In this document: positions 1 through 64,000 of the stretch, one piece after another
Layout of the letters: every line of letters starts with the position of its first letter
Numbering within the stretch: position 1 is the first letter of the stretch
The notes under the pieces: model-generated
The model's database searches: none
What the model was told of the DNA's origin: nothing
The model's input: only the letters and a program-made list of their open reading frames with translations
Assembly: GCF_026914185.1 (NCBI RefSeq)
Contig: NC_070558.1
Span: 8,069,501-8,133,500, forward strand
DNA: 64,000 bases
Origin: Puccinia triticina
Lineage: Eukaryota > Basidiomycota > Pucciniomycetes > Pucciniales > Pucciniaceae
Direction of reading: 5' to 3'
Made by a program: the position numbers and the translations under genes

Positions 1-2277
1 TGGTGTGTCGGAGTGAATTGCAAATTCGCATCATCAGAGCCGCAGAGCTGAAATCGACCACGGCAATGCCCAAGCAGCCGTCATCCGCCAGCTGGCAGTA
101 GCGAAACTTGCAGGTGTCCGTCGCCGAAGCGCTCTTCGCGTCAAGGGGAACGCAACCTCCGAGTCTCCTAGGAAAGAAAGGAGATGTTTTGGACCACAAA
201 GGGTGCTTGTCGAGGGGCGCTTCTGTCTATCGCATACCCGGGGCCAAGTGATTTGGGACAAGCAAAGGCGCGAACCATGTAAATATGTTCGATGTACAAT
301 ATACCAACATGCTCAAGCAGCAGCAAGCAGCCCAGAGGAGAATGCTGCCGAGACTCGAGTTGCCGCCCACCGATCGCCTCTAGCTTCTCGCTCTACAACC
401 ATGCAGATGTTATTAGCTCGACGTGGTCAGCTTTCGAACAGCGGCAGAGCCTGCGACCCTCAAGGTACATAGACGCCTGATTTGTACTCATAAGATGGGC
501 CCATCAGACGATTCACTGCGTTGAGAGGTGTGTATCTCTTGGCTCTATCGGCACCTCGGTCGGTTCGACGCTTCATGGAATATTTCCCGAGGTGCGCCGA
601 TAAAATTTTAAGGCGGCTGACTGACCGACTTGTCATGAGGGATCAGCAAATTTTCCTTCTGAAACTTCTAGCTTGCTTTCTTCCAGCTCCAGCAAGCTGG
701 AAATTGGTTCGAATTTGTATGTATTCGAAGTGGAAAGAGGAGGGTTCAGACATGATTAGCTAGGATTAGCTACCCTGAAATGGTAAATATGTTGGCTCTG
801 CAAAACTGATGATGATGCATGGTGCCATAGTGTTATTCTTCACTCTGATGCGAAAGTCCAAGAGGTTCCACACGACTCTGCTCGCCGGTTTCGTTGATTG
901 TTGCTATGATGGGCAACTTTGATGAGCTTGAAAGCATCAGGAGGCCGAAACTTTTTGGCAGGTGTGCATGCCCGACGATCAGATGGATAGAACCCATATC
1001 TACCCTTACCACTCCCCCCCCCTCTCACCCTTGCCCACTCCGCGGCCAATCACACAAGACATGCCAGGGTGATTATTCAACCTATGTTTTAAGCAAAGAT
1101 TTAGTCATGAATAGATGTTTCCCGGAAAGGTTGTCTCTCAGTGACAGCGTGCTGCCCCCGTGAGTTGGGGTAATCAACAAAGCCAATGAACGACCAGAGC
1201 AGGACCCAGCCCCTGCCACCCGTATCCTGATCGAGATGAAGAATTAGCACCGACGGTCAAAAGCTTGACTGTTGACGCCCATTGGCATCAGCGCCCATCC
1301 CACGACCTGGAATCCAGGATTATAGCAAGGTTTGGTTGGAGCGGAGACAAATCGATCATGGGGAAGTGCACCACAGTAATCACCGCCTACCGCAACAGAC
1401 CACAACTTTTCCCCTGTGGTATGAATATACGCCGCGCATCAGTGTCACCCCCCGATAAGCATGTTTGTAAAAGTAGGGGGTTTAAAGCTTCGTAGATCCC
1501 GAACTTATGTAAAGTGCTTCCCTCTGGTTTGCCAGACTGCGCGAGCCACCAATTTTGTAATGATGTTCAGGAGCCCTATGGGGGATTTGGAGAGTGATGG
1601 GTGGATGGCTGCCCGCACAAGAAGCTAAATATGAATACAACTACAAGGCAGTTTCCCTCGCGGGTCAGCAAGTGAATCTGAGCAGAAATGGGGGTTGGTC
1701 CGGCCTCCGGCCCCCCAGAATCCACGCCAGAATTGGCCGCTTTGAGGCAAGCTCTGGGAGAGACAGAGAGAGCAACTTCAGCGGGAGTGTCAGTATGGGT
1801 TGCCTTTCAGGTTGGCCCCAGCTTCGAAAAAGTGCGCGCGAGCCGGCATCTCAAAACTGGCAAAAGCTGGTGCCAAGGCGCCAAGGCACGCCGGAGTGCC
1901 GAGTACCAAGTTTTTTGGCACATCATCGCGTCAAAGGAGAGCTGATTTTTGTTTGATACTTTTCAACACAGGGCTTTGGGGACCCAGTTGAAATCCTTGA
2001 GTACACTAATCACATCAACATCAATGACATTTTTGTCCTTGGTCGATGGAGGACAGTTTTCCAACACATCAAATTCAATTAAAAGCACTTTTGGGCTACA
2101 TACAGAGGCAAATGCCACGGGACAGCCTCATTTGTTGATGCGTGAGGAACGCAGTCATGAACTTGAGACATGTGAAATACATACGCTGGGGGTTGGCCCC
2201 CGGTTGGGCGAGTGGGTTTGTGCCCGGGCCGGTTGAGGTGCCATCTTCCCTCGGAACCACAACCACCCGGAACCCGG
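1..2277. other. Intergenic, no gene recognised
   Basis: No reading frame here has recognisable domains or a convincing exon structure. Open frames are short and overlap on both strands. The last few hundred bases precede the tRNA dimethylallyltransferase gene and presumably contain its promoter, but I see no clear TATA element. Confidence 0.5.
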
Positions 2278-2376
2278 ATGCGACTGATCAGACCAATCAC
2301 CGGAGCCATCAGACACACCAGACCAATCTCGGCCTACAGGGTTCCTCCCCCAACTACTCCAATCGGGAGACAAGCA
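2278..2376 (+). other. In-frame N-terminal extension, possible mitochondrial presequence
   Basis: From the upstream ATG at 2278 to the P-loop-proximal ATG at 2377 the frame is open and encodes 33 residues. These are rich in Arg, Ser, Thr, Ile and Pro, contain no acidic residue, and begin MRLIRPITGAIRH. That composition is typical of a mitochondrial targeting presequence. Yeast MOD5 is known to use two in-frame starts to send one product to mitochondria and a shorter one to the cytosol and nucleus. The same arrangement is inferred here. Confidence 0.5.
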
Positions 2377-4554
2377 ATGGCAAAGCCGGACCTGGTCGTG
2401 ATTCTCGGAACCACCGGTACCGGCAAATCAAAACTGGCCATCGAGCTTGCCGGCGCACTGAATCCGACTAGAACACCCGAAATCATCAATGGAGACTCGA
2501 TGCAAGTTTACAAGGGACTCGATATCTTGACCAACAAAATCACACCCCACGAGACAAACGGTATCCCACATCATCTCATGAGCTTCTTGGACCTCGATCA
2601 GGACTATACCGTCGAGAGATTTAGAGACGATGCGACTAAAAAAGTCAGGTGTGAAACATCCGTCCTTGAATCACATTTTTCGTTGGTTGACTGCGGAGGT
2701 GGACCTCCGATCGTTATATCTTGTTGGCTGACTGTGGCTCTGATCTTTACTTGACAGATCGCAGAAATCCATCAAAAAGATTTCGTACCAATCGTCGTCG
2801 GAGGAACTGGTTATTACATCCAAAATTTGATTCTACCTGGCCGATTGACGAAAGATGTCCAGCACCACGATCCAGCACTCTCTGAGCTGACGAAGAAAGA
2901 TATCCATGCGACCAAATCTCCCGATTTCGATCACACATCCATCCTAGACAATCCGCAAGAAATTCTCGACCGATGTGAACAGAACGGATTCGATCCCACT
3001 TTGCTCAATAGCTTGAAATCCATGTCACTCGATCATTTACGATTAGTCTTCTTATTGCCGCATCTACCGCCCTTCTCGTCCCCCAAAGAATTTCCACCAG
3101 GCTTTCCCAGCGAGCTCTTACCTCCGAAATATCGACCCCCTCAGGCGACCGCCGAAGATTTCTGTATCGGTCTGTATGAGGCTCTCAAATCTATTGACCC
3201 CGTGATGGCTAGCAGATGGCATTGGAGAGACCTGAGAAAGGTTCGAAGAAGTCTCGAGGTCGCTATATGCATGGGCAAACTGATGAGTCATGTGGTTGCT
3301 GAGCAAGACCAAATAGACATTCGAGCAAAAAATACTCCAGAGGAAAGTGCTCCGTAAGTCAAGAGTTGTTGGATGTTCTTTTTTGGCTTTCAAATTAAAT
3401 CGCTGCCATGGTTAGCTACCGGACATTGGTATTCTGGTTGTATTCAGAAACCGACCAGCTTTTACCTCGGCTAGATGCTCGGGTAGATAAAATGATTGAA
3501 GTAAGTGGTGTTGCGACTTTCGGATCTATTTTCTTCAATTGCCTAGACAAACTCTTAAAGCTCAGCGAAAGGAATCATGCTCCTGCTTAATCTGCAGAGC
3601 GGCCTCGTGAATGAGGTACGGGAATTAAAGATAATGCGGGAAAGACTGGCAGCGGGCGACCATACTCGGACCGACTTTTCTCGAGGCCCTTTCCAGGCCA
3701 TAGGTTAGTAGGTCAAATATTGCCCTATTTTCAGTCCCCTTCTGACTGTATACAAGCCATGTAAATTCCCCGAACGATGATAAACGTGCAGGATATCGAG
3801 AATTCGAGTCACTAGTAAGCACCACCGAAGCCGACTCGGAACCAGAACAAATGTCATCGAAGAAAGTTGCGGAAGCCACAGAATTGACCAAGGTTGCAAC
3901 TCGGCAATATGCCAAATCACAAGTCAAATGGATGAAAAACAAGTTCTTGCCTGAGCTGAACCGCAAATTTGGATTTTCTTCCGAAGCTTCAGACGCTGCG
4001 GGTAGCTCAGATTCTCAAATGATTACTTACATACTGGACGCTAGTGAATTGGATGAATGGGACCAGAACGTCCTCATCCCTGCCCAAAAAATCTTATCTG
4101 GTTCGTCTGCCCCACCCAAACCTTTTTTGATTTGTCACTCGAAGTTTTGTTCATCAATCATTGCATTGAGGATACAGCGTTCTTGAGCTACGACGATTTA
4201 CCATCTCCCAAATCTATTTCTTCGATTGCAAATTCAATACTCTCCGAATCACAAGGAAAGTGAGTACAGAATCCGCAAATCAAAAGCGAGGTGCAGATTG
4301 CGGACTGATACAATGTAAATTTTGCCTTGGAAAAAAAAATCAGAAAAATAAGATCGTTGAAAGATTTACGATTGAAAACATGCGAAAGTTGCACGCCTGA
4401 ATCACATAAGCCGTTCTTGATTGAAGAGGTGCATTGGGAGGCACATCTGAGAAGCAAGAAGCATCGCAGATCTCTGATGATCAAAACCAATCCTCGTCCG
4501 CCTCGATCACCAGCATCCTCAACTTCCCATCCTGATTGTGTGTCTTATCTGTAG
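2377..4554 (+). CDS. MOD5: tRNA dimethylallyltransferase (isopentenyltransferase), seven exons
   Basis: The enzyme transfers a dimethylallyl group to N6 of A37 in tRNAs that read codons beginning with U. Exons joined by frame and GT-AG rules: 2377-2643, 2758-3353, 3416-3500, 3598-3703, 3792-4100, 4178-4259, 4344-4554, giving 551 residues. The P-loop GTTGTGKS is at residues 11-18. The IINGDSMQVY motif follows with the expected catalytic Asp at about residue 40, then VVGGTGYY in exon 2. The RLDERVDKM-like helix is encoded by exon 3 and the Arg-rich TRQYAKSQ motif by exon 5. The C-terminus carries the eukaryote-specific C2H2 zinc finger (C495, C498, H516, H522). All seven exons stay in frame and no lesion is seen, so the gene looks functional. 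An in-frame ATG at 2278 gives an alternative start adding 33 residues (see findings). Confidence 0.93.
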
Positions 4555-4985
4555 ATTGTTATGCTTTTGTGTTCATCTATAGCACATTTTTACACTGCAA
4601 GAGCTTGCACAACTGCTGCCAGTGGACATGCCAAGTCCTGGAGTGTAAATGCTTTTCTAACTCCATCCAATTACTGATTATCAGTCACATGATATTTGAC
4701 CAGCAACGCGGCCCAAATCAGCCAGACAGGCCTTGACTTGGGCGGGCCAGTGGGCCTGCCTGTCAAGATCAAGCTGTGACCTGGGACACTGACATCAAAA
4801 TCCTATCAGCAGTGCCACCAACAAGAAAATCAAGCAGCCATAGACCTCTGGTTCTAATAGTTGGTCTTTATTTATAACATCAAGGGAAATCAATACTTTT
4901 CAAACTCTCTTCTTTGGTCCTGGATTGGCTAGTTTTTTTCATGCTTCCCCTCAGCAGATCATTTCCTGGGGTATTGTGATTGGTA
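4555..4985. other. Intergenic, AT-rich 3' flank of the tRNA-modification gene
   Basis: No gene is seen. The segment holds the presumed 3' UTR of the upstream gene and ends where a dispersed repeat begins. Confidence 0.4.
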
Positions 4986-4987
4986 AT

Positions 4988-5300
4988 AACTTAAGGGTCT
5001 TGATTAATTGACTACCCTAAATTTGACTTCCGACGTCCAAACGTGGTTTACCTCGGGAGGACCGCTGCCCGACGTTGCGCCTGGGTCGCGCGGACCAAAA
5101 ATTGACACGCGCCCAATTTGGTAGTCGGAAATCAACAATGGAAATACCAGACAGTCGTCGGATTTACAATTTTTGCAAAAATGGCAAAAATACAAAAACA
5201 ATCATACATAACTCCTCCAAAATTTTACAGAGGGCAGAAAACCCTTGCAAGCGCACATGGTGATCTGCATGGCATTAGCACACCTCAGGAATTGTTAGCC
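4988..5300 (+). repeat. Dispersed repeat, copy A
   Basis: This segment, including TTGATTAATTGACTACCCTAAAT near its left edge and a TTTTGCAAAAATGGCAAAAA-like stretch, reappears inverted at about 32283-32615. The shared order of blocks over about 300 bp shows it is an interspersed repeat, probably a transposon end. No coding capacity is visible and the family is unknown. Confidence 0.6.
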
Positions 5301-5509
5301 CTAGAGATACAATAAGTATCCTAAGGACTGCAATAACTAAAAAAATAACAATAAATGTTAAAATATTATTACAGATTCAGCCTTCTCATTATAAATTAAG
5401 GGGGGTTAACCACTTGAAGTAACCCTTTATTCCTACTCCTTCTGGTACTTTACTACGAAAGGAGTAGCATAGAGAGCGCTGTAAATAAAACCCTTACATA
5501 AAAAAATAA
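5301..5509. other. AT-rich spacer before the 12.6-kb TIR unit
   Basis: No gene or clear repeat is seen; the sequence is AT-rich. It ends at the 8-bp target-site duplication TACATAAA (5510-5517). Confidence 0.3.
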
Positions 5510-5627
5510 TACATAAAGGGGGTTACTAAACGTACCCGGGTATTTCCGCGTTTGTACCCGGTTTTTGCGTACCCCCTTTTCCGCGTACATACCCGGTTTT
5601 TTTCTATTCATTTCTACGCGACGCAAA

Positions 5628-6180
5628 TCTGAGTTTATTAAAGACAGACAATCACAAAAACAAAAATCAAGGGTTTCCCCTACAAAATAATCAAAATAAA
5701 AAAAAAAAAAAAAAAACAGCCCAAAAAAACACCCAGCCCAATACCCATCCTCTTCTAGAGAGGGTGCAAGTATTGGGCAGATGACCCCCAGCGCGCCGCA
5801 TTTAAGGCAAGTTGCAAAGGGGGGTCATCACCTTTCACCCTCAAACTGTGCAAACGCAGCAGCGGAGGGGCTTGAGTCAACTCACTGGCTGGAAGTGCAG
5901 CACAGCGAGTTGACTGGCGATTCCACTTTGCCAGAGGCCGCTCTATTTATAGGCGCACCCTCCACCCTCACTTCTCTTTCCTGACCGTCACCCATCGCAA
6001 GAAAACACCAAGACTGCCACCGCAAGCCTCCCGACCGTTGCGAGATACTCGGCAAACTAGGACTCCTACCGACAAGCACCCTTAAATACACTTCACCCCA
6101 GCCACAATCTACCGCGGCGCTGGGAAGCCCAGAATCCAATGGTGCTGGGCTCACCATTGAGAACACAACCAGGTCTCCAG
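5628..6180 (-). repeat. LTR-like remnant, reverse orientation
   Basis: On the minus strand this reads through a TATA-like CTATAAATAG, a CCTCAAGCCCCTCCGCTG-type block and an AATAAA signal. The same blocks in the same order occur on the plus strand at about 22430-22850. It is therefore a second copy of an LTR-like repeat, lying just inside the left TIR of the 12.6-kb unit. A long A-run lies near 5700-5717. Confidence 0.45.
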
Positions 6181-6356
6181 GACCTATGTAACCTCCAACC
6201 AGCCAGTGTTAGACTGGGCTTGCACGTGCACGCGAGCCCAGTCGTAGACTGAGAATCCCTGCCAGATGTCTGGAATCCCGCTGGCTTGAAACCGGCTTCA
6301 ATCCCGCGCGACTTTCACTTGTCCGATATCCCCACCCATCACTCCACACCGCCCGT

Positions 6357-7197
6357 TGTGGTAGACGCTTTAGTTCTGGATGGAAAAATTCAAAAATTTC
6401 TAGTTTACATATGTAGTGTTACATTACACCATCTTTTGATACACACACTCCCTTCAGTTTACATACACAGTTTTACAAAACTGCATGTATATAACTTACA
6501 TACTACCCTTTTACATATATATGTGGCTGCGTAGCAACCAGCCAGCCTCATGTGCAGCTGTGTAGCAACCACAAGCCACTTATTACAGTAACCCAGCAAC
6601 CACAAGCCACATTAATAAAGCGGCATAGTAACCATGGGGCTGTGCAAGTCAATCAAGCAGACTACACAGCAATACAGAAAGCTGTGCAGGTCACTTGAGA
6701 AGACTCCATAGCAACCAGAGGGCTGTGTAAGCCACACTTGTAACTAGATCACCAGCTAAATTTGCTCATGTATACACTGCCACACTGTACATAGCTGTAT
6801 TTGCACAGCATTTGTAAAGGCACACCAGCCAAAACCCCTCATGTACATAGACCACCAGCATAAATGCCTCAAATTTTCCTATATAAGGAGGGGCTCTCTC
6901 TTCCTTTTCCCCCCATCCATCCACGGAAGGAGATCATTCCCCCCACGAGATTCAAATAAATTGTCACCCTCACACTCTCCGCCACATACTAAAATACTAG
7001 CTTTATATTTTGAAATACACAGTCCATTGTGAGCCACTTGTGAGAAAATTATTCAACTACACTAGACCACTGTCTTCTTGCTTCCAGCCTAGCTGGGGGT
7101 GTTGTCAGTCTTTGTCTTTCAGAGAAGCAGGGGTTTCCCCACACATACTTCTCTAAATTCAGCCATAAGAGGTGCAAACCGCTTTTGGAGTCTCACA
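6357..7197 (+). repeat. 5' LTR of the gypsy element
   Basis: It starts TGTGGTAGACGC and ends TCTCACA. Positions 6357-6885 match 16883-17411 at the 3' side. A TATA box lies at 6880-6886. The end point is set by the primer-binding-like sequence that follows at 7198 and is less certain than the start, because the 3' copy is truncated. Confidence 0.75.
6880..6886 (+). promoter_or_regulatory. TATA box of the 5' LTR
   Basis: TATATAA followed by GGAGGGGCTC lies about two thirds into the LTR, as expected for the U3/R boundary. A very similar arrangement occurs in the LTR-like sequences at 22427-22434 and 50442-50449. Confidence 0.6.
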
Positions 7198-7216
7198 ACT
7201 GGTGTCCCAACAGTGG
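7198..7216 (+). promoter_or_regulatory. Primer-binding site of the gypsy element
   Basis: TGGTGTCCCAACAGTGG directly follows the LTR end TCTCACA. A sequence beginning TGG just after the 5' LTR is expected, because it pairs with the CCA end of a tRNA primer. The two other gypsy LTRs in this window are also followed by a G-rich block after TC(T/C)(T/C)ACA (near 50785 and 57499). I could not assign the primer tRNA. Confidence 0.55.
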
Positions 7217-7697
7217 CCTAGTTAGTTGAATATTTTTTCAAGCATAAATTGGTATTATCAGTTGTTATATTATTGTTACTTTGAAAACCAGACTTTCATT
7301 ACAGAAAACCTCGTATTTTTGAAAGATCATTGAATTAAAAAAAAAAGAGCAACTCTAAAAACATACAAAATTAGATATATTTGGATATACTAAAAGCTTT
7401 TTGTAGTACTCTCTAGACAAACCATTTGTTTCAGGCTAGCTATTCCTTTGCAGTGAGTACTGGGGAATAAGCTAGATTTTATATTATTTAAGGATAAATC
7501 AGATCTGCCCTGGTTAAAGAGAACCAGAGACTATCAGTTTATTATATTTTTTTGATCATTAGGATCTTTGATATTGTCTAGCAGTCTACATCAACTTCTA
7601 TTATAAACCAAAAATACTTTTTTTTATATTTTTTTACAGGAACCTCTTATTTTGAAGAACAATGTCTTATACTATACCAGGAGATTTGGATTGAAGT

Positions 7698-10187
7698 ATG
7701 GCAGACCAAGGAAACACTAGTATGACAATAGATCAGCCACATTTTATGCAGACTAACAAACATAGAAGTACATCAGTACCTGGAAAGGCAAGAGGAACAG
7801 CTTTTGCGTCAGGATCTGGAGCACCTTCAACCTCGGCTGCAGACATGGCAGAAAGATTATTCAAGACAATAACACCCACAAGATATCGCATAAAACCCCA
7901 GACACAAACTGAACTCAAAACACAGGAAATAATTCAACCCAACATTACACGTGAAAAGAAGACAAAAGTCGTCAAGATTGAGAATGACACCCTCAAATTT
8001 GAAGGAGAAAAGTTAAAAACTTTCTTATCACGTTACGAGAGGACAGCAGAAGCATGTGGTGCCAGCGACTGGGACATGGTGATGCAAATTGACAAGTTTG
8101 TGGTTGGCGAGGAACTCAAAGAAGAACTGGAAAACCTGGACGGCTACGTTGAGCGTGATTGGGAACAGCTGAAGGAAAGTATGAAGGAAGTTTGGGGAGA
8201 CTTTTACGTCCAAATTAAGTATACCATACATGACCTCCGCACCCTGTCTGAAGAACTTGCCAAGAAAGGAGGATTAAAAGACTTACACGAATACAGGGAA
8301 TTTGTTTCAAAGTTCATGATGATTGTGAAATACCTTGTGACAAATGAACATATTACCTCACAAAAAGATGTAGTCTATTTGTTTCTGGCAGCCTTCTCCA
8401 CAGAATCACAAACAAACATCAAGCAAGAATTAATCAAGGGAAACAAGATCACATACGGGAAGGACGGTTACTGCAAACCACCAGAGCTTAAGGATCTCAT
8501 CAACTTCAGTGAAACGGAAATGAAGGCCGGGGCCCAGGACACATTTGGATACGGAGGCGCCTTTACCGAAGCTAATTGTGTGATGCAAAAGTCACTAGAT
8601 GCAAAGAAAGGATCTGAACAAGGCAAAATCCTCCGTCAGAAGATGATTTCAGAGAACCCTGCTGGTGCTCTGGAAGAAAAGGTTGAAGATATTGCCAAGG
8701 GTATCCTATCTCTAGCCCAGAAACTGGAGAAAATTCCGACAACTGCTGGCAGAGAATTCAATCGAGATGCGGGACCATCCGGAAAAGCCTTATATGAATC
8801 TAGGTCTCCTATTTGCTATTACTGTAGCAAAGAAGGGCACACACTTCCCAAATGTTTCTTATTAGCAGAGGATGAAAAACAAGGACTGGTACAGCGAATT
8901 GGACGTGATTTCCACTTACCAAATGGGGACAAAATTCCATATGACCCAGCTCGCCCCATCCGAACGGTAGTTGCCGGTGCTTCAGTTGACCCAAAAATGA
9001 AGCAATTATCTGCTCAGTTAGCCTCTTTTGGACCAGCCACTTTTCCAAATAACATTCCGGTACCCGAAGCTAAAACAATATTAAAGAAGGAAAAAGAAGC
9101 CCAACCTTCTCGAGACATTGTTTCCTCTGTTGGGATTATTCACTGGAAAGACTGGAAAGCACCAACCACCGGAGCCGAAAACTTCATAAGCCAGCTTCCT
9201 TTAAGTTCAAATGGGGTACAAAGCCGAGGTGAAGGGTTCTCTGGACGGAAGGAGCCTGAAATAATCCCCAAATCTGGTGGACCCTTCAAGATTCTGACAA
9301 AGCATATGGAAGATAACCGAATGGATGTGGACCGCATAGAAACTCCGGAAGTGGCCACCAAGAAGCCTAAACCAAGAGCAGGAGCATCAAAAACCGAAAA
9401 TGCTGTTGCAAATGAAATTGATAATGCTCAGTTTTCAGTCACATTTTCTCAGCTCAGTAATATGGCTCCTAGATTTACAGAGGAAATGATCAAACGGCTA
9501 TCAGAACGGTTACCACAAAAATCTGGTACTACAACCTATCTATCTTCAGAACCCCAAACAGAAGCAGAAAAAAACCTTTTGTCGGCATCTATGAAGCTAA
9601 ATGAGGATAAACAGGGACTTGATGGTTCCAGTTTTTACAGTTGCGCCCTGGGCTTTATCAACACTAAATTAGGAAACCAGAATATAAATTTCTTGGTTGA
9701 CTCGGGGTCTATGGTCAACATGATCCCAGAAGGTTTGGCATTTCATTTAGGTCTAGAAATTACTCACATAGAGATTCCTTTGTCTGGTGTAGGAGGAGAA
9801 CAGTGCAATATCACTGGAGTTGTGGAATTCTGCCCAATAACCATTGGGAGCTTTTCAGGACCTATCCACCTCTTTACAGCAATCAAGGCAACCTTGCCTA
9901 TTCTTGGAAGACCTTTTTTGTTTGACAATAAATGTCAGCTGGAGTATTATTCACAAGGAGAGGTACTCACCTTCCAAGGCCATAAGGAAAGAAGAGTGCA
10001 AATCACTTTGGCAAAGGCATTTGAAGGATACGGGTGGGAAAAGAGGAAACAGTGTCTTGACGAACCCCTGACCACCAGCTGTCTTTTCAAGTTGGAAAAT
10101 CCTCAAACTACAGGTGAACTTTCGAGCAAATTTAGTGAGACAGCCTGTGACGCTCTTGAAAAACTCAAGAGTCAGCCTTTTTTATAA
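7698..10187 (+). CDS. Gag-protease polyprotein of the gypsy element
   Basis: The 829-residue ORF encodes a capsid-like N-terminal half and a CCHC zinc knuckle at about residues 373-386 (spacing C-x2-C-x4-H-x4-C). It ends with a retropepsin-like aspartic protease whose active site is Asp-Ser-Gly at residues 668-670 (FLVDSGSMVNMIP), followed by a matching ILGRPFL flap-distal motif. Gag packages the RNA and the protease matures the polyprotein. The stop codon at 10185-10187 is immediately preceded by the slippery heptamer T TTT TTA, so pol is probably made as a -1 frameshift extension. The frame shows no lesions. Confidence 0.92.
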   Translation: MADQGNTSMTIDQPHFMQTNKHRSTSVPGKARGTAFASGSGAPSTSAADMAERLFKTITPTRYRIKPQTQTELKTQEIIQPNITREKKTKVVKIENDTLKFEGEKLKTFLSRYERTAEACGASDWDMVMQIDKFVVGEELKEELENLDGYVERDWEQLKESMKEVWGDFYVQIKYTIHDLRTLSEELAKKGGLKDLHEYREFVSKFMMIVKYLVTNEHITSQKDVVYLFLAAFSTESQTNIKQELIKGNKITYGKDGYCKPPELKDLINFSETEMKAGAQDTFGYGGAFTEANCVMQKSLDAKKGSEQGKILRQKMISENPAGALEEKVEDIAKGILSLAQKLEKIPTTAGREFNRDAGPSGKALYESRSPICYYCSKEGHTLPKCFLLAEDEKQGLVQRIGRDFHLPNGDKIPYDPARPIRTVVAGASVDPKMKQLSAQLASFGPATFPNNIPVPEAKTILKKEKEAQPSRDIVSSVGIIHWKDWKAPTTGAENFISQLPLSSNGVQSRGEGFSGRKEPEIIPKSGGPFKILTKHMEDNRMDVDRIETPEVATKKPKPRAGASKTENAVANEIDNAQFSVTFSQLSNMAPRFTEEMIKRLSERLPQKSGTTTYLSSEPQTEAEKNLLSASMKLNEDKQGLDGSSFYSCALGFINTKLGNQNINFLVDSGSMVNMIPEGLAFHLGLEITHIEIPLSGVGGEQCNITGVVEFCPITIGSFSGPIHLFTAIKATLPILGRPFLFDNKCQLEYYSQGEVLTFQGHKERRVQITLAKAFEGYGWEKRKQCLDEPLTTSCLFKLENPQTTGELSSKFSETACDALEKLKSQPFL

Positions 10188-10216
10188 ATAAGGGTACTCC
10201 CTTAAAAGGAGTAACC
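10178..10216 (+). promoter_or_regulatory. Programmed -1 ribosomal frameshift signal between gag-pro and pol
   Basis: The heptamer T TTT TTA occupies 10178-10184 in the gag-pro frame, directly before the UAA stop at 10185-10187. After an 8-nt spacer a hairpin can form. Bases 10193-10200 (GGTACTCC) pair with 10208-10216 (GGAGTAACC, A10213 bulged) around a 7-nt loop. The -1 frame is open from upstream of the heptamer to the pol stop at 13642. Heptamer type, spacer length and downstream stem match classical retroviral signals; use in vivo is inferred. Confidence 0.8.
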
Positions 10217-13200
10217 TCAATACCAACCGTTGAGATTAATTCTGGAGTACCTGCTTGCAAAGGTTGGACACACAACATTTCATCTAAATTATCTTCTCTA
10301 TATAATTCTACAAAACAAAAATTAACAAAAACAGAAAATAAAACTACTAATCACTTGAGTTGTTTCAGAAGCTTTCTTTCCTTTGGAAATGTACTAACAC
10401 AAGAAATAAAAGAAGATTTTCAATTCTCTGGATCTGACAAGAGTTTCAAAGACTTACTTGGAAGGGGTTTTGGAGCTAATGCACAGGCGGAAATATGCAA
10501 AAACTGGCAGGACGGACGAGTATGGTGTATGACTAAATACAAACCAGTTGGAAAAAAAGTCAAGCCTGTAAACAAACCAATGCCTCAAGCAATAAACCCA
10601 CCTCTCAAACGCCCACCACTTTCAAGAGACCCGTACAAAACACCACTTACTCCATTTCCACCAGAATTCCAGGAAACCACCAAGATAACAGAAGAAAGAC
10701 TCAAAGTTGTAAACTTTGGACCAGTAGGATGGCTGTATCCAGAAGAGCTAAAGCTTTTTAAAAATGTTATAGTCATCCGTGAAAAAGCTTTAGCATTCAA
10801 TGAAGCTGAGCGCGGTCTTCTGAAGCACTCATATGGACTACCTTATGTTATCCCAGTAGTAGAACATATTCCTTGGCAGAAAAAACCTATTCCCATTCCT
10901 GCAGCAATAAAAGAAGAGTTCACAGAATTAGTTCGTGAAAGAGTTGAGACGGGTCTATATGAGCAGTCCACTTCCAGTTATTCAAGTCCTGTATTTTGTG
11001 TTGCCAAACACGATGGCCGCTTGCGGATTGTCCACGACCTTCAAGAAATGAACCGAGTCACAATACGCGATGCAGGGCTCCCACCAGCTACGGAAGAATT
11101 TGTAGAGTCTTTCTCGGGACGTGCATGCTACGGCTTGGGCGACATTATGGGTGGCTATGATGAGCGGGAATTAGCTGAAGAATCTCGACCTCTCACAACT
11201 TTTGACACCCCACTAGGACGTTTTCAACTTACACGTCTACCTCAAGGGGCAACAAATTCAGTTGCAGTATACCAAGCTCAGATGATGTGGATCCTCCAAG
11301 ACGAAATCCCAGAGAGTGTTGGAGTTTTCATTGATGATGGCGGCATCAAAGGCCCACGGACAGACTATGGCGGTGAAGTTCTTAAGGAAAATCCAGGAAT
11401 ACGGCGCTTTATTTGGGAATATGCCATTCTTTTAGAACATGTATTGTTCAGAATTGAAGAAGCTGGCCTCACAATATCAGGAAAGAAATTTGCCTGTTGC
11501 GTACCAGCCTTGGATATTGTCGGTCATGTAGTCTGCAAGGAAGGACGTAAAGTATCTGCAAAAAAGAAAAATAAGGTACTAACCTGGCCAACCCCAGCAA
11601 ATGTAACTGATCTTAGAGGATTTCTGGGGATTGTCACCTACGTCAGAATGTTCATTCAAAACCTATCCGAAATAGCAGCACCCCTCCAAAAGCTTACACA
11701 CAAGAGCCAAGAATGGGAATGGACTGACCAATGTGAGGAGGCTTTCCAGAAGCTAAAATGGAAAGTAGGAGAAGATATTGTCCTCAAAAAGCTTGACTAC
11801 TCAAAAGATGCAGGCATAATCATTTTGGCGGTGGACTCAAGTTTCATTGCTGCAGGAGCAGTACTCAGCCAACAAGAGTTAGTAACAGGTCTGAACAGAC
11901 CAGTATTATACGAATCTATTGTATTTTCTCCTGTAGAATCTAGATACTCCCAGCCCAAGTTAGAACTCTGTGGAGTTGCTCGAATTCTCAAAAAGCTACA
12001 AACGGTTCTCTGGGGTCAACACTTTGAGCTGCAAGTAGATGCTAAGTCCTTAATTGAGATGATCAACTCACCATCTTTGCCCAATGCTCCAATGACACGA
12101 TGGGTAGCATTCATTCAATTATTTTCCTTTGAGCTGGTACACAAGCCTGGGAAAACCTTCACAATGCCGGATGGACTTTCTCGCCAACCTTTAGGACCCG
12201 ATGAGGACGAATACTACAAGGACACAGATGACTTTGATGAGGACGAACCCGTAATCAGGGCCTGCTTTCAAACCTTGACAGCACATTTTGCTACAGAAGA
12301 GATCAAAGATTGGGAAAGCCCAGGATACTGGTTAGACATGAAGCGTTACTTACAAACTCTTAGAAAACCAGAATCTATGGAGAAGGACCAGTTTCTGAAA
12401 CTCCGGAGGAAGTCAATCAATTACTTTGTAAAGGATTCAAAGCTCATGAAAAGAAATTCACCCACAGCTCAAATGGTGATCTTCAACTCTGATTTTCAAT
12501 CACGCCTTCTGAAGATGGTCCATGAAGATCTAGGTCATAGAGGAGTGGAAGAAACATATCAACGCCTTGTATGCCGGTTTTGGTGGCCCAGCTTAAAGAA
12601 GCAAGTTAAGAAATGGGTTAAGAGCTGTGACGCCTGTCAAAAACGTGACCCCACAATACCCCGTGAAGTCAGAAATCCCACTGGAGAAAGTTTCCTTTTT
12701 GGAAGAGTTGCCCTGGACGCCTGTCATATCAAAGCCGGAAGATTTAAATACTTAATTGTAGCTCGTGATGATCTTTCTGGTTGGGTAGAGGCAACAGCAC
12801 TTGTAAACCTTACATCAGCATCTGTTTCCAAGTTCCTCCTGGAGAATTGGGTCTATAAGTTTGGCTCGATAAAGACAGTTACCACTGACAATGGTCCAGA
12901 ATTCAAAGATGAGTTTATTGAAGCAGTCAAGCAAATTGGGGCAACCCTTCGACCAACTACCCCATATTATCCAGAAGGGAACGGGATGATTGAAAGGGGA
13001 CACAGACCAATTAAAGATGCCCTTGTCAAAATATGTGGCGAGTCTGGTGGAAAATGGAAAGATCTTTTACCCTTAGTTTTGTTTGCAGACCGTATTTCCA
13101 CAAAGCGGTCAACCGGTTATTCACCCTACGAGATAGTCTTTGGCAAGAAAGCAGTTTTACCTGTGGATATAGAAGCGGAAACTTATCTTGGAGTTGATTG

Positions 13201-13642
13201 GTCGGAAGTCAACACCACAGCAGAATTACTGGAGGCCAGGACCAGGCAACTAGAACAGCGGGATGAGATGCTTCAAGAAGCCCATCAGAAGTTATTGAAG
13301 TCACGTGAAGATTTGGTACGGTACTGGGACAGAAGACTGGCATCAAAATTAAGGGATCCTTTGGAGCCAGGCACATTAGTCCTTACCTATAACAAAAGTC
13401 TGGAAGATCAGTGGGGAAAATTATTTTCACACCGTTGGAATGGGCCCTATAGGATCATAAGACAGGTTGAAAAAGGTGCTTACGTCTTAGAAGAATTGGA
13501 TGGTACTGAATTAAAGAGGAAGTATGCGGCATCCCACATCAAAAGATATTTTCCTCGGGGCAGATCGCTACAAGAGCTAGAGGAAGATGCAATGGATGTA
13601 GACGAGGAAGAGTCTACAGAAATTTCTGATAATGATGAATAG
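10184..13642 (+). CDS. Pol polyprotein (RT, RNase H, integrase) of the gypsy element, read by -1 frameshift
   Basis: No ATG begins this frame near the 5' end of the conserved region. It is open continuously back into gag-pro, so it is best read as a frameshift extension of about 1,150 residues. Numbering codons from 10355, the RT catalytic motif is FIDD (residues 325-328). RNase H follows, then the integrase zinc domain (H723, H728, with CDAC downstream) and a catalytic triad Asp788, Asp845, Glu880. A GPYRI module and an acidic tail end the protein, with no chromodomain visible. All catalytic residues are present and there is no internal stop, so the enzyme may be active. Confidence 0.92.
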   Translation: MNKGTPLKGVTSIPTVEINSGVPACKGWTHNISSKLSSLYNSTKQKLTKTENKTTNHLSCFRSFLSFGNVLTQEIKEDFQFSGSDKSFKDLLGRGFGANAQAEICKNWQDGRVWCMTKYKPVGKKVKPVNKPMPQAINPPLKRPPLSRDPYKTPLTPFPPEFQETTKITEERLKVVNFGPVGWLYPEELKLFKNVIVIREKALAFNEAERGLLKHSYGLPYVIPVVEHIPWQKKPIPIPAAIKEEFTELVRERVETGLYEQSTSSYSSPVFCVAKHDGRLRIVHDLQEMNRVTIRDAGLPPATEEFVESFSGRACYGLGDIMGGYDERELAEESRPLTTFDTPLGRFQLTRLPQGATNSVAVYQAQMMWILQDEIPESVGVFIDDGGIKGPRTDYGGEVLKENPGIRRFIWEYAILLEHVLFRIEEAGLTISGKKFACCVPALDIVGHVVCKEGRKVSAKKKNKVLTWPTPANVTDLRGFLGIVTYVRMFIQNLSEIAAPLQKLTHKSQEWEWTDQCEEAFQKLKWKVGEDIVLKKLDYSKDAGIIILAVDSSFIAAGAVLSQQELVTGLNRPVLYESIVFSPVESRYSQPKLELCGVARILKKLQTVLWGQHFELQVDAKSLIEMINSPSLPNAPMTRWVAFIQLFSFELVHKPGKTFTMPDGLSRQPLGPDEDEYYKDTDDFDEDEPVIRACFQTLTAHFATEEIKDWESPGYWLDMKRYLQTLRKPESMEKDQFLKLRRKSINYFVKDSKLMKRNSPTAQMVIFNSDFQSRLLKMVHEDLGHRGVEETYQRLVCRFWWPSLKKQVKKWVKSCDACQKRDPTIPREVRNPTGESFLFGRVALDACHIKAGRFKYLIVARDDLSGWVEATALVNLTSASVSKFLLENWVYKFGSIKTVTTDNGPEFKDEFIEAVKQIGATLRPTTPYYPEGNGMIERGHRPIKDALVKICGESGGKWKDLLPLVLFADRISTKRSTGYSPYEIVFGKKAVLPVDIEAETYLGVDWSEVNTTAELLEARTRQLEQRDEMLQEAHQKLLKSREDLVRYWDRRLASKLRDPLEPGTLVLTYNKSLEDQWGKLFSHRWNGPYRIIRQVEKGAYVLEELDGTELKRKYAASHIKRYFPRGRSLQELEEDAMDVDEEESTEISDNDE

Positions 13643-16600
13643 ACCTTTGCTCCTGAGTAGGAGGGTAAACTGCTTACAATTGCATACATTGCTCAGTTTC
13701 CATTGAACTTAGTCTCTCATTTATACATACCTGGCCAAGATTATAAATATTCTATATGCATATTGATCCCCATCACAGTTTTTTTCAAGTTAGGGGAGGT
13801 TCCTAGTCATTTCTGAAACACTGTTTTGAGTCAAGATATTTTTTATGACTTACATATGCACTTTTATATATAAAAGACAAAAATTTTGATGCAGAGTAGG
13901 CTGCAGTTTCTTTTGTATGCTGAGGGTATGGGTGGGCACATCAAAGTTCAAATTATTTTTTTTCTCTTCAATGACAAGACTTACTTACGTATATAATTTT
14001 ATCTCACTTGAAACTCTCACTTGGGTTCAAATTAGGAGAAAAACTAAAACTTAATTGCTTAATAAAAGAAAAAAAAAAAAAACCTTTTTTTTCGTCACCA
14101 AAGCTGACAATTGGTTGGGGACAACCAATAAGTTGGGGGAGGGGAGAGAGAAAAAGAGAATACAATTTTTTTTTTTTTTTTTTTTTTTTTGGATTTTTTT
14201 GTTTAGTTGATAAGACAGAAGAGAATCATTTTTTTTCGTTCAGAGGTCCGTTTCGCGGGTCGTGACAAAGAAGAAAAGAAAAAGTTTTTTGGGCTAAACA
14301 TTCAGTACATAGTGTCGTATGGGTATTGACTAAAAAAATGAGAAGAAAAGACACTGGTGATCAGTCAATAGCAACAAGGGATCAATGAAAGTCAAGAAAA
14401 TAAACTTACTTGTGTCCATAAAAGACCCAGAACCAATCACCTGCAAAAGCAAGAGCCTCATCGATCTCGTTTGCGGCTTCGAAGTCCGGATGTCCGACCG
14501 GGAATGTCGCGAGAAATCGAGTAAGAACCTGACAGAGACGGTTGAATGCGTCCCCAAACGCGTTGAGTGGATCGAGCATCGGAAGTGGAGGTTCTGGACG
14601 AAACTGCATCCGGGGAGCATCTGGAATGACTGGAATATCTTCGACTAAAAGTGAAAACGATAAAAAAAAGGGATGTTAATAAGCATCAGTTGAGTAAAAA
14701 GATGTTCATATATGATGTTTAGCAATGGAAAGGGTACGTACCAGGAGGAAGGCGATGGTTCGCATCAATATCCATCAGGATCGACCCTCGATCCTCCGAC
14801 ATTTCTTCATCGGTGTCGTCGATCCCAGATTCACTCCCAAGCAGGTAGACCATGTGCGAAAGAGGGATCCCCTCGTCGCTTCCAACGGAGCCTTTGTTGA
14901 CAGCCATTGTAGGAAGTCAGGAAGAGAGTACTGAGGAGAGGGGTTCGAGTCAGCTGGCGAAGCGGGAGGATCGGACGAGGATGACGATGAAAGGGATGAA
15001 AGAGGAGAAGATAGGATCTCAATACTATCAGTCGGGCTAGCGCTGTTGGACGAAATTGAGATTACGGACTGATGGGCCATGTTTATTCCAGCTCGTAGTG
15101 ATGAGAACGAGGTGGTTGGCTGAGGGAAAGAGCTGAGAGGCGGGACGGACCTGCTCCTTAAATACTCTGGCTGGGCGGCCGCGATCAAGACCGAGCTGCG
15201 CAGATCGAGATCCGATCGGAGGTCAGCGCTCCCTGGGCAGTCAATACAGATCAAACCTTAGCTTCATACAGGCAACAGAGCACCGTATGGATCTTCAAAT
15301 TAAGAAGATTCGAGAAGAATCAGAGGCTTACTGGCAACCGATGAGCACAGACTCAATCCTTCAGTATCGAGACTCTACATCCCCGTTTTTCAGCGTTCCG
15401 ACCTACTAAACACCCGTCGCGATAAAATAACTTGAATCAATCATGTTCTTTAGCTCTCAAACATACCTGAAGCTCACAAGACTCACGCGCATGCAGGTTG
15501 AGTTTTCTTTTTTGCTTGTAGTAATGCCAGCGCAAGTGGTATGCCGAATGACCTTCGATCGGCACGATGACAGTCAAACGGTGCCTGTATGTTGTACGGT
15601 CTGCTTACCTGATGATCAAAGCTTCTTCAGCGATCTGTACACCTACCACGACCCCCATAAGCTGTTTAAACATAATACATAGATGTATAAAAAGAAAAGA
15701 AGGAGTACTTGATTCAGTCAGGCCGGTCACAAGAGGACTGCAGATCAAATTAATTGAACCTCAAAAGCAAATACTTACAAAGAGCGAGACCAATTTCCAT
15801 ACAGCAAGGTTGATTGTGATCGAAGCAGAGTTGTATTCGAGGTGTATAGTTGTTCGGCAGAAGGGAGGCCAAGCACGTTACTGTGCTGGCTGAGACCCAC
15901 CAGGGCCGGACAACTCAAGCCCGAACGCGTGTTTAGGCCCGCGCCCGCACCTGTAATTATGTAAACCCTCAACTTTCAATGCACTAGACCCCCCGCGCGA
16001 CTTGACCAAGCAAACCGACGCGCGCGAGTCCAAATGAGAGCAACATGGCGCTGCGCGCTGCGCCCTCCGCGATTTTATCAAGATTTCACAGACAAAGAAC
16101 ATGAGGACGTACCGCGGATCTGCGCACCTCTCAGAGACACTGTAAATAACTTCAAGACCACAGTATACATGAAATATCCCGGCCATTTACATGAAAATAA
16201 AAACTTTACACCGGAACCTCACTGCCTACATGATGATGAGGAGGCAGGGGTTGGTTTCAGCCAATTCACAGGGATTAAGTGTTTGAATTAAATACAAACT
16301 CAATTCTTTTGATGATAATTTGGAAAGCTGGCCACTTTTGGATTGAACATATAACATTTGGATGTCTTTTTTTTTACATAATTTTATCCCACAGGATATA
16401 CTTCACATTGCTATATTTTATTAGGAGTTGTGAGGACTGGAACCCTGAAACAAAGATTCCAGACTGGAATATCAGGCTTAAAAGTCCAAGATAAACACCA
16501 ACATTATTGATATAAATTTTATCAACCAAGTTTTTTTTAGGTTTACTTACCATAACAAAACCTGTTTTTTATGGTGTTTGGGCGCAGAATTTTTATGGCA

Positions 16601-16873
16601 GGAGTTGCACAATCTTTTTATCATCTAGCCCTGGCTATTGAAAGCCAGAGAGCAATAAAGAATATTCACAAGGTAAAAGAATGTGTGAACTAGTCATTTC
16701 AGATAGTATATGTTTATGAAGAAACTGGGCTAGTTGGAAAAAGCATCATCAGTAAAAATTTCTGTTTGGATATACTTCAACATTTTCAACCAAGTGAAGA
16801 GGCGGGAAAATCAGCAGCTCTTCAATCCATTACGCACAACTCTGGCACATTGTCTGGGGACAGACAATAAGTT
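13643..16873. other. 3.2-kb region between pol and the 3' LTR
   Basis: It is unusually long for a gypsy element. It contains T-rich low-complexity sequence (a T-run at about 14168-14190), a reverse-strand spliced ORF (14406-14907), and otherwise no recognised domain. It is either an accessory region of the element or acquired host DNA. Confidence 0.5.
14406..14907 (-). CDS. Hypothetical two-exon ORF antisense to the gypsy element
   Basis: Exon 1 is 14742-14907 and exon 2 is 14406-14644 (minus strand). They join in phase across a GTACGT donor and a TTTTAG acceptor to give 134 residues. The protein starts MAVNKGSVGSDEG, has an acidic stretch with DDTDEE, then a proline-rich link, and a helix-prone segment around FGDAFNRLCQVLTRFL. 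No known domain is recognised. A second frame in exon 1 (ATG at 15080, Ser-rich) is also open and could be an alternative start or a shadow. A GTGATT donor at 14440 might extend the gene. It lies between pol and the 3' LTR, opposite in strand, as do antisense ORFs of some plant gypsy elements. Its reality as a gene is uncertain. Confidence 0.35.
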
Positions 16874-16882
16874 GGGGGAGGA
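16874..16882 (+). promoter_or_regulatory. Polypurine tract of the gypsy element
   Basis: GGGGGAGGA directly abuts the TGTGG start of the 3' LTR. This is the expected plus-strand primer position. Confidence 0.7.
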
Positions 16883-17411
16883 TGTGGTAGACGCTTTAGT
16901 TCTGGATGGAAAAATTCAAAAATTTCTAGTTTACATATGTAGTGTTACATTACACCATCTTTTGATACACACACTCCCTTCAGTTTACATACACAGTTTT
17001 ACAAAACTGCATGTATATAGCTTACATACTACCCTTTTACATATATATGTGGCTGCGTAGCAACCAGCCAGCCTCATGTGCAGCTGTGTAGCAACCACAA
17101 GCCACTTATTACAGTAACCCAGCAACCACAAGCCACATTAATAAAGCGGCATAGTAACCATGGGGCTGTGCAAGTCAATCAAGCAGACTACACAGCAATA
17201 CAGAAAGCTGTGCAGGTCACTTGAGAAGACTCCATAGCAACCAGAGGGCTGTGTAAGCCACACTTGTAACTAGATCACCAGCTAAATTTGCTCATGTATA
17301 CACTGCCACACTGTACATAGCTGTATTTGCACAGCATTTGTAAAGGCACACCAGCCAAAACCCCTCATGTACATAGACCACCAGCATAAATGCCTCAAAT
17401 TTTCCTATATA
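16883..17411 (+). repeat. Truncated 3' LTR of the gypsy element
   Basis: The segment matches 6357-6885 base for base apart from a few substitutions and has the same length of 529 bp. It stops inside the TATA box. The sequence that follows (from 17412) is unrelated to the downstream half of the 5' LTR, so R and U5 are missing. Confidence 0.85.
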
Positions 17412-17986
17412 TTGCCTTACTGCGCACCCCTTATATCTGATGTTCTGAGGTACCAATATTGCCAAAAGTTTCAGAGCGCAGAGAATATGCATCATTCTAT
17501 AAACCCTGCAGTCCTTAGACTTCTGGGAAATTTATCAAGAAAGATATTCAATAATTAGCCAGATTGTTCCTATTGAGGCTGCATGCCCCCCCTATATCTC
17601 ATGTTTGGTGTTTACCCCATTGCTATAAATTTAATGGCGCGCAGAATATACACCATAGAAACATTATTGAAATTTTTAGACTCTCTAAATGTGTAACAAA
17701 AAAGTTATACATGTAGCAGTCATTTTTCTACTAAGCACACCATGTACCCGCCACGTACCTATTTTTTTCTCTCAAAAATTTCAAAGGAAGCTTCTAATGC
17801 ATGTTTAAATGTTCCCTCAATTTTTTGGAACCCTGGTACATGTAACAAAAAAGATATTCCCTTAGTACACACTGGGGAAAAGGGGGCATGCAAAAAATTA
17901 ATTAAATCATTTAAAGTTGCTTTTTTGGAATTTTGAATGTGTCATAATTTTTTTCAGGATTTTAGATGAATTTTAAGCCTATTTGG
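17412..17986. repeat. Right interior of the TIR unit with imperfect internal duplication
   Basis: Two diverged tandem blocks (about 17412-17510 and about 17578-17665) share the pattern TGC...CCCC-TATATCT(G/C)ATGTT and CGCAGA(G)AATAT(G/A)CA(T/C)CAT. No gene is visible. These are probably subterminal repeats of the TIR element. Confidence 0.4.
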
Positions 17987-18099
17987 GTTGCGTAGAAATG
18001 AGTAGAAAAAAACCGGGTACACACGCGGAAAAGGGGGTACGCAAAAACCGGGTACAAACGCGGAAATACCCGGGTACGTTTAGTAACCCCCTACATAAA

Positions 18100-18700
18100 T
18101 ATAAAACACATAAAATTATATTAAATGAGAATTTACCTTTACACTGTGAAAATAGAGCACGGGTGAGAAGTATCCATTGTATTATTTATGTTACTTTTCA
18201 CACATAGCTTTTACACGTGACAATTGGTTATAAAATGTCAAGTGTCAAAGCAAGGGAAGTTAAGTAACATAGTATAAGCTAGAGGCTACAGCGGCTGCAC
18301 CACTGCAGGTTATAGCACAAGTCCCACCTCCAGGTATGATCCCACATCAGGTTCTAAAGTCCTGTGTTTAATCCCTCCATCTAGCCAGACTTCACAGCTC
18401 ACATGGCCAATTCAACCCTCAAATCCCTCACAAAAACTTCCCATTCTTCTTTGAGACAGCTCCTTGGATTCCCTCTCTGTGCAAGATTACCCTCTCCACC
18501 TGACTCATCACCTGAATCAAACTCAACAAAAGTCAAAATTTCCTATCTTATCCTGTGTATGTATTTTATCTTTTCAAATTGGTCTCTGGAAACTTCCTCC
18601 TATCATCAAATCTCTGATATAGGAATTCTTTTGGCCCAGCCATGCATGAAATGAGTCCTTAAAGTATGTATTAGCAGCTTATTTCTCATGAGGTGCTGAG
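18100..18700. other. Intergenic, no gene recognised
   Basis: Only short frames are seen, without domains. The sequence is AT-rich and flanks the right TSD of the 12.6-kb unit. Confidence 0.3.
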
Positions 18701-18739
18701 ATATGTCTATTTCAAATTCACATAAATTTTGGCTGGTTT

Positions 18740-19010
18740 GCATAAAATTCCACTTGAGCCGGGTGCTAATTGGATCAGCGAATTCCTGTGGAGAGGGGTA
18801 TTGTTCCTCATGGAGATGGTGGTGATGAGAGTGGGTGGGTTGGGTGGTACGTTTCTGGACGCTGAGGAAGATGAGACGCATCAGGCGACGGTCCCTGAAC
18901 CGGCGAGGACTTCCATTGGCTTCCAGGAAACGGGTCATGGTCTGGACGCGCTCAACGATGCGCTCGAAGGCCTCCTCTACCCGCCGGTCTTGTTCAATTG
19001 GCAGGTAAAA
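18740..19010 (-). pseudogene. Fragment of an unrecognised protein-coding sequence
   Basis: On the minus strand the frame encodes an Arg/Glu-rich helical stretch (around VEEAFERIVERVQTMTRFLEAN) followed by a basic segment RRFRDRRLMRLIFL. The composition looks coding, but there is no start, no domain and no clear splice context. It is probably an exon fragment of a decayed gene. It may belong with the larger decayed sequence at 19290-20420. Confidence 0.25.
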
Positions 19011-19177
19011 CGGGGCGGGGAAATGTCAGGTTGTGGTTCTGCTACTCTTAGCTTTATCATACCTGCTGGTGTCACTCATTCATGACCTGTCATTTACAGG
19101 TCTTACCCTCAATTAGGGATCTTCATGTGACACCAGTGGATGTTCATTCACCCACCTGCAGCCATTCATATCCAAGC

Positions 19178-19244
19178 GTCCTTAGTACAGTGGTTAGTAC
19201 ACTTGACATGGATATAAGAGACATGGGTTCAACTCCCATAGGAC
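19178..19244 (+). repeat. tRNA-derived (SINE-like) sequence
   Basis: It contains an A-box-like TTAGTACAGTGGTTAGTAC and a B-box GGGTTCAACTCCC. The T-arm is perfect (ATGGG / CCCAT, 7-nt loop), the D-stem is GTAC / GTAC, and the outer five acceptor pairs form. The anticodon arm is degraded and there is no U33. A diverged copy lies at 49577-49648, and both are followed by an AT-rich tail containing CATAATATTTTATGGA. This looks like the head of a SINE rather than a functional tRNA. Confidence 0.55.
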
Positions 19245-19289
19245 ACATAATATTTTATGGAGTTTCACAGGAAATCCCTCTTCTTGTCG

Positions 19290-20420
19290 GCCCGATCTAG
19301 ATCGTCCTCGAGGAACAGGACGCCTATCATCTCCAGGCCGATGTCACTGGGCATGATTTTCTTAAACATGATTGGCGGGTATTGTCGGAGATGATCAGTA
19401 GATTGGACCAGCGCGTGTCTAGGTGGAAGGGGCGCTCGAGGCCGGCATGGCCAGTCCATAGGGTGGAGAGGAGGATCAGTTGCCAGGACCGGGATTGGAG
19501 GATGTCGGGGCCGAGCCGGGCCAGCGCGCCGTCGATAAGCTCGAGGACCAGGCCGAAGTCGACAGCCAGTGCAGGGGGAGAGAGCAGAGAGCAGGAGAGG
19601 GTTCAGGATGGCCTGGAGGCCGACCTCCTGGCGCCACATGTGGCAATGGGCCTTGAGCCGGCCGCCGCACAAGGTGTTGTCGCGCTCAGTCAGGCTCAGG
19701 TTGAATTGAGCATCTATCCGACCACATATTTGGCCTATAAGAGAATCAGTCCGGTCCTCCAAAGCAACGGCTTGCAGGGCTGGCTTGGGAGCAGCTCGTG
19801 AAACTCCGATGAGCTCATGGGCTGGTTGGGTCCGTCGGGCTGTGTGCGATGGATGAGCTGACCCTTGGACCAACAAGATAATTTGATCGAGCGGAGCGAC
19901 TCGTGCTGTGAGACTTGAGGACGCTTGATGAGCTCCTTGGGGCAATTGGTGGAGCGCAGAAGAGTTGAGAGGATATACGGATCCTTGAGCTCGTCCAAGC
20001 TGTCATGAACAGGCTGTCCCAGCAGCCATTTGACCGGAATCAACAATGGGGGAGCTCGTTGGATCGGCAGGCCAAATGCCTTCTCCCGTTCCTGGATCCA
20101 AAGAAGTTATTGTGAGCTACACACTCCCCAAAACATGAAAGTACTCTTACTTCTGTTGCCCTTGGTTGTTGGGCGATGTCGGACTGGGTGGCACGCTTGA
20201 GGTGGACAAACTGGGCCGAGAGCTCGCGGACGATCGAGCTGAGCCGGTGGCGGTTGAGCGAGCAGAACTTGAGCAGCCGGGTCTCTCAGCAGTCCGGGGA
20301 CTCTTCAGAGCCGGACCAGTAGGCGATCTGGTTCTTGATCTTTCCTGGGACAATGGTCCAGTTGGAAGCGGAGAGGACACTGCCAGCATATTTGGCTGGG
20401 ATGAAGTCATCCCAGTTTAA
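19290..20420 (-). pseudogene. Decayed coding sequence of unknown function
   Basis: On the minus strand several adjacent segments look protein-coding but change frame and meet stops. One reads ...KFCSLNRHRLSSIVREL... (near 20200-20290), one ...LLIPVKWLLGQPVHDSLDEL... (near 19970-20050), and one ...MFKKIMPSDIGLEMIG... (near 19300-19370). I recognise no family. The order suggests one long gene broken by frameshifts, in-frame stops and a fold-back element at its 5' side. Introns could explain some breaks, but no consistent GT-AG set was found. Confidence 0.35.
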
Positions 20421-20594
20421 CTGGGATGCACTCAACCAATTTAAAATGGGTTGATCTTGACCAATGAAATACAAATCCAAGGGGGGGTACCTTGGATTTA
20501 TATTTCATCAGTTGAGATCAACCAAGTTTAAATTGATTGATTTCATCCCAGTTTAACTGGGATAACCTCAACCCAGCCAATTATGCTGGCAGTG
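20378..20594. mobile_element. Fold-back MITE with CACTG ends and a 3-bp TSD
   Basis: Two arms of about 100 bp (20378-20481 and 20491-20594) are inverted copies of each other at roughly 80% identity around a 9-bp centre. The ends read CACTGCCAGCATA / TATGCTGGCAGTG. GGA flanks both sides, compatible with a 3-bp target-site duplication. CACT(A/G) ends with 3-bp duplications are the hallmark of CACTA/EnSpm elements. No coding sequence is present. Confidence 0.6.
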
Positions 20595-21469
20595 GGAAGA
20601 AGCAGGTTTTGGAGGCCTGGGTGAATGATTGAGGGGGAAGCCTGATCCGAAAAAATGACCGGATATTCCATGACCCTGGACAGGATATTCCGCAGGAACA
20701 AGTGTTGATGTTAGCACATGGAGTGGGAGACGGTCCGCCAGGCAACAGTGTTGCGGTGATGGCGAGTGCAAGATTGAAGTAATACATACCCAGGGCCGCA
20801 CGGATTGTATCTGACTCCTGAGGCAGTGGCATGTTGTTGTTGCCTAGCATGTGGACAAGCCAAGGAGTTGGCTACACAGCAGTTGCACGGATTCAGGTTT
20901 TGCCCATCGAAACTGCCGTCAAAGACAAAACACCCGCCTGATTGACCGCCCACCTGTCGGCCTCCGGTCAGCCGTCAAACTGCCAGCCAAATTAACAGCC
21001 AAACGGCCGGCACTTGACTTCAGGCAAGTTTAACATAACTTGCCTGGGGTTGGTTTGCCGACAAACGCGCTTGTGCTGGCCTCCAGGCTAACCCAAAAAA
21101 AACAGCAGAGGGGGCCAAGACAAAATCCGCCCATCAGAGGGACACATCACCCTCGGCCCTCGCCCATCCACCCGCCTCATTTTCTCTAAGTCCGCTCATC
21201 GGATCACCGCCACCCTCCATCTCCCCACCCTCATCAACCCACATCCTCAGATGTGTCCCTCTGCGCCTGCCTCCTCCTTGCCCGGCCCACACCCCATCCA
21301 CAGCACGCCCACCTCCACATCACATCCTCCATCTATCAAGCTCCACACCTCGCTCGGCTGCTTCCAAGCCTTGTTCCCCCGACTATCGCTCTTCCTCAAC
21401 ACCCACGATGGATCAGGTGGTCTGGATTACGCGCCCAATTGGAAGCGATCATCTTGGTTTCCTTGCCCC

Positions 21470-21840
21470 CCAAAACGCAGGAGACCATCCAGCAATTGAC
21501 GTTCGAAAGCATGATGGAAAATGTGCATCTGACGCGTGTTCATAACCCGCAAACGTTAATCCACACAATCCACTACTGTCTGTCCATATTCCTGGGCAGA
21601 CATAGCATGCCAAAGGAAGGATCTCCGGCGCGGCCAATCAAATTGATAATATTGGACTCAATCGGGGTGATCTTCCGGGCGGATCTGGAGCAGTTGAAGC
21701 AGAGCAGTGCAAAGTTCAGGATGACGGAGCGAGCGGCGGAGATGAACCAAGTGGCGGATGGGCTGAAGGTGCTTGCGGACCAATACCGGCTGACCGTCGT
21801 GGTCGTCAACCAAGTCTCAGATGTCATGGCCCCTCCCTCT
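21470..21840 (+). pseudogene. RAD51-paralog (RAD57/XRCC3-like) ATPase fragment
   Basis: The frame encodes the C-terminal half of a RecA-fold core. After NVHLTRVHNPQTLIHTI comes a Walker B strand (IKLIILDSIGVIFR). Then follow a helix MTERAAEMNQVADGLKVLA and the L2-proximal strand VVVVNQVSDVM. RAD51 paralogs mediate RAD51 loading in homologous recombination. The Walker A P-loop is not found upstream in any frame, and the sequence after NQVSDVM becomes Ser/Pro-rich. It is probably a gene fragment left by transposon activity, or a gene with introns I could not resolve. Confidence 0.5.
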
Positions 21841-22299
21841 TTCTCCTCTGAGCTTGCCCTTCCCCGTCCACACAATACGATTGTCGGTCATCCTAGCCAG
21901 CCGGGCAGCTTGGGAAGCGCTGCAATCCTTTTTCCCCTTTTCCCACTCTCTCCGGCATAACTCCTTCCACCTCTCTTCCCTATTCCGTTTCTCTCCTCTC
22001 TAACAGTAGTTTGTTGTCCAAAAAAACCCCAATCAAAGAACAAAAAAAAATACCAATGTGCAGAAACAAGCACAGAGAGCCTGGTCAGCAGCAATGAGCA
22101 GCAATCAAGGCTGGAACGACCCGTTTCGGGGCTGGGGGGAGTAATTGCCGAGCAAAGTGCCGGCGGTTTGATGTTGAAACGTGGTCAAACGAGGGGCTTG
22201 GGTTTGACGGCAGATTGCCGGATCCCGCCCTTTCTTTTGCCAGCGTGTTGTCCATTTGCGCATCGCCGGGCGTGCTGGCAAATTTGTCGGTCCACTTGA

Positions 22300-22851
22300 C
22301 GGTTGACGGGAGGCCGGCATGCGAACGGTCAACGCTGGCTGGGGGGGAACCGTCAAATTGACGGCCGAAATTTGGCCGGATTGGCGGCGATGCGGAACCG
22401 CTGTGTAGTGATTTGGCATGCGTGGCTATATAAGGAGGTCATGTCCCCTCCCATTGGTCCCCAGGGCGTCCTCTGCCGCTGTACTTCCAGCGTGTGGTTT
22501 GCCCTCAAGCCCCTCCGCTGTTGCACTTGCACAGTTTGAGGGGCTAAAGAGTGGGCCCCCCACTGGTCTGTAGCCTTAGCTGCGGGCAGGGGGCCTTCAA
22601 GTCCATCCCTTTTGACCCGTGCACTTGACACAGGCTGGGGGGTGAGCCTGTGGACACAGCATTTTGCTGATGCTGGGGGGCTAGGTTGCATTTTTTTTAT
22701 CATTTTTTAGGGGAGATTTGTGTTGTTTTGCATGAGTTTTTGTAAAAGGGGAAACCCTTGATTTTTTTTTACTCTCATTTTATGTATTTCTAGGGGGAAC
22801 CCATGATTTTTTTTTGTGAGTTGGAAAAAACTGTGTCTTTAATAAACTTGG
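22300..22851 (+). repeat. LTR-like remnant
   Basis: It has a TATA box at 22427-22434 followed by GAGG, a CCTCAAGCCCCTCCGCTG block, T-rich stretches and AATAAA near 22840. The same blocks occur inverted at 5628-6180. The right edge coincides with the outer end of the tyrosine-recombinase retrotransposon, which therefore probably inserted here. The left edge is not resolved. Confidence 0.4.
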
Positions 22852-23101
22852 ATCCATTCTGCGCACGGTACTAAACTTCTAGTACTCGTGTCAAGGAAAA
22901 TGTGTATAAACTGTAAAGACGGTAATCTCTACGCTTTAAAACATATTCCTCTAGGGTGTATAGGAAAACCATAGGTTTTCTCAGTCCACCCGAGTCTGGG
23001 GAAGAATTGAGTTTGTGTTTTTATCAACTCAATTGGGCTAGAAGTGTATCGGCAGATTGTGCTGTTTGTGAACGTAAATGAGGAGGGAAGCAAGGCAACA
23101 C
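22852..23101 (-). repeat. Split direct repeat B2
   Basis: It matches 23430-23679 over 250 bp with very few substitutions. It forms the 3' outer end of the tyrosine-recombinase element and is separated from A2 by 66 bp. Confidence 0.85.
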
Positions 23102-23167
23102 TCCACGTTCACCTCTGAAAGATTCCCCCTCTCTCAGAATCCCCATAATAGTAGGGTGGGTGGGACA

Positions 23168-23431
23168 GATTTTGAAAAGTCTTTATTTGACGTCTTGTTG
23201 TGCAAATAAAGTCGTAGATGGTGAAAACGCAACTGGTGGAGCTAGGAGTGTGGATGAGGTATGAAGCAGGCCGTGCCGACTTCATATAACTTCCACCCGC
23301 TCATAGTCTGCGGCAGACGCTCGGACCTCTATTTCTTGACTGACCCCCCGGTCTGCCCCAGAACAGTCCGCTTTCCCTCAGCGCTCATGGACTTAGGTAC
23401 TCCCACAGTTCCTAGTTCTCATACCATCAAT
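23168..23431 (-). repeat. Split direct repeat A2
   Basis: It matches 30897-31160 over 264 bp. It abuts B1 with a 2-bp overlap, exactly as expected for the joined ends of a circular intermediate. Confidence 0.85.
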
Positions 23432-23679
23432 CCATTCTACGCGCGGTACTAAACTTCTAGTACTCGTGTCAAGGAAAATGTGTATAAACTGTAAAGACGG
23501 TAATCTCTACGCTTTCAAACATATTCCTCTAGGGTGTATAGGAAAACCATAGGTTTTCTCAGTCCACCCGAGTCTAGGGAAGAATTGAGTTTGTGTTTTT
23601 ATCAACTCAATTGGGCTAGAAGTGTATCGGCAGATTGTGCTGTTTGTGAACGTAAATGAGGAGGGAAGCAAGGCAACAC
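23430..23679 (-). repeat. Split direct repeat B1
   Basis: It matches 22852-23101. It lies directly downstream of the recombinase gene on the minus strand. Confidence 0.85.
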
Positions 23680-23752
23680 CTAAAAACTCAGGTAAGAATT
23701 TCTGAATTGAGCCTGAGCCCTTGGCGCGAACCCCTAAACTCAATTTACAAAT

Positions 23753-24877
23753 TTACACACGGAAACATCTATCATACACTAAACCAACCCCCCCTAGAAC
23801 CGGTTTCCTAGGCTGTTCCCAAAAGGAATTAAGATGAGCAATTAGCTTCTTTGTGTCTTTTAACTTGTGTTTGCGGTACGTGCGGATGTATAGTTTGTAG
23901 CACGAAGACTTCCAACGGCCTAAATCGCAAATTTCTTCCTTTGCGACCGCCAGCGCGTTGCGTAAAGAAGCTCCTCCTACCCGGAAGGAGTGACCTAATA
24001 ATCCCTCAAAGCCGCCTTTCCGCAGTACTTCTTGTACCCTGCGTAGGGTGATACATCTTGTCAGGTGATGGCGTGTTCCTCCTTTGTAGTAGCCAAAAAG
24101 AGAAGTCACAGAACCCTTCGCCTCTATGATACGCCGTTGTACGGCCTCAACCGGGCAAAGCATGTTGTTGAGACTGTGAAGGACTAGTTTCTGTGGTTTA
24201 CCGGGGGACGCGGTTTTTGCGTTCCTAACTGTTAGGTATACGTTCCGTCCGACGGCGGTTTGCATCTATGTCACGTCGGACGTGAGAATGGAGTATTCCA
24301 TATTCAGAGGTCCCCGGCAGTTTTGGTAAGTAACCTCCCCGATTCAAGCCATTCCCCAGAAAGCGACTATGATCAGGTCCCTAATTGCAGTATCGCTACC
24401 CGGCCTGGTTGCCAGCGCATTACACAACCACACCATATGATTGAGCATTATCGCCGGTTTTATTGGCCTCAGGGGCATCGCAGCGTCGATTTTTGCAGAT
24501 GCCTTTAAGATATATTTGATTCGTGTTTCTGAGACGGCAGGGAATTTCTTCTTGTGAAAAGCATGCCAGGCTTTCAAGCCATAGACGTAGTTCTTGACCG
24601 AGGATGAGTTAATCTTCTTTACATTATTTGTATAAAGGCTCCAACCTGCCCAGAAACAAAAGTCTTCTGCGTCGTCTGATGATATTGGAAGTGTGAAGTC
24701 GTCGGATGTTGTCTGACTCTTGAAAACTAAAAATTTCTTCACTGCACAATTGTAACCCACCAGCGTTGACATTGCCCAGTGCGATAATATGTGTTTGTCT
24801 ATTTTCCTTAAAACTACCGGAACACTCCCATTCTTTAAGAAAGCGCTAAGTTTTGATTCCCATTTGGGGTCATTCAT
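23753..24877 (-). pseudogene. Tyrosine recombinase of the YR retrotransposon, two in-frame stops
   Basis: The N-terminal part (24877-24347) carries a core-binding helical region. The catalytic part follows, with the H-x-x-R motif in GHSFRVGG and a Tyr in the YIRTY segment near the C-terminus. The TGA at 24344-24346 falls exactly where the first catalytic Arg of the usual A-R-x-G-E motif is expected (context GMA-stop-IGEV). A TAG follows at 24266-24268. The rest stays in a single frame, so the gene died by point mutation rather than deletion. The enzyme would have recombined circular cDNA into the genome. Confidence 0.82.
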
Positions 24878-25062
24878 TGCAGGGGCTCACTCAGGCTAAA
24901 ATCTAGTCGTAAAGGATAAAGCAATGATTCAAAAATCTCAAGAAAAGAAAGGGCTACGAGTGGTTGAAAAATAGAAAGGATCCCAATTGTCTACAAAACG
25001 ATGGAAAAAAGGAAAAAGGGACCGGGAAATATCTACAAGTCCCTCACAGGCTTAGCTCAAGA

Positions 25063-26718
25063 TATATAGTGGTACAAAATGTTGTCTAAATCTTCTGGGA
25101 TCTCAAACAAACACCTGTTAGCTTCTCGATGTGAACCCTTGATTCACCTTGACAACGCGTCTGCCGTGTTGTCTTTGGATTTGACTCTCATAGCTGTCAA
25201 GTCAATCTGTTCTATCATCAGGATGGATTGAATTATTTTCCATTCGTTGTTCACTGCAGTATCGCCTGATTTCTTGTTTTCAATTACGGCCAGGGTTGTA
25301 TTGTTGTCTGTCCATACTATCAGATTCAAACCCTTCTTGATCCGTTGTGCCTTTTTCAACATTAGGAGACCTAGGCGTATTGCAACAGTTTCCAACCATG
25401 CGATGTTCCGGCGATCTCCATCAAACTGGTCGAAAAGCTTCAGTTGTGACCATAGTTTGCCGATCTTGATCCCGATTCCAAAACTAGTACTTGCATCTCC
25501 TACCCACTCGATATTCACTGGTTGTCTAACCGGAATTAATCTAGTACGTTTGAAAGCCAACAGATTGCTATGCCATACTTCCATATAATCTTCTAGCACC
25601 TCTTTTGGAGCCAACCTCTTTGCAAACTTATGCCGCCAACCCACCATCCATTTGTATAGACTATTCAAATATGCCCTTAGTTGAGGTAAAATGAATGCCA
25701 CATGGTTTAAACGTCCCGCTAGGATTTCAATGTCGTTAAACAAAAAAATTTGTACTTCAATAAGCATTATTGCTACTTGATCAATTCATTCCTTCAACTT
25801 TGTTTCTGGAAACCGGACTGTTTTATCTGATCCGTTCCATATAAAGCCTATAAATTTTTGTTCCGTCGAGAATTCTGAGCATTTATCTTGGTTTGTCTGA
25901 ACAACTAAACGTGTTGAAAATGCGACCTCATCTCTCATCTCCGTTTTTGATGTCGTACTCTTCACAAAAAGATTATCATTGACCCATCGGAAAACCTTTA
26001 CTAAATCAAATCTATCTTCCATTATTTCTTTCCACGCGTCTGCTGGTCTTCCAAATGAACCGCACCCTGCGACACCCCCAAACGTGATCCTTGTGTCCAA
26101 ATATAAATTTTCATTCAGATCTTGTACTACCAAAAACGGCCATTGCGACGGGTGTGTCGGAATTTGCCTATACGCCTTTTCCCAATCAAAAAGCGCTAAA
26201 AGTACAGGCCCCTGTAAATTCGTAAAAAACCGCGCCACCGTTTTAAAATCATCCCAAGTCGTTTGGAAATCGTCGGAATTCACAAATGAATTAACTGATG
26301 GGATGTTCGGATTGTTGCGTGGAAAGGACAAATCATTTGTCGGTCTCACTGATCCATCATTGTTTACCACCGCGCCTAATGGAGAAGATCTGAAAAATTT
26401 GAACTTTTTATTCAATTCTTCTCTCGAAAATGGTCCAAACATCCTTCTCGCTTTTTCTTCTTTTTCAAAAGAGTTTGCTATTTTCTCTGCCGCTAGTTCC
26501 GCAGATTTGTGATTCGCCGGGACATACCACGGTAACTGTCCCAAATTATGGACCGGTATTCCTTGATGAAAACCGTTCTTGAACCTCATAATCACATCGT
26601 GATAAATCTCTTCTAAACTTGCTGCTTTCAAAGCATATTCCCAAAATGAAATATTCATTTCGCACTCAACTTTATCGGGCCAACATGGTGTTATTTTCTT
26701 CGTTGCTAATTCCGACAA
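25063..26718 (-). pseudogene. Reverse transcriptase-RNase H of the YR retrotransposon
   Basis: The RT part (26718-25789) contains PTNDLSF, ALFDWEKAYRQIP and the active-site region FRWVNDNLFVK, in which the first Asp of the usual V-D-D is Asn. The RNase H part (25767-25147) has the expected acidic residues in GDAST, WLETVA, WTDNNT and KSKDNTADALSR. A single TGA at 25786-25788 separates the two in an otherwise continuous frame. A further TGA at 25144-25146 precedes a plausible short tail. The protein would copy element RNA in the DIRS manner. Confidence 0.82.
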
Positions 26719-27875
26719 GAGACACCTTTAAAAACAAATTTGGCGAAAAAAGACACGAGATAGTAAGAAAAAAGGAGCAACAATTTATCCCCGACACATT
26801 TACAAAGGAAAAACAAAGACATAAGAACTTTTCCAATGAGGAAATTAGAATATAAAAAAAATTCCAAGAAAACTACCAAGACAAAAACCATCTCATAGTT
26901 TAATCACAATTCCTTACTTGTTAGAATTACTACCGGAGCCCGATCCACTAGCTGGAGGGTTAGAGTTCAATCTTCTCTTGTTATAACCTTCAATCCAATG
27001 AGAACCTTTGTATCCCAACCTCGCTCTCTTTTTTGAGTCTTGGCCAGATTGATTATTGTTAAAGCCATGTTGAGGTTTCATAGACTGATTAATTTGATTC
27101 CCTTGCTTAACTTGATTAGCGTGTTGAGCTTGTGATGACGGTACGTTATGAAAATTATTTGCTTGTAAATTTAAACAAGCATTTCGAGTCATCAGGTCAA
27201 TATGACAATGACCATAGTTCGGAGCGTAATAATTTTTGTCCCAATTCAATTCGCCGAAGTTTTGACAAGTATTGTAGCAATTCTCAACGATATCATCTCT
27301 GATTTTAGAAATATCAGGGATTTTAAGGACTCCATTCACGTTCACTCGGCTAGAGAATGTTATTTGACGCATGATCATATCATATCTAAAGGGTCAGCCT
27401 AAATGCACTCCAAAAAAATCCCAAAAGCACTCCAAAAGTGAGTGTATGGAGTGTGCACTCCAATGATTGTTGGAGTACAGACTAGAGCTTACTCCAAGTC
27501 AATTGGAGTGCAGAACCGGGGACTCAAGACTCTTTGGAGTGCACCACAAAGAACTCCAGTGGCCAGGAAATGTAATGAGTGCCCATGAGTCTCACTCCAT
27601 CAGATTGGAGTGCATTCCCCCAGCACTCCATTCCTGATATTTCTCCTCCTCAAAAGGGGAGTGCAGTACTGTGCACTCCAGCCAGAGCTGGAGTGCCTAC
27701 AACTTCAACTGGGCTATGTACAAACACACCCCACTTGATCCTCCTGATATCCATGACCGGTACAGACCGGCATTGAGCGGATTAAAATCTCCTCTCAATG
27801 ACCAGTCTGTACTGGACCGCCGGTCATTGAGGGAAATCACAGAAATCACACCTCTTGATGACCGGTCTGTGCCGG

Positions 27876-28247
27876 CAACGGTGAAACAAATACAATACAT
27901 GTATCTGTATCTGCCTGTATTTGTATCTGTTTTGCACCCAATACTATTTATTTGTATTGTATTCAAAGACCAATACTATACAAATGTATTCAAAATTTGG
28001 TATCTTGTTGCAAATACAGCCCAATACAAGATACTGTATTTTTACGTTTTTTGATAGTTTTTCTGTATACAGTCCACAGTGGCCAAAAACAAGAAAATCA
28101 AGTTTTAATAATTTATTGATACAATACTATGGTATTGTATCTTCAGGCAGATACAATACATTTGTATTTACAATTTTGTATTCTTCAACAGATACAATAC
28201 ACAAGTATCTGAAGATACTGTATTGTATAGTATCTGTTTCACCGTTG
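27876..28247. mobile_element. 372-bp MITE nested in the satellite-bearing TIR element
   Basis: The ends read CAACGGTGAAACA(A/G)ATAC in inverted orientation. GTGCCGG is repeated on both sides (27869-27875 and 28248-28254), giving at least a 7-bp target-site duplication. The interior is AT-rich with repeated ATACAATAC / GTATTGTAT. The end motif CAACGGTG is also the left end of the MITE at 59725-60117. Confidence 0.7.
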
Positions 28248-28254
28248 GTGCCGG

Positions 28255-29420
28255 TCATCAAGGGGAGTAACATCTCCTCTCAATGACCGGTCTGTGCCGG
28301 TCACCGAGGGGACTCACACCTCTCAATGACCGGCGCGGACCGGTCACACCTCCCGATGACCGGCACAGACCGGTCATTGAGGGGACTCACACCTCGATAA
28401 TCGGTCACACCGGTCATTGAGGCTAATAACACCTCCTCTCAATGACCGGTCATCACCGGTCATCGAGGTGAGTCACATCTCTCGATGACCGGTCAGACCG
28501 GCCATCGAGGTGAGTCACATCTCTCGATGACCGGTCTGTGCCGGTCATTGAGGGGAGTAACATCTCCTCTCAATGACCGGTCATCAAGAGTAGCACCTCC
28601 CCTCGATGACTGGTACACACCGGTCATTGAGAGGTGTTATCACCCTGGATGACTGGTCTGACCGGTCATCGAGAAATGTGACTCACCTCGATGACCGGAG
28701 ATGACCGGTCATCGGGAGGTGTGAGTCCCCTCAATGACCGGTCTGACCGATCATCAAGAGGTGTGAGTCCTCTCGATGATCAGTGGTGACCGGTCATCAA
28801 GAGGTGTGAGTCCTCTTGATTACCGGTCTGTGCCGGTCATCGGGAGGTGTGACTGATGACCGGTCCGCGCCGGTCATCGAGAGGTGGGAGTCCCCTCGAT
28901 GACCGGTAAAGACCGGTCATCAAGAGTAGCACCTCCCCTCGTTGACTGGTACACACCGGTCATTGAGAGGTGTTATCACCCTGGATGACTGGTCTGACCG
29001 GTCATTGAGAAATGTGACTCACCTCGATGACCGGAGATGACCGGTCATCGAGAGGTGTGAGTCCCCTCGATGACCGGTCTGACCAATCATCGAGAGGTGT
29101 GAGTCCTCTCGATGATTGGTGGTGACCGGTCATTGAGAGGTGTGAGTCCTCTCGATGACCAGTCTGTGCCGGTCATTGGGAGGTGTGACTGATGACCGGT
29201 CTTCGCCGGTCATTGAGAGGTGGGAGTCCCCTCAATGACCGGTAAAGACCGGTCATTGAGAGTAGCACCTCCCCTTGTTGACCGGTACACACCGGTCATT
29301 GAGAGGTGTGACTGATGACCGGTCCGCGCCGGTCATCGAGAGGTATGAGTCCTCTGGTTGACCGGTTGTGTGAGTCCCCTCAATGACCGGTCCAGACCGG
29401 TCATCAAGGGGTGTGATTGC
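28255..29420. repeat. Array of TGACCGGTCA-centred palindromic units with 336-bp higher-order period
   Basis: Several dozen units of about 35-50 bp alternate (C/T)TC(A/G)ATGACCGGTC with its complement and spacers such as GAGGTGTGAGTCC. The string AGAGTAGCACCTCCCCT recurs at 28587, 28923 and 29259, exactly 336 bp apart, so blocks of units were duplicated together. There is no coding capacity. Similar units before the nested MITE (about 27750-27868) belong to the same array. Confidence 0.85.
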
Positions 29421-30896
29421 TGTGGGCACTCCAAAAAAAGGAGACTTGGAGTGCACCCCAATGCACTCCATTTGGTATTTGCTAGCTGGAGTGCAAAGCC
29501 AAAATCCTTCACTGAAAAGGTGGAGTGCTTGGGCTTGCACTCCATTTTTTTGGAGTGCATCTAGCTGCACTCCCCTATTTTGGTCAATTTTGGAGTACCC
29601 AGTTGTGTACTCCAAGAAACATGGAGTGCCCATCTGGGGACTCCATGTTTTGGGAGTACAAAATCAAGGCACTCCAACTTTTTTGGAGTGCTGGCCCCCC
29701 AAAGCCAAAAATGTGGAGTGTATGAAGTAAAAGTTTGGAGTGCATTTAGGCTGACCCTATCTAAAACCAATCATAAAGCACCTAGTGTCCGTTATCTTGT
29801 CTACGTTCTTTTTATGCTCCAAAAGTTTGTCGGTGAATTTCTTGTTGTTGTACACGTTAATTAACGTCCAAACAAAATCCCAATGATTGAAAGTCCAGTG
29901 AGCATGAGTCATAAGCCACTCTGGAACAAACGGGTAACCTCTATAGTTTGTGACCGTCGATGATTCTTCATTCTTTGGTCTCTTCTCAACATGCCAAGAA
30001 ATTGCGTTCACACACCAAATCTTGTTGAAAATGGTCAACGGAAGAGGGCCGCGAAGCTTCTTGATGTTCTTGTCCAAGAATGGGGCGTACCCAACGTTAT
30101 CGTGTGAAGCTCCTATGCCTTCAGCGTAATCCAAACCACCGTAATTAGCCAATCCTCCATCATGATTGGTAGGTGCTGGATTGGTTAATTTTGGATTTTT
30201 TGGCCCCAATTCGCGTATAGCTTTCAGAAAGACATTTGCCATTCCTGCATTTCCGGCTACTTGAGCGGCTGAAGCCTGCTCTAACAATATGGATACTGGA
30301 TTAAATGGGGTCTTATCCACACCTATTTAACATAATATGTTAACCATCTTGTTTACAATACCAAGTGAAATGATTATAGTAGTGCTCTATCTTTACCTGG
30401 TACGGATTTCATAAACTCTATGAAATCTGGTTCAACTACTTCTTGATTCTCAATTCCTCCTGTGTTATTGTCCTCCTTGTCAAACACTAAAGGATCGTCT
30501 GCACGGTTTTCAATGGGTATGTTTCCCGGATTCTCAACGGGTACGTTCCCCGGAACAACTCCAGTCTCTGCATCAAGTGAAGTCATCAAAAAGACAATCA
30601 TAGATTTAGTTCCCTTATCCCTGGAGATTTCTCACAGTTTTTTGGTAAAAATTCCCAATTATCTGGAGCCATGCTCGACAGTTTGATGGTACTCCACTCA
30701 CCTGCTACACCTCTCTCTTCACTGACTATTGGCAATGGGACCAAAGCTCAATGTACCTTGTTCGCGTCTCTTCCGGTTGACGCTGCCTTCGACTTTTTTG
30801 CTGCGGCGGATGAAGCCCTGGTAACGTTTGGTTGGTCGCCCATCTTTCTCGGAAATTATATACAAAGCTTCTGGATTGTTATGATGTTTATGGAAA

Positions 30897-31160
30897 GATT
30901 TTGAAAAGTCTTTATTTGACGTCTTGTTGTGCAAATAAAGTCGTAGATGGTGAAAACGCGACTGGTGGAGCTAGGAGTGTGGATGAGGTATGAAGCAGGC
31001 CGTGCCGACTTCATATAACTTCCACTTGCTCATAGTCTGCGGCAGACGCTTGGACCTCTATTTCTTGACTGACCCCCCGGTCTGCCCCAGAACAGTCCGC
31101 TTTCCCTTAGCGCTCATGGACTTAGGTACTCTCACAGTTCCTAGTTCTCGTACCATCAAT
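30897..31160 (-). repeat. Split direct repeat A1
   Basis: It matches 23168-23431. It forms the 5' outer end of the tyrosine-recombinase element; the sequence right of 31160 is unrelated to A2's neighbour. Confidence 0.85.
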
Positions 31161-31740
31161 AAATTGCCCACAGCCAAGGAGGCTTACATGCCAAAATTTG
31201 GCCAATTCCCATAACCAAAAAGGCTCTGTGTAGCGTGGGCAGTGTCCCCTCCAATATTTAAAGGGCCTTTGGAGCCTCTGGAATTAATCCCCCAGACTAT
31301 TCACCCACCCATAACCTGTAAGTTACTTGTGAATATTCTCCTCCTGCTTCCAGAGCAGTGTATCCCTTATAAAATACCACCTAGCACATCAAACTACTAG
31401 AATTTACCCTTAAAATTCAGCAACTTCCCTTATAGAGCAATTTTTAGTGTAACTTCTTTAAAAATAATTGCAGTAAGACTCCAGCCTCTGTCAAGAATCC
31501 AATCAGCTTAAGCTCTTACCAGTTATTTTTTACGCCCAAAACCCCCTGTTATTAATAATTATACATTATTGAAATTATACAATAATAAAGTCTTTGTCCT
31601 CTTACATAAGAGAGAAAAACCCTTGTAGTGGCTAATTACCACTTAACAAGCTTGGTATTATATTACCAGTGTTTTATTTCAGGACATTTATAGTGCAAGG
31701 GCCTAGAAACCCTAATTAAATTAAAATTACGGATTTTTGA
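31161..31740. other. AT-rich segment, possible LTR remnant
   Basis: There is no gene. ATATTTAAAGGGCCTTTGG and CCTTATAAAATACC resemble core promoter sequences of LTRs, but no second copy is present in the window. Confidence 0.25.
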
Positions 31741-31764
31741 CCCTTAGCTTCATAAACAGAGCTG

Positions 31765-32300
31765 TCAGGAATGGGGTGTGCTACTGTGCGCGCATTTTGG
31801 CCCGAGCTTAACAAAGCCTCACTGTGAGAGCCCCGAAGGGTTGGAGGTCGCACTTTCTGCGAGGCGCTTCGCGCCGCGCCCCCGCCAGGCGAGGGACTTG
31901 TGCTAAGTTTGATTTTGGCCGGTGTTCTCCTACTAAGGAACACCACTGAAACTATAGCCCCGGTGAACCAAAGGGTCTCAAAATTTTACGGTGCACAGAT
32001 TAAGCTCTGAAAACAATATGATGAGCTGCATGGCATTAGTACACCCCAGTAATGGGGTTTGCTACTGTGTGCCCATTTTGGCCAGTATCCTACTAAGGAA
32101 CACCACCAAAACCATAGCCACGATGAACCAAAGGGTGCCAAAATTTTACAGTGCCCAGATTAAGCTCTGAGAACAAAATTCCTGGCTGCATGCCCTTAGT
32201 ACACTCCAGGAATGGGTTTGGCTAAGGTTTTGGTGGTGTTCCTTAGTGGGACACTGGCCAAAAGGTGTGCACAGTAGCACACCCCATTCCTGAGCTGTGC
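31765..32300. repeat. Tandem and inverted duplication of a repeat unit
   Basis: Two direct blocks (about 31768-32043 and 32048-32207) share GAATGGGG(T)TTGCTACTGTG..., CTACTAAGGAACACCACC, AACCAAAGGGT and CAGATTAAGCTCTGA. A third partial copy (about 32208-32292) is inverted. The family is unknown and no coding sequence is present. Confidence 0.6.
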
Positions 32301-32615
32301 TAGTTCCATGCAGCTCACCATGTGCTTTTGAGAGGGTTTTCTGCCCTCTGTAAAATTTTGGCATGGCTTGGGTGCCGCAGGGAGGAGTTCTGTTTTTTTT
32401 TTACATTTTTGCCATTTTTGCAAAAATTGTAAATCTGACTACTGTTTGGTATTTCCATTGTCAATTTCTGACTACCAAATTCTGTGCGGGTTAATTTTTG
32501 GTCCGCGTGACCCGGGCGCAACGTCGGGTAGCAGTCCTCCCGACGTAAACTGCGTTTGGTAGTTGGAAGTCGAATTTAGGGTAGTTGATTAATCAAGGCC
32601 CTATCTTAAATATTC
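32283..32615 (-). repeat. Dispersed repeat, copy B (inverted)
   Basis: It is the inverted relative of 4988-5300. Both contain the blocks CTACCCTAAAT, GGTCCGCG(T/C)G and the AAAATTTTAC-GAGGG stretch in the same relative order. Confidence 0.6.
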
Positions 32616-32845
32616 AACTTGATCTTGCTGCATTGATATCACAGGTGATGTTTTTGCTTTGGATGTGTATTGAGCTTGTGCCCCAAAGGCCAAGTAATGA
32701 GACCCTCTTTGTTAGCGTGATAAATATTAGAAAAAATAATGAGATTGCCTCTGGGTTGATCCACTGTACAATCTTTGTTAGGAGCATACTACATACAAGC
32801 ATATCAACACAAGATGAATGTTGATAACAAACATATACAGATAAC

Positions 32846-34389
32846 CTAATCACTATCACTTCCATCGGTCGAATCCGCTTGAGAGCTAGACCTTCGTTTG
32901 AGTACTGGGCCTGCGGAAACAGAAGCTCAAATGGTGAGCCAAATGGGGGACGTCATAAAATTTCATACGAAGGGTGTGGAATCTGAGTGAATCAGATGAG
33001 TGGACATAGCAGAAACTTACGCGGCAGGACTGTAGTAGGAACAGCTGGTGTGACAGGGGCTACTGAAGCAGGCGAGATGCTGGGGTTTTCACTGATCCCT
33101 CTTCGTTGTCCACTGGCTTCATTCTCATCGTCGATCCGTCCAGCCGGTGTGAAACTTTGATGGTCATCCTCCCCTTCCTCGCCTTCCTGTTCCTCGCCCT
33201 CTTCCTCGCCATCCCCCACACCCTCCTCTTCACTGTCTGAAGACGAGGATGCTTGGGACGAGTTTCTTGATCGGTTTCGCGTCCGATCCTGCTTATCCTT
33301 TTTCTTCTTGAACTTCGGAAGTGATGGAGTGGCCACATGACTTTGCGAGAGCGGATGCGGAACAGGCGGGGAGGGTTTGGACATGCCTATCCCTTGAAGA
33401 TGAAGACGCTGAGTGGCATTGTTGATAGCATTGGAAAGTAAAGCATCATTTTCGGCTGCGCTTAATGGCACGACCGGTAGTTTCTTGGGCGGTCGGCCGC
33501 CTGTGTGATCCAATGCGTTAAAGTTATCTTCAGGAATGAAGATGCATATGTAAAATCAATATAACCAAAATACTCACGTCGCTTCATGTTTCCGCCTGTT
33601 CTGTTGCGTCCAGGGAAGTCTGATGGAGTATGACTGCTTCCTTTGGCAACAGACTCGGACTCACTAGAAGGGGAAGGAGATCCATATAATCAGTTTGATC
33701 AGAATAAGGAGACCGACGCTATCCAGGTAGGTTTACCACCAACCTCAACTCCGATCGTACACCTTTCTTGGCTGCTTGGCCGCGTCCACCTATGCCCAAA
33801 CATTTCGAAAGGTGTGGCGCGAAGCGGGCGGCTGATACCTAAAGATTTAAGATCAAATTTCTTGGTCCCCATACAAGGTTCCAAAATTACCGAGTATCGA
33901 CTCACTTCGCGACCACAAACCGGACAATCGTGAACCGGCTCAGGATTATTCTTGTCATTGCAATTTTTCCTCTCGTTTGCGTAGAGCTCTGTGAGGGAGG
34001 ATGATTTGAGCCCCCAGGATAAATCCGTGCATCCGATGATTCAAAGGAAAACAGGTAGAACACGATGGGGACCGATAAGGAATGTAGCACGAGGGCGGAG
34101 AATCGGATTGCGAACCTTGCTCTGCAGAAAAGATACGGAAGTTCCTGGCTCGCTTGAATTCAAGCACGGATATCTTCCAGATCATCTCTTCCAACAGTCC
34201 ATTAAAGATTGATTCGACGAGCATTCCGATCTCATTATCCTGTTTAAGTGGGGATTCGTTGGAGGCATCTAGGGGAGCTGGTTGGTGGTAATATGGGCTG
34301 GTTTCTTCGGCGGTGTTGTACTGTTCAGTTTTTTCGTAAGGCTCGTGGGGTGGGGGGTTATTATGGAAGTTGTTGTTCGATTGGGTCAT
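32846..34389 (-). CDS. SGF11: SAGA-associated factor 11 (Sgf11), six exons
   Basis: Sgf11 is a subunit of the SAGA deubiquitinase module that removes ubiquitin from histone H2B; its zinc finger docks the module on the nucleosome. Minus-strand exons: 34116-34389, 33906-33988, 33744-33838, 33578-33663, 33021-33527, 32846-32910, all in phase, giving 369 residues. The N-terminal helix (LVESIFNGLLEEMIWK) fits the Sgf11 helix that binds Ubp8/Sgf73 partners. The C2HC finger uses C113, C116, H128 and C132 within CPVCGRE joined to VSAARFAPHLSKC. That motif appears only after splicing out the 67-nt second intron, which strongly supports the model. The long C-terminus is basic, Ser-rich and then Glu-rich, longer than in yeast. 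The start at 34389 is the likeliest; an in-frame ATG at 34502 is possible. Confidence 0.82.
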
Positions 34390-34635
34390 CGAGCCAACGA
34401 GGGTGCAGTCTCGATGAAGCGGATGGTGAAGATGGTGTTGAGGGGGATGTATGCGTCCAAATGTGACACCGCGGGGCATGCACATGTCACACATTGTCAT
34501 TTTGAATATGCATAGTGCGCAATCCCAACTCAAAACTGCACCTGATTTTTTTCTCGTTGCAAAGCACCAAACCACAACAGTCAAGGATTGATTTTTTTTT
34601 CGTTGCAAAGCACCAAACCACAACAGTCAAAGAAA
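34390..34635. promoter_or_regulatory. Divergent promoter region of SGF11 and HAS1 with a 46-bp-spaced direct repeat
   Basis: The two start codons are 246 bp apart on opposite strands, so the promoter is shared. A 30-bp sequence beginning CGTTGCAAAGCACC occurs at 34555-34584 and again at 34601-34630, just upstream of the HAS1 start, each preceded by a T-run. Confidence 0.6.
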
Positions 34636-36639
34636 ATGGCCAACAATGACAAGACCAGCAACGATCCAGTGGCGGCCATGACCTCCACCGATGAACCTGA
34701 AACGTATCCGAGCGAGTTCAGCTCCTTGGATCTATCGCCTCCAACCGCAAAAGCCATCCAAGATATGGGTTTCACCAAGATGACCGAAGTCCAGGCTCGG
34801 ACGATCCCGCCCCTGATGACCGGAAGAGACGTGCTCGGTGCCGCCCGGACTGGTAGTGGCAAGACCTTGGCCTTCCTAATTCCCGCCGTCGAGATGCTCA
34901 GTAGGCTCCAGTTTAAACCCAGAAACGGTCCGTCCCCTCCCTTAATTAATCTGTCCTACATGGCATCTTCTAACCAGTAGCTCGAATGCACAGGTACCGG
35001 GGCTATCATCGTCTCTCCCACCAGAGAGCTGGCCCTACAAATCTTTGGGGTCGCTCAAGAACTCATGAAACATCACAGTCAAACCTTCGCCATCGTGATC
35101 GGAGGGGCAAATCGGAAAGCCGAAGCTGAAAAATTGGTCAAAGGTGTCAATCTACTGATCAGTACACCCGGTAGACTATTGGATCATCTTCAGGTTAGTC
35201 TCATTATTTGTGGGGTTTTTTGTATTGGTCGGAAAAAGAAGTTAACTCCCTTTTCCACAGAATACAAAAGGATTTGTGTTTTCGAACCTCAAAGCATTAG
35301 TTGTCGATGAAGCCGATCGGATCTTAGAGATCGGATTCGAAGATGAGATGCGGCAGATCATCTCACTGCTACCATCGGAAAACCGCCAATCGATGCTCTT
35401 CTCGGCCACCCAGACGACCAAAGTACAAGACCTCGCCCGCATCTCACTCCGCCCCGGGCCACTCTACATCAACGTCGATGCCGACAAACAGGAGGCCACC
35501 GTCCAGGGCCTCGAACAGGGCTACGTAGTCTGTGATAGCGACAAACGCTTCCTTTTGTTGTTCACTTTCCTAAAGAAAAGCCTCAAGAAAAAAGTCATCG
35601 TCTTCTTCTCCAGTTGTAACTCGGTCAAATATCATGCCGAATTACTCAATTATATCGACATCCCTGTCTTGGACCTTCACGTAAGCCCCCGTCCCCTCCC
35701 CCTAACATGCCAGTCTCCAAGCCCCCGCTGAGATCTGCGGCACACGTTTCTGTTTTCTGCAGGGCAAACAAAAACAACAAAAGCGAACCAACACGTTTTT
35801 TGAATTTTGTAACGCGACAACTGGGATCTTACTCTGTACAGATGTAGCCGCTCGAGGGTTGGATATCCCCAAGGTGGACTGGATCATCCAATTCGACCCA
35901 CCCGATGATCCGCGTGATTATATCCATCGGGTCGGACGGACCGCTCGGGCGGGTAAATCTGGCAGGAGTCTGTTGTTCTTGTTGCCCAGCGAATTGGGAT
36001 TTCTAAGGTTCCTCAAAATGGCCAAGGTGCCTCTGAATGAATACAGCTTTCCTATGGATAAATTGGCTAACGTCCAAGGACAAGTTGAGTTTCCTTTCTT
36101 TCTTTTGGAAAAAAAGACAAGCTGTCGTGATTTCAAATTTGAGGATATCTCTACTAATGTTGATGTTCTTGGTCTTGATTCTCACCCTACCCCAGCTCGC
36201 CAAGTTAATATCGAAGAATTACTACCTACACCAATCAGCGCGCGATGGATTTCGTTCATATATCCAATCATATGCCTCTTATAGTTTAAAAAAGATCTTC
36301 GATGTGAACAAGTTAGACTTGCACAAAGTCGGACATGCGTTTGGATTCAGTGTTCCGCCAGCGGTGAACATCCCGATGGGATCGCTCAAGAATACGGCCA
36401 GCAAGAAAAATAAGCGGGACGATACGATAGACGGAGCGGATGGTGATGGCGCGGGAGAGGATGAAGACGAAGACGAAGACGAAGGCCCGGCGCAGAAAAA
36501 ACTTCTCGTTAGGAGACCTAGCAATGCGAATCGTCGCAAGGAACAGCTTGGAAGTAAAGCCCTCGCTAAAGAACATTATCGCTCAAATGGCCCACGCTCT
36601 CAGCCTTCTTCTTCTGATCGCAAACAATGGTCACGGTGA
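34636..36639 (+). CDS. HAS1: DEAD-box ATP-dependent RNA helicase Has1 (DDX18 family), five exons
   Basis: Has1 is a nucleolar helicase needed for both 40S and 60S subunit assembly. Exons: 34636-34927, 34994-35193, 35261-35680, 35763-36083, 36196-36639, in phase, giving 558 residues. Helicase motifs are in order: Q-motif near F46/Q53, AARTGSGKT (69-77), PTREL (106-110), TPGR (155-158), DEAD (180-183), SAT (212-214), ARGLD (334-338) and HRVGRTAR (359-366). The C-terminal [23 protein letters not shown] signature separates Has1 from other DEAD-box proteins. An acidic run and a basic tail end the protein. The N-terminal extension is short compared with some orthologs. The gene appears intact. Confidence 0.95.
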
Positions 36640-37735
36640 TTTGATTCACCTTGATCTTCATGTTTCTGCATTTCTCAACTTAGTTCTTTGCAGTTTTTTT
36701 CGTTTTTCTCGGGCCATTGCTCAGGGTCTTAGAATGTAGTTTCTTTCTTCAATATCTTCTTCTTCAGCTTTGGCAATTCTTTGTACTACAAACAACAGCC
36801 TTTTTCCTGATCTACATATCATCCCACGGGCCAACCAAATTTTAATACCCAGCGAAAAAAAGAAGTTTACATTCTTGACTAACACTCTCCCAATTTTCAA
36901 CACAGCTATTAAACAACACATTGGAAAGATTGAATTGAGACAAACTAGGCCGAGGCACAAGAAGCTGTTGTGCGCGGTAAATTGGGTTTATTTGTGAGAA
37001 GGAGCAGATCAACCTGCAACAAGAGGGCAGACCAGATGTTAAGTACATTGGCTGTATACACGAGATCCATGTCTGCCAAAACTCAACAGATGATGTCATG
37101 AAGGCCCCATCATCCACGTCATTGGGCATGGTTTTTTTTGTACAAAGGTGCATGTATAGAGCCCTATATATATCAAACTTGACCAAGTTCTGAAGGTGGG
37201 AGCGAAGCGCGGCAAGCGCCTCTGGAAGTACTAGGCATCGGTGATTTTGGGCTGAGAGCAATGGCCAAAAATGCCTTCCCCCTCAAACGTTGCTATAGAT
37301 CCGTAACATCCAAATATACCATCACATTTTTTAAATAATCAGAAAGCCCTACTACATCTTGGCTAACTTTTAATTCACTGTGTTCATCATAAAGTTATCT
37401 GGCCCACTCTGCCCCACTTCATAATAAAATTAAAAAAATCAACTGTTTTAGCTGTCATGTTTTTTTTTTTCAATATTACATCCATCACATCCTACGATTG
37501 GGCCGGATAAAAAGAGGCAAGTGGGTAGAAGATAGTCAAGCTTCTGATAAGTCTAAGCCTGAATGAGGGCGATTACACAAGGATATCACAGTACAAGGAC
37601 CTTGAAAATTGATGGGCCTCATCACTACAAGGCCTCGGTCCAGAGGGTCAAAGCCTCCCTTGGGAGGGGCTTAGTTAAGTTAGTATATACATGCAGTTTA
37701 CAGAGCAAAAAACTGGTCATCTCTGTCTGAGACTT
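36640..37735. other. Intergenic between HAS1 and the permease 3' ends
   Basis: No convincing gene is seen. The sequence includes a CCTTGGGAGGGGCTTAGTTAAG motif near 37660 that resembles short GGGACTT-type motifs elsewhere in the window. Confidence 0.4.
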
Positions 37736-40623
37736 TCAGAGGTTTGATTTAGGGCCTTTGTACCATTTGAAGGCATGGAGGTAGTACCACGTGCTGGCAA
37801 AGACGATCACAGTGACGGTTATGATGGAGCTAGATAGATCAGAAAGGTTGATGGATGAAGGTTAAAGAGGAAAGTCGTCAGCAAGAACAGAATTTCGATC
37901 ATCTTCTGCTTTTTAGGGAAGCAGGTGACGAAAATCAAAAAGGGTAAGTACTTACGAATAGTTCATGTTCTCTGTCGTCACCGGTTGGACCATGGGGAAA
38001 GCTAGGATTATTGAGATGAAAATGACCCATAATACCGAGATCGAGTTGATTGTCCACATGATTATCCCATTTCCTAGAGTAAATGGACCAGGTTTGTAAT
38101 TTACCTGTTCCAGCAGGAAGAAAAATAAGAAACAAATTGAATGTTGGTATTTGATGTGTTGGATTTTGTTGTATTTTTGCTATCTTGAGCGAAAGAAGAG
38201 AATACTGGAAAGAAGAGACTTACATCTGGATGATTCTTGAAGATCATCTTCATTGCTATCGGGATCGCGTACGAAGAATCCAGGGCCTTCATTAGATTCA
38301 GATATTCCAGGCGACAAAATGTAAACATCAACTAATCAATCTTCCGCTCCGCTACTCGGAGATCGTGTCTGTCATGTCCCCCTCCCTTTATCTTTTTCGG
38401 GCGGTCAAGCAAAGTTGAAAGTAAAAAGAAAACTTACGATTGTGCATATACTAAGATCGCGCGGAAAAGAGGAGAACATTTAGGATCCAAGACAAATCAC
38501 CAATGGGACACTCTGCAGAGGCTTACCTAAAGACGGCGTTGACAGCGACGGTGGAGACGAAGTCAAGTGAGCCGAAAAAGAGAGAGACCAGAATGATCAG
38601 CCAAACCGCTCGGAATGGAATTTTAGTCCGCTCGGATAATTGGCCAAAGAAATGCCGATCGGGAAGGCCACCATCTCTACTAAAGGCGAATAGCGTCCTC
38701 GAACAAGCTTGTAGGACTACATTTACTTGGAAAAATGCATTGATACAGATTAACGTCCAACAGAAGTAGAACATCCCCGAACTCAGATTTTGAGACAGGA
38801 TCGTGGCGACCAGTAAGAAATCCGATGAAGACGAGGTTGATGATGATGATGATGAAGATGTTGTTGGGCTCGAAGTGGAGTTAGAGGTGGTGTTTGTGAA
38901 TGCGCTGGTCATGTCCGTAGTATTTGTCAGAGATCCGACATCGTTAAATTGGTTTGATGGTGTAGTTTGCGAAAATGCCAAGTCTGGTGAATATAATACC
39001 AAGACTAAATTCAGAAACCAGCCTAAGACACCGGTGACGCTGATGGCTGTCATGATGGCTAGAGGTGCTGCGACTGCTGGGTTTTTGATTTCTTCGGAAA
39101 TGTGTGCTGTTGCATCGTAATCACTCAGCGTCTGTTTTAGTTTTCCCGAAATCAAAGATTTATAATCAGAAAGGATTGATCATTCTTGTATTGATTGTGA
39201 ATTTGGAGAGTATGGAAAGACGACGACTGTACCCACCCATTCAGAGCTCAGGATCCCCATCATGAAAGCCAGAGGTGTTGAGTCCCAACCAGTCCGGTTG
39301 ACAATCTTGGTGAAGACATAGTCAAAACTTTGTTTGGGTGGTCCACTCAGACAAAGAGCTAGGATTATCGTAAACGTTCCGCCAAAGTTAAAAAAGATGA
39401 ATGTTCGTGTCAATTTGGCCATGATGCTGGTGGCCACCGAGTTCATTAAGCCATGAATTATCAGTAATATTCCAAAGACTCCAACGATTTCTGTTTTTGA
39501 GCTGCCATAAAGGTTATAAAGGATAACATCATCGCAATTTAGCGACATCACGTGGAGGCAAAGCTGGTGGATGAGATCCAGGAAGTGGAAATGGAAGTGA
39601 AAGTGGAGGGAAAAGGTTCTTACGGCGAATAATTCCCATTTTGTGAGATTGAGTAAGCCGACCAAATCATTTGACTCAAGGCGAACTCAGCACTAGCCAC
39701 GGCGGCGATCTGTCCCAAGATACTCAACCAACCTACTAGAAAGCCAACAGGGGCTTTGAATCTTTTCGGGACTAGAAAGGCTGAGGCACTATAGAGTCCC
39801 CCGGAAGTTGGCTGCATGGTTGCAGAATTAATGAGGAAAGACCGCAAGAAGTAATCAGTTGAGTGAAAAAATTTCATGTTTCCTTCGCTCATATGAAGTG
39901 AAAGGCAATCTGACACTCACGAATGCAGATACCAGCTCGGAGACCGAGGCTGCGATAGTCATACACATCACCGACCCTAATGTTTCATGGGGAGCATCCA
40001 GTTGATGGAGATGAGTGCGAACAGAGTCAAGGTCGAAGCGTTGATCAGTACGTGATGGGAAATGGTTGCCCTTAATTCTTCATGGAGTCGGTAGGGGTCT
40101 GATGCATGAATGTTGTACTGACCAATCAACCAACACCATACCACTGCAGCCGGCCCGGCTGACAGAAAGGGCGTGTTGAACTGGATCGCAAGGATAGTTT
40201 GCGCAAGTAGTAAGATTTTTGCAAGTTCCTCTTCTGCATGACCGGATTCAAAGAGCAAAACGCTGAGGTACTAACGGTGCTTGCGACACAGGAGCTCAAA
40301 CCGACGACTGAAAACGCAAAAGACAACGTTCCAAAGTATCCAAACTCGCGCTTGACTGCACAAGAGCCGATTTTGGTGGCGGAGCAAATTATGAAGAGAA
40401 GGTAGATATTAGTATTCCGCTATGCGGTACCGGTCGGTCCCTTGTTTCATTTTCAGGACTCACATTCAGATTTATAACCCAGTTTGGCCAAGGCTTGGTC
40501 ATCTTTGCTCATATGTCGAAGTTTTTTATCCTCCATTCTTTCCACTTCAGAGGATTCTTCCATCGCTCGGGATAAAACGATCCGTGTTGGTGTTGGCGGT
40601 AGTCGGTCAAATGTGGTGGTCAT
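37736..40623 (-). CDS. Amino-acid/GABA-type permease (APC superfamily), eleven exons
   Basis: This is a plasma-membrane or vacuolar transporter of the fungal amino-acid/choline transporter group (GABA permease, choline permease relatives). Minus-strand exons: 40464-40623, 40276-40355, 40123-40180, 39921-39976, 39624-39811, 39237-39501, 38527-39131, 38438-38450, 38224-38286, 37956-38104, 37736-37829. All phases agree, giving 576 residues. Recognisable family segments are FKREFGYF at the start of TM1, GPAAVVWCWLIG, PTSGGLYSASA, VPKRFKAPVGFLVGW, DATAHISEEIKNP, FAFSRDGGLP, SYAIPIA and the C-terminal KWYKGPK. Exon 8 is only 13 nt. A Ser/Thr-rich run of about 40 residues is inserted in one loop after SPDLAFSQ. 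Substrate cannot be told from sequence. Confidence 0.88.
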
Positions 40624-42600
40624 GACTATCTTTGCCTAGAGAATAATACAAGGAATCTTTGCGCTTTCGTGGTAATTATTGGGTTACCTCGAGGACTTGA
40701 GGCAAGCAATGATTCTCTCATTATGTTTCTGTCTCTCTAGGTTCGATTATGTAGGTCCATCGGTTTGAACAAAGTTGATCAGCCAAACAGACCACACGAG
40801 TGCAAATATTCGAGAGTGAGCTGGCGTTGGTCTGATTGATAAACTGTCAGAGTTTCTCAATGGACATCATGGAGATCAGCCGGGATGGATTGCTGATCAG
40901 CCAGCAAGCGGCAGATCTCCTCAGCCGATCACAACCGGCTCGTGAGCTTGGAAAGGGCCCGTCGGGGGTTCGCCACGCGCGAGCCGGTAGGGAAGGACTT
41001 TGGTGTTCGAGCGGCCCGCCCGCCGGTTGTCTGTCTGCCAATATTGGGAATATTTACCGGCGCGCAACGGCGCCTATCAAAGTCACACCGAGGAAAAGGC
41101 CCTTCGAGATCCCTCACTCCTCGTGACTCCTGAGCCTCTTGGATTCCTTCCAGCTCGAAATTCGACCAGTCATACTCCCGGGCAAACTCATGTCATGACA
41201 GGCGTACTGGTTGAGGGCCCCTGACCTGCAGGTGCATCATAGAAAAAATGCCCAAAAGCTCTGGAGTGGAATGCCTCCCATTCCAACAGTTTTGCAGTGC
41301 ACAGGAATTTAATCCTAAAAAATATTGGAGTGGATTTGATTGCACCCCAATCAAATTTTACGACACATACAGCTTTTTTATTCGCTCCATTATTTTCAGA
41401 TGGTTGGTTTGCTTTAATTTGGTCTGAAGATCGCTAAGATACCTTCTGCTCCTGCTGAAGGTGGGTTATAATCCCATTCACTTGAACCAAATCAATCCCC
41501 GTGGTTGGAACCGAGTGGGCTGTTGCAAAGCATGAGCCTCTAAAGGAGGCCAAATGGCGGGCTTATGAATAATGCCAGAATTTGGCTTGGAAGCTGAACA
41601 TTCTGGCCGAGAAACATTGCGCCGGGCGTGCTGGAGGAAATTCGCTCAAAATACATAAATAGGTCATAAGAATTACGGCCGCAACGGCATCATGGTTGAC
41701 TACGTAGTAATGCTAATGTAATACGAAAAATCTGCTAAGACCCTCCACTGGAGGCCGTAATTGGAGAGGCTTCGCTGAGCTCGGGTAACTGAGGGCCTCA
41801 ATGGAACGCCATATTTTGCTTTGTCGCAGACGCAGTCAGCAAATCCGGAACTAAGGACCAAAGCTGTTGGATGAGAATAAATCCACACGTCATGTGGATG
41901 ATTTAACGGTTCAACGCAACACAATCTTCCTAGTGCGGCCGAAAGCTTTGCAGATGAGCGTCAAGATTCAAGAGGTGTATATAGACCGTGCTCTTCTTCC
42001 ATGCAAATGACTCAAATCAAAATGTGGATATATCAAGGAACTCGGCAAAGTCGCTTATGCAGCACGGATTCAGGATTTGATCAGGAATATGCTCATTGCT
42101 GGACATGGGCACATTAGTCTGAGGCTGCTGTTTCCGGTACTCGGTTGTTTGATTGGGCTGTTTGTCTTATGGCTGCCTCTCAACAGGGCTCAACAGGGAT
42201 GAAGAATGTGTAATGCATGTTGATTGGGAGAGAGGTGCGAAGGGTCTAATAGGTAAGCTTCACATTGGACTAGCAGCCATACATCGCTGGGCTAGGTCCA
42301 ACGGGTGGTCGTGGACACCGGCTTTGTGCTCGGGCCGGCTGGACGGTTTGTTTCTGCGCCAAGGCCTCGGTTATCATGAAAGGGTTAATTTCTACTGCTG
42401 ACTTTCTGCATTCAAGTTTCAGGTCAACCGATGGAAAGGGCGATCGGATTAAGCAAGGACTCTTCTGAGCCCTTCTCCTGATGGGCACGCGCACCGCAAT
42501 CGGAACTTCCGCGAAAGTCAAGCCAACTCGTCATCAGCCCTCATCAGCCCCAACCGGCACGCAAATCGATATTGGCTGTCTGCCAGCTGTTCACTGACCG
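40624..42600. other. Intergenic, no gene recognised
   Basis: Short frames on both strands lack domains. Around 41265-41400 there are TGGAGTG / CATTCC-type motifs like those in the subterminal regions of the element at 27391-29757, perhaps an old fragment of that family. Confidence 0.35.
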
Positions 42601-42934
42601 CTCGTCTACAAAACCTCCTCTCTCACTCTCCTCATCGCTTCTCCCACCCAGCCATTGCCAATCTCCACCTAACAGCCCAGCTAATAACCAAAACTCCCAT
42701 CATAATGTAAGTTCCGCTTCCATTGCCGACCCTGCCGACATTTCCGAAATCTTCAATCCTCTTGCATGTCAAAGTACAGACAGGCACATTCTCTTCCTCC
42801 TCCGACTGGATTGCGCAGCGTGTGAGATGTGCGGCTTCCACCCAAATTGGGACGCTGACTATATTATGGGTCTATCCCCTCCAATCCAGTAGTAGCTCGC
42901 CCATCAGTTCGACTTCTCCCCACCAATATTCAAA

Positions 42935-43374
42935 ATGCAAACCGTTAAAGACACCGTCGCCGTGAGTCATACTAATACAGATTGGTTGTGCTTCATTCGA
43001 CTTCATGACATGCTTACATGCCATCTTTCTGACAACCACAGTACGCTGTTGACAAAGCATCTGAGCTCACCAATGCAGCTTCCAAGGAGGCCAACACGGC
43101 GGTCGCGAAAGATTCCAACGCCAGTCTGTCGACTCGGGCTACTGCCGCCAAGGTCATTGTTACATGCTTATATGGCTTCCATGGACAACAACGATCTGAT
43201 ACTTACGTTTTCAATTATCTGTAGGACGCTGTGGGAGACAAAATCAACGAAGTAAAAGATGGCGCGTCTGCCGAAGCCAACAAGGTTCGTACACTTTGCC
43301 CCACCAACGTCTGCGCTTCTCTCTGGGTACTGACTGCGCCCTTTTCTGTCATTCAGCAAAAGGCTACGCACTAA
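42935..43374 (+). CDS. grg1: Grg1-family glucose-repressible small protein, four exons
   Basis: Exons 42935-42961, 43042-43152, 43225-43284 and 43357-43374 are all in phase 0 and give a 71-residue Ala/Lys/Asp-rich protein. The segments AASKEANTAVAKDSNASLSTRATAAKD and the C-terminal ANKQKATH are characteristic of the fungal Grg1/Ccg-1 family. Neurospora members are induced by glucose starvation, stress and the clock. The protein is highly hydrophilic and probably disordered; its molecular role is unknown. Every intron falls between codons, dividing the protein into small modules. A CT-rich stretch at about 42610-42660 is a plausible core promoter, and an ATAATG/GTAAGT-like site at about 42705 suggests a 5'UTR intron. 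Confidence 0.85.
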
Positions 43375-46174
43375 GTACTATCTCCTGTCACATGCGGAAT
43401 AACATTGTTTTCTTATGAACTGGCGCCGCTTGGAATAGAATTCAGTTTCATATTCGTTGTAGCTCATCATACTCAGTGTTACCATGTTTATCGTAAGAAG
43501 TAATCATCTCGTTTAAACCAAAGCTGCCTTGGAAATTTCATTACCGGCAAGTATTAAGTCGTCGTGATCGTTCCTTGAATTATGAGCTCAGGACGACCAC
43601 TTGACAAGTTCATTGTAGCCCCGTGCATTGCGAGCCCTTCTTGGGGGTTTGCTTGTATCTTTAACCCAGCCGAAATCCCTTGACAGGGTTTGATATGTAC
43701 CATTGAGGTTCGATGAAGTTGAATCCGTCGGATCAGCGCAATCACCAAACACTTGAAGACTGCAGCCAGTGCACTGTGGAGTGTGTGCAAATAAGTTTTT
43801 TTTTGGCCAGCATGCTCTAAACAAATGTTCTTGAGGCTGTAAGATACGGGCCCACACAGAAAACTCAACACCTGGATCTCCGTACACAATTATCGCCGTA
43901 ATAGACCGAACTTAATAAGTTCCTCGAGACTTTGTGCCCCCGGGGGGTAGCGAGCGTGTACAGCCTCTCCGTCGACCGCACAAAGTGCGGGAGAGGCTTG
44001 TGTCTATGTAAAACGCGCATGCTCGCGTGTCATGGTTGGGCTTCTTAGGTCCTTTTTGTTTGTAAAAATCATGTAAAATACACACAACCACCCAGTGGAT
44101 AATAATGTTGGACAGGGTGTGCCCAAGATGGGGGTCTTCATCTCCATCAAGAAGGATTTTGAATTATTCAAAAATTGTATGTGTAGGTTTTTTTCCAAGC
44201 CAATTTTAGTCCAACATGACTTTGTTTTTTTTTCTTTAAACCAAACCATTCCTTATGTAATCAATAGAGGACAAGACTGTCATCCCAGGATGGTAAATAG
44301 AAAATTTTTGGAGGAATTTAATGAAGGATGAATGCTGATTGAGAAGCCAAGAATCAACTTCAGTTCAATCTTAAAGAGTCAGATTTTCAGATTTTTGCAA
44401 TCTTACAAAAATTCCTGCTGGTCCAATTTTCAATATTTTCCTTTGAAAATTGGATGAGAAGGTCCGCACCATTCTCCTCTATCTCCAACCCAACTTTTTG
44501 CCTATGGTGAGATGGATGTACAGTAGGTGCAGCCGTCCAAAAGTTGGCTACACCAAAACTGGCCAACCGTGACGCGGTTGTAAGTTGGTTTTAGACTCAA
44601 GTCCCTCCTTCGGAGGGGTCGCTCCGCGACCAGGGCTGCCCGACCCCCCGCAGAAGAGGGACTTCTCAAGCTTGGGGGGGGGGGGGGGTAGGCTGAACTC
44701 GCAAAGCGAGCCTCTATCAGGAGGGACTTACACCGTACCTCCCCATATTGGCACAGCAAGAATGCCACTTTGATTCCAGTTAAGTTCACAGCTGGTGAAC
44801 AATTGTGGTCTTGTAGGGCTGATAGCATCCTCTGAGCAAAAGCTACACAAAAAAACAACCACCCATTGTGCACACAAACTGCAAGGTGCAGCGGTCAAGT
44901 TGCGCACTGCTTGTAATTCCAGCTGTTTGGGGATTTTTGTGGAATTTCTGCAGGTGGCATGATTTTTTCCAAACACCTGAAATTATGTGGGTTGGATAGG
45001 AAAAATCAGGCCTACAGCCTAAGCTATTTTATTCAAAAGAATGTCAAGGGGGCAAGGAATTATAAAGCTTCAAAAATTCCACCCAGCCAAACTCGGATTC
45101 TTGGCACACAAAGAAGGGGCAATAGTGCGCAAGTCCCTCCTGCCAAGGGCTGTCGGAGGCTTGATTTTCAAGACACACACCCACAGCAGAGGGACTTTGT
45201 TAAGTTTGGTAATAGACTGACTCAGCTAATATCTTTCCTTCCTGTGTTGGTGTTTACATTTGTTGCATTGCTGGGGGACGCCTTACCCCTCCCAATTTCA
45301 TTTGCGGGGATTCATGTAAGCTAGCATAGTGGGTATCACTATTTTGCTTTATCACCTGAAGAAAAAATCAACCTGAAAACTCAAGCAAAGTTTGGCTTCT
45401 GTTTCTATTAGCTAAGCTGGTATAACAAGACTTTTGAGCACTTGGAATTCCAAGATCAATGATTATGCAGCACCAGCAATTATGGTGTTCAAAGTTGAAA
45501 TCATAAAATTTTCAATACATAAAATCATAAAATCATAAAGCTTTGAAGTGATGATTTCATATGTACCATTCTAGAAATATTGCTCTGATTTGAGTGCTTG
45601 GGTGGAACATATTTTTTCAGCTTAGAATTTTATGATTTTATGCAAGACAACTTTAATGTGTGGAAAAAACACTGGAGTAAGAACAATCACAATCTGGGAA
45701 AATTTCAAGCCCCTACCTCCAAACTATTTTTCCACTTCAATTTTTTCTCTCTGAGCAGCAGCTACATCCTTTGTGTTTTGATCATTCATTCTTTCTCAAA
45801 TGAGCCATCATTATTTCTGTTTCGACTTCTGGACAACCACTCAAGCTAGATTTATAAAAGGTGGGTTTGTAATGAGAGGTATAAATACTTAGCAGAATCT
45901 AAATGTATGAATGAATGATAATTTTATAGATGAAATAAAAAAAAGATAAAATTTTGGTCCTGAGCTTCCATAGGGCCAGAAAAATTATCAAAAATAACAA
46001 TAGAGAGACAAGCCCAATTTTGAAATGTTCTGTTTTCACTTGAGGAAAGGTAAAAATAAAATTTTGTTTGAGTTTAATTTGATTATGAAAAGCCAGGTTG
46101 GATATACATGGATACTAGAATGAGGTACTTACAGTGAATTCCACCACTTGAGTTGTTTTTACACACACAATATT
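43375..46174. other. Long intergenic region with repeat remnants
   Basis: No gene is supported. It contains a 15-base G run at 44674-44688 next to CGAAGGAGGG-type inverted motifs, and AGAGGGACTT(T)GTTAAGTTTGG near 45187. That motif recurs in modified form near 31890 (GAGGGACTTGTGCTAAGTTTG). The remainder is AT-rich. Confidence 0.4.
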
Positions 46175-48982
46175 TCAATCTTGATGATTTGAAGCCAACT
46201 GGTCAATCTTTGTACATCTGAATTTAAGCTGGGGTTCAATGAATGGTACTGAAATTTCTGATCCATACAAGCACTCTTTAGCAGGATTGACTATGGGCAT
46301 TTTGAAATGAAATTCATCAACTGTCTTCTTAATAAAACCATTTACTGCTTCCACCATATACACAGAATCTTCGGGATATTGAACTTGGCTTTTATATGCT
46401 GATTTTTCCAATAGTTTAGATGCACTTAAATCATAACTCTTGAGTTGATTTTTCCACCAACCAAATGCCAAGTTCCAATTTCCAAATATGATTGCTCGCA
46501 GCCTCAGTGCATTTGGCAATTCTTTTGATTCATAAGCATGGTTAATTCTGAAGTCCCATTCTCTAATTGTTCTCTCCAAAGCAAGACTTCCTTTTGAATA
46601 TGACAGATTTTCTTTTTCAGAAATAGGTGTATTTTGTTGGGAAAATATGACCTTATTGATCTTTTCTGGATTAGACACATAACTCTTATGTTTCCAATCT
46701 TCCAAAAGATTTTTAGTGTAGAGACAATCTTTCTTCAAAATCATATTTGCTCTGATTGAGAAAAACCTTTGTGAAATCATATACAAATTTGTTGTGTATG
46801 CTAGAAGCCAAATGGATTCTTCAAGGACTTTGAAATGATGATACTCAGTTGAATTTTTTATCCCGTCACAAATTTTTTCTGATATCTCTTCATGATGAAA
46901 GTTAATGATGAATCTTATTGTATCATGCATAATTTTGAAGTTTAATTTATTGTTACCATATTTGTTTTCTCCCAAAATTTGAAGCATCTTGATATCAAAC
47001 AGAATCACTTTCAACATACCAGCAAGGTTCATGTTGGATCTCAAGGTTGATATATTAAGCTTGAGATCCCAAGAGGAGTGTACTTCCCATGATTCTCCTT
47101 GTAGAAGATTGAAGTGAGCCTTTATCCTTCCAGAAATTGACCGGGGGTATTTTTTAATAATACCACATAGGTAATTGAATGTTAACATCTCCCAAAATTC
47201 TTTGTCAAGGACTGCCAGAGGGAATAAAATCAGATTCAAGCTGTTTCAAACAATCTCGCCAGGTAAATTGAGCTCAATAAGATTAAAATGAATGATCATT
47301 TACCTTTGAACAATTCATGATAATCTTCTGTTGAGTGGCTCTCAAGGATACTCATCTTCAGGTCCAATTTGAGGAGAAATCTTCAACCTGTTCTGTCTCA
47401 AGGAACTTTCTGTTGATGAAGTTTAACATCAAAGCTTTTCCTGTTTGACTTTTCAGGAAATCTTTGATTTTATGAATGCTAAGAAGTTTGTAATTGATTG
47501 AGTCATTGAGAAAGCAGATCATAATTTCCTCCAACATTTGAAATGTGCCAGGTTTTGGAGGTGAGACTTTGAGCAATGTCAGCTTATCCCAAATATGTTC
47601 CCATTCACTCAAAAACCTTTCCCCTGGAGTTTCAAGGACTGATTGACCAAAAATTGCCACTGAATATTTTTCCAGTTCTTGCTGAGATGCAAATTCCACA
47701 TAAGCTTTGATCAATTTTGTCTTCATTTCTGATAGATTCTTTTTCAGTTGACGGAAGGCATCTGGGGCAGTATGCTTCAAGTGATTTTGAAAATGGTAGT
47801 CAATATTATCAAAAGATCCTGATAAACTCTGCTGTATTTCTGGTCTTGAAAACCCTGGGTGACAAAATGTTCAGTTGATTTGAAACCAGCTTATAGGAGA
47901 ATAAATTAGATTTACCTTTCAAATATGGATGAAATTCAGGACCTGAGCACAGCTTATCACACTCAGCATTCAACTTTATAACAGAAACAACTGAATTCAT
48001 GCAACAGATCTGGAACAATACTTGCCAGAAAGCTTTCTGCGTTTTGCTGGCATTTCCAGACCTTGAAGTAATGTTCCATGGTTTTCCTCTGTTCCAAATG
48101 AGTTTACTAAAATGAGAAAGATGAGTTAGTTGAAGAAAAAAAAACTTATGAAAAAACTTTTGATGCTTTTTGCCCATTTTTTTCTGCATAACTTCTGTCC
48201 CAGAAAATCCATGTGACCAGAAGCAACGTTTTCCATCAGCACCTCACCTGCTTTAACATGGATGAACCCTTTCCCAAATAATGTGGCCAACAGCACAATC
48301 TGCAACATGTGGTACACACGGGCAAGAGGTTGGCTGCACATGCTTGGATTCCCAAGTGTTCCAAATGCAGTGAGATAAGTTTCACTGGATTCCTTTGATT
48401 TGATTGTGTTAAATTTTTCAACCTTGAACTGTTTGAAGCTGAAATAATTGATTATTGGGGGCAAGAAAGAAGAAATACCAAAGACAGTGAAAGTATGAAG
48501 TTCCAAAGAGAGCAGATAAACAATGGAAGCAGATAAACAATGGCCTTCATTTGTTTTGAAAAACTACTTGAAGGAAATCACACTTGGTGGTCAGATATTC
48601 TTACTTGTGTCATAAAATCAGCTCCTTGCAATACAACAGTTTTGATGAGATTTACTATAGCTATAGCTTTATGTACTAGGTTGAAGGTCCATGTGTCATA
48701 AAATGTACACATGTTTTTCAGAATGTACTGCTGATCCATGATCATGTTTTTCAAACTATCTGTGTTCTTCATTGATACATAAAGATATCTTGTGCAGTGC
48801 TGTATTTCTGTTTCATCTGAAAATTTATGTATATACCCAATTCTTTGCAGAGGGAGGGAAGGCTTTAACTGCCACCAATTCCAAAGATTATATAATGTGC
48901 CAGCGGAACTAGGGAGGGTAACTGGCACTGGGTGGCAGGTACCACCCACACCCAGCTTGCACCTGTCAGATGGTGCTGCCAA
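46175..48982 (-). CDS. Unrecognised multi-exon gene or pseudogene
   Basis: Minus-strand coding blocks lie at about 48982-48605, 48460-48126, 48110-47919, 47866-47358 and 47239-46175. Well-supported joins are 48605 (CAA before GTAAGA) to an acceptor before TTCAAGGTT, and the donor at about 47919 to the AG before AAATACAGC. The last block is a 354-residue open frame rich in Lys, Asn, Ile and Trp. No known domain, signal peptide or membrane segment is evident. Joins near 48130 and 47360 do not keep frame, so the gene may carry frameshifts. Codon composition is AT-rich, unlike SGF11 or HAS1. It may be a lineage-specific rust protein. Confidence 0.4.
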
Positions 48983-49056
48983 TGCTGTACTGAGTGCCTT
49001 TTTTGGGGGAAAAGGGGTGCAGTAGCCGTTAGGTTGTGGGTATAAATTACAGTTAT

Positions 49057-49690
49057 TAACCTCAATTAGAGTAATTTATGTGACACCAGTGCAACAAGAA
49101 AAACTCATGCAACTGCTAACAGTTGAGATGCAGGTTAATGCTGTGGAACTGCTATTCTAGCTCCACCCAAACACACAATATAATTTTCTACACAGTCACT
49201 GTTCATTGAAGAATGGTCAACAGTTGAACTGGACAAAGGCTTGTGTTTTAACACAATCTTACTTGGAGCTCTTGCATCTCAAATGCTTGCAGTTGCACAA
49301 CGTTTTCTTGTTGTGGTGGATGTTCATTGACCCACATGCAGCCATTCACCAGGAAAAATAAATTGTCACCAGACATCAGGTAACATCAAGAAACAATGAA
49401 TTTCACTTTTTTCCTGCTCTGGTGCTACCACAACCAGGCTACAATGGCCCCTTTGTTTCCTACAGGGGGATGTCCCTGCGGCCAGCTGTGCAGCTGGTGG
49501 GTAGCTCATTGGACTTAGGCTGATGTCACCTGTAGTCTAGTGACAGTTTATGTTTCCTGGTGATTCATGTCCAAGTGTCCTTATTGAAGTGGTTACTACA
49601 CTTGAAATGAATATAGAGACATGATTTCAACTTCAACTCCCACAGGCCACATAATATTTTATGGATTTTCACAGAAACTGGTTACCCACC
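49057..49690 (+). repeat. Second copy of the tRNA-derived dispersed repeat
   Basis: It shares with 19083-19275 the blocks CTCAATTAG...TGTGACACCAGTG, TGGATGTTCATT(C/G)ACCCAC, GCAGCCATTCA, the tRNA-like head (49577-49648) and the tail ACATAATATTTTATGGA. This copy is longer because it carries additional sequence between blocks. Confidence 0.5.
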
Positions 49691-49846
49691 CAAGTACCTC
49701 CCCAGATCACCTGTGGTCCATAGTTGGGGAAGAGGGTGAGATTACAGAGACATGTTCACATGAAATATTCACCAAGTACTGGTGCCAGGTGCCTTTTTTT
49801 CAAACAAAAAAAAGCAGTGTGGTACCCGGATACCTCTTGCACCCGG

Positions 49847-50784
49847 TGTGGTAGACGGAAAAGTGGAAAAATAAATTTTTTTTTCTATGCCACATAATTA
49901 TTCATATTAGACCTCAAGATACCATCAAATGGACCCCAGAAATGGATTCTACGGCCAATTTCACCCCTAGTCACCACTGGAAGCACCCCTGGACCCCCTC
50001 TAGTGTGGAAGTTACACCCCACCAAACACCTATCACACGGCCAGCCCCAGTAACCCAGCTGTCACCTGCCTCAACCCAAGTTTCACAGTAGTACACATAT
50101 ACACATCACAGGATACAAACATAAATCTCCCTGTCAGGCTACACTCATTACATATTAACTACATACACTCCTTTATATACATAGTATGACATCATTTACA
50201 CTGTTTCTGCAGCCTCAGACTTTGTGTAAACACTAATTCCCCCTGTATGACAGCTCATGCAGTCTACTGTCACCTCATGCATGCGTTAGAAGGTTCTTTT
50301 GTATATTCTGACACCATCCATGCACCCCTGAGGGGTTATGACATCATTTGTATCCACTCCCACCAGCTAAAATCCCTCACCCTGTTGTCTAGATTAGCTA
50401 AAACCCTAACCCACAAGCCCCTTTGGGGCTCCACTTTTGTCTATAAAAGGAGCTCTCTCCACCCCCAGTGGTCTGCTCCCCAGTTTCTCACCCAGAACTC
50501 ACAAGTCACCCAACACTCATCCACACTCAAATCCTAAAACCCTTATAACAATAAATCAGCCCTTTTAACAACAATTCAACCCTTATAACAAAGTAATTAA
50601 AACACTTATACGTTGCCGGTCAAACAGATTTCATCTGGAACAGACCAGACCTATCACTTAATAAAACTTGCCAAGCTGAGCTTGGTGGGTCTTGTTGACT
50701 GATAACAGAAGGGCAGAGCTTGCAACTCTATCATACCCTTCACCATTCAGCAAAAGGGTTTCATTACCACTTTTGAGTCTTACA
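49847..50784 (+). repeat. Lone gypsy-type LTR with adjacent primer-binding-like sequence
   Basis: It starts TGTGGTAGACGG, closely resembling the LTR start at 6357, and has a TATA box CTATAAAAGG at 50441-50450 followed by AGCTCTCTCC. It ends at TCTTACA before CCGGGTCCTGATG. No gag or pol follows, so it is a solo LTR or the 5' stub of a truncated element. Confidence 0.55.
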
Positions 50785-51028
50785 CCGGGTCCTGATGAAA
50801 TTCTCTCTTACTTTCACCTCAAATCCTTGTTTCCTGAATGTTCTCCGTGTTTGACTGAATCATTCATTAAGCATCACTAGTAAGTCAATAGTACAACTAT
50901 CTCACACCTTACAGTCCATGAACCCTGAGTAGTATTGATATGTTAGTCATTTAAATCTTCATGTGTATTCTCAAAGAATGTATTTTATTCATTATCTCTC
51001 AAAAACACAAATTTGCCACATATGCTTA

Positions 51029-51164
51029 GGCCCCGTTTGGAGCCAATATATGAGTGTTTTTGCCTGACATCCTCTGTGACATCTGATCAGGTCTGCCAAA
51101 AGTCAATCAGATGTCAAAAAATTCCAGATTATATTGCACAATTATATTGGCTCCAAACGGGGCC
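51029..51164. mobile_element. Tourist-like MITE
   Basis: The 136-bp segment has perfect 22-bp terminal inverted repeats beginning GGCCCCGTTTGG. Such GGSCCNGTTTGG ends are typical of PIF/Harbinger (Tourist) MITEs. A 3-bp target-site duplication is not clear (TTA left, TTT right). It lies four bases from the hAT element's target-site duplication. Confidence 0.6.
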
Positions 51165-51176
51165 TTTGTCCATATC

Positions 51177-54100
51177 AACACTGCAACCAATGTGATGCAA
51201 TGCATATATCGGCCTATACAGTGCATCACATTGGCTTGCCGATACATGGCGTCTGCACAATCGTGCATCGCATATGCAATAGCGATGCATTGCATCGGTT
51301 GGGCCGATACATTGATCTCAGAAAGTATGCATCACATTGGTTAGCCAATGCAATACCAATGCAGTATCTGGGGAATCGGGGGGGATTTTTTTTTAACTTT
51401 GAGTTGCAGGTAAACGGACAGGGAGACGGGATCAGGTCAAGAAATGGAGAAAAAAAAAGTAAATACATCATATAGGGGAAGGGACTACTTGTTTTTGCCC
51501 TTTCCGGCGTTCTCAGTAGTCGCTTTGACTGGTCTGCGTTTTTTGGCCTGCTCTTCTTCCGCAGCAAGGTTGACTACCCTCTGAGCTGAAGCCAAATCGC
51601 CGTCCGCTTCATATCCTTGTTTCAACCACTGGTGTGAACTTACACCTTGCTTGATTGTCCTTGCAGCCAAACTGCCTTGGTCGCGTCCACAAACATCAAT
51701 GGCTGCCGAGAAGCATCATTCCACCGTTTCTGAGGTGGCTGAGCAAGCAAGGTAGTCTTTGGCCATTGAGGCCAAGACTGGGAACTTGAGTTGATGTTTC
51801 TGATAGGTACAAAGGATGTAGTTTGTTCAGTAAGGGTTCTGGAGCAGGATGTTAAGATTAAAGAGAAAAACCGTACCTTCCACCACTTGAGACATTGCTC
51901 TCCTTGATCAGCTGGGAATTTGAACTTGCCCAAAAGGTAAGTAGCCAACTCGTTGTCTGGGGGTGTCTCGACAGCCTCTGGGAAAAAATCAATGTTCCGT
52001 CCTGGTCGACAATGTTTGTCAGGCTGGGTACTGGCTTCAACCGGAGGGCTTGAGGCTGTCTTTGAGCCCAATGCAGCTTCAAATGACGCCTTCTGTTTGT
52101 TGTAGTGATGTTGGAGTATTCTTTGTGCGCGGGTTTTGGAAGAGGGAAACCAAACGTGGAAGATTGATAACCAATAGGCGGGGTTCAACATTGTGGCTAG
52201 GATGACTGCATCACAGTCCAAGGCTTCATTGAGATAGGTGGATGTTTCTAATAGCATGGTGCGGATCATGCGTTGGAGTTTGGGTTTGTCATTGTCAGGC
52301 ACCAATCCAGGAGTGTCAGTCGGATCCGCCACCTTGCAGGCCTTGGCTATAGTCCCCAGTTTGGGGATGAATTCAAGAGCGCCTCTTTTGTTCTCAGTCA
52401 AGCCATCGGTTCCCACATCGATGGCTTTGAGGCCGGCAGTGAGGATCAAGGCAATCTTGTGGCAAAAACATCAGATGTGATTGTTGGTGAGGTCCATGTT
52501 GGTATTGGTTTCCTTCAGAACAATGCAATCTACCTCGGCAGTCATGGTTTGGTTATTTGAGCCGGAGTCGGTGGTTTGGGCTATAATGTAATTATAAATA
52601 GAACAAAACAAAATGAGCATCCTTTAGAAATCAAGAAGAAGAAAATGAAACTTATCTTTTGGTGAAGCAATGACTTGATCACAATATTGGAAAAGGGTAA
52701 AGCAAGGTATTTGCCCTTGTGTGTCCAAGATATATACTTGAGAGACAAGTGGGATACCCGGAAGACCCAATCCTCATTGATATAAGTCACTGCAATCCCA
52801 AGGAACGCTTGCCGGTTGCCTTTGGTTGTCCACACGTCGTGGATCAGGGTCATTTTGGATGGTACAGACTAATCCAAGATGTAAGAGGAGGTCAGAACGC
52901 ATCAAAAGGAAGAATAAGAAGTAAGTCAGCTTACCTGTAGGGTGGCCAACACCTTGGACTGCAAGTTTAAGTACAGCCAATGCGCCTCATCCGCAGCCCA
53001 AGTACGAGAGTAGAGTATGATGCCGTTGCAAGCATAGTCGGATGCGATCCCCAGAAGTCAATCTTTGATTTGCATCCACGGGAGGGAAGAATGGATGAGC
53101 CACATGACCACAATCTGGTTCAAGGTACGGTTGTCGAATGAGGTTGTTTTTAAGAATTTCGCCATGACACTGGAATCCGCATCCTTCTCCCTATTGGCGG
53201 CCGCTTGTTCTTTTGGAGTGATTGGCAGGTTCGCACCAGAAAAGATCACACGTTTTCTTGCAGGGCAGGCCGCTTGATTCAAGTTTCCGTCTTGGTGCAG
53301 CTCCAAGTTGTGTTGAGTATTTTTGCCCTTCTTATAGACCTTTGCGCACCATTTGCAGGTGTAGAGGTTCTTGGGCCCATCAGGCTACAAACAGAAAACA
53401 TAGACATTAAACTTCTATAACGTAGTATTCTAATGACAATAGAAATTAAAGTGGGATGACTAACTTTTTCATGTTCATGTTTTGGAGACTCAAAGTAATC
53501 ATTCACATCATCAAAGCCGTCCGTGGCCACGCCTCAAATTTTTTTGCTGAGTTTCTTGACCTTTGAATTATTGTTGTCCGAGTCCTGGGTCATGTCCATA
53601 ATGGAGATGTTGGCATTGGGCTTGGAGGAGTCGACATTGACAATCTGTTTTTTTTTTTTTTTTTTTGATTTTTGCTTAGTTTGTTTGTAAACAACTTGAG
53701 ATGATGAGTGTGAAGGGGCTGATTTTTTGGGAGGTCTGTAGGACTGAGAGGGGGTTTTGGACTGGGTGGCTGGGGCCTCTTCATCCTTGTCATTCTTGTC
53801 ATTGTCAGATTCGGTAGTATCATCTCAAGTTTGTTTTGCTAGCGATCGTCGACTGTCATTATCCGGCCAAATGTAATTTCCATGAGACTTGACTGGTGTG
53901 ATGATTTGGTTGCTTTGACGGGATGGTGGATGGGACGGCCGTGGAGAGGCTGATGTGCGAGATCGTGTCATTTCTGTCAGTGGCAGCCTGGGGGGTGGGG
54001 ATGCCAAGGATGGAGGACTGATATCCACACCAATATCCCCAGTAGCGGAGATAGAAATGGAAAGGGTTACACCCATTTAAACCCTATTTAGACATGTATG

Positions 54101-54308
54101 ACCGATACCAGCCAATGTATCAGCCCGTGCATCGCATTGGGCAAGCCGATGCACCAGCCCTAAAAGATGTGCATTGCATCGGCCATACTTTTCAAAAAGC
54201 CTGCATTGCATTGGTGGGCCAATGCAATACCAATGCAGTGTATATGCGATGCAAATCAATGCAATACAGCCCGATGCACAATACTTGCATCGCATCGGTT
54301 GCAGCATT
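51177..54308 (-). mobile_element. Full-length hAT transposon, inactivated
   Basis: The ends are imperfect inverted repeats with core CTGCAACC(A/G)ATG(T/C)GATGCAA. GTCCATATC flanks both sides (51168-51176 and 54309-54317); hAT duplications are normally 8 bp, so one base may belong to the TIR. Both termini (about 200-230 bp each) are packed with GCATTGCAT / GCATCGCAT motifs, probable transposase-binding subterminal repeats. The interior encodes a BED-finger hAT transposase on the minus strand with four in-frame TGA codons. Confidence 0.8.
51485..54076 (-). pseudogene. hAT-family transposase with BED zinc finger, four TGA stops
   Basis: Coding blocks on the minus strand run from an N-terminal Ser/Pro-rich region (54076), through an acidic and Lys-rich linker, to a BED finger (CKWCAKVYKKGKNT...HQDGNLNQ, about 53370-53270). 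The core follows with LIHDVWTTKGNRQAFLGI (about 52850-52800) and the region around ILTAGLKAIDVG (52449). The C-terminal dimerisation domain is near NELATYLLGKFKFP and CLKWWK (about 51970-51890). Introns near 53460-53388 and 52934-52870 follow GT-AG rules. In-frame TGA codons lie at 53825-53827, 53534-53536, 53058-53060 and 52471-52473. Confidence 0.75.
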
Positions 54309-54317
54309 GTCCATATC

Positions 54318-55410
54318 TACCATAGCATAGTGGTGGAAATCAAAATATTGGTTCTCTCCATCTTTTTCTGTGTCCCAACTGAGCTACATCCAGGTAGAGA
54401 ATCATCCTCACTGCCCTGGTTCTCAAGCCACTGGGCTCATCTCTTTTTTGAAAAACTTCAAAGGACTAAGATTTATTAAATTATTTCTCTAGTTAGATGA
54501 TGTAACTAGCAATTAAAATTATGGATGAATGATGGGATCGGGGAAATTATTCTTTTACCTAAGAGCAGAACCTTGGCCGCTCTCTACTTTTGTAGATTGA
54601 GGAGTTATAAATTGAGAAGGAGAGGAAATTTTATCCGAGCTTGTTCAATGATCTATTTGATCAGCTTTACAAGAGCACAAGATCATCAGTCTCAACATCT
54701 GCTGTCTTGCAATAAGCTTAGCGCCTTACTCCGCTGGGTCTTTTGACCTGAGTGATCCCTCACTTAGCTTTGGCAAAACGGCATAAGAGTGTTGCAACAT
54801 TATCTGTTTTCCAGTAACATTGCCTCAGTTATAGCCTTTGATTATTGCTTTCAAAGCCTTGGACAAAAGACACTCATCAATACTGGTTTCTTCTCTTTGA
54901 GAGATATTGGTGGGTTTGGTCTGTCTCTCCTCAAATGTTTGGTTTGGAGTTGATGGGAAAGTGCGTTAGCTCCCTTCTTATCAGCTCTCTTGAGTTTTAC
55001 TACATCTTCTTACCTTTGGCGCTTGCTGTAATTCCCTCGATGAGTCTCGATCATGGGCCGGATTTTTCCTGAAGTCTAATCTTGCTGCTCGCGTGCGTTG
55101 ATACTTCTTACATCAAAAGATGAATTAAGTTTCAACCCCGCGGCGCTGATCTGGACTGCAGAAAAGGTTTGCTTTTGCTTACCTGGTTCCACAGCTGTCC
55201 TAGCTCCCAGGTCCTCTCTCAATTTATGAGATTGTTCTCGTTTGCCTAAGCTGGAATTCTCACATTTTTGATATCCTTGCGGGACTTGATTGACCAAGTC
55301 ATAGTTTCAACAGGTCTGCTGGCACATTCTCTACCACAAATGGCACCACCTCTCACCAAATGGGTGGGGGGCTTATGGAAATTAGATGGAGATAGGAAAT
55401 TGAGTGTATT
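54318..55410. other. Intergenic, no gene recognised
   Basis: Only short frames without domains are seen; no clear repeats were found. Confidence 0.3.
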
Positions 55411-55412
55411 TT

Positions 55413-56419
55413 GAGAGCATCTCCAGCGGGGGCTGTAAACTGCAGCTGTAATGGCACTTTACAGCCCCGCGCCCAAAACTCGTACCCCATCCGGGGGTAA
55501 ATCGGGCGCTAGATACGGTCAGAAAGTAAAAATCTTCATCGGGAATGTACAGCTAACCCAGGAGAGCTTGCAACTTGGCGCGCAAACTCCAAGACTTCAT
55601 GCCGCAGCTCCAGACATCCGTGCGCGCGGACTGTGCCCGGGGGAACCCGGAAGAGCCTGCAGGAGAGCTGCCTGCCGCCGACCCAAACCCTGCCTGCCGC
55701 CCCCACCAACCCACCACCCACCACCGCCGAATCCATCAACCCCGCCACCGCCACCAACACCACAAGGGCCGTGTTCCTTTGAGACGCCAACAGTGACTCA
55801 GATAAAACCCGCCGCCGCCGCCATCACCCCCAACTGCCAAGCGACGCCAGCCTGCCACCGCAACCAATTTCATCCACCCCCGTCGTCCATTCCATCCACT
55901 GCCGCTGTTGAATCCAGCCACCACCACCACCACCATCAAACCCAGCAGTCGCCATTGACATTGCAGCTTGGATTCTCTCACAGGTATGTTCCTATTTGAT
56001 TTCCCTTGAATGTTACAAAGCTGATCCCTCCTCTAGACACCATGTTTGTCAAGTATTTGGCCTCCTTCAAATTCATTGTTGTTTGGGCAGCCCTTGATGG
56101 AAAACCACTTGCCAAAATCAACGTGGCAAATGGATCTGAGGTTAGTTCTGATTTCCTCCAACGGTGGTGTGTTCTATACAAAAAGACTTATTTGGTTGTC
56201 GTCAATCCAGAAACATACAAAAGAAGGGGGAGCCCTTTGGCTCTCAGTGAAGAAGAACAATTGTTTCTCTCGGAGCTAGTCATCAACAATCCAACAATCT
56301 ACCTACAAGAAATTCAGCAGGCATTATCCACCAAATGTAACCTCCAAATCTCAGTCCAAACCATCTCAAACAAGCTTCATGTACGCCTCCAAATGAGTCA
56401 AAAACTATGTGTAAGATAA
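55413..56419 (+). pseudogene. Fragment of an IS630/Tc1-like DNA transposon
   Basis: A GAGCATCTCCAGCGGGGGCTG sequence at about 55415 resembles a transposon end. Downstream, a Pro/His-rich frame (55451-55983) may be a leader. Coding of transposase type begins at ATG 56042 after a plausible GT-AG intron. It includes LALSEEEQLFLSELVINNPTIYLQEIQQAL and SVQTISNKL, the tandem helix-turn-helix arrangement of IS630/Tc1 N-termini. The frame stops at 56417-56419 and no DDE catalytic domain follows, so only the DNA-binding half remains. Confidence 0.5.
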
Positions 56420-56732
56420 ATCCAAATCAAGACTGGAATCAACGAGCCAAGTACCTCCTTTTGATGGCCAACTTTGAGCCTGAATGCCTTGTCTTTACTG
56501 GTCAGTTCTATTTCTTCTCTCTCTGAATTGTTATTTGTAGTAGCTAACACCCTCTCTGAAAGATGAAAGTGGGGTATGTTTGGATACAGTGATCTGCACT
56601 CGGGGTTGGGCTCCAGTGGGTGAGAGGACGTCATGGTGTGGTGATTTAAATAGGTGATCATGGTAGAATGTCCACTCGGGGGATAGCGCGGGCGGGAATG
56701 CACAGATGCGGCTCAGGCAGAGTGCATTCCGG

Positions 56733-57498
56733 TGACATAAGCACTGAGGATGATGTCAGAAAAGCACGCTAGGAAAGCTTACAGAAAGTCACACGCGGAC
56801 CGGAATGCACGGATCGCGGATTGCGGATCACAGATTTTGGATTGGGTATTTGGATCGGAGCGGAAAAGACAGGGCTGGACTGCGGCGGACTACACATGTG
56901 GACTGGTAGCAGCGGCGCGTCAGCGGGTGAGCCTCAACAGCCAAAGCGGGTTCCACCAGCAGGTGAAACCGGGTTGGAGGCGGTGGCAAGAGACCAACTG
57001 GCGGGGGCTAGACAGAGGACGGTGGGAGGTCAAGCGTTGGAGATGAGCAGAGTCTGGGAGAGTGACAAGCGGAAGAGCGGGTGGAACTGGAGGACTAGTG
57101 TGGGATTGAGTGGGAACGGCAATGTGCGTGGAGGGAAGGACGGGAAAAAGGACTTACGGATTTCTCTTCTCTTTTCCTTATCCTATTATCCTATCATCTT
57201 AAGGATTACTCATTATTGTACTACAACTTAAGGACATACTAGAGTTATTAGGAGATATATTTGTGACCTTATCTCTACTTTCAGAGCTACTTGCGGATTC
57301 TGTGCTTACGGAGTGTGGAGATTTATTCACTTGCCGATTATTACACTATAGATCAGGCTCAGAGAGGAGTGCTGAAGGCTAGCGGATAGTAGCAGTGCGG
57401 AGCCAAGTTGCCGACAATCACACAGCCCGGACACTAATATTCTTGAAGAAGGCGGTTAGCGGACATTTTCCACCAACTAACAAGCTTTTATTCTCACA
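56733..57498 (+). repeat. Probable 5' LTR of the second gypsy element
   Basis: It ends TTCTCACA followed by ATTGGGGGTCTGGACGGG, the same layout as the LTR/primer-site junction at 7197. The left edge is not certain, since no second copy lies in the window. Confidence 0.4.
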
Positions 57499-57574
57499 AT
57501 TGGGGGTCTGGACGGGAACCCAAATTTGTGTTGTTATCTGATATTTGGGAACTAGATACACGCGGAAACGTTGA

Positions 57575-59159
57575 ATGAACCCTTTGGAATACAAATTCTT
57601 CACTCCAGGTGACAAAGAAGCTCAGATCAGATCAGGTGGTTTGGACAGCGGAGACACGGTAACTGCGGAAAACGGAGAAGGCTCTTCCTCAAGACCAGCC
57701 AAAACACAATCGTGGTTGGGATCAGCAGGAGGACCAAGACTAGGACAATTATCCTTCTTGTCAGCGCGGAGTCAGTTTTCACCTAATCAGTCAATTGCGG
57801 CAAGGAGGCGACAGCTGTATCAGCGGAGCACTCTGAACGATAGACCGGGGGCGTCAACTGGAGGAATGTTGAGCGGAACTTACGGAGTTCGACCAGAGGA
57901 GACCAAAGACGAGATCATGGACAAAGCACCAGGTGGACCACGACCTGTGGCGCCTGCGCCGAGCGGAGCAAAGATACGGCCAAGGGATTATCCGCACCTC
58001 AAGTTTTCAGAGGCGGAGGTGGAGCGCTTTATCAACTGGTTTCAAGAGAGCAGCACTACAGGAAGGCCTGACGGATGCGGATAAAGCATACCAGGTGGTC
58101 AACTTCTTTCCGGAGGGCAAGGAATTGCGGGAAGTGGAGGACATGAAGGGGTTTGAGAAGAAGGATTGGACCAAGCTCAAGGAGGAGATACTTAAGCGGT
58201 GGGAAGACCGCGGACCTAGGTATCGGGAGAGCGACCTGGAGAAGGTGGATTTGGAACGGGCAGAAAAAGGCGGTTTTTGGACAAGAGCGGAGTACGTGTC
58301 CTACATTACCAGCTTCAATCAGGTTCTGTGGTATTTGGAGCGGAACAGGATAGTGACGGCCAACATGGGCACAACCAAGCGGATTTTCTTGAAGGGATTC
58401 AATGAAACATTCACGGAGAAGGTGCTGCGGGGTTCAATGGTTAAACCGCGACTTGGAGGGCCAAAACTTTTGCCCAGCATGAAGGAGCTATGGTCCGCCG
58501 TCAAGGCAGAACTCAAGGTGTTGGAGCTCATGAACAACAACCAAGGAGATGCGGTTGTGAGGGCAGAACCGGCTCTGCAGGCGCCGGTCATGGTCAAAGA
58601 TGTGAGTGACCTGGCGGATACGCTGAAGGAGCTAAAACTGTTCATGCAGAAAGCGGCGCACAAGCAACCAAAGGAGCAACAGGCAGCCGCCCCCGCGGCT
58701 CCGCAGGCTGGCGGGATGCCTCCGTGGAGGCGAGGACCACCGGTGTGCGACTACTGTACGGAAACCGGCCATATGCGGAATCAGTGCGAGTACTTTGAAA
58801 CAGATCGGGCGGCGGGAAATGTTTCTTTGTGGGGACACACTTTCTTTTGGCCAGATCGTACGTCAGTGGACGGACCGATTCCAAGGGATGTAGTGCGGGC
58901 CGGACAACCTTTGGCAAAGGGAAAAGAGGTGGAGGGAAAAGTGAACATTGGGATGGTCAAGGGCATGGTGTGGAAACCGCCGGCAGTGGCCAGCAGCATG
59001 AAGTGCGTACAGACGGGGGAAGTCTTCTTGGGGGAGCGCTTGGAAAAGATGGATTTGGATCTCGCTCCCGCGCCTAAATCTAGACCAGAGCCGGCCAAGC
59101 AGCTTGCGGTAGCTCCAGTGGCGGGTGGCAACAAGAAAAAGGCAGCAGAGGTTGCATGA
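57575..59159 (+). pseudogene. Gag of a second gypsy element, frameshifted
   Basis: The first 170 codons (57575-58084) and the following frame (from about 58060 to 59159) are in different frames, so one indel breaks the gene. The second part carries the capsid region and a CCHC zinc knuckle (CDYCTETGHMRNQC, near 58747) with the same spacing as the first gypsy Gag. GC content is higher than in the first element. An LTR-like segment precedes it. Confidence 0.75.
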
Positions 59160-59165
59160 AGAGCA

Positions 59166-59672
59166 ATGGGCGCGGAAACCACAGTAGCCCTTACCTTGAG
59201 GGAGTTGGCGGAAATTTCCCCGGTGATGGCAGATGAGATGATTAGCGTGCTTAGAGAGGCGTCAGGGGAAAGGAAGCCCACAGCATTGGCCGTCACCACT
59301 AATGCAGAAACAGCGGAGTTTAAGTGTGCGGATTTCGGACACTCAATGGATTCACTTCCCATTCTACTGTCTACGGCCGTGTCCTGCCCACTTGGATACA
59401 TGAGTATGAGGGTAGGAAACATCACAAAATGTGCCATGATCGACACGGGGTCCATTATCAATATTCTTCCGGTGGACTTGGCGACAGAGGCCAACTTGGT
59501 GTTGCAGAAAACAAACATCAAAATCTGCACAATGGGCGGGTTTACTTGCGAAGTAGACGGGATAGCGGAAGCGGAGACCGTGGAAGTAGCAAAAGTGGTG
59601 AAAAAGTTGTTGTTCTTGGTAACCAGGTCTCATGAAATCATTCTTGGTCAACCGGCTCTTTTTGCCTTCTGA
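59166..59672 (+). pseudogene. Protease region of the second gypsy element
   Basis: The frame contains the retropepsin active site MIDTGSIINILP (Asp-Thr-Gly near 59440) and the downstream ILGQPALF motif, so it is the protease domain. It is separated from gag by a stop and from pol by a MITE insertion. Confidence 0.75.
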
Positions 59673-59724
59673 GCGCAACTGTGCTTCTGCCCCGCTAGGC
59701 AAGAGGAAGTAATGCGGGTAGAAG

Positions 59725-60117
59725 CAACGGTGGGTAGTTACGGTATGGTTATTGTAACGGGTTTTCTCTTGTTACCGTTACCGTTAACCGTAACGGAAGT
59801 GCGTTACGATATTGCACACCCAGGATGTTTGGCATTTAACATCCATTACAATATCTGCCCGCACAGAGGGGCAGATATCAGACTGCATATGATCCAGAGG
59901 GGGACATTTGCCCCTCTTTATCTTGTTAACCGGTGGTTAACGCATTACGCTACTAGTAACGCAAGTAATGCACCAAAAAAATCAGGCCTGTTACAATACG
60001 GGCCCGGGGCTACAACTAGTTGTTACTAGTAGCGATAACACACAAGCACAGTAAAAGCAAGCGTTACGCTACACAGATAACGGCGGTTATTGTAGTGTAT
60101 TGTAACTACCCACTGCT
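59725..60117. mobile_element. 393-bp hAT-like MITE inserted in the second gypsy element
   Basis: The terminal inverted repeats contain GGTGGGTAGTTAC (left) and its near-complement at the right. GGTAGAAG is duplicated at 59717-59724 and 60118-60125, an exact 8-bp target-site duplication. The interior is built of GTAACG / CGTTAC palindromic motifs with no coding sequence. The left end CAACGGTG matches the MITE at 27876. Confidence 0.75.
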
Positions 60118-60659
60118 GGTAGAAGGGACGCACAGGAAGCAGTACGAGACAATCATCTGCCAGCCTCAAAGCCCTGATTGGGTGACAGAGGTGGGCCACG
60201 GGGCACCACATCACTGTGTGGAGCCTCCCGCGGAGGATTTTTAGTTGTTAGCCGAGCTATCCGGGCGGAGGAAGCTTTGACTCAGCTCGGACGGTCAACA
60301 TTTAAGAAGCGGGAGGGTATTGGAAAAAGGACGGAGAGGCAGGTCAATACCAAAGTGAGCTTTCCATTGGCTGCATCTCTGAGTGTGGAAGGATCAAAGC
60401 ACTACCACAGCGCCACTGTGGTGAGCTGCGACTCTGCGACAGGGACAAATGACAAGCAGGAAGCAGGAGTGGACAAGAGCGGGAAAGTTGGTGCGGAAAT
60501 CGGGAACTGCGCGGCGGAGGCGAGCAGTGTACAAGTAAGTCCTCCCAAGTATGCACTCCCGAGTCGGTTGTCTACGAAACCCTACCATTGTGCCACGGTC
60601 GTGAGCGAGATGAGACGTCCGCGCAGGGGTTTGATTTTGGCCAGGACAATCGGCAACAA

Positions 60660-61435
60660 CGGAGAAGCAAGAATGGGGCGAGTCAACGGCGGGAGGTACA
60701 AGCCGGTGGCAAAGAAAGTGCGGCCGCGGAATGTGGCAATGCCGTAGGAGCTCAACCCATCGCTGAGGGAGATCAAGTGTAGCCAGGATCCGTTCAAGAC
60801 ACCTTTACATTGGGTTCCGCCAAGGTTCAAACCAACGCAGCGGATTACGGCTGAGCGTATGGCTAGTCTCAATTTTGGGCCACCGGAATGGCTCCATGAG
60901 GAGGAGTTCCACCTGCTGGTGGAGGCCATTACGCTGCCGGAAAGGGTGTTGTTGTTTGGGCCAGAAGATCGGTGTTTACTCAAACGGTGTATTGGGGATC
61001 CTTATCAAATACCCACTGTTCTGCACAAGCCATGGCAGATACGGCCCATCCCTATAACGGCGGCGATTCACAGAGAGATGACGGAACTTGTGCGGGAACA
61101 GTTGCGGACGGGGTTGTATGAGCAATCATGCTCTAGCTACTCTAGCCCAATCTTTGCGGTAATTAAGCAGGATAAGAAGAGTCTGCGGATTGTGCACAAC
61201 TTTCAACGGCTTAATTCTGTCACTATACGGGACGCTGGGTTACCGCCGCGCATAGAGTAGTTTATTGACACAATGGCGGGGTGGGTTTGCTATGGTCTGA
61301 TGGACGTTATGGGCGGATATGAACAGCGGGAATTGCATACGGAGTCAAGGCCGCTGATGGTGTTCAAGATGCAATTGGGGCACTTGCAGCTTACCTGGCT
61401 TCCGCAGGGGGCTACAAACTTGGTGGCGGTGTGTA
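60660..61435 (+). pseudogene. Truncated reverse transcriptase of the second gypsy element
   Basis: It aligns block by block with the first element's pol start: YKPVAKKVRPRNVAMP, LNFGPPEWLHEEEF, ELVREQLRTGLYEQS and TIRDAGLPP. After a TAG at 61258-61260 it continues with LMDVMGGYEQRELHTESRPL and LPQGATN. It ends abruptly near 61435, before the catalytic xDD motif. Stops at 60745-60747 and 61258-61260 break it, so it is dead. Confidence 0.75.
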
Positions 61436-61720
61436 AGCTCTCAACAATGAGAGCTTCACTAGGCGAGGGACAAGGGGCAAGGACAAGGTTACGAGGACGA
61501 GGGCGAGGGCACAGGGCATGGAGAAGCTTCTAGAACCTCTGTTTGTATTGCAGGGGACAATGGAACTAGCTCGGGGGAAGTCTCAGTACTTCCCTCTATG
61601 TACAACTTTTAGGGAAGGAAGAAGGGAAGGGGAAAAGGGAAGAGAATAAAAAGGGGGAGTTTGCTCACCTAGCTTGGGGGAAGTCTCAGTACTAGCTAGG
61701 AGGGGCGGGGCGGAGGAGAC
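61436..61720. repeat. Purine-rich segment with short direct repeats
   Basis: GCT(C/T)GGGGGAAGTCTCAGTACT occurs at about 61567 and about 61675. The intervening sequence is G/A-rich. It joins the truncated pol to the next, oppositely oriented element. Confidence 0.4.
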
Positions 61721-64000
61721 TAAGTGGGGTGCTTGGTGTTGGTCCGTGATACTCCTGTGATACTTCCTGTGAGTACGCGGGAGTCGCGGCTCACATACCC
61801 CCCACCTATAAAAAATGGCAATGGGGCGAGTGTAGAGTTTGGTGTTCTGTTGGGAAGTTGTCCGGTTTTTGATATTTGAGCGAGTGGTCTGGCGGCCGTT
61901 TGAACCAGTGGTTTAGGCCGTGGACGTCGCGACTGGGTCTGTGGGGAGGTCGTATAATCTTGAGCCATGTGTTTTTTCATGGGTGTATGGTTGTGTTGGG
62001 GCCGCTGAACGTTAGTGGAAGCATTGAAACCAATCGGATAAATGTTGAAAGAAAGGAAAACAGGGAAATTGGAGGGGGTGTGGGCCGCAATCAGGGGAGC
62101 AGGTTGTGTTCTGACAGCGGGAGGGTGGGGCTCTGTATGTTGGCGGCGGTTAGTCGGACGTGTAGCTATCAGTCTTGGCGTCTTCACTGTAATGATGCGG
62201 CCTCGTAAGCCACGTCCCTTATGCAAGAGATGTAGAGTCTTGGGGGTTTTAGAGGGATCGCAAACATACCCCTCAATAGGACCCAGGACTGAGTTGGAGA
62301 TAAGCTTGTTGAGTGACTCGTCAAACGCCTTGGATGCTTCGAATTTTTGGACCGCGGCGGCCTCAATGTCTTCTGTAATAAATTCTTCATCATCATCATA
62401 CCCTTGAGTGACGATGTTGTCTAACTCCTGGATGGCTGCCGTCGTCGTGGTTGTCATGCTGGAGTACAAGTTGCTTGGTTTGTCCAAGACACCAGCTACT
62501 CCCGCTGGTTGGGAGGTTTCTCGACCGGCTGTGGTAGCGGGGCGGGGATCTGGGCCTTTTGCGGAGCTCCATGGCAGTGGGGGAGTATAGTTCGGTGGCT
62601 TTGGTGGCGCTATAAACAACGGGGGAAACTCAACCTTCCCTTGCGCCCAATTGTTTTGGCACGTCTTGTTCGGCGAGCCACAGTGGCCTCTGCACCAGTG
62701 GCAGCGGCCGATTGAGTCCAGGTAAGAGTCAAACTTCAGGATGTTGGCTTGTATCTTGTTGGGTAGCCCACCTGTTAGCCATTTGGCGAGACTCAGGTCC
62801 AAAATCAGTAGAGGGTTGGAGTTGTAATTTATCATACGTTGTAATGTACGGGCCCGCGTCTCGTATTGCGCGAAGGTCTCGGAGGCTTCCATCTTGAGAG
62901 ACTGAATCTTTTCCTTAAGGCCCTGGCGCCAGCGTACCAGGAGCGCCGCGTTGAATAAGGTTTCTTTGAATTTGTCCCAGGACTTTTGGAGGAACTTCTT
63001 TGCTTTGTTGGAGTAGACCAATAAGAGGTTGGTCTCCTTGATGAGAGTACCGGTGATCCTGATCTTGTCAGCGGTGGCCATCACCTTCTTGGTGTCAAAG
63101 AAGATCTCCAAGCCCTGAATCCACGCTAGGAACGGTTTGGTTTCTTGGTAAGGGCCTATGTAGGTGGGGCCATTGGATGTGCGGAAACGTTGGAGGTTGA
63201 TGTGGCCATCTGATGGGTTGGTCGGGCGCGGTGGGGCTGTTTGGTTGGATGTCGCGCAGATTAGAGCCTCCTGGAACCGAGCAAGTTGCTCCTCATTGGC
63301 CCTTGCTTGTTCCTCTGCGGCTTCTTGGGCCAATCAAAAGCGATCTGCGTCCGCCTTTGCACGTTCTTTGGCAGCTTCTTGTGCAGCTAGCGCCCTGGCA
63401 TCCGCGGCTCGCTGCGCGTCGAGATTAGCTTGTTGGAGTTCCAGCATCGCACCTTGTAGCTGTGCGACAAAGGAGTTGTCCGTCGGGGGACTGGGGCCGG
63501 AAGTTGATGCTTGTGAGGCGTCAATTGGTGGCTTGTTGCCTGCGCCCGGTCTTCCTTTGTGGGACATGGCAGTTGGACGGGGGCCTGGGAAAGCGGTGTT
63601 TGGGGGTGTAGTTGGTTTTGGTGGAGGTTGAGGAGGTGGGGAGAGAGCTGGTAGTGCGGATAATAGCGGGTTAAAAGGTTTTGCCGGCGGTGGGGGCGGT
63701 TTAATAGTAGTTGGTTCGACAAGGGACCACGCTTGGATGATCAGAGGGGCGGTGCTGTCGGCCGAAAAGAAGGACATTGTTGGACTGCTCAGGAAGCTGA
63801 TTGCTTGCGGGAGGTTTAAGGAGGTCGACAAGGATGGGGGGCAAGAGTGACTCTCAAGGTGGTTATGCGCCAGGGTTTGGATGGCCGTTGTAGCCGGTTG
63901 CGAGGTCGAGAGCGAGGTTTGCTGTGAGTTTGCCAATGTGATGGGCGGTACGTCGATGGGTTGAGATGTCTGACGCTGCTTTTCAGCCGCCGCGGCCGCT
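61720..64000 (-). pseudogene. Gag of a third gypsy element, partial at window end
   Basis: Minus-strand coding enters from beyond the window end and runs to 61720. It starts with a Ser/Pro/Gln-rich region, then a coiled-coil-like Ala/Glu/Arg helix. The retrotransposon capsid segment follows (FLAWIQGLEIFFDTKKV, SWDKFKETLF, FAQYETRARTLQ). An atypical Cys-rich knuckle (CHWCRGHCGSPNKTC, near 62690) and a Pro/Thr-rich tail end it. One in-frame TGA at 63334-63336 interrupts it in the helical region. Gypsy identity rests on the capsid motifs, as no pol is in view. Confidence 0.65.

What the first reader, a model, noticed from the sequence alone, without database searches (positions are those of the whole stretch)
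22852..31160. Complete tyrosine-recombinase retrotransposon with A1...B1-A2-B2 split direct repeats
Paired repeats of identical lengths (264 and 250 bp) are arranged exactly as in Ngaro/PAT elements. B1 and A2 abut with a 2-bp overlap that equals the join of the outer ends. RT, RNase H and a tyrosine recombinase lie between. Such elements are often missed by LTR-based annotation, so this is easily overlooked.
Basis: partly seen in the sequence, partly recalled or inferred. Interest (0 to 1): 0.75.

Follow-up and report, generated by a model that had tools for sequence, protein, structure and literature searches.

The report
Dead Ngaro retrotransposon, nested with others
This is a decayed copy of a known kind of jumping gene (a Ngaro retrotransposon, which pastes itself in with a recombinase) in what looks like a rust fungus, butted against a second kind of jumping gene and broken by a third; it is largely ordinary.

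Summary
On the minus strand, 31160 to 22852 holds A1 - gag - RT - RNase H - tyrosine recombinase (YR) - B1A2 - B2. A1/A2 differ at 8 of 269 positions, B1/B2 at 4 of 250, and the B1/A2 overlap "AT" is the dinucleotide at both outer ends. Fold models of an intact relative's proteins match CaMV/Ty3 RTs and Cre. This is the Ngaro layout; fungal Ngaro group 1, from Puccinia and Melampsora, is published (PMC3783388). So it is a new member of a known kind, in a Puccinia-like genome with 128 RT matches, window included. It is not "complete": gag holds a 2.37-kb hAT-like insert, RT motif C lost an Asp, a stop separates RT from RNase H, and YR has two stops, one at a conserved Arg. New details: the 10 left and 26 right ends read fit a host/element switch at one bond, A|T (not all are informative), and the element abuts a Helitron-like end at that bond, the only exact match to that junction in the genome. 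Novelty is low; the single-bond switch is a modest, testable lead.

The parts
22852..31160 (-). Ngaro element, outer limits (AT at each end; element proper 22853-31159 if the switch lies at A|T)
30896..31160 (-). A1 repeat (265 bp, 5' end of element)
   Evidence: 8 differences of 269 aligned positions to A2
30374..30631 (-). upstream ORF (85 aa), possibly a first gag exon joined by a short intron (inference)
   Evidence: splice reading by eye only
29758..30326 (-). gag-like ORF, part before the insert
   Evidence: the related protein is one uninterrupted 361-aa ORF in a relative copy
27391..29757 (-). hAT-like non-autonomous insert in gag, 2367 bp, terminal inverted repeats matching at 24 of the first 26 bases, 8-bp duplication TTTAGATA
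   Evidence: end region found at 40 scored places (of 292 candidates, window included) at 98-100% identity
28241..29421 (.). tandem/palindromic array of CCGGTCAT-type units inside the insert
   Evidence: families D1-D4, D7, D8
26914..27390 (-). gag-like ORF, part after the insert
25786..26727 (-). reverse transcriptase ORF (motifs FDWEKAY, GGVAGCGSFG, but VNDN for VDDN), ended by an in-frame stop
   Evidence: fold of an intact relative
25144..25785 (-). RNase H ORF (GDAST, WLET, WTDN, DNTADALSR), same frame as RT
   Evidence: motifs read by eye
23753..24886 (-). tyrosine recombinase pseudogene, two in-frame stops (one at the position of Arg181 of a relative)
   Evidence: Cre-like fold of an intact relative
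23430..23679 (-). B1 repeat (250 bp)
23167..23431 (-). A2 repeat (265 bp), overlaps B1 by AT at 23430-23431 (internal copy of the circle junction)
22852..23101 (-). B2 repeat (250 bp, 3' end of element)
   Evidence: 98.4% to B1
18279..22852 (-). neighbouring Helitron-like element (5' TCCAAGTTTATT, 3' CTAG, A before its 5' end), shares the A|T bond with the Ngaro's B2 end

Best explanation
It is a decayed copy of a Ngaro retrotransposon of the Pucciniomycotina lineage (Ngaro group 1). Likely life cycle: an RNA running from A1 to B2 is copied by RT/RNase H. The internal B1A2 block carries the junction of the two outer ends and lets a full circular DNA be rebuilt. The YR then recombines the circle junction (GAATGGA|TTGATGG) with a host site, most often A|T, giving an insertion without target-site duplication. 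Shown here: the repeat anatomy, the order of domains, the recurrence of the B1/A2/B2 arrangement in other copies, the nearly constant junction against variable outer bases, and the lesions that kill this copy. Inferred from the published model for DIRS/Ngaro: the RNA, the circle and the catalysis. This copy later took a hAT-like insert in gag and point lesions in RT and YR. It lies end to end with a Helitron-like element.
For: Repeat layout and AT overlap. One-strand gag-RT-RH-YR order. An intact relative's RT-RH is modelled at mean pLDDT 88 and matches CaMV and Ty3 RT first (E 4e-16 and 4e-15; query TM-scores only 0.45 and 0.30 over the full two-domain chain). Its YR is modelled at mean pLDDT 92 and matches Cre first (E 2e-9, query TM 0.63). 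In 43 YR sequences His299, Arg302 and Tyr333 are invariant and Arg181 is at 90% or more. The genome gives 128 RT and 150 YR matches, window included. RT relatives are named from P. graminis, P. striiformis, P. triticina and P. coronata. In the RT tree the window falls in a clade of 15 copies of this genome (support 0.99), inside a group with three P. graminis proteins and one metagenome protein (0.918). The internal junction reads GGATTG in 8 of 9 copies where it can be read, while the outer bases vary. Published Ngaro definition and Puccinia group.
Against: No Pfam model reached its curated cut-off for the 7 window ORFs or the 3 proteins of an intact relative. The window YR gives only Phage_int_SAM_4 at E 0.069, the relative's RT only RVT_1 at E 0.0008, and the relative's YR nothing. 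PMC3783388 reports a similar weakness of the RT and RNase H profiles, but says the YR profiles do detect DIRS and Ngaro YR. No DIRS, PAT or animal Ngaro reference was at hand for a deep tree. No empty allele of this very site was found, because the two flanks are two different repeats.
Confidence: 0.93

Rival explanations
1. A PAT- or DIRS1-type element of the DIRS group, integrating the same way but carrying a methyltransferase domain (PAT) or inverted terminal repeats (DIRS1).
For: PAT elements share the split direct repeats (passages of PMC4157794). A begins ATT; NTT, most often ATT, starts and ends 23 of the 28 DIRS1-like elements annotated in PMC3266345 (passages).
Against: The repeats are direct, not inverted. 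The internal block lies downstream of YR, as in Ngaro. No methyltransferase family was hit in the ORFs scanned (weak sensitivity). PMC3783388 finds DIRS only in early-branching fungi and Ngaro in Pucciniomycotina.
Confidence: 0.04
2. Single-strand exchange: YR joins only one strand of a circle to the host at the A|T bond and replication settles the rest (as recalled for integron cassettes), rather than the two staggered exchanges 6-8 bp apart that recombinases such as Cre make.
For: Left ends vary at position 1 (A 7, C 2, T 1) and show the element's T at position 2 in 10 of 10. Right ends show the element's A at position 1 in 26 of 26 and vary at position 2 (T 17, C 8, A 1). Fisher p = 0.017 and 0.039 (bases, tallied again). 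Three copies with both ends read and a non-AT target (on C7, C10 and the A-B remnant on C6, paired by position) agree. YR also matches the integron integrase 2a3v at rank 31.
Against: Few copies, not all independent. Of the base next to position 1 at left ends, 5 of 10 are G, the element's own base, and one left end (L071) shares TGG there. Two right ends (L004, L051) differ at position 2 but match at 3-4, two (L007, L066) match GGATTG throughout and say nothing. This could be target preference or a mixed zone. Some right ends could be a B1 whose A2 was lost. Biased mismatch repair would look the same. The fold match to Cre is stronger than to the integron integrase.
Confidence: 0.12
3. The element was assembled by recombination between unrelated repeats, so that the A/B arrangement is accidental.
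For: The two flanks are different repeats.
Against: The B1/B2 pairs and the B1|A junction recur in other copies. The flank mismatch is explained by the Helitron-like end lying at the junction: the right-hand repeat ends at that point in 4 of 4 other copies fetched, and the left-hand repeat continues, in 4 of 4 others, with the sequence found up to 18274 on the far side of the Helitron-like element.
Confidence: 0.01

Closest known systems
Ngaro group 1 of Pucciniomycotina (PMC3783388; [quoted passage not shown]
   Same: A-pol-B-A-B repeats, RT, RNase H and YR without methyltransferase, host group, high copy number, many subfamilies
   Different: I could not compare with the RepBase sequences themselves; this copy is coding-dead and lies in its own branch, about 83% RT identity to its three nearest copies
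Cafeteria burkhardae Ngaros (PMC8547959)
   Same: A1-[ORFs]-B1A2B2, gag/RT-RH/YR; solo AB repeats occur there and one A-B remnant was seen here (C6:7909871-7910468)
   Different: Two of their types favour virophage elements; no such preference was tested here
DIRS1-like elements (PMC3266345)
   Same: Internal circle junction and integration without target-site duplication; published junction is 3 bp, termini often ATT
   Different: Inverted terminal repeats there, direct split repeats here; junction identity here is AT

Membership tests
Ngaro | Split direct repeats A1-[ORFs]-B1A2-B2 | tested here: met
   B1/B2 pairs and B1|A junctions recur in other copies
Ngaro | Internal repeats downstream of YR | tested here: met
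   YR frame ends at 23753, B1 begins at 23679 on the minus strand
Ngaro | RT with RNase H | tested here: met
   motifs; fold match of an intact relative to CaMV and Ty3 RT; dead in this copy
Ngaro | Tyrosine recombinase (R, HxxR, Y; Cre-like fold) | tested here: met
   on an intact relative; this copy has a stop at the Arg position
Ngaro | No methyltransferase domain | tested here: inconclusive
   no such Pfam hit in 7 window ORFs and 3 relative proteins, but Pfam is weak on these proteins
Ngaro | RT/YR phylogeny with Ngaro references | tested here: inconclusive
   only rust and unnamed metagenome relatives available; the RT tree nests the window among Puccinia sequences
Ngaro | No target-site duplication | tested here: met
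   nothing beyond the junction dinucleotide is shared by the two flanks; no true empty allele seen
PAT | Methyltransferase domain with split direct repeats | tested here: inconclusive
   split direct repeats met; no methyltransferase hit, at weak sensitivity
DIRS1 | Inverted terminal repeats with internal complementary regions | tested here: not met
   the repeats are direct
Complete, potentially mobile copy | Unbroken gag, RT-RH and YR frames | tested here: not met

The most novel reading that the evidence does not exclude
Ngaro integration in this lineage switches from host to element at a single phosphodiester bond (A|T) without a mixed overlap zone, as a one-strand (integron-like) exchange would leave.
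Probability: 0.12. Interest if true: 0.5.

Novelty: new member of a known kind. Interest (0 to 1): 0.2.

Why it matters
As a finding it mainly confirms that a chromosome-scale, Puccinia-like assembly holds many Ngaro copies whose ends can be read exactly. If the single-bond switch holds in a larger set, it would bear on how tyrosine-recombinase retrotransposons integrate. The passages read here treat that as a model (a short circle junction recombining with an identical genomic sequence). I saw no direct mapping of it in them; most subscription literature is not in the library searched.

Tried and rejected
Rejected: that RT motif C (VNDN) is a family trait. 28 of 30 copies and 105 of 120 database relatives read VDD, so it looks like decay of this copy.

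Rejected: that Ngaro ends and the ends of this Helitron-like family are regularly paired. The 28-base junction pattern has one exact match in the genome (this one) and 109 more with 1-3 mismatches; 100 of the 110 places are listed. Four of those have a single mismatch, in the Ngaro part; none of the four coincides with any of the 44 B matches, so they read as chance. All 100 listed places have A before the TCC (the pattern asks for that A but lets it mismatch). Other Helitron families were not tested. My hand estimate is about 0.003 such coincidences expected genome-wide (about 110 Helitron ends, 260 Ngaro boundaries, 10 million AT steps; assumed figures, made after seeing it). Which element came first cannot be told.

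Rejected: that the flank mismatch means a chimaera.

Led nowhere: Pfam on the window ORFs; solved-structure search by sequence with YR (0 matches); literature search for Ngaro with Puccinia triticina (0 papers) and for 'tyrosine recombinase retrotransposon' with Puccinia (0 papers). No deep tree with animal or DIRS references could be made. Rows dropped before the end counts: the same place seen in several loci, internal junctions (B1|A2), ends cut off by a locus edge, B matches that do not reach the end, and one pair (L063) whose B end was not readable.

Full report
Observation. One search finds 250-bp repeats at 22852-23101 and 23430-23679 and repeats of about 270 bp at 23163-23436 and 30892-31165. 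Aligned exactly, A1 (31160-30896, minus strand) and A2 (23431-23167) are 265 bp, with 8 differences over 269 aligned positions; B1 and B2 are 250 bp with 4 differences. B1 ends GAATGGAT and A2 begins ATTGATGG, sharing AT; the outer ends read CAATTT|ATTGATGG and GAATGGAT|CCAAG. The order A1 - genes - B1A2 - B2 holds on the minus strand, on which all the genes lie.

Host. The genome has 122.8 Mb in 18 contigs, and the named proteins among the best matches are from Puccinia graminis, P. striiformis, P. triticina and P. coronata. I infer a Puccinia rust; the species was not established.

Genes. In coding order there is a gag-like protein, RT, RNase H and YR. Pfam barely recognises the window ORFs (one weak hit, Phage_int_SAM_4, E 0.069, in YR), and RVT_1 appears below its cut-off in relatives. 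PMC3783388 (abstract, introduction, results and discussion read) reports that general RT and RNase H profiles are weak on these elements, although it says that the Pfam YR profile detects DIRS and Ngaro YR, which it did not do here. Fold models of an uninterrupted relative support the identities. RT-RH (590 aa, mean pLDDT 88) matches CaMV RT and Ty3 RT first in the PDB. YR (359 aa, mean pLDDT 92) matches Cre first. In 43 YR sequences H299, R302 and Y333 are invariant and R181 is at 90% or more. Naming these as the catalytic residues rests on recalled knowledge of tyrosine recombinases.

State of this copy. gag is split at 29757/27391 by a 2367-bp insert whose ends are inverted repeats (24 of the first 26 bases agree), flanked by TTTAGATA on both sides. 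Its end region is found at 40 scored places, window included, out of 292 candidates, at 98-100% identity; 8-bp duplications suggest hAT, an assignment by structure only. RT motif C reads VNDN; 28 of 30 genome copies and 105 of 120 database relatives read VDD. A stop separates RT from RNase H, where the relative has one 590-aa frame. YR contains one TGA and one TAG, the first at the position of the nearly invariant Arg181. As it stands the copy encodes none of its proteins whole.

Family. One search lists 128 RT matches and 150 YR matches in this genome (window included, one copy split into two RT matches; lower bounds by the tool's note). The three nearest RT copies are 83% identical at protein level. 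In a 63-sequence RT tree (30 loci of this genome, 22 named and 11 unnamed proteins) the window copy joins three others (support 0.949) inside a clade of 15 from this genome (0.99), grouped with three P. graminis proteins and one metagenome protein (0.918). A B1/B2 pair at the right spacing is seen in 10 of 30 YR loci, window included (60 bp, over 90% identity, 380-800 bp apart); some other loci may be too short or too old to show it. A-type sequence at both positions was matched outside the window in two copies, on C4 and C10. One remnant, C6:7909871-7910468, has A then B only, like the solo AB repeats reported for Cafeteria Ngaros (PMC8547959, section on Ngaros read).

How it works. The published model for DIRS1-like elements (PMC3266345, passages) has a short circle junction that recombines with an identical genomic sequence and makes no target-site duplication. 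The end sequences collected here fit and may refine it. The internal junction reads GGATTG in 8 of 9 copies where it could be read; the ninth, L051, reads GGATGA. The outer ends are less constant. Position 1 at 10 left ends is A 7, C 2, T 1, always followed by the element's T. At 26 right ends the base after GGA (GTA in one) is T 17, C 8, A 1. This fits a switch between those two bases at both ends; Fisher tests give p = 0.017 and 0.039. Against a clean switch: the base before position 1 is G, the element's base, at 5 of 10 left ends (and T precedes it at 8 of 10, which is not the element's base); two right ends differ at position 2 yet match at 3-4; two others match GGATTG throughout and are uninformative. 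So target preference or a small mixed zone is not excluded. That the outer bases vary while the internal junction hardly does supports the idea that the junction is re-made from the internal copy (inference). A recombinase with a 6-8 bp staggered exchange would be expected to leave mixed positions unless repair is biased, so one-strand exchange is possible; the sample is too small to decide.

Neighbourhood. The right-hand flank is a repeat whose end...AATAAACTTGGAT, stops at the same dinucleotide in 4 of 4 other copies fetched. Read on the minus strand it begins TCCAAGTTTATT and is preceded by A in all 100 places listed of 110. Its far end reads CTAG at 18279, 7 bases past a short hairpin that is no stronger than in shuffled sequence (52 of 200 shuffles fold at least as well). 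These are recalled Helitron hallmarks; no Helitron protein was found or sought. It carries a Rad51-like fragment and a tRNA-Pro. The left-hand flank is another repeat, which in 4 of 4 other copies fetched continues with sequence found at 18092-18274. So the Helitron-like element and the Ngaro together interrupt one repeat and share the A|T bond. This pairing has no second exact match in the genome.

Verdict. The single-bond switch at the ends is the one point worth following.

Noticed in passing
window 18279-22852: Helitron-like element abutting the Ngaro at one A|T bond, with a Rad51-like fragment (ORF 21190-21960, Pfam E 1e-5) and a tRNA-Pro (19176-19247); 110 genomic matches to the junction pattern with up to 3 mismatches.
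   Followed up: partly
window 27391-29757: hAT-like non-autonomous element with a long array of palindromic CCGGTCAT units; end region at 40 scored places with 98-100% identity, so probably recently active.
   Followed up: partly
window 5293-5517, 18092-18274, 31158-31310: One repeat lies in three pieces: a 12.6-kb insertion with an 8-bp overlap (5517/18092; seen against 3 of 4 other copies) and the Helitron-like element plus Ngaro (18274/31158; 4 of 4).
   Followed up: partly
window 31928-32360: Direct (84%) and inverted (81%) repeats of about 140 bp close to the element's 5' flank.
   Followed up: no
G000 C6:7909871-7910468 (L008, L077): Solo A-B remnant of a related Ngaro, as expected from recombination between A1 and A2.
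   Followed up: partly
B1/A2 junctions of L005, L048, L050, L052: Short inverted arms GTACC...GGTAC flank the junction with about 19-21 bases between; possible recombinase half-sites, by eye only. In the window the A2 arm reads GGTAT, and L061 and L066 lack the arms.
   Followed up: no
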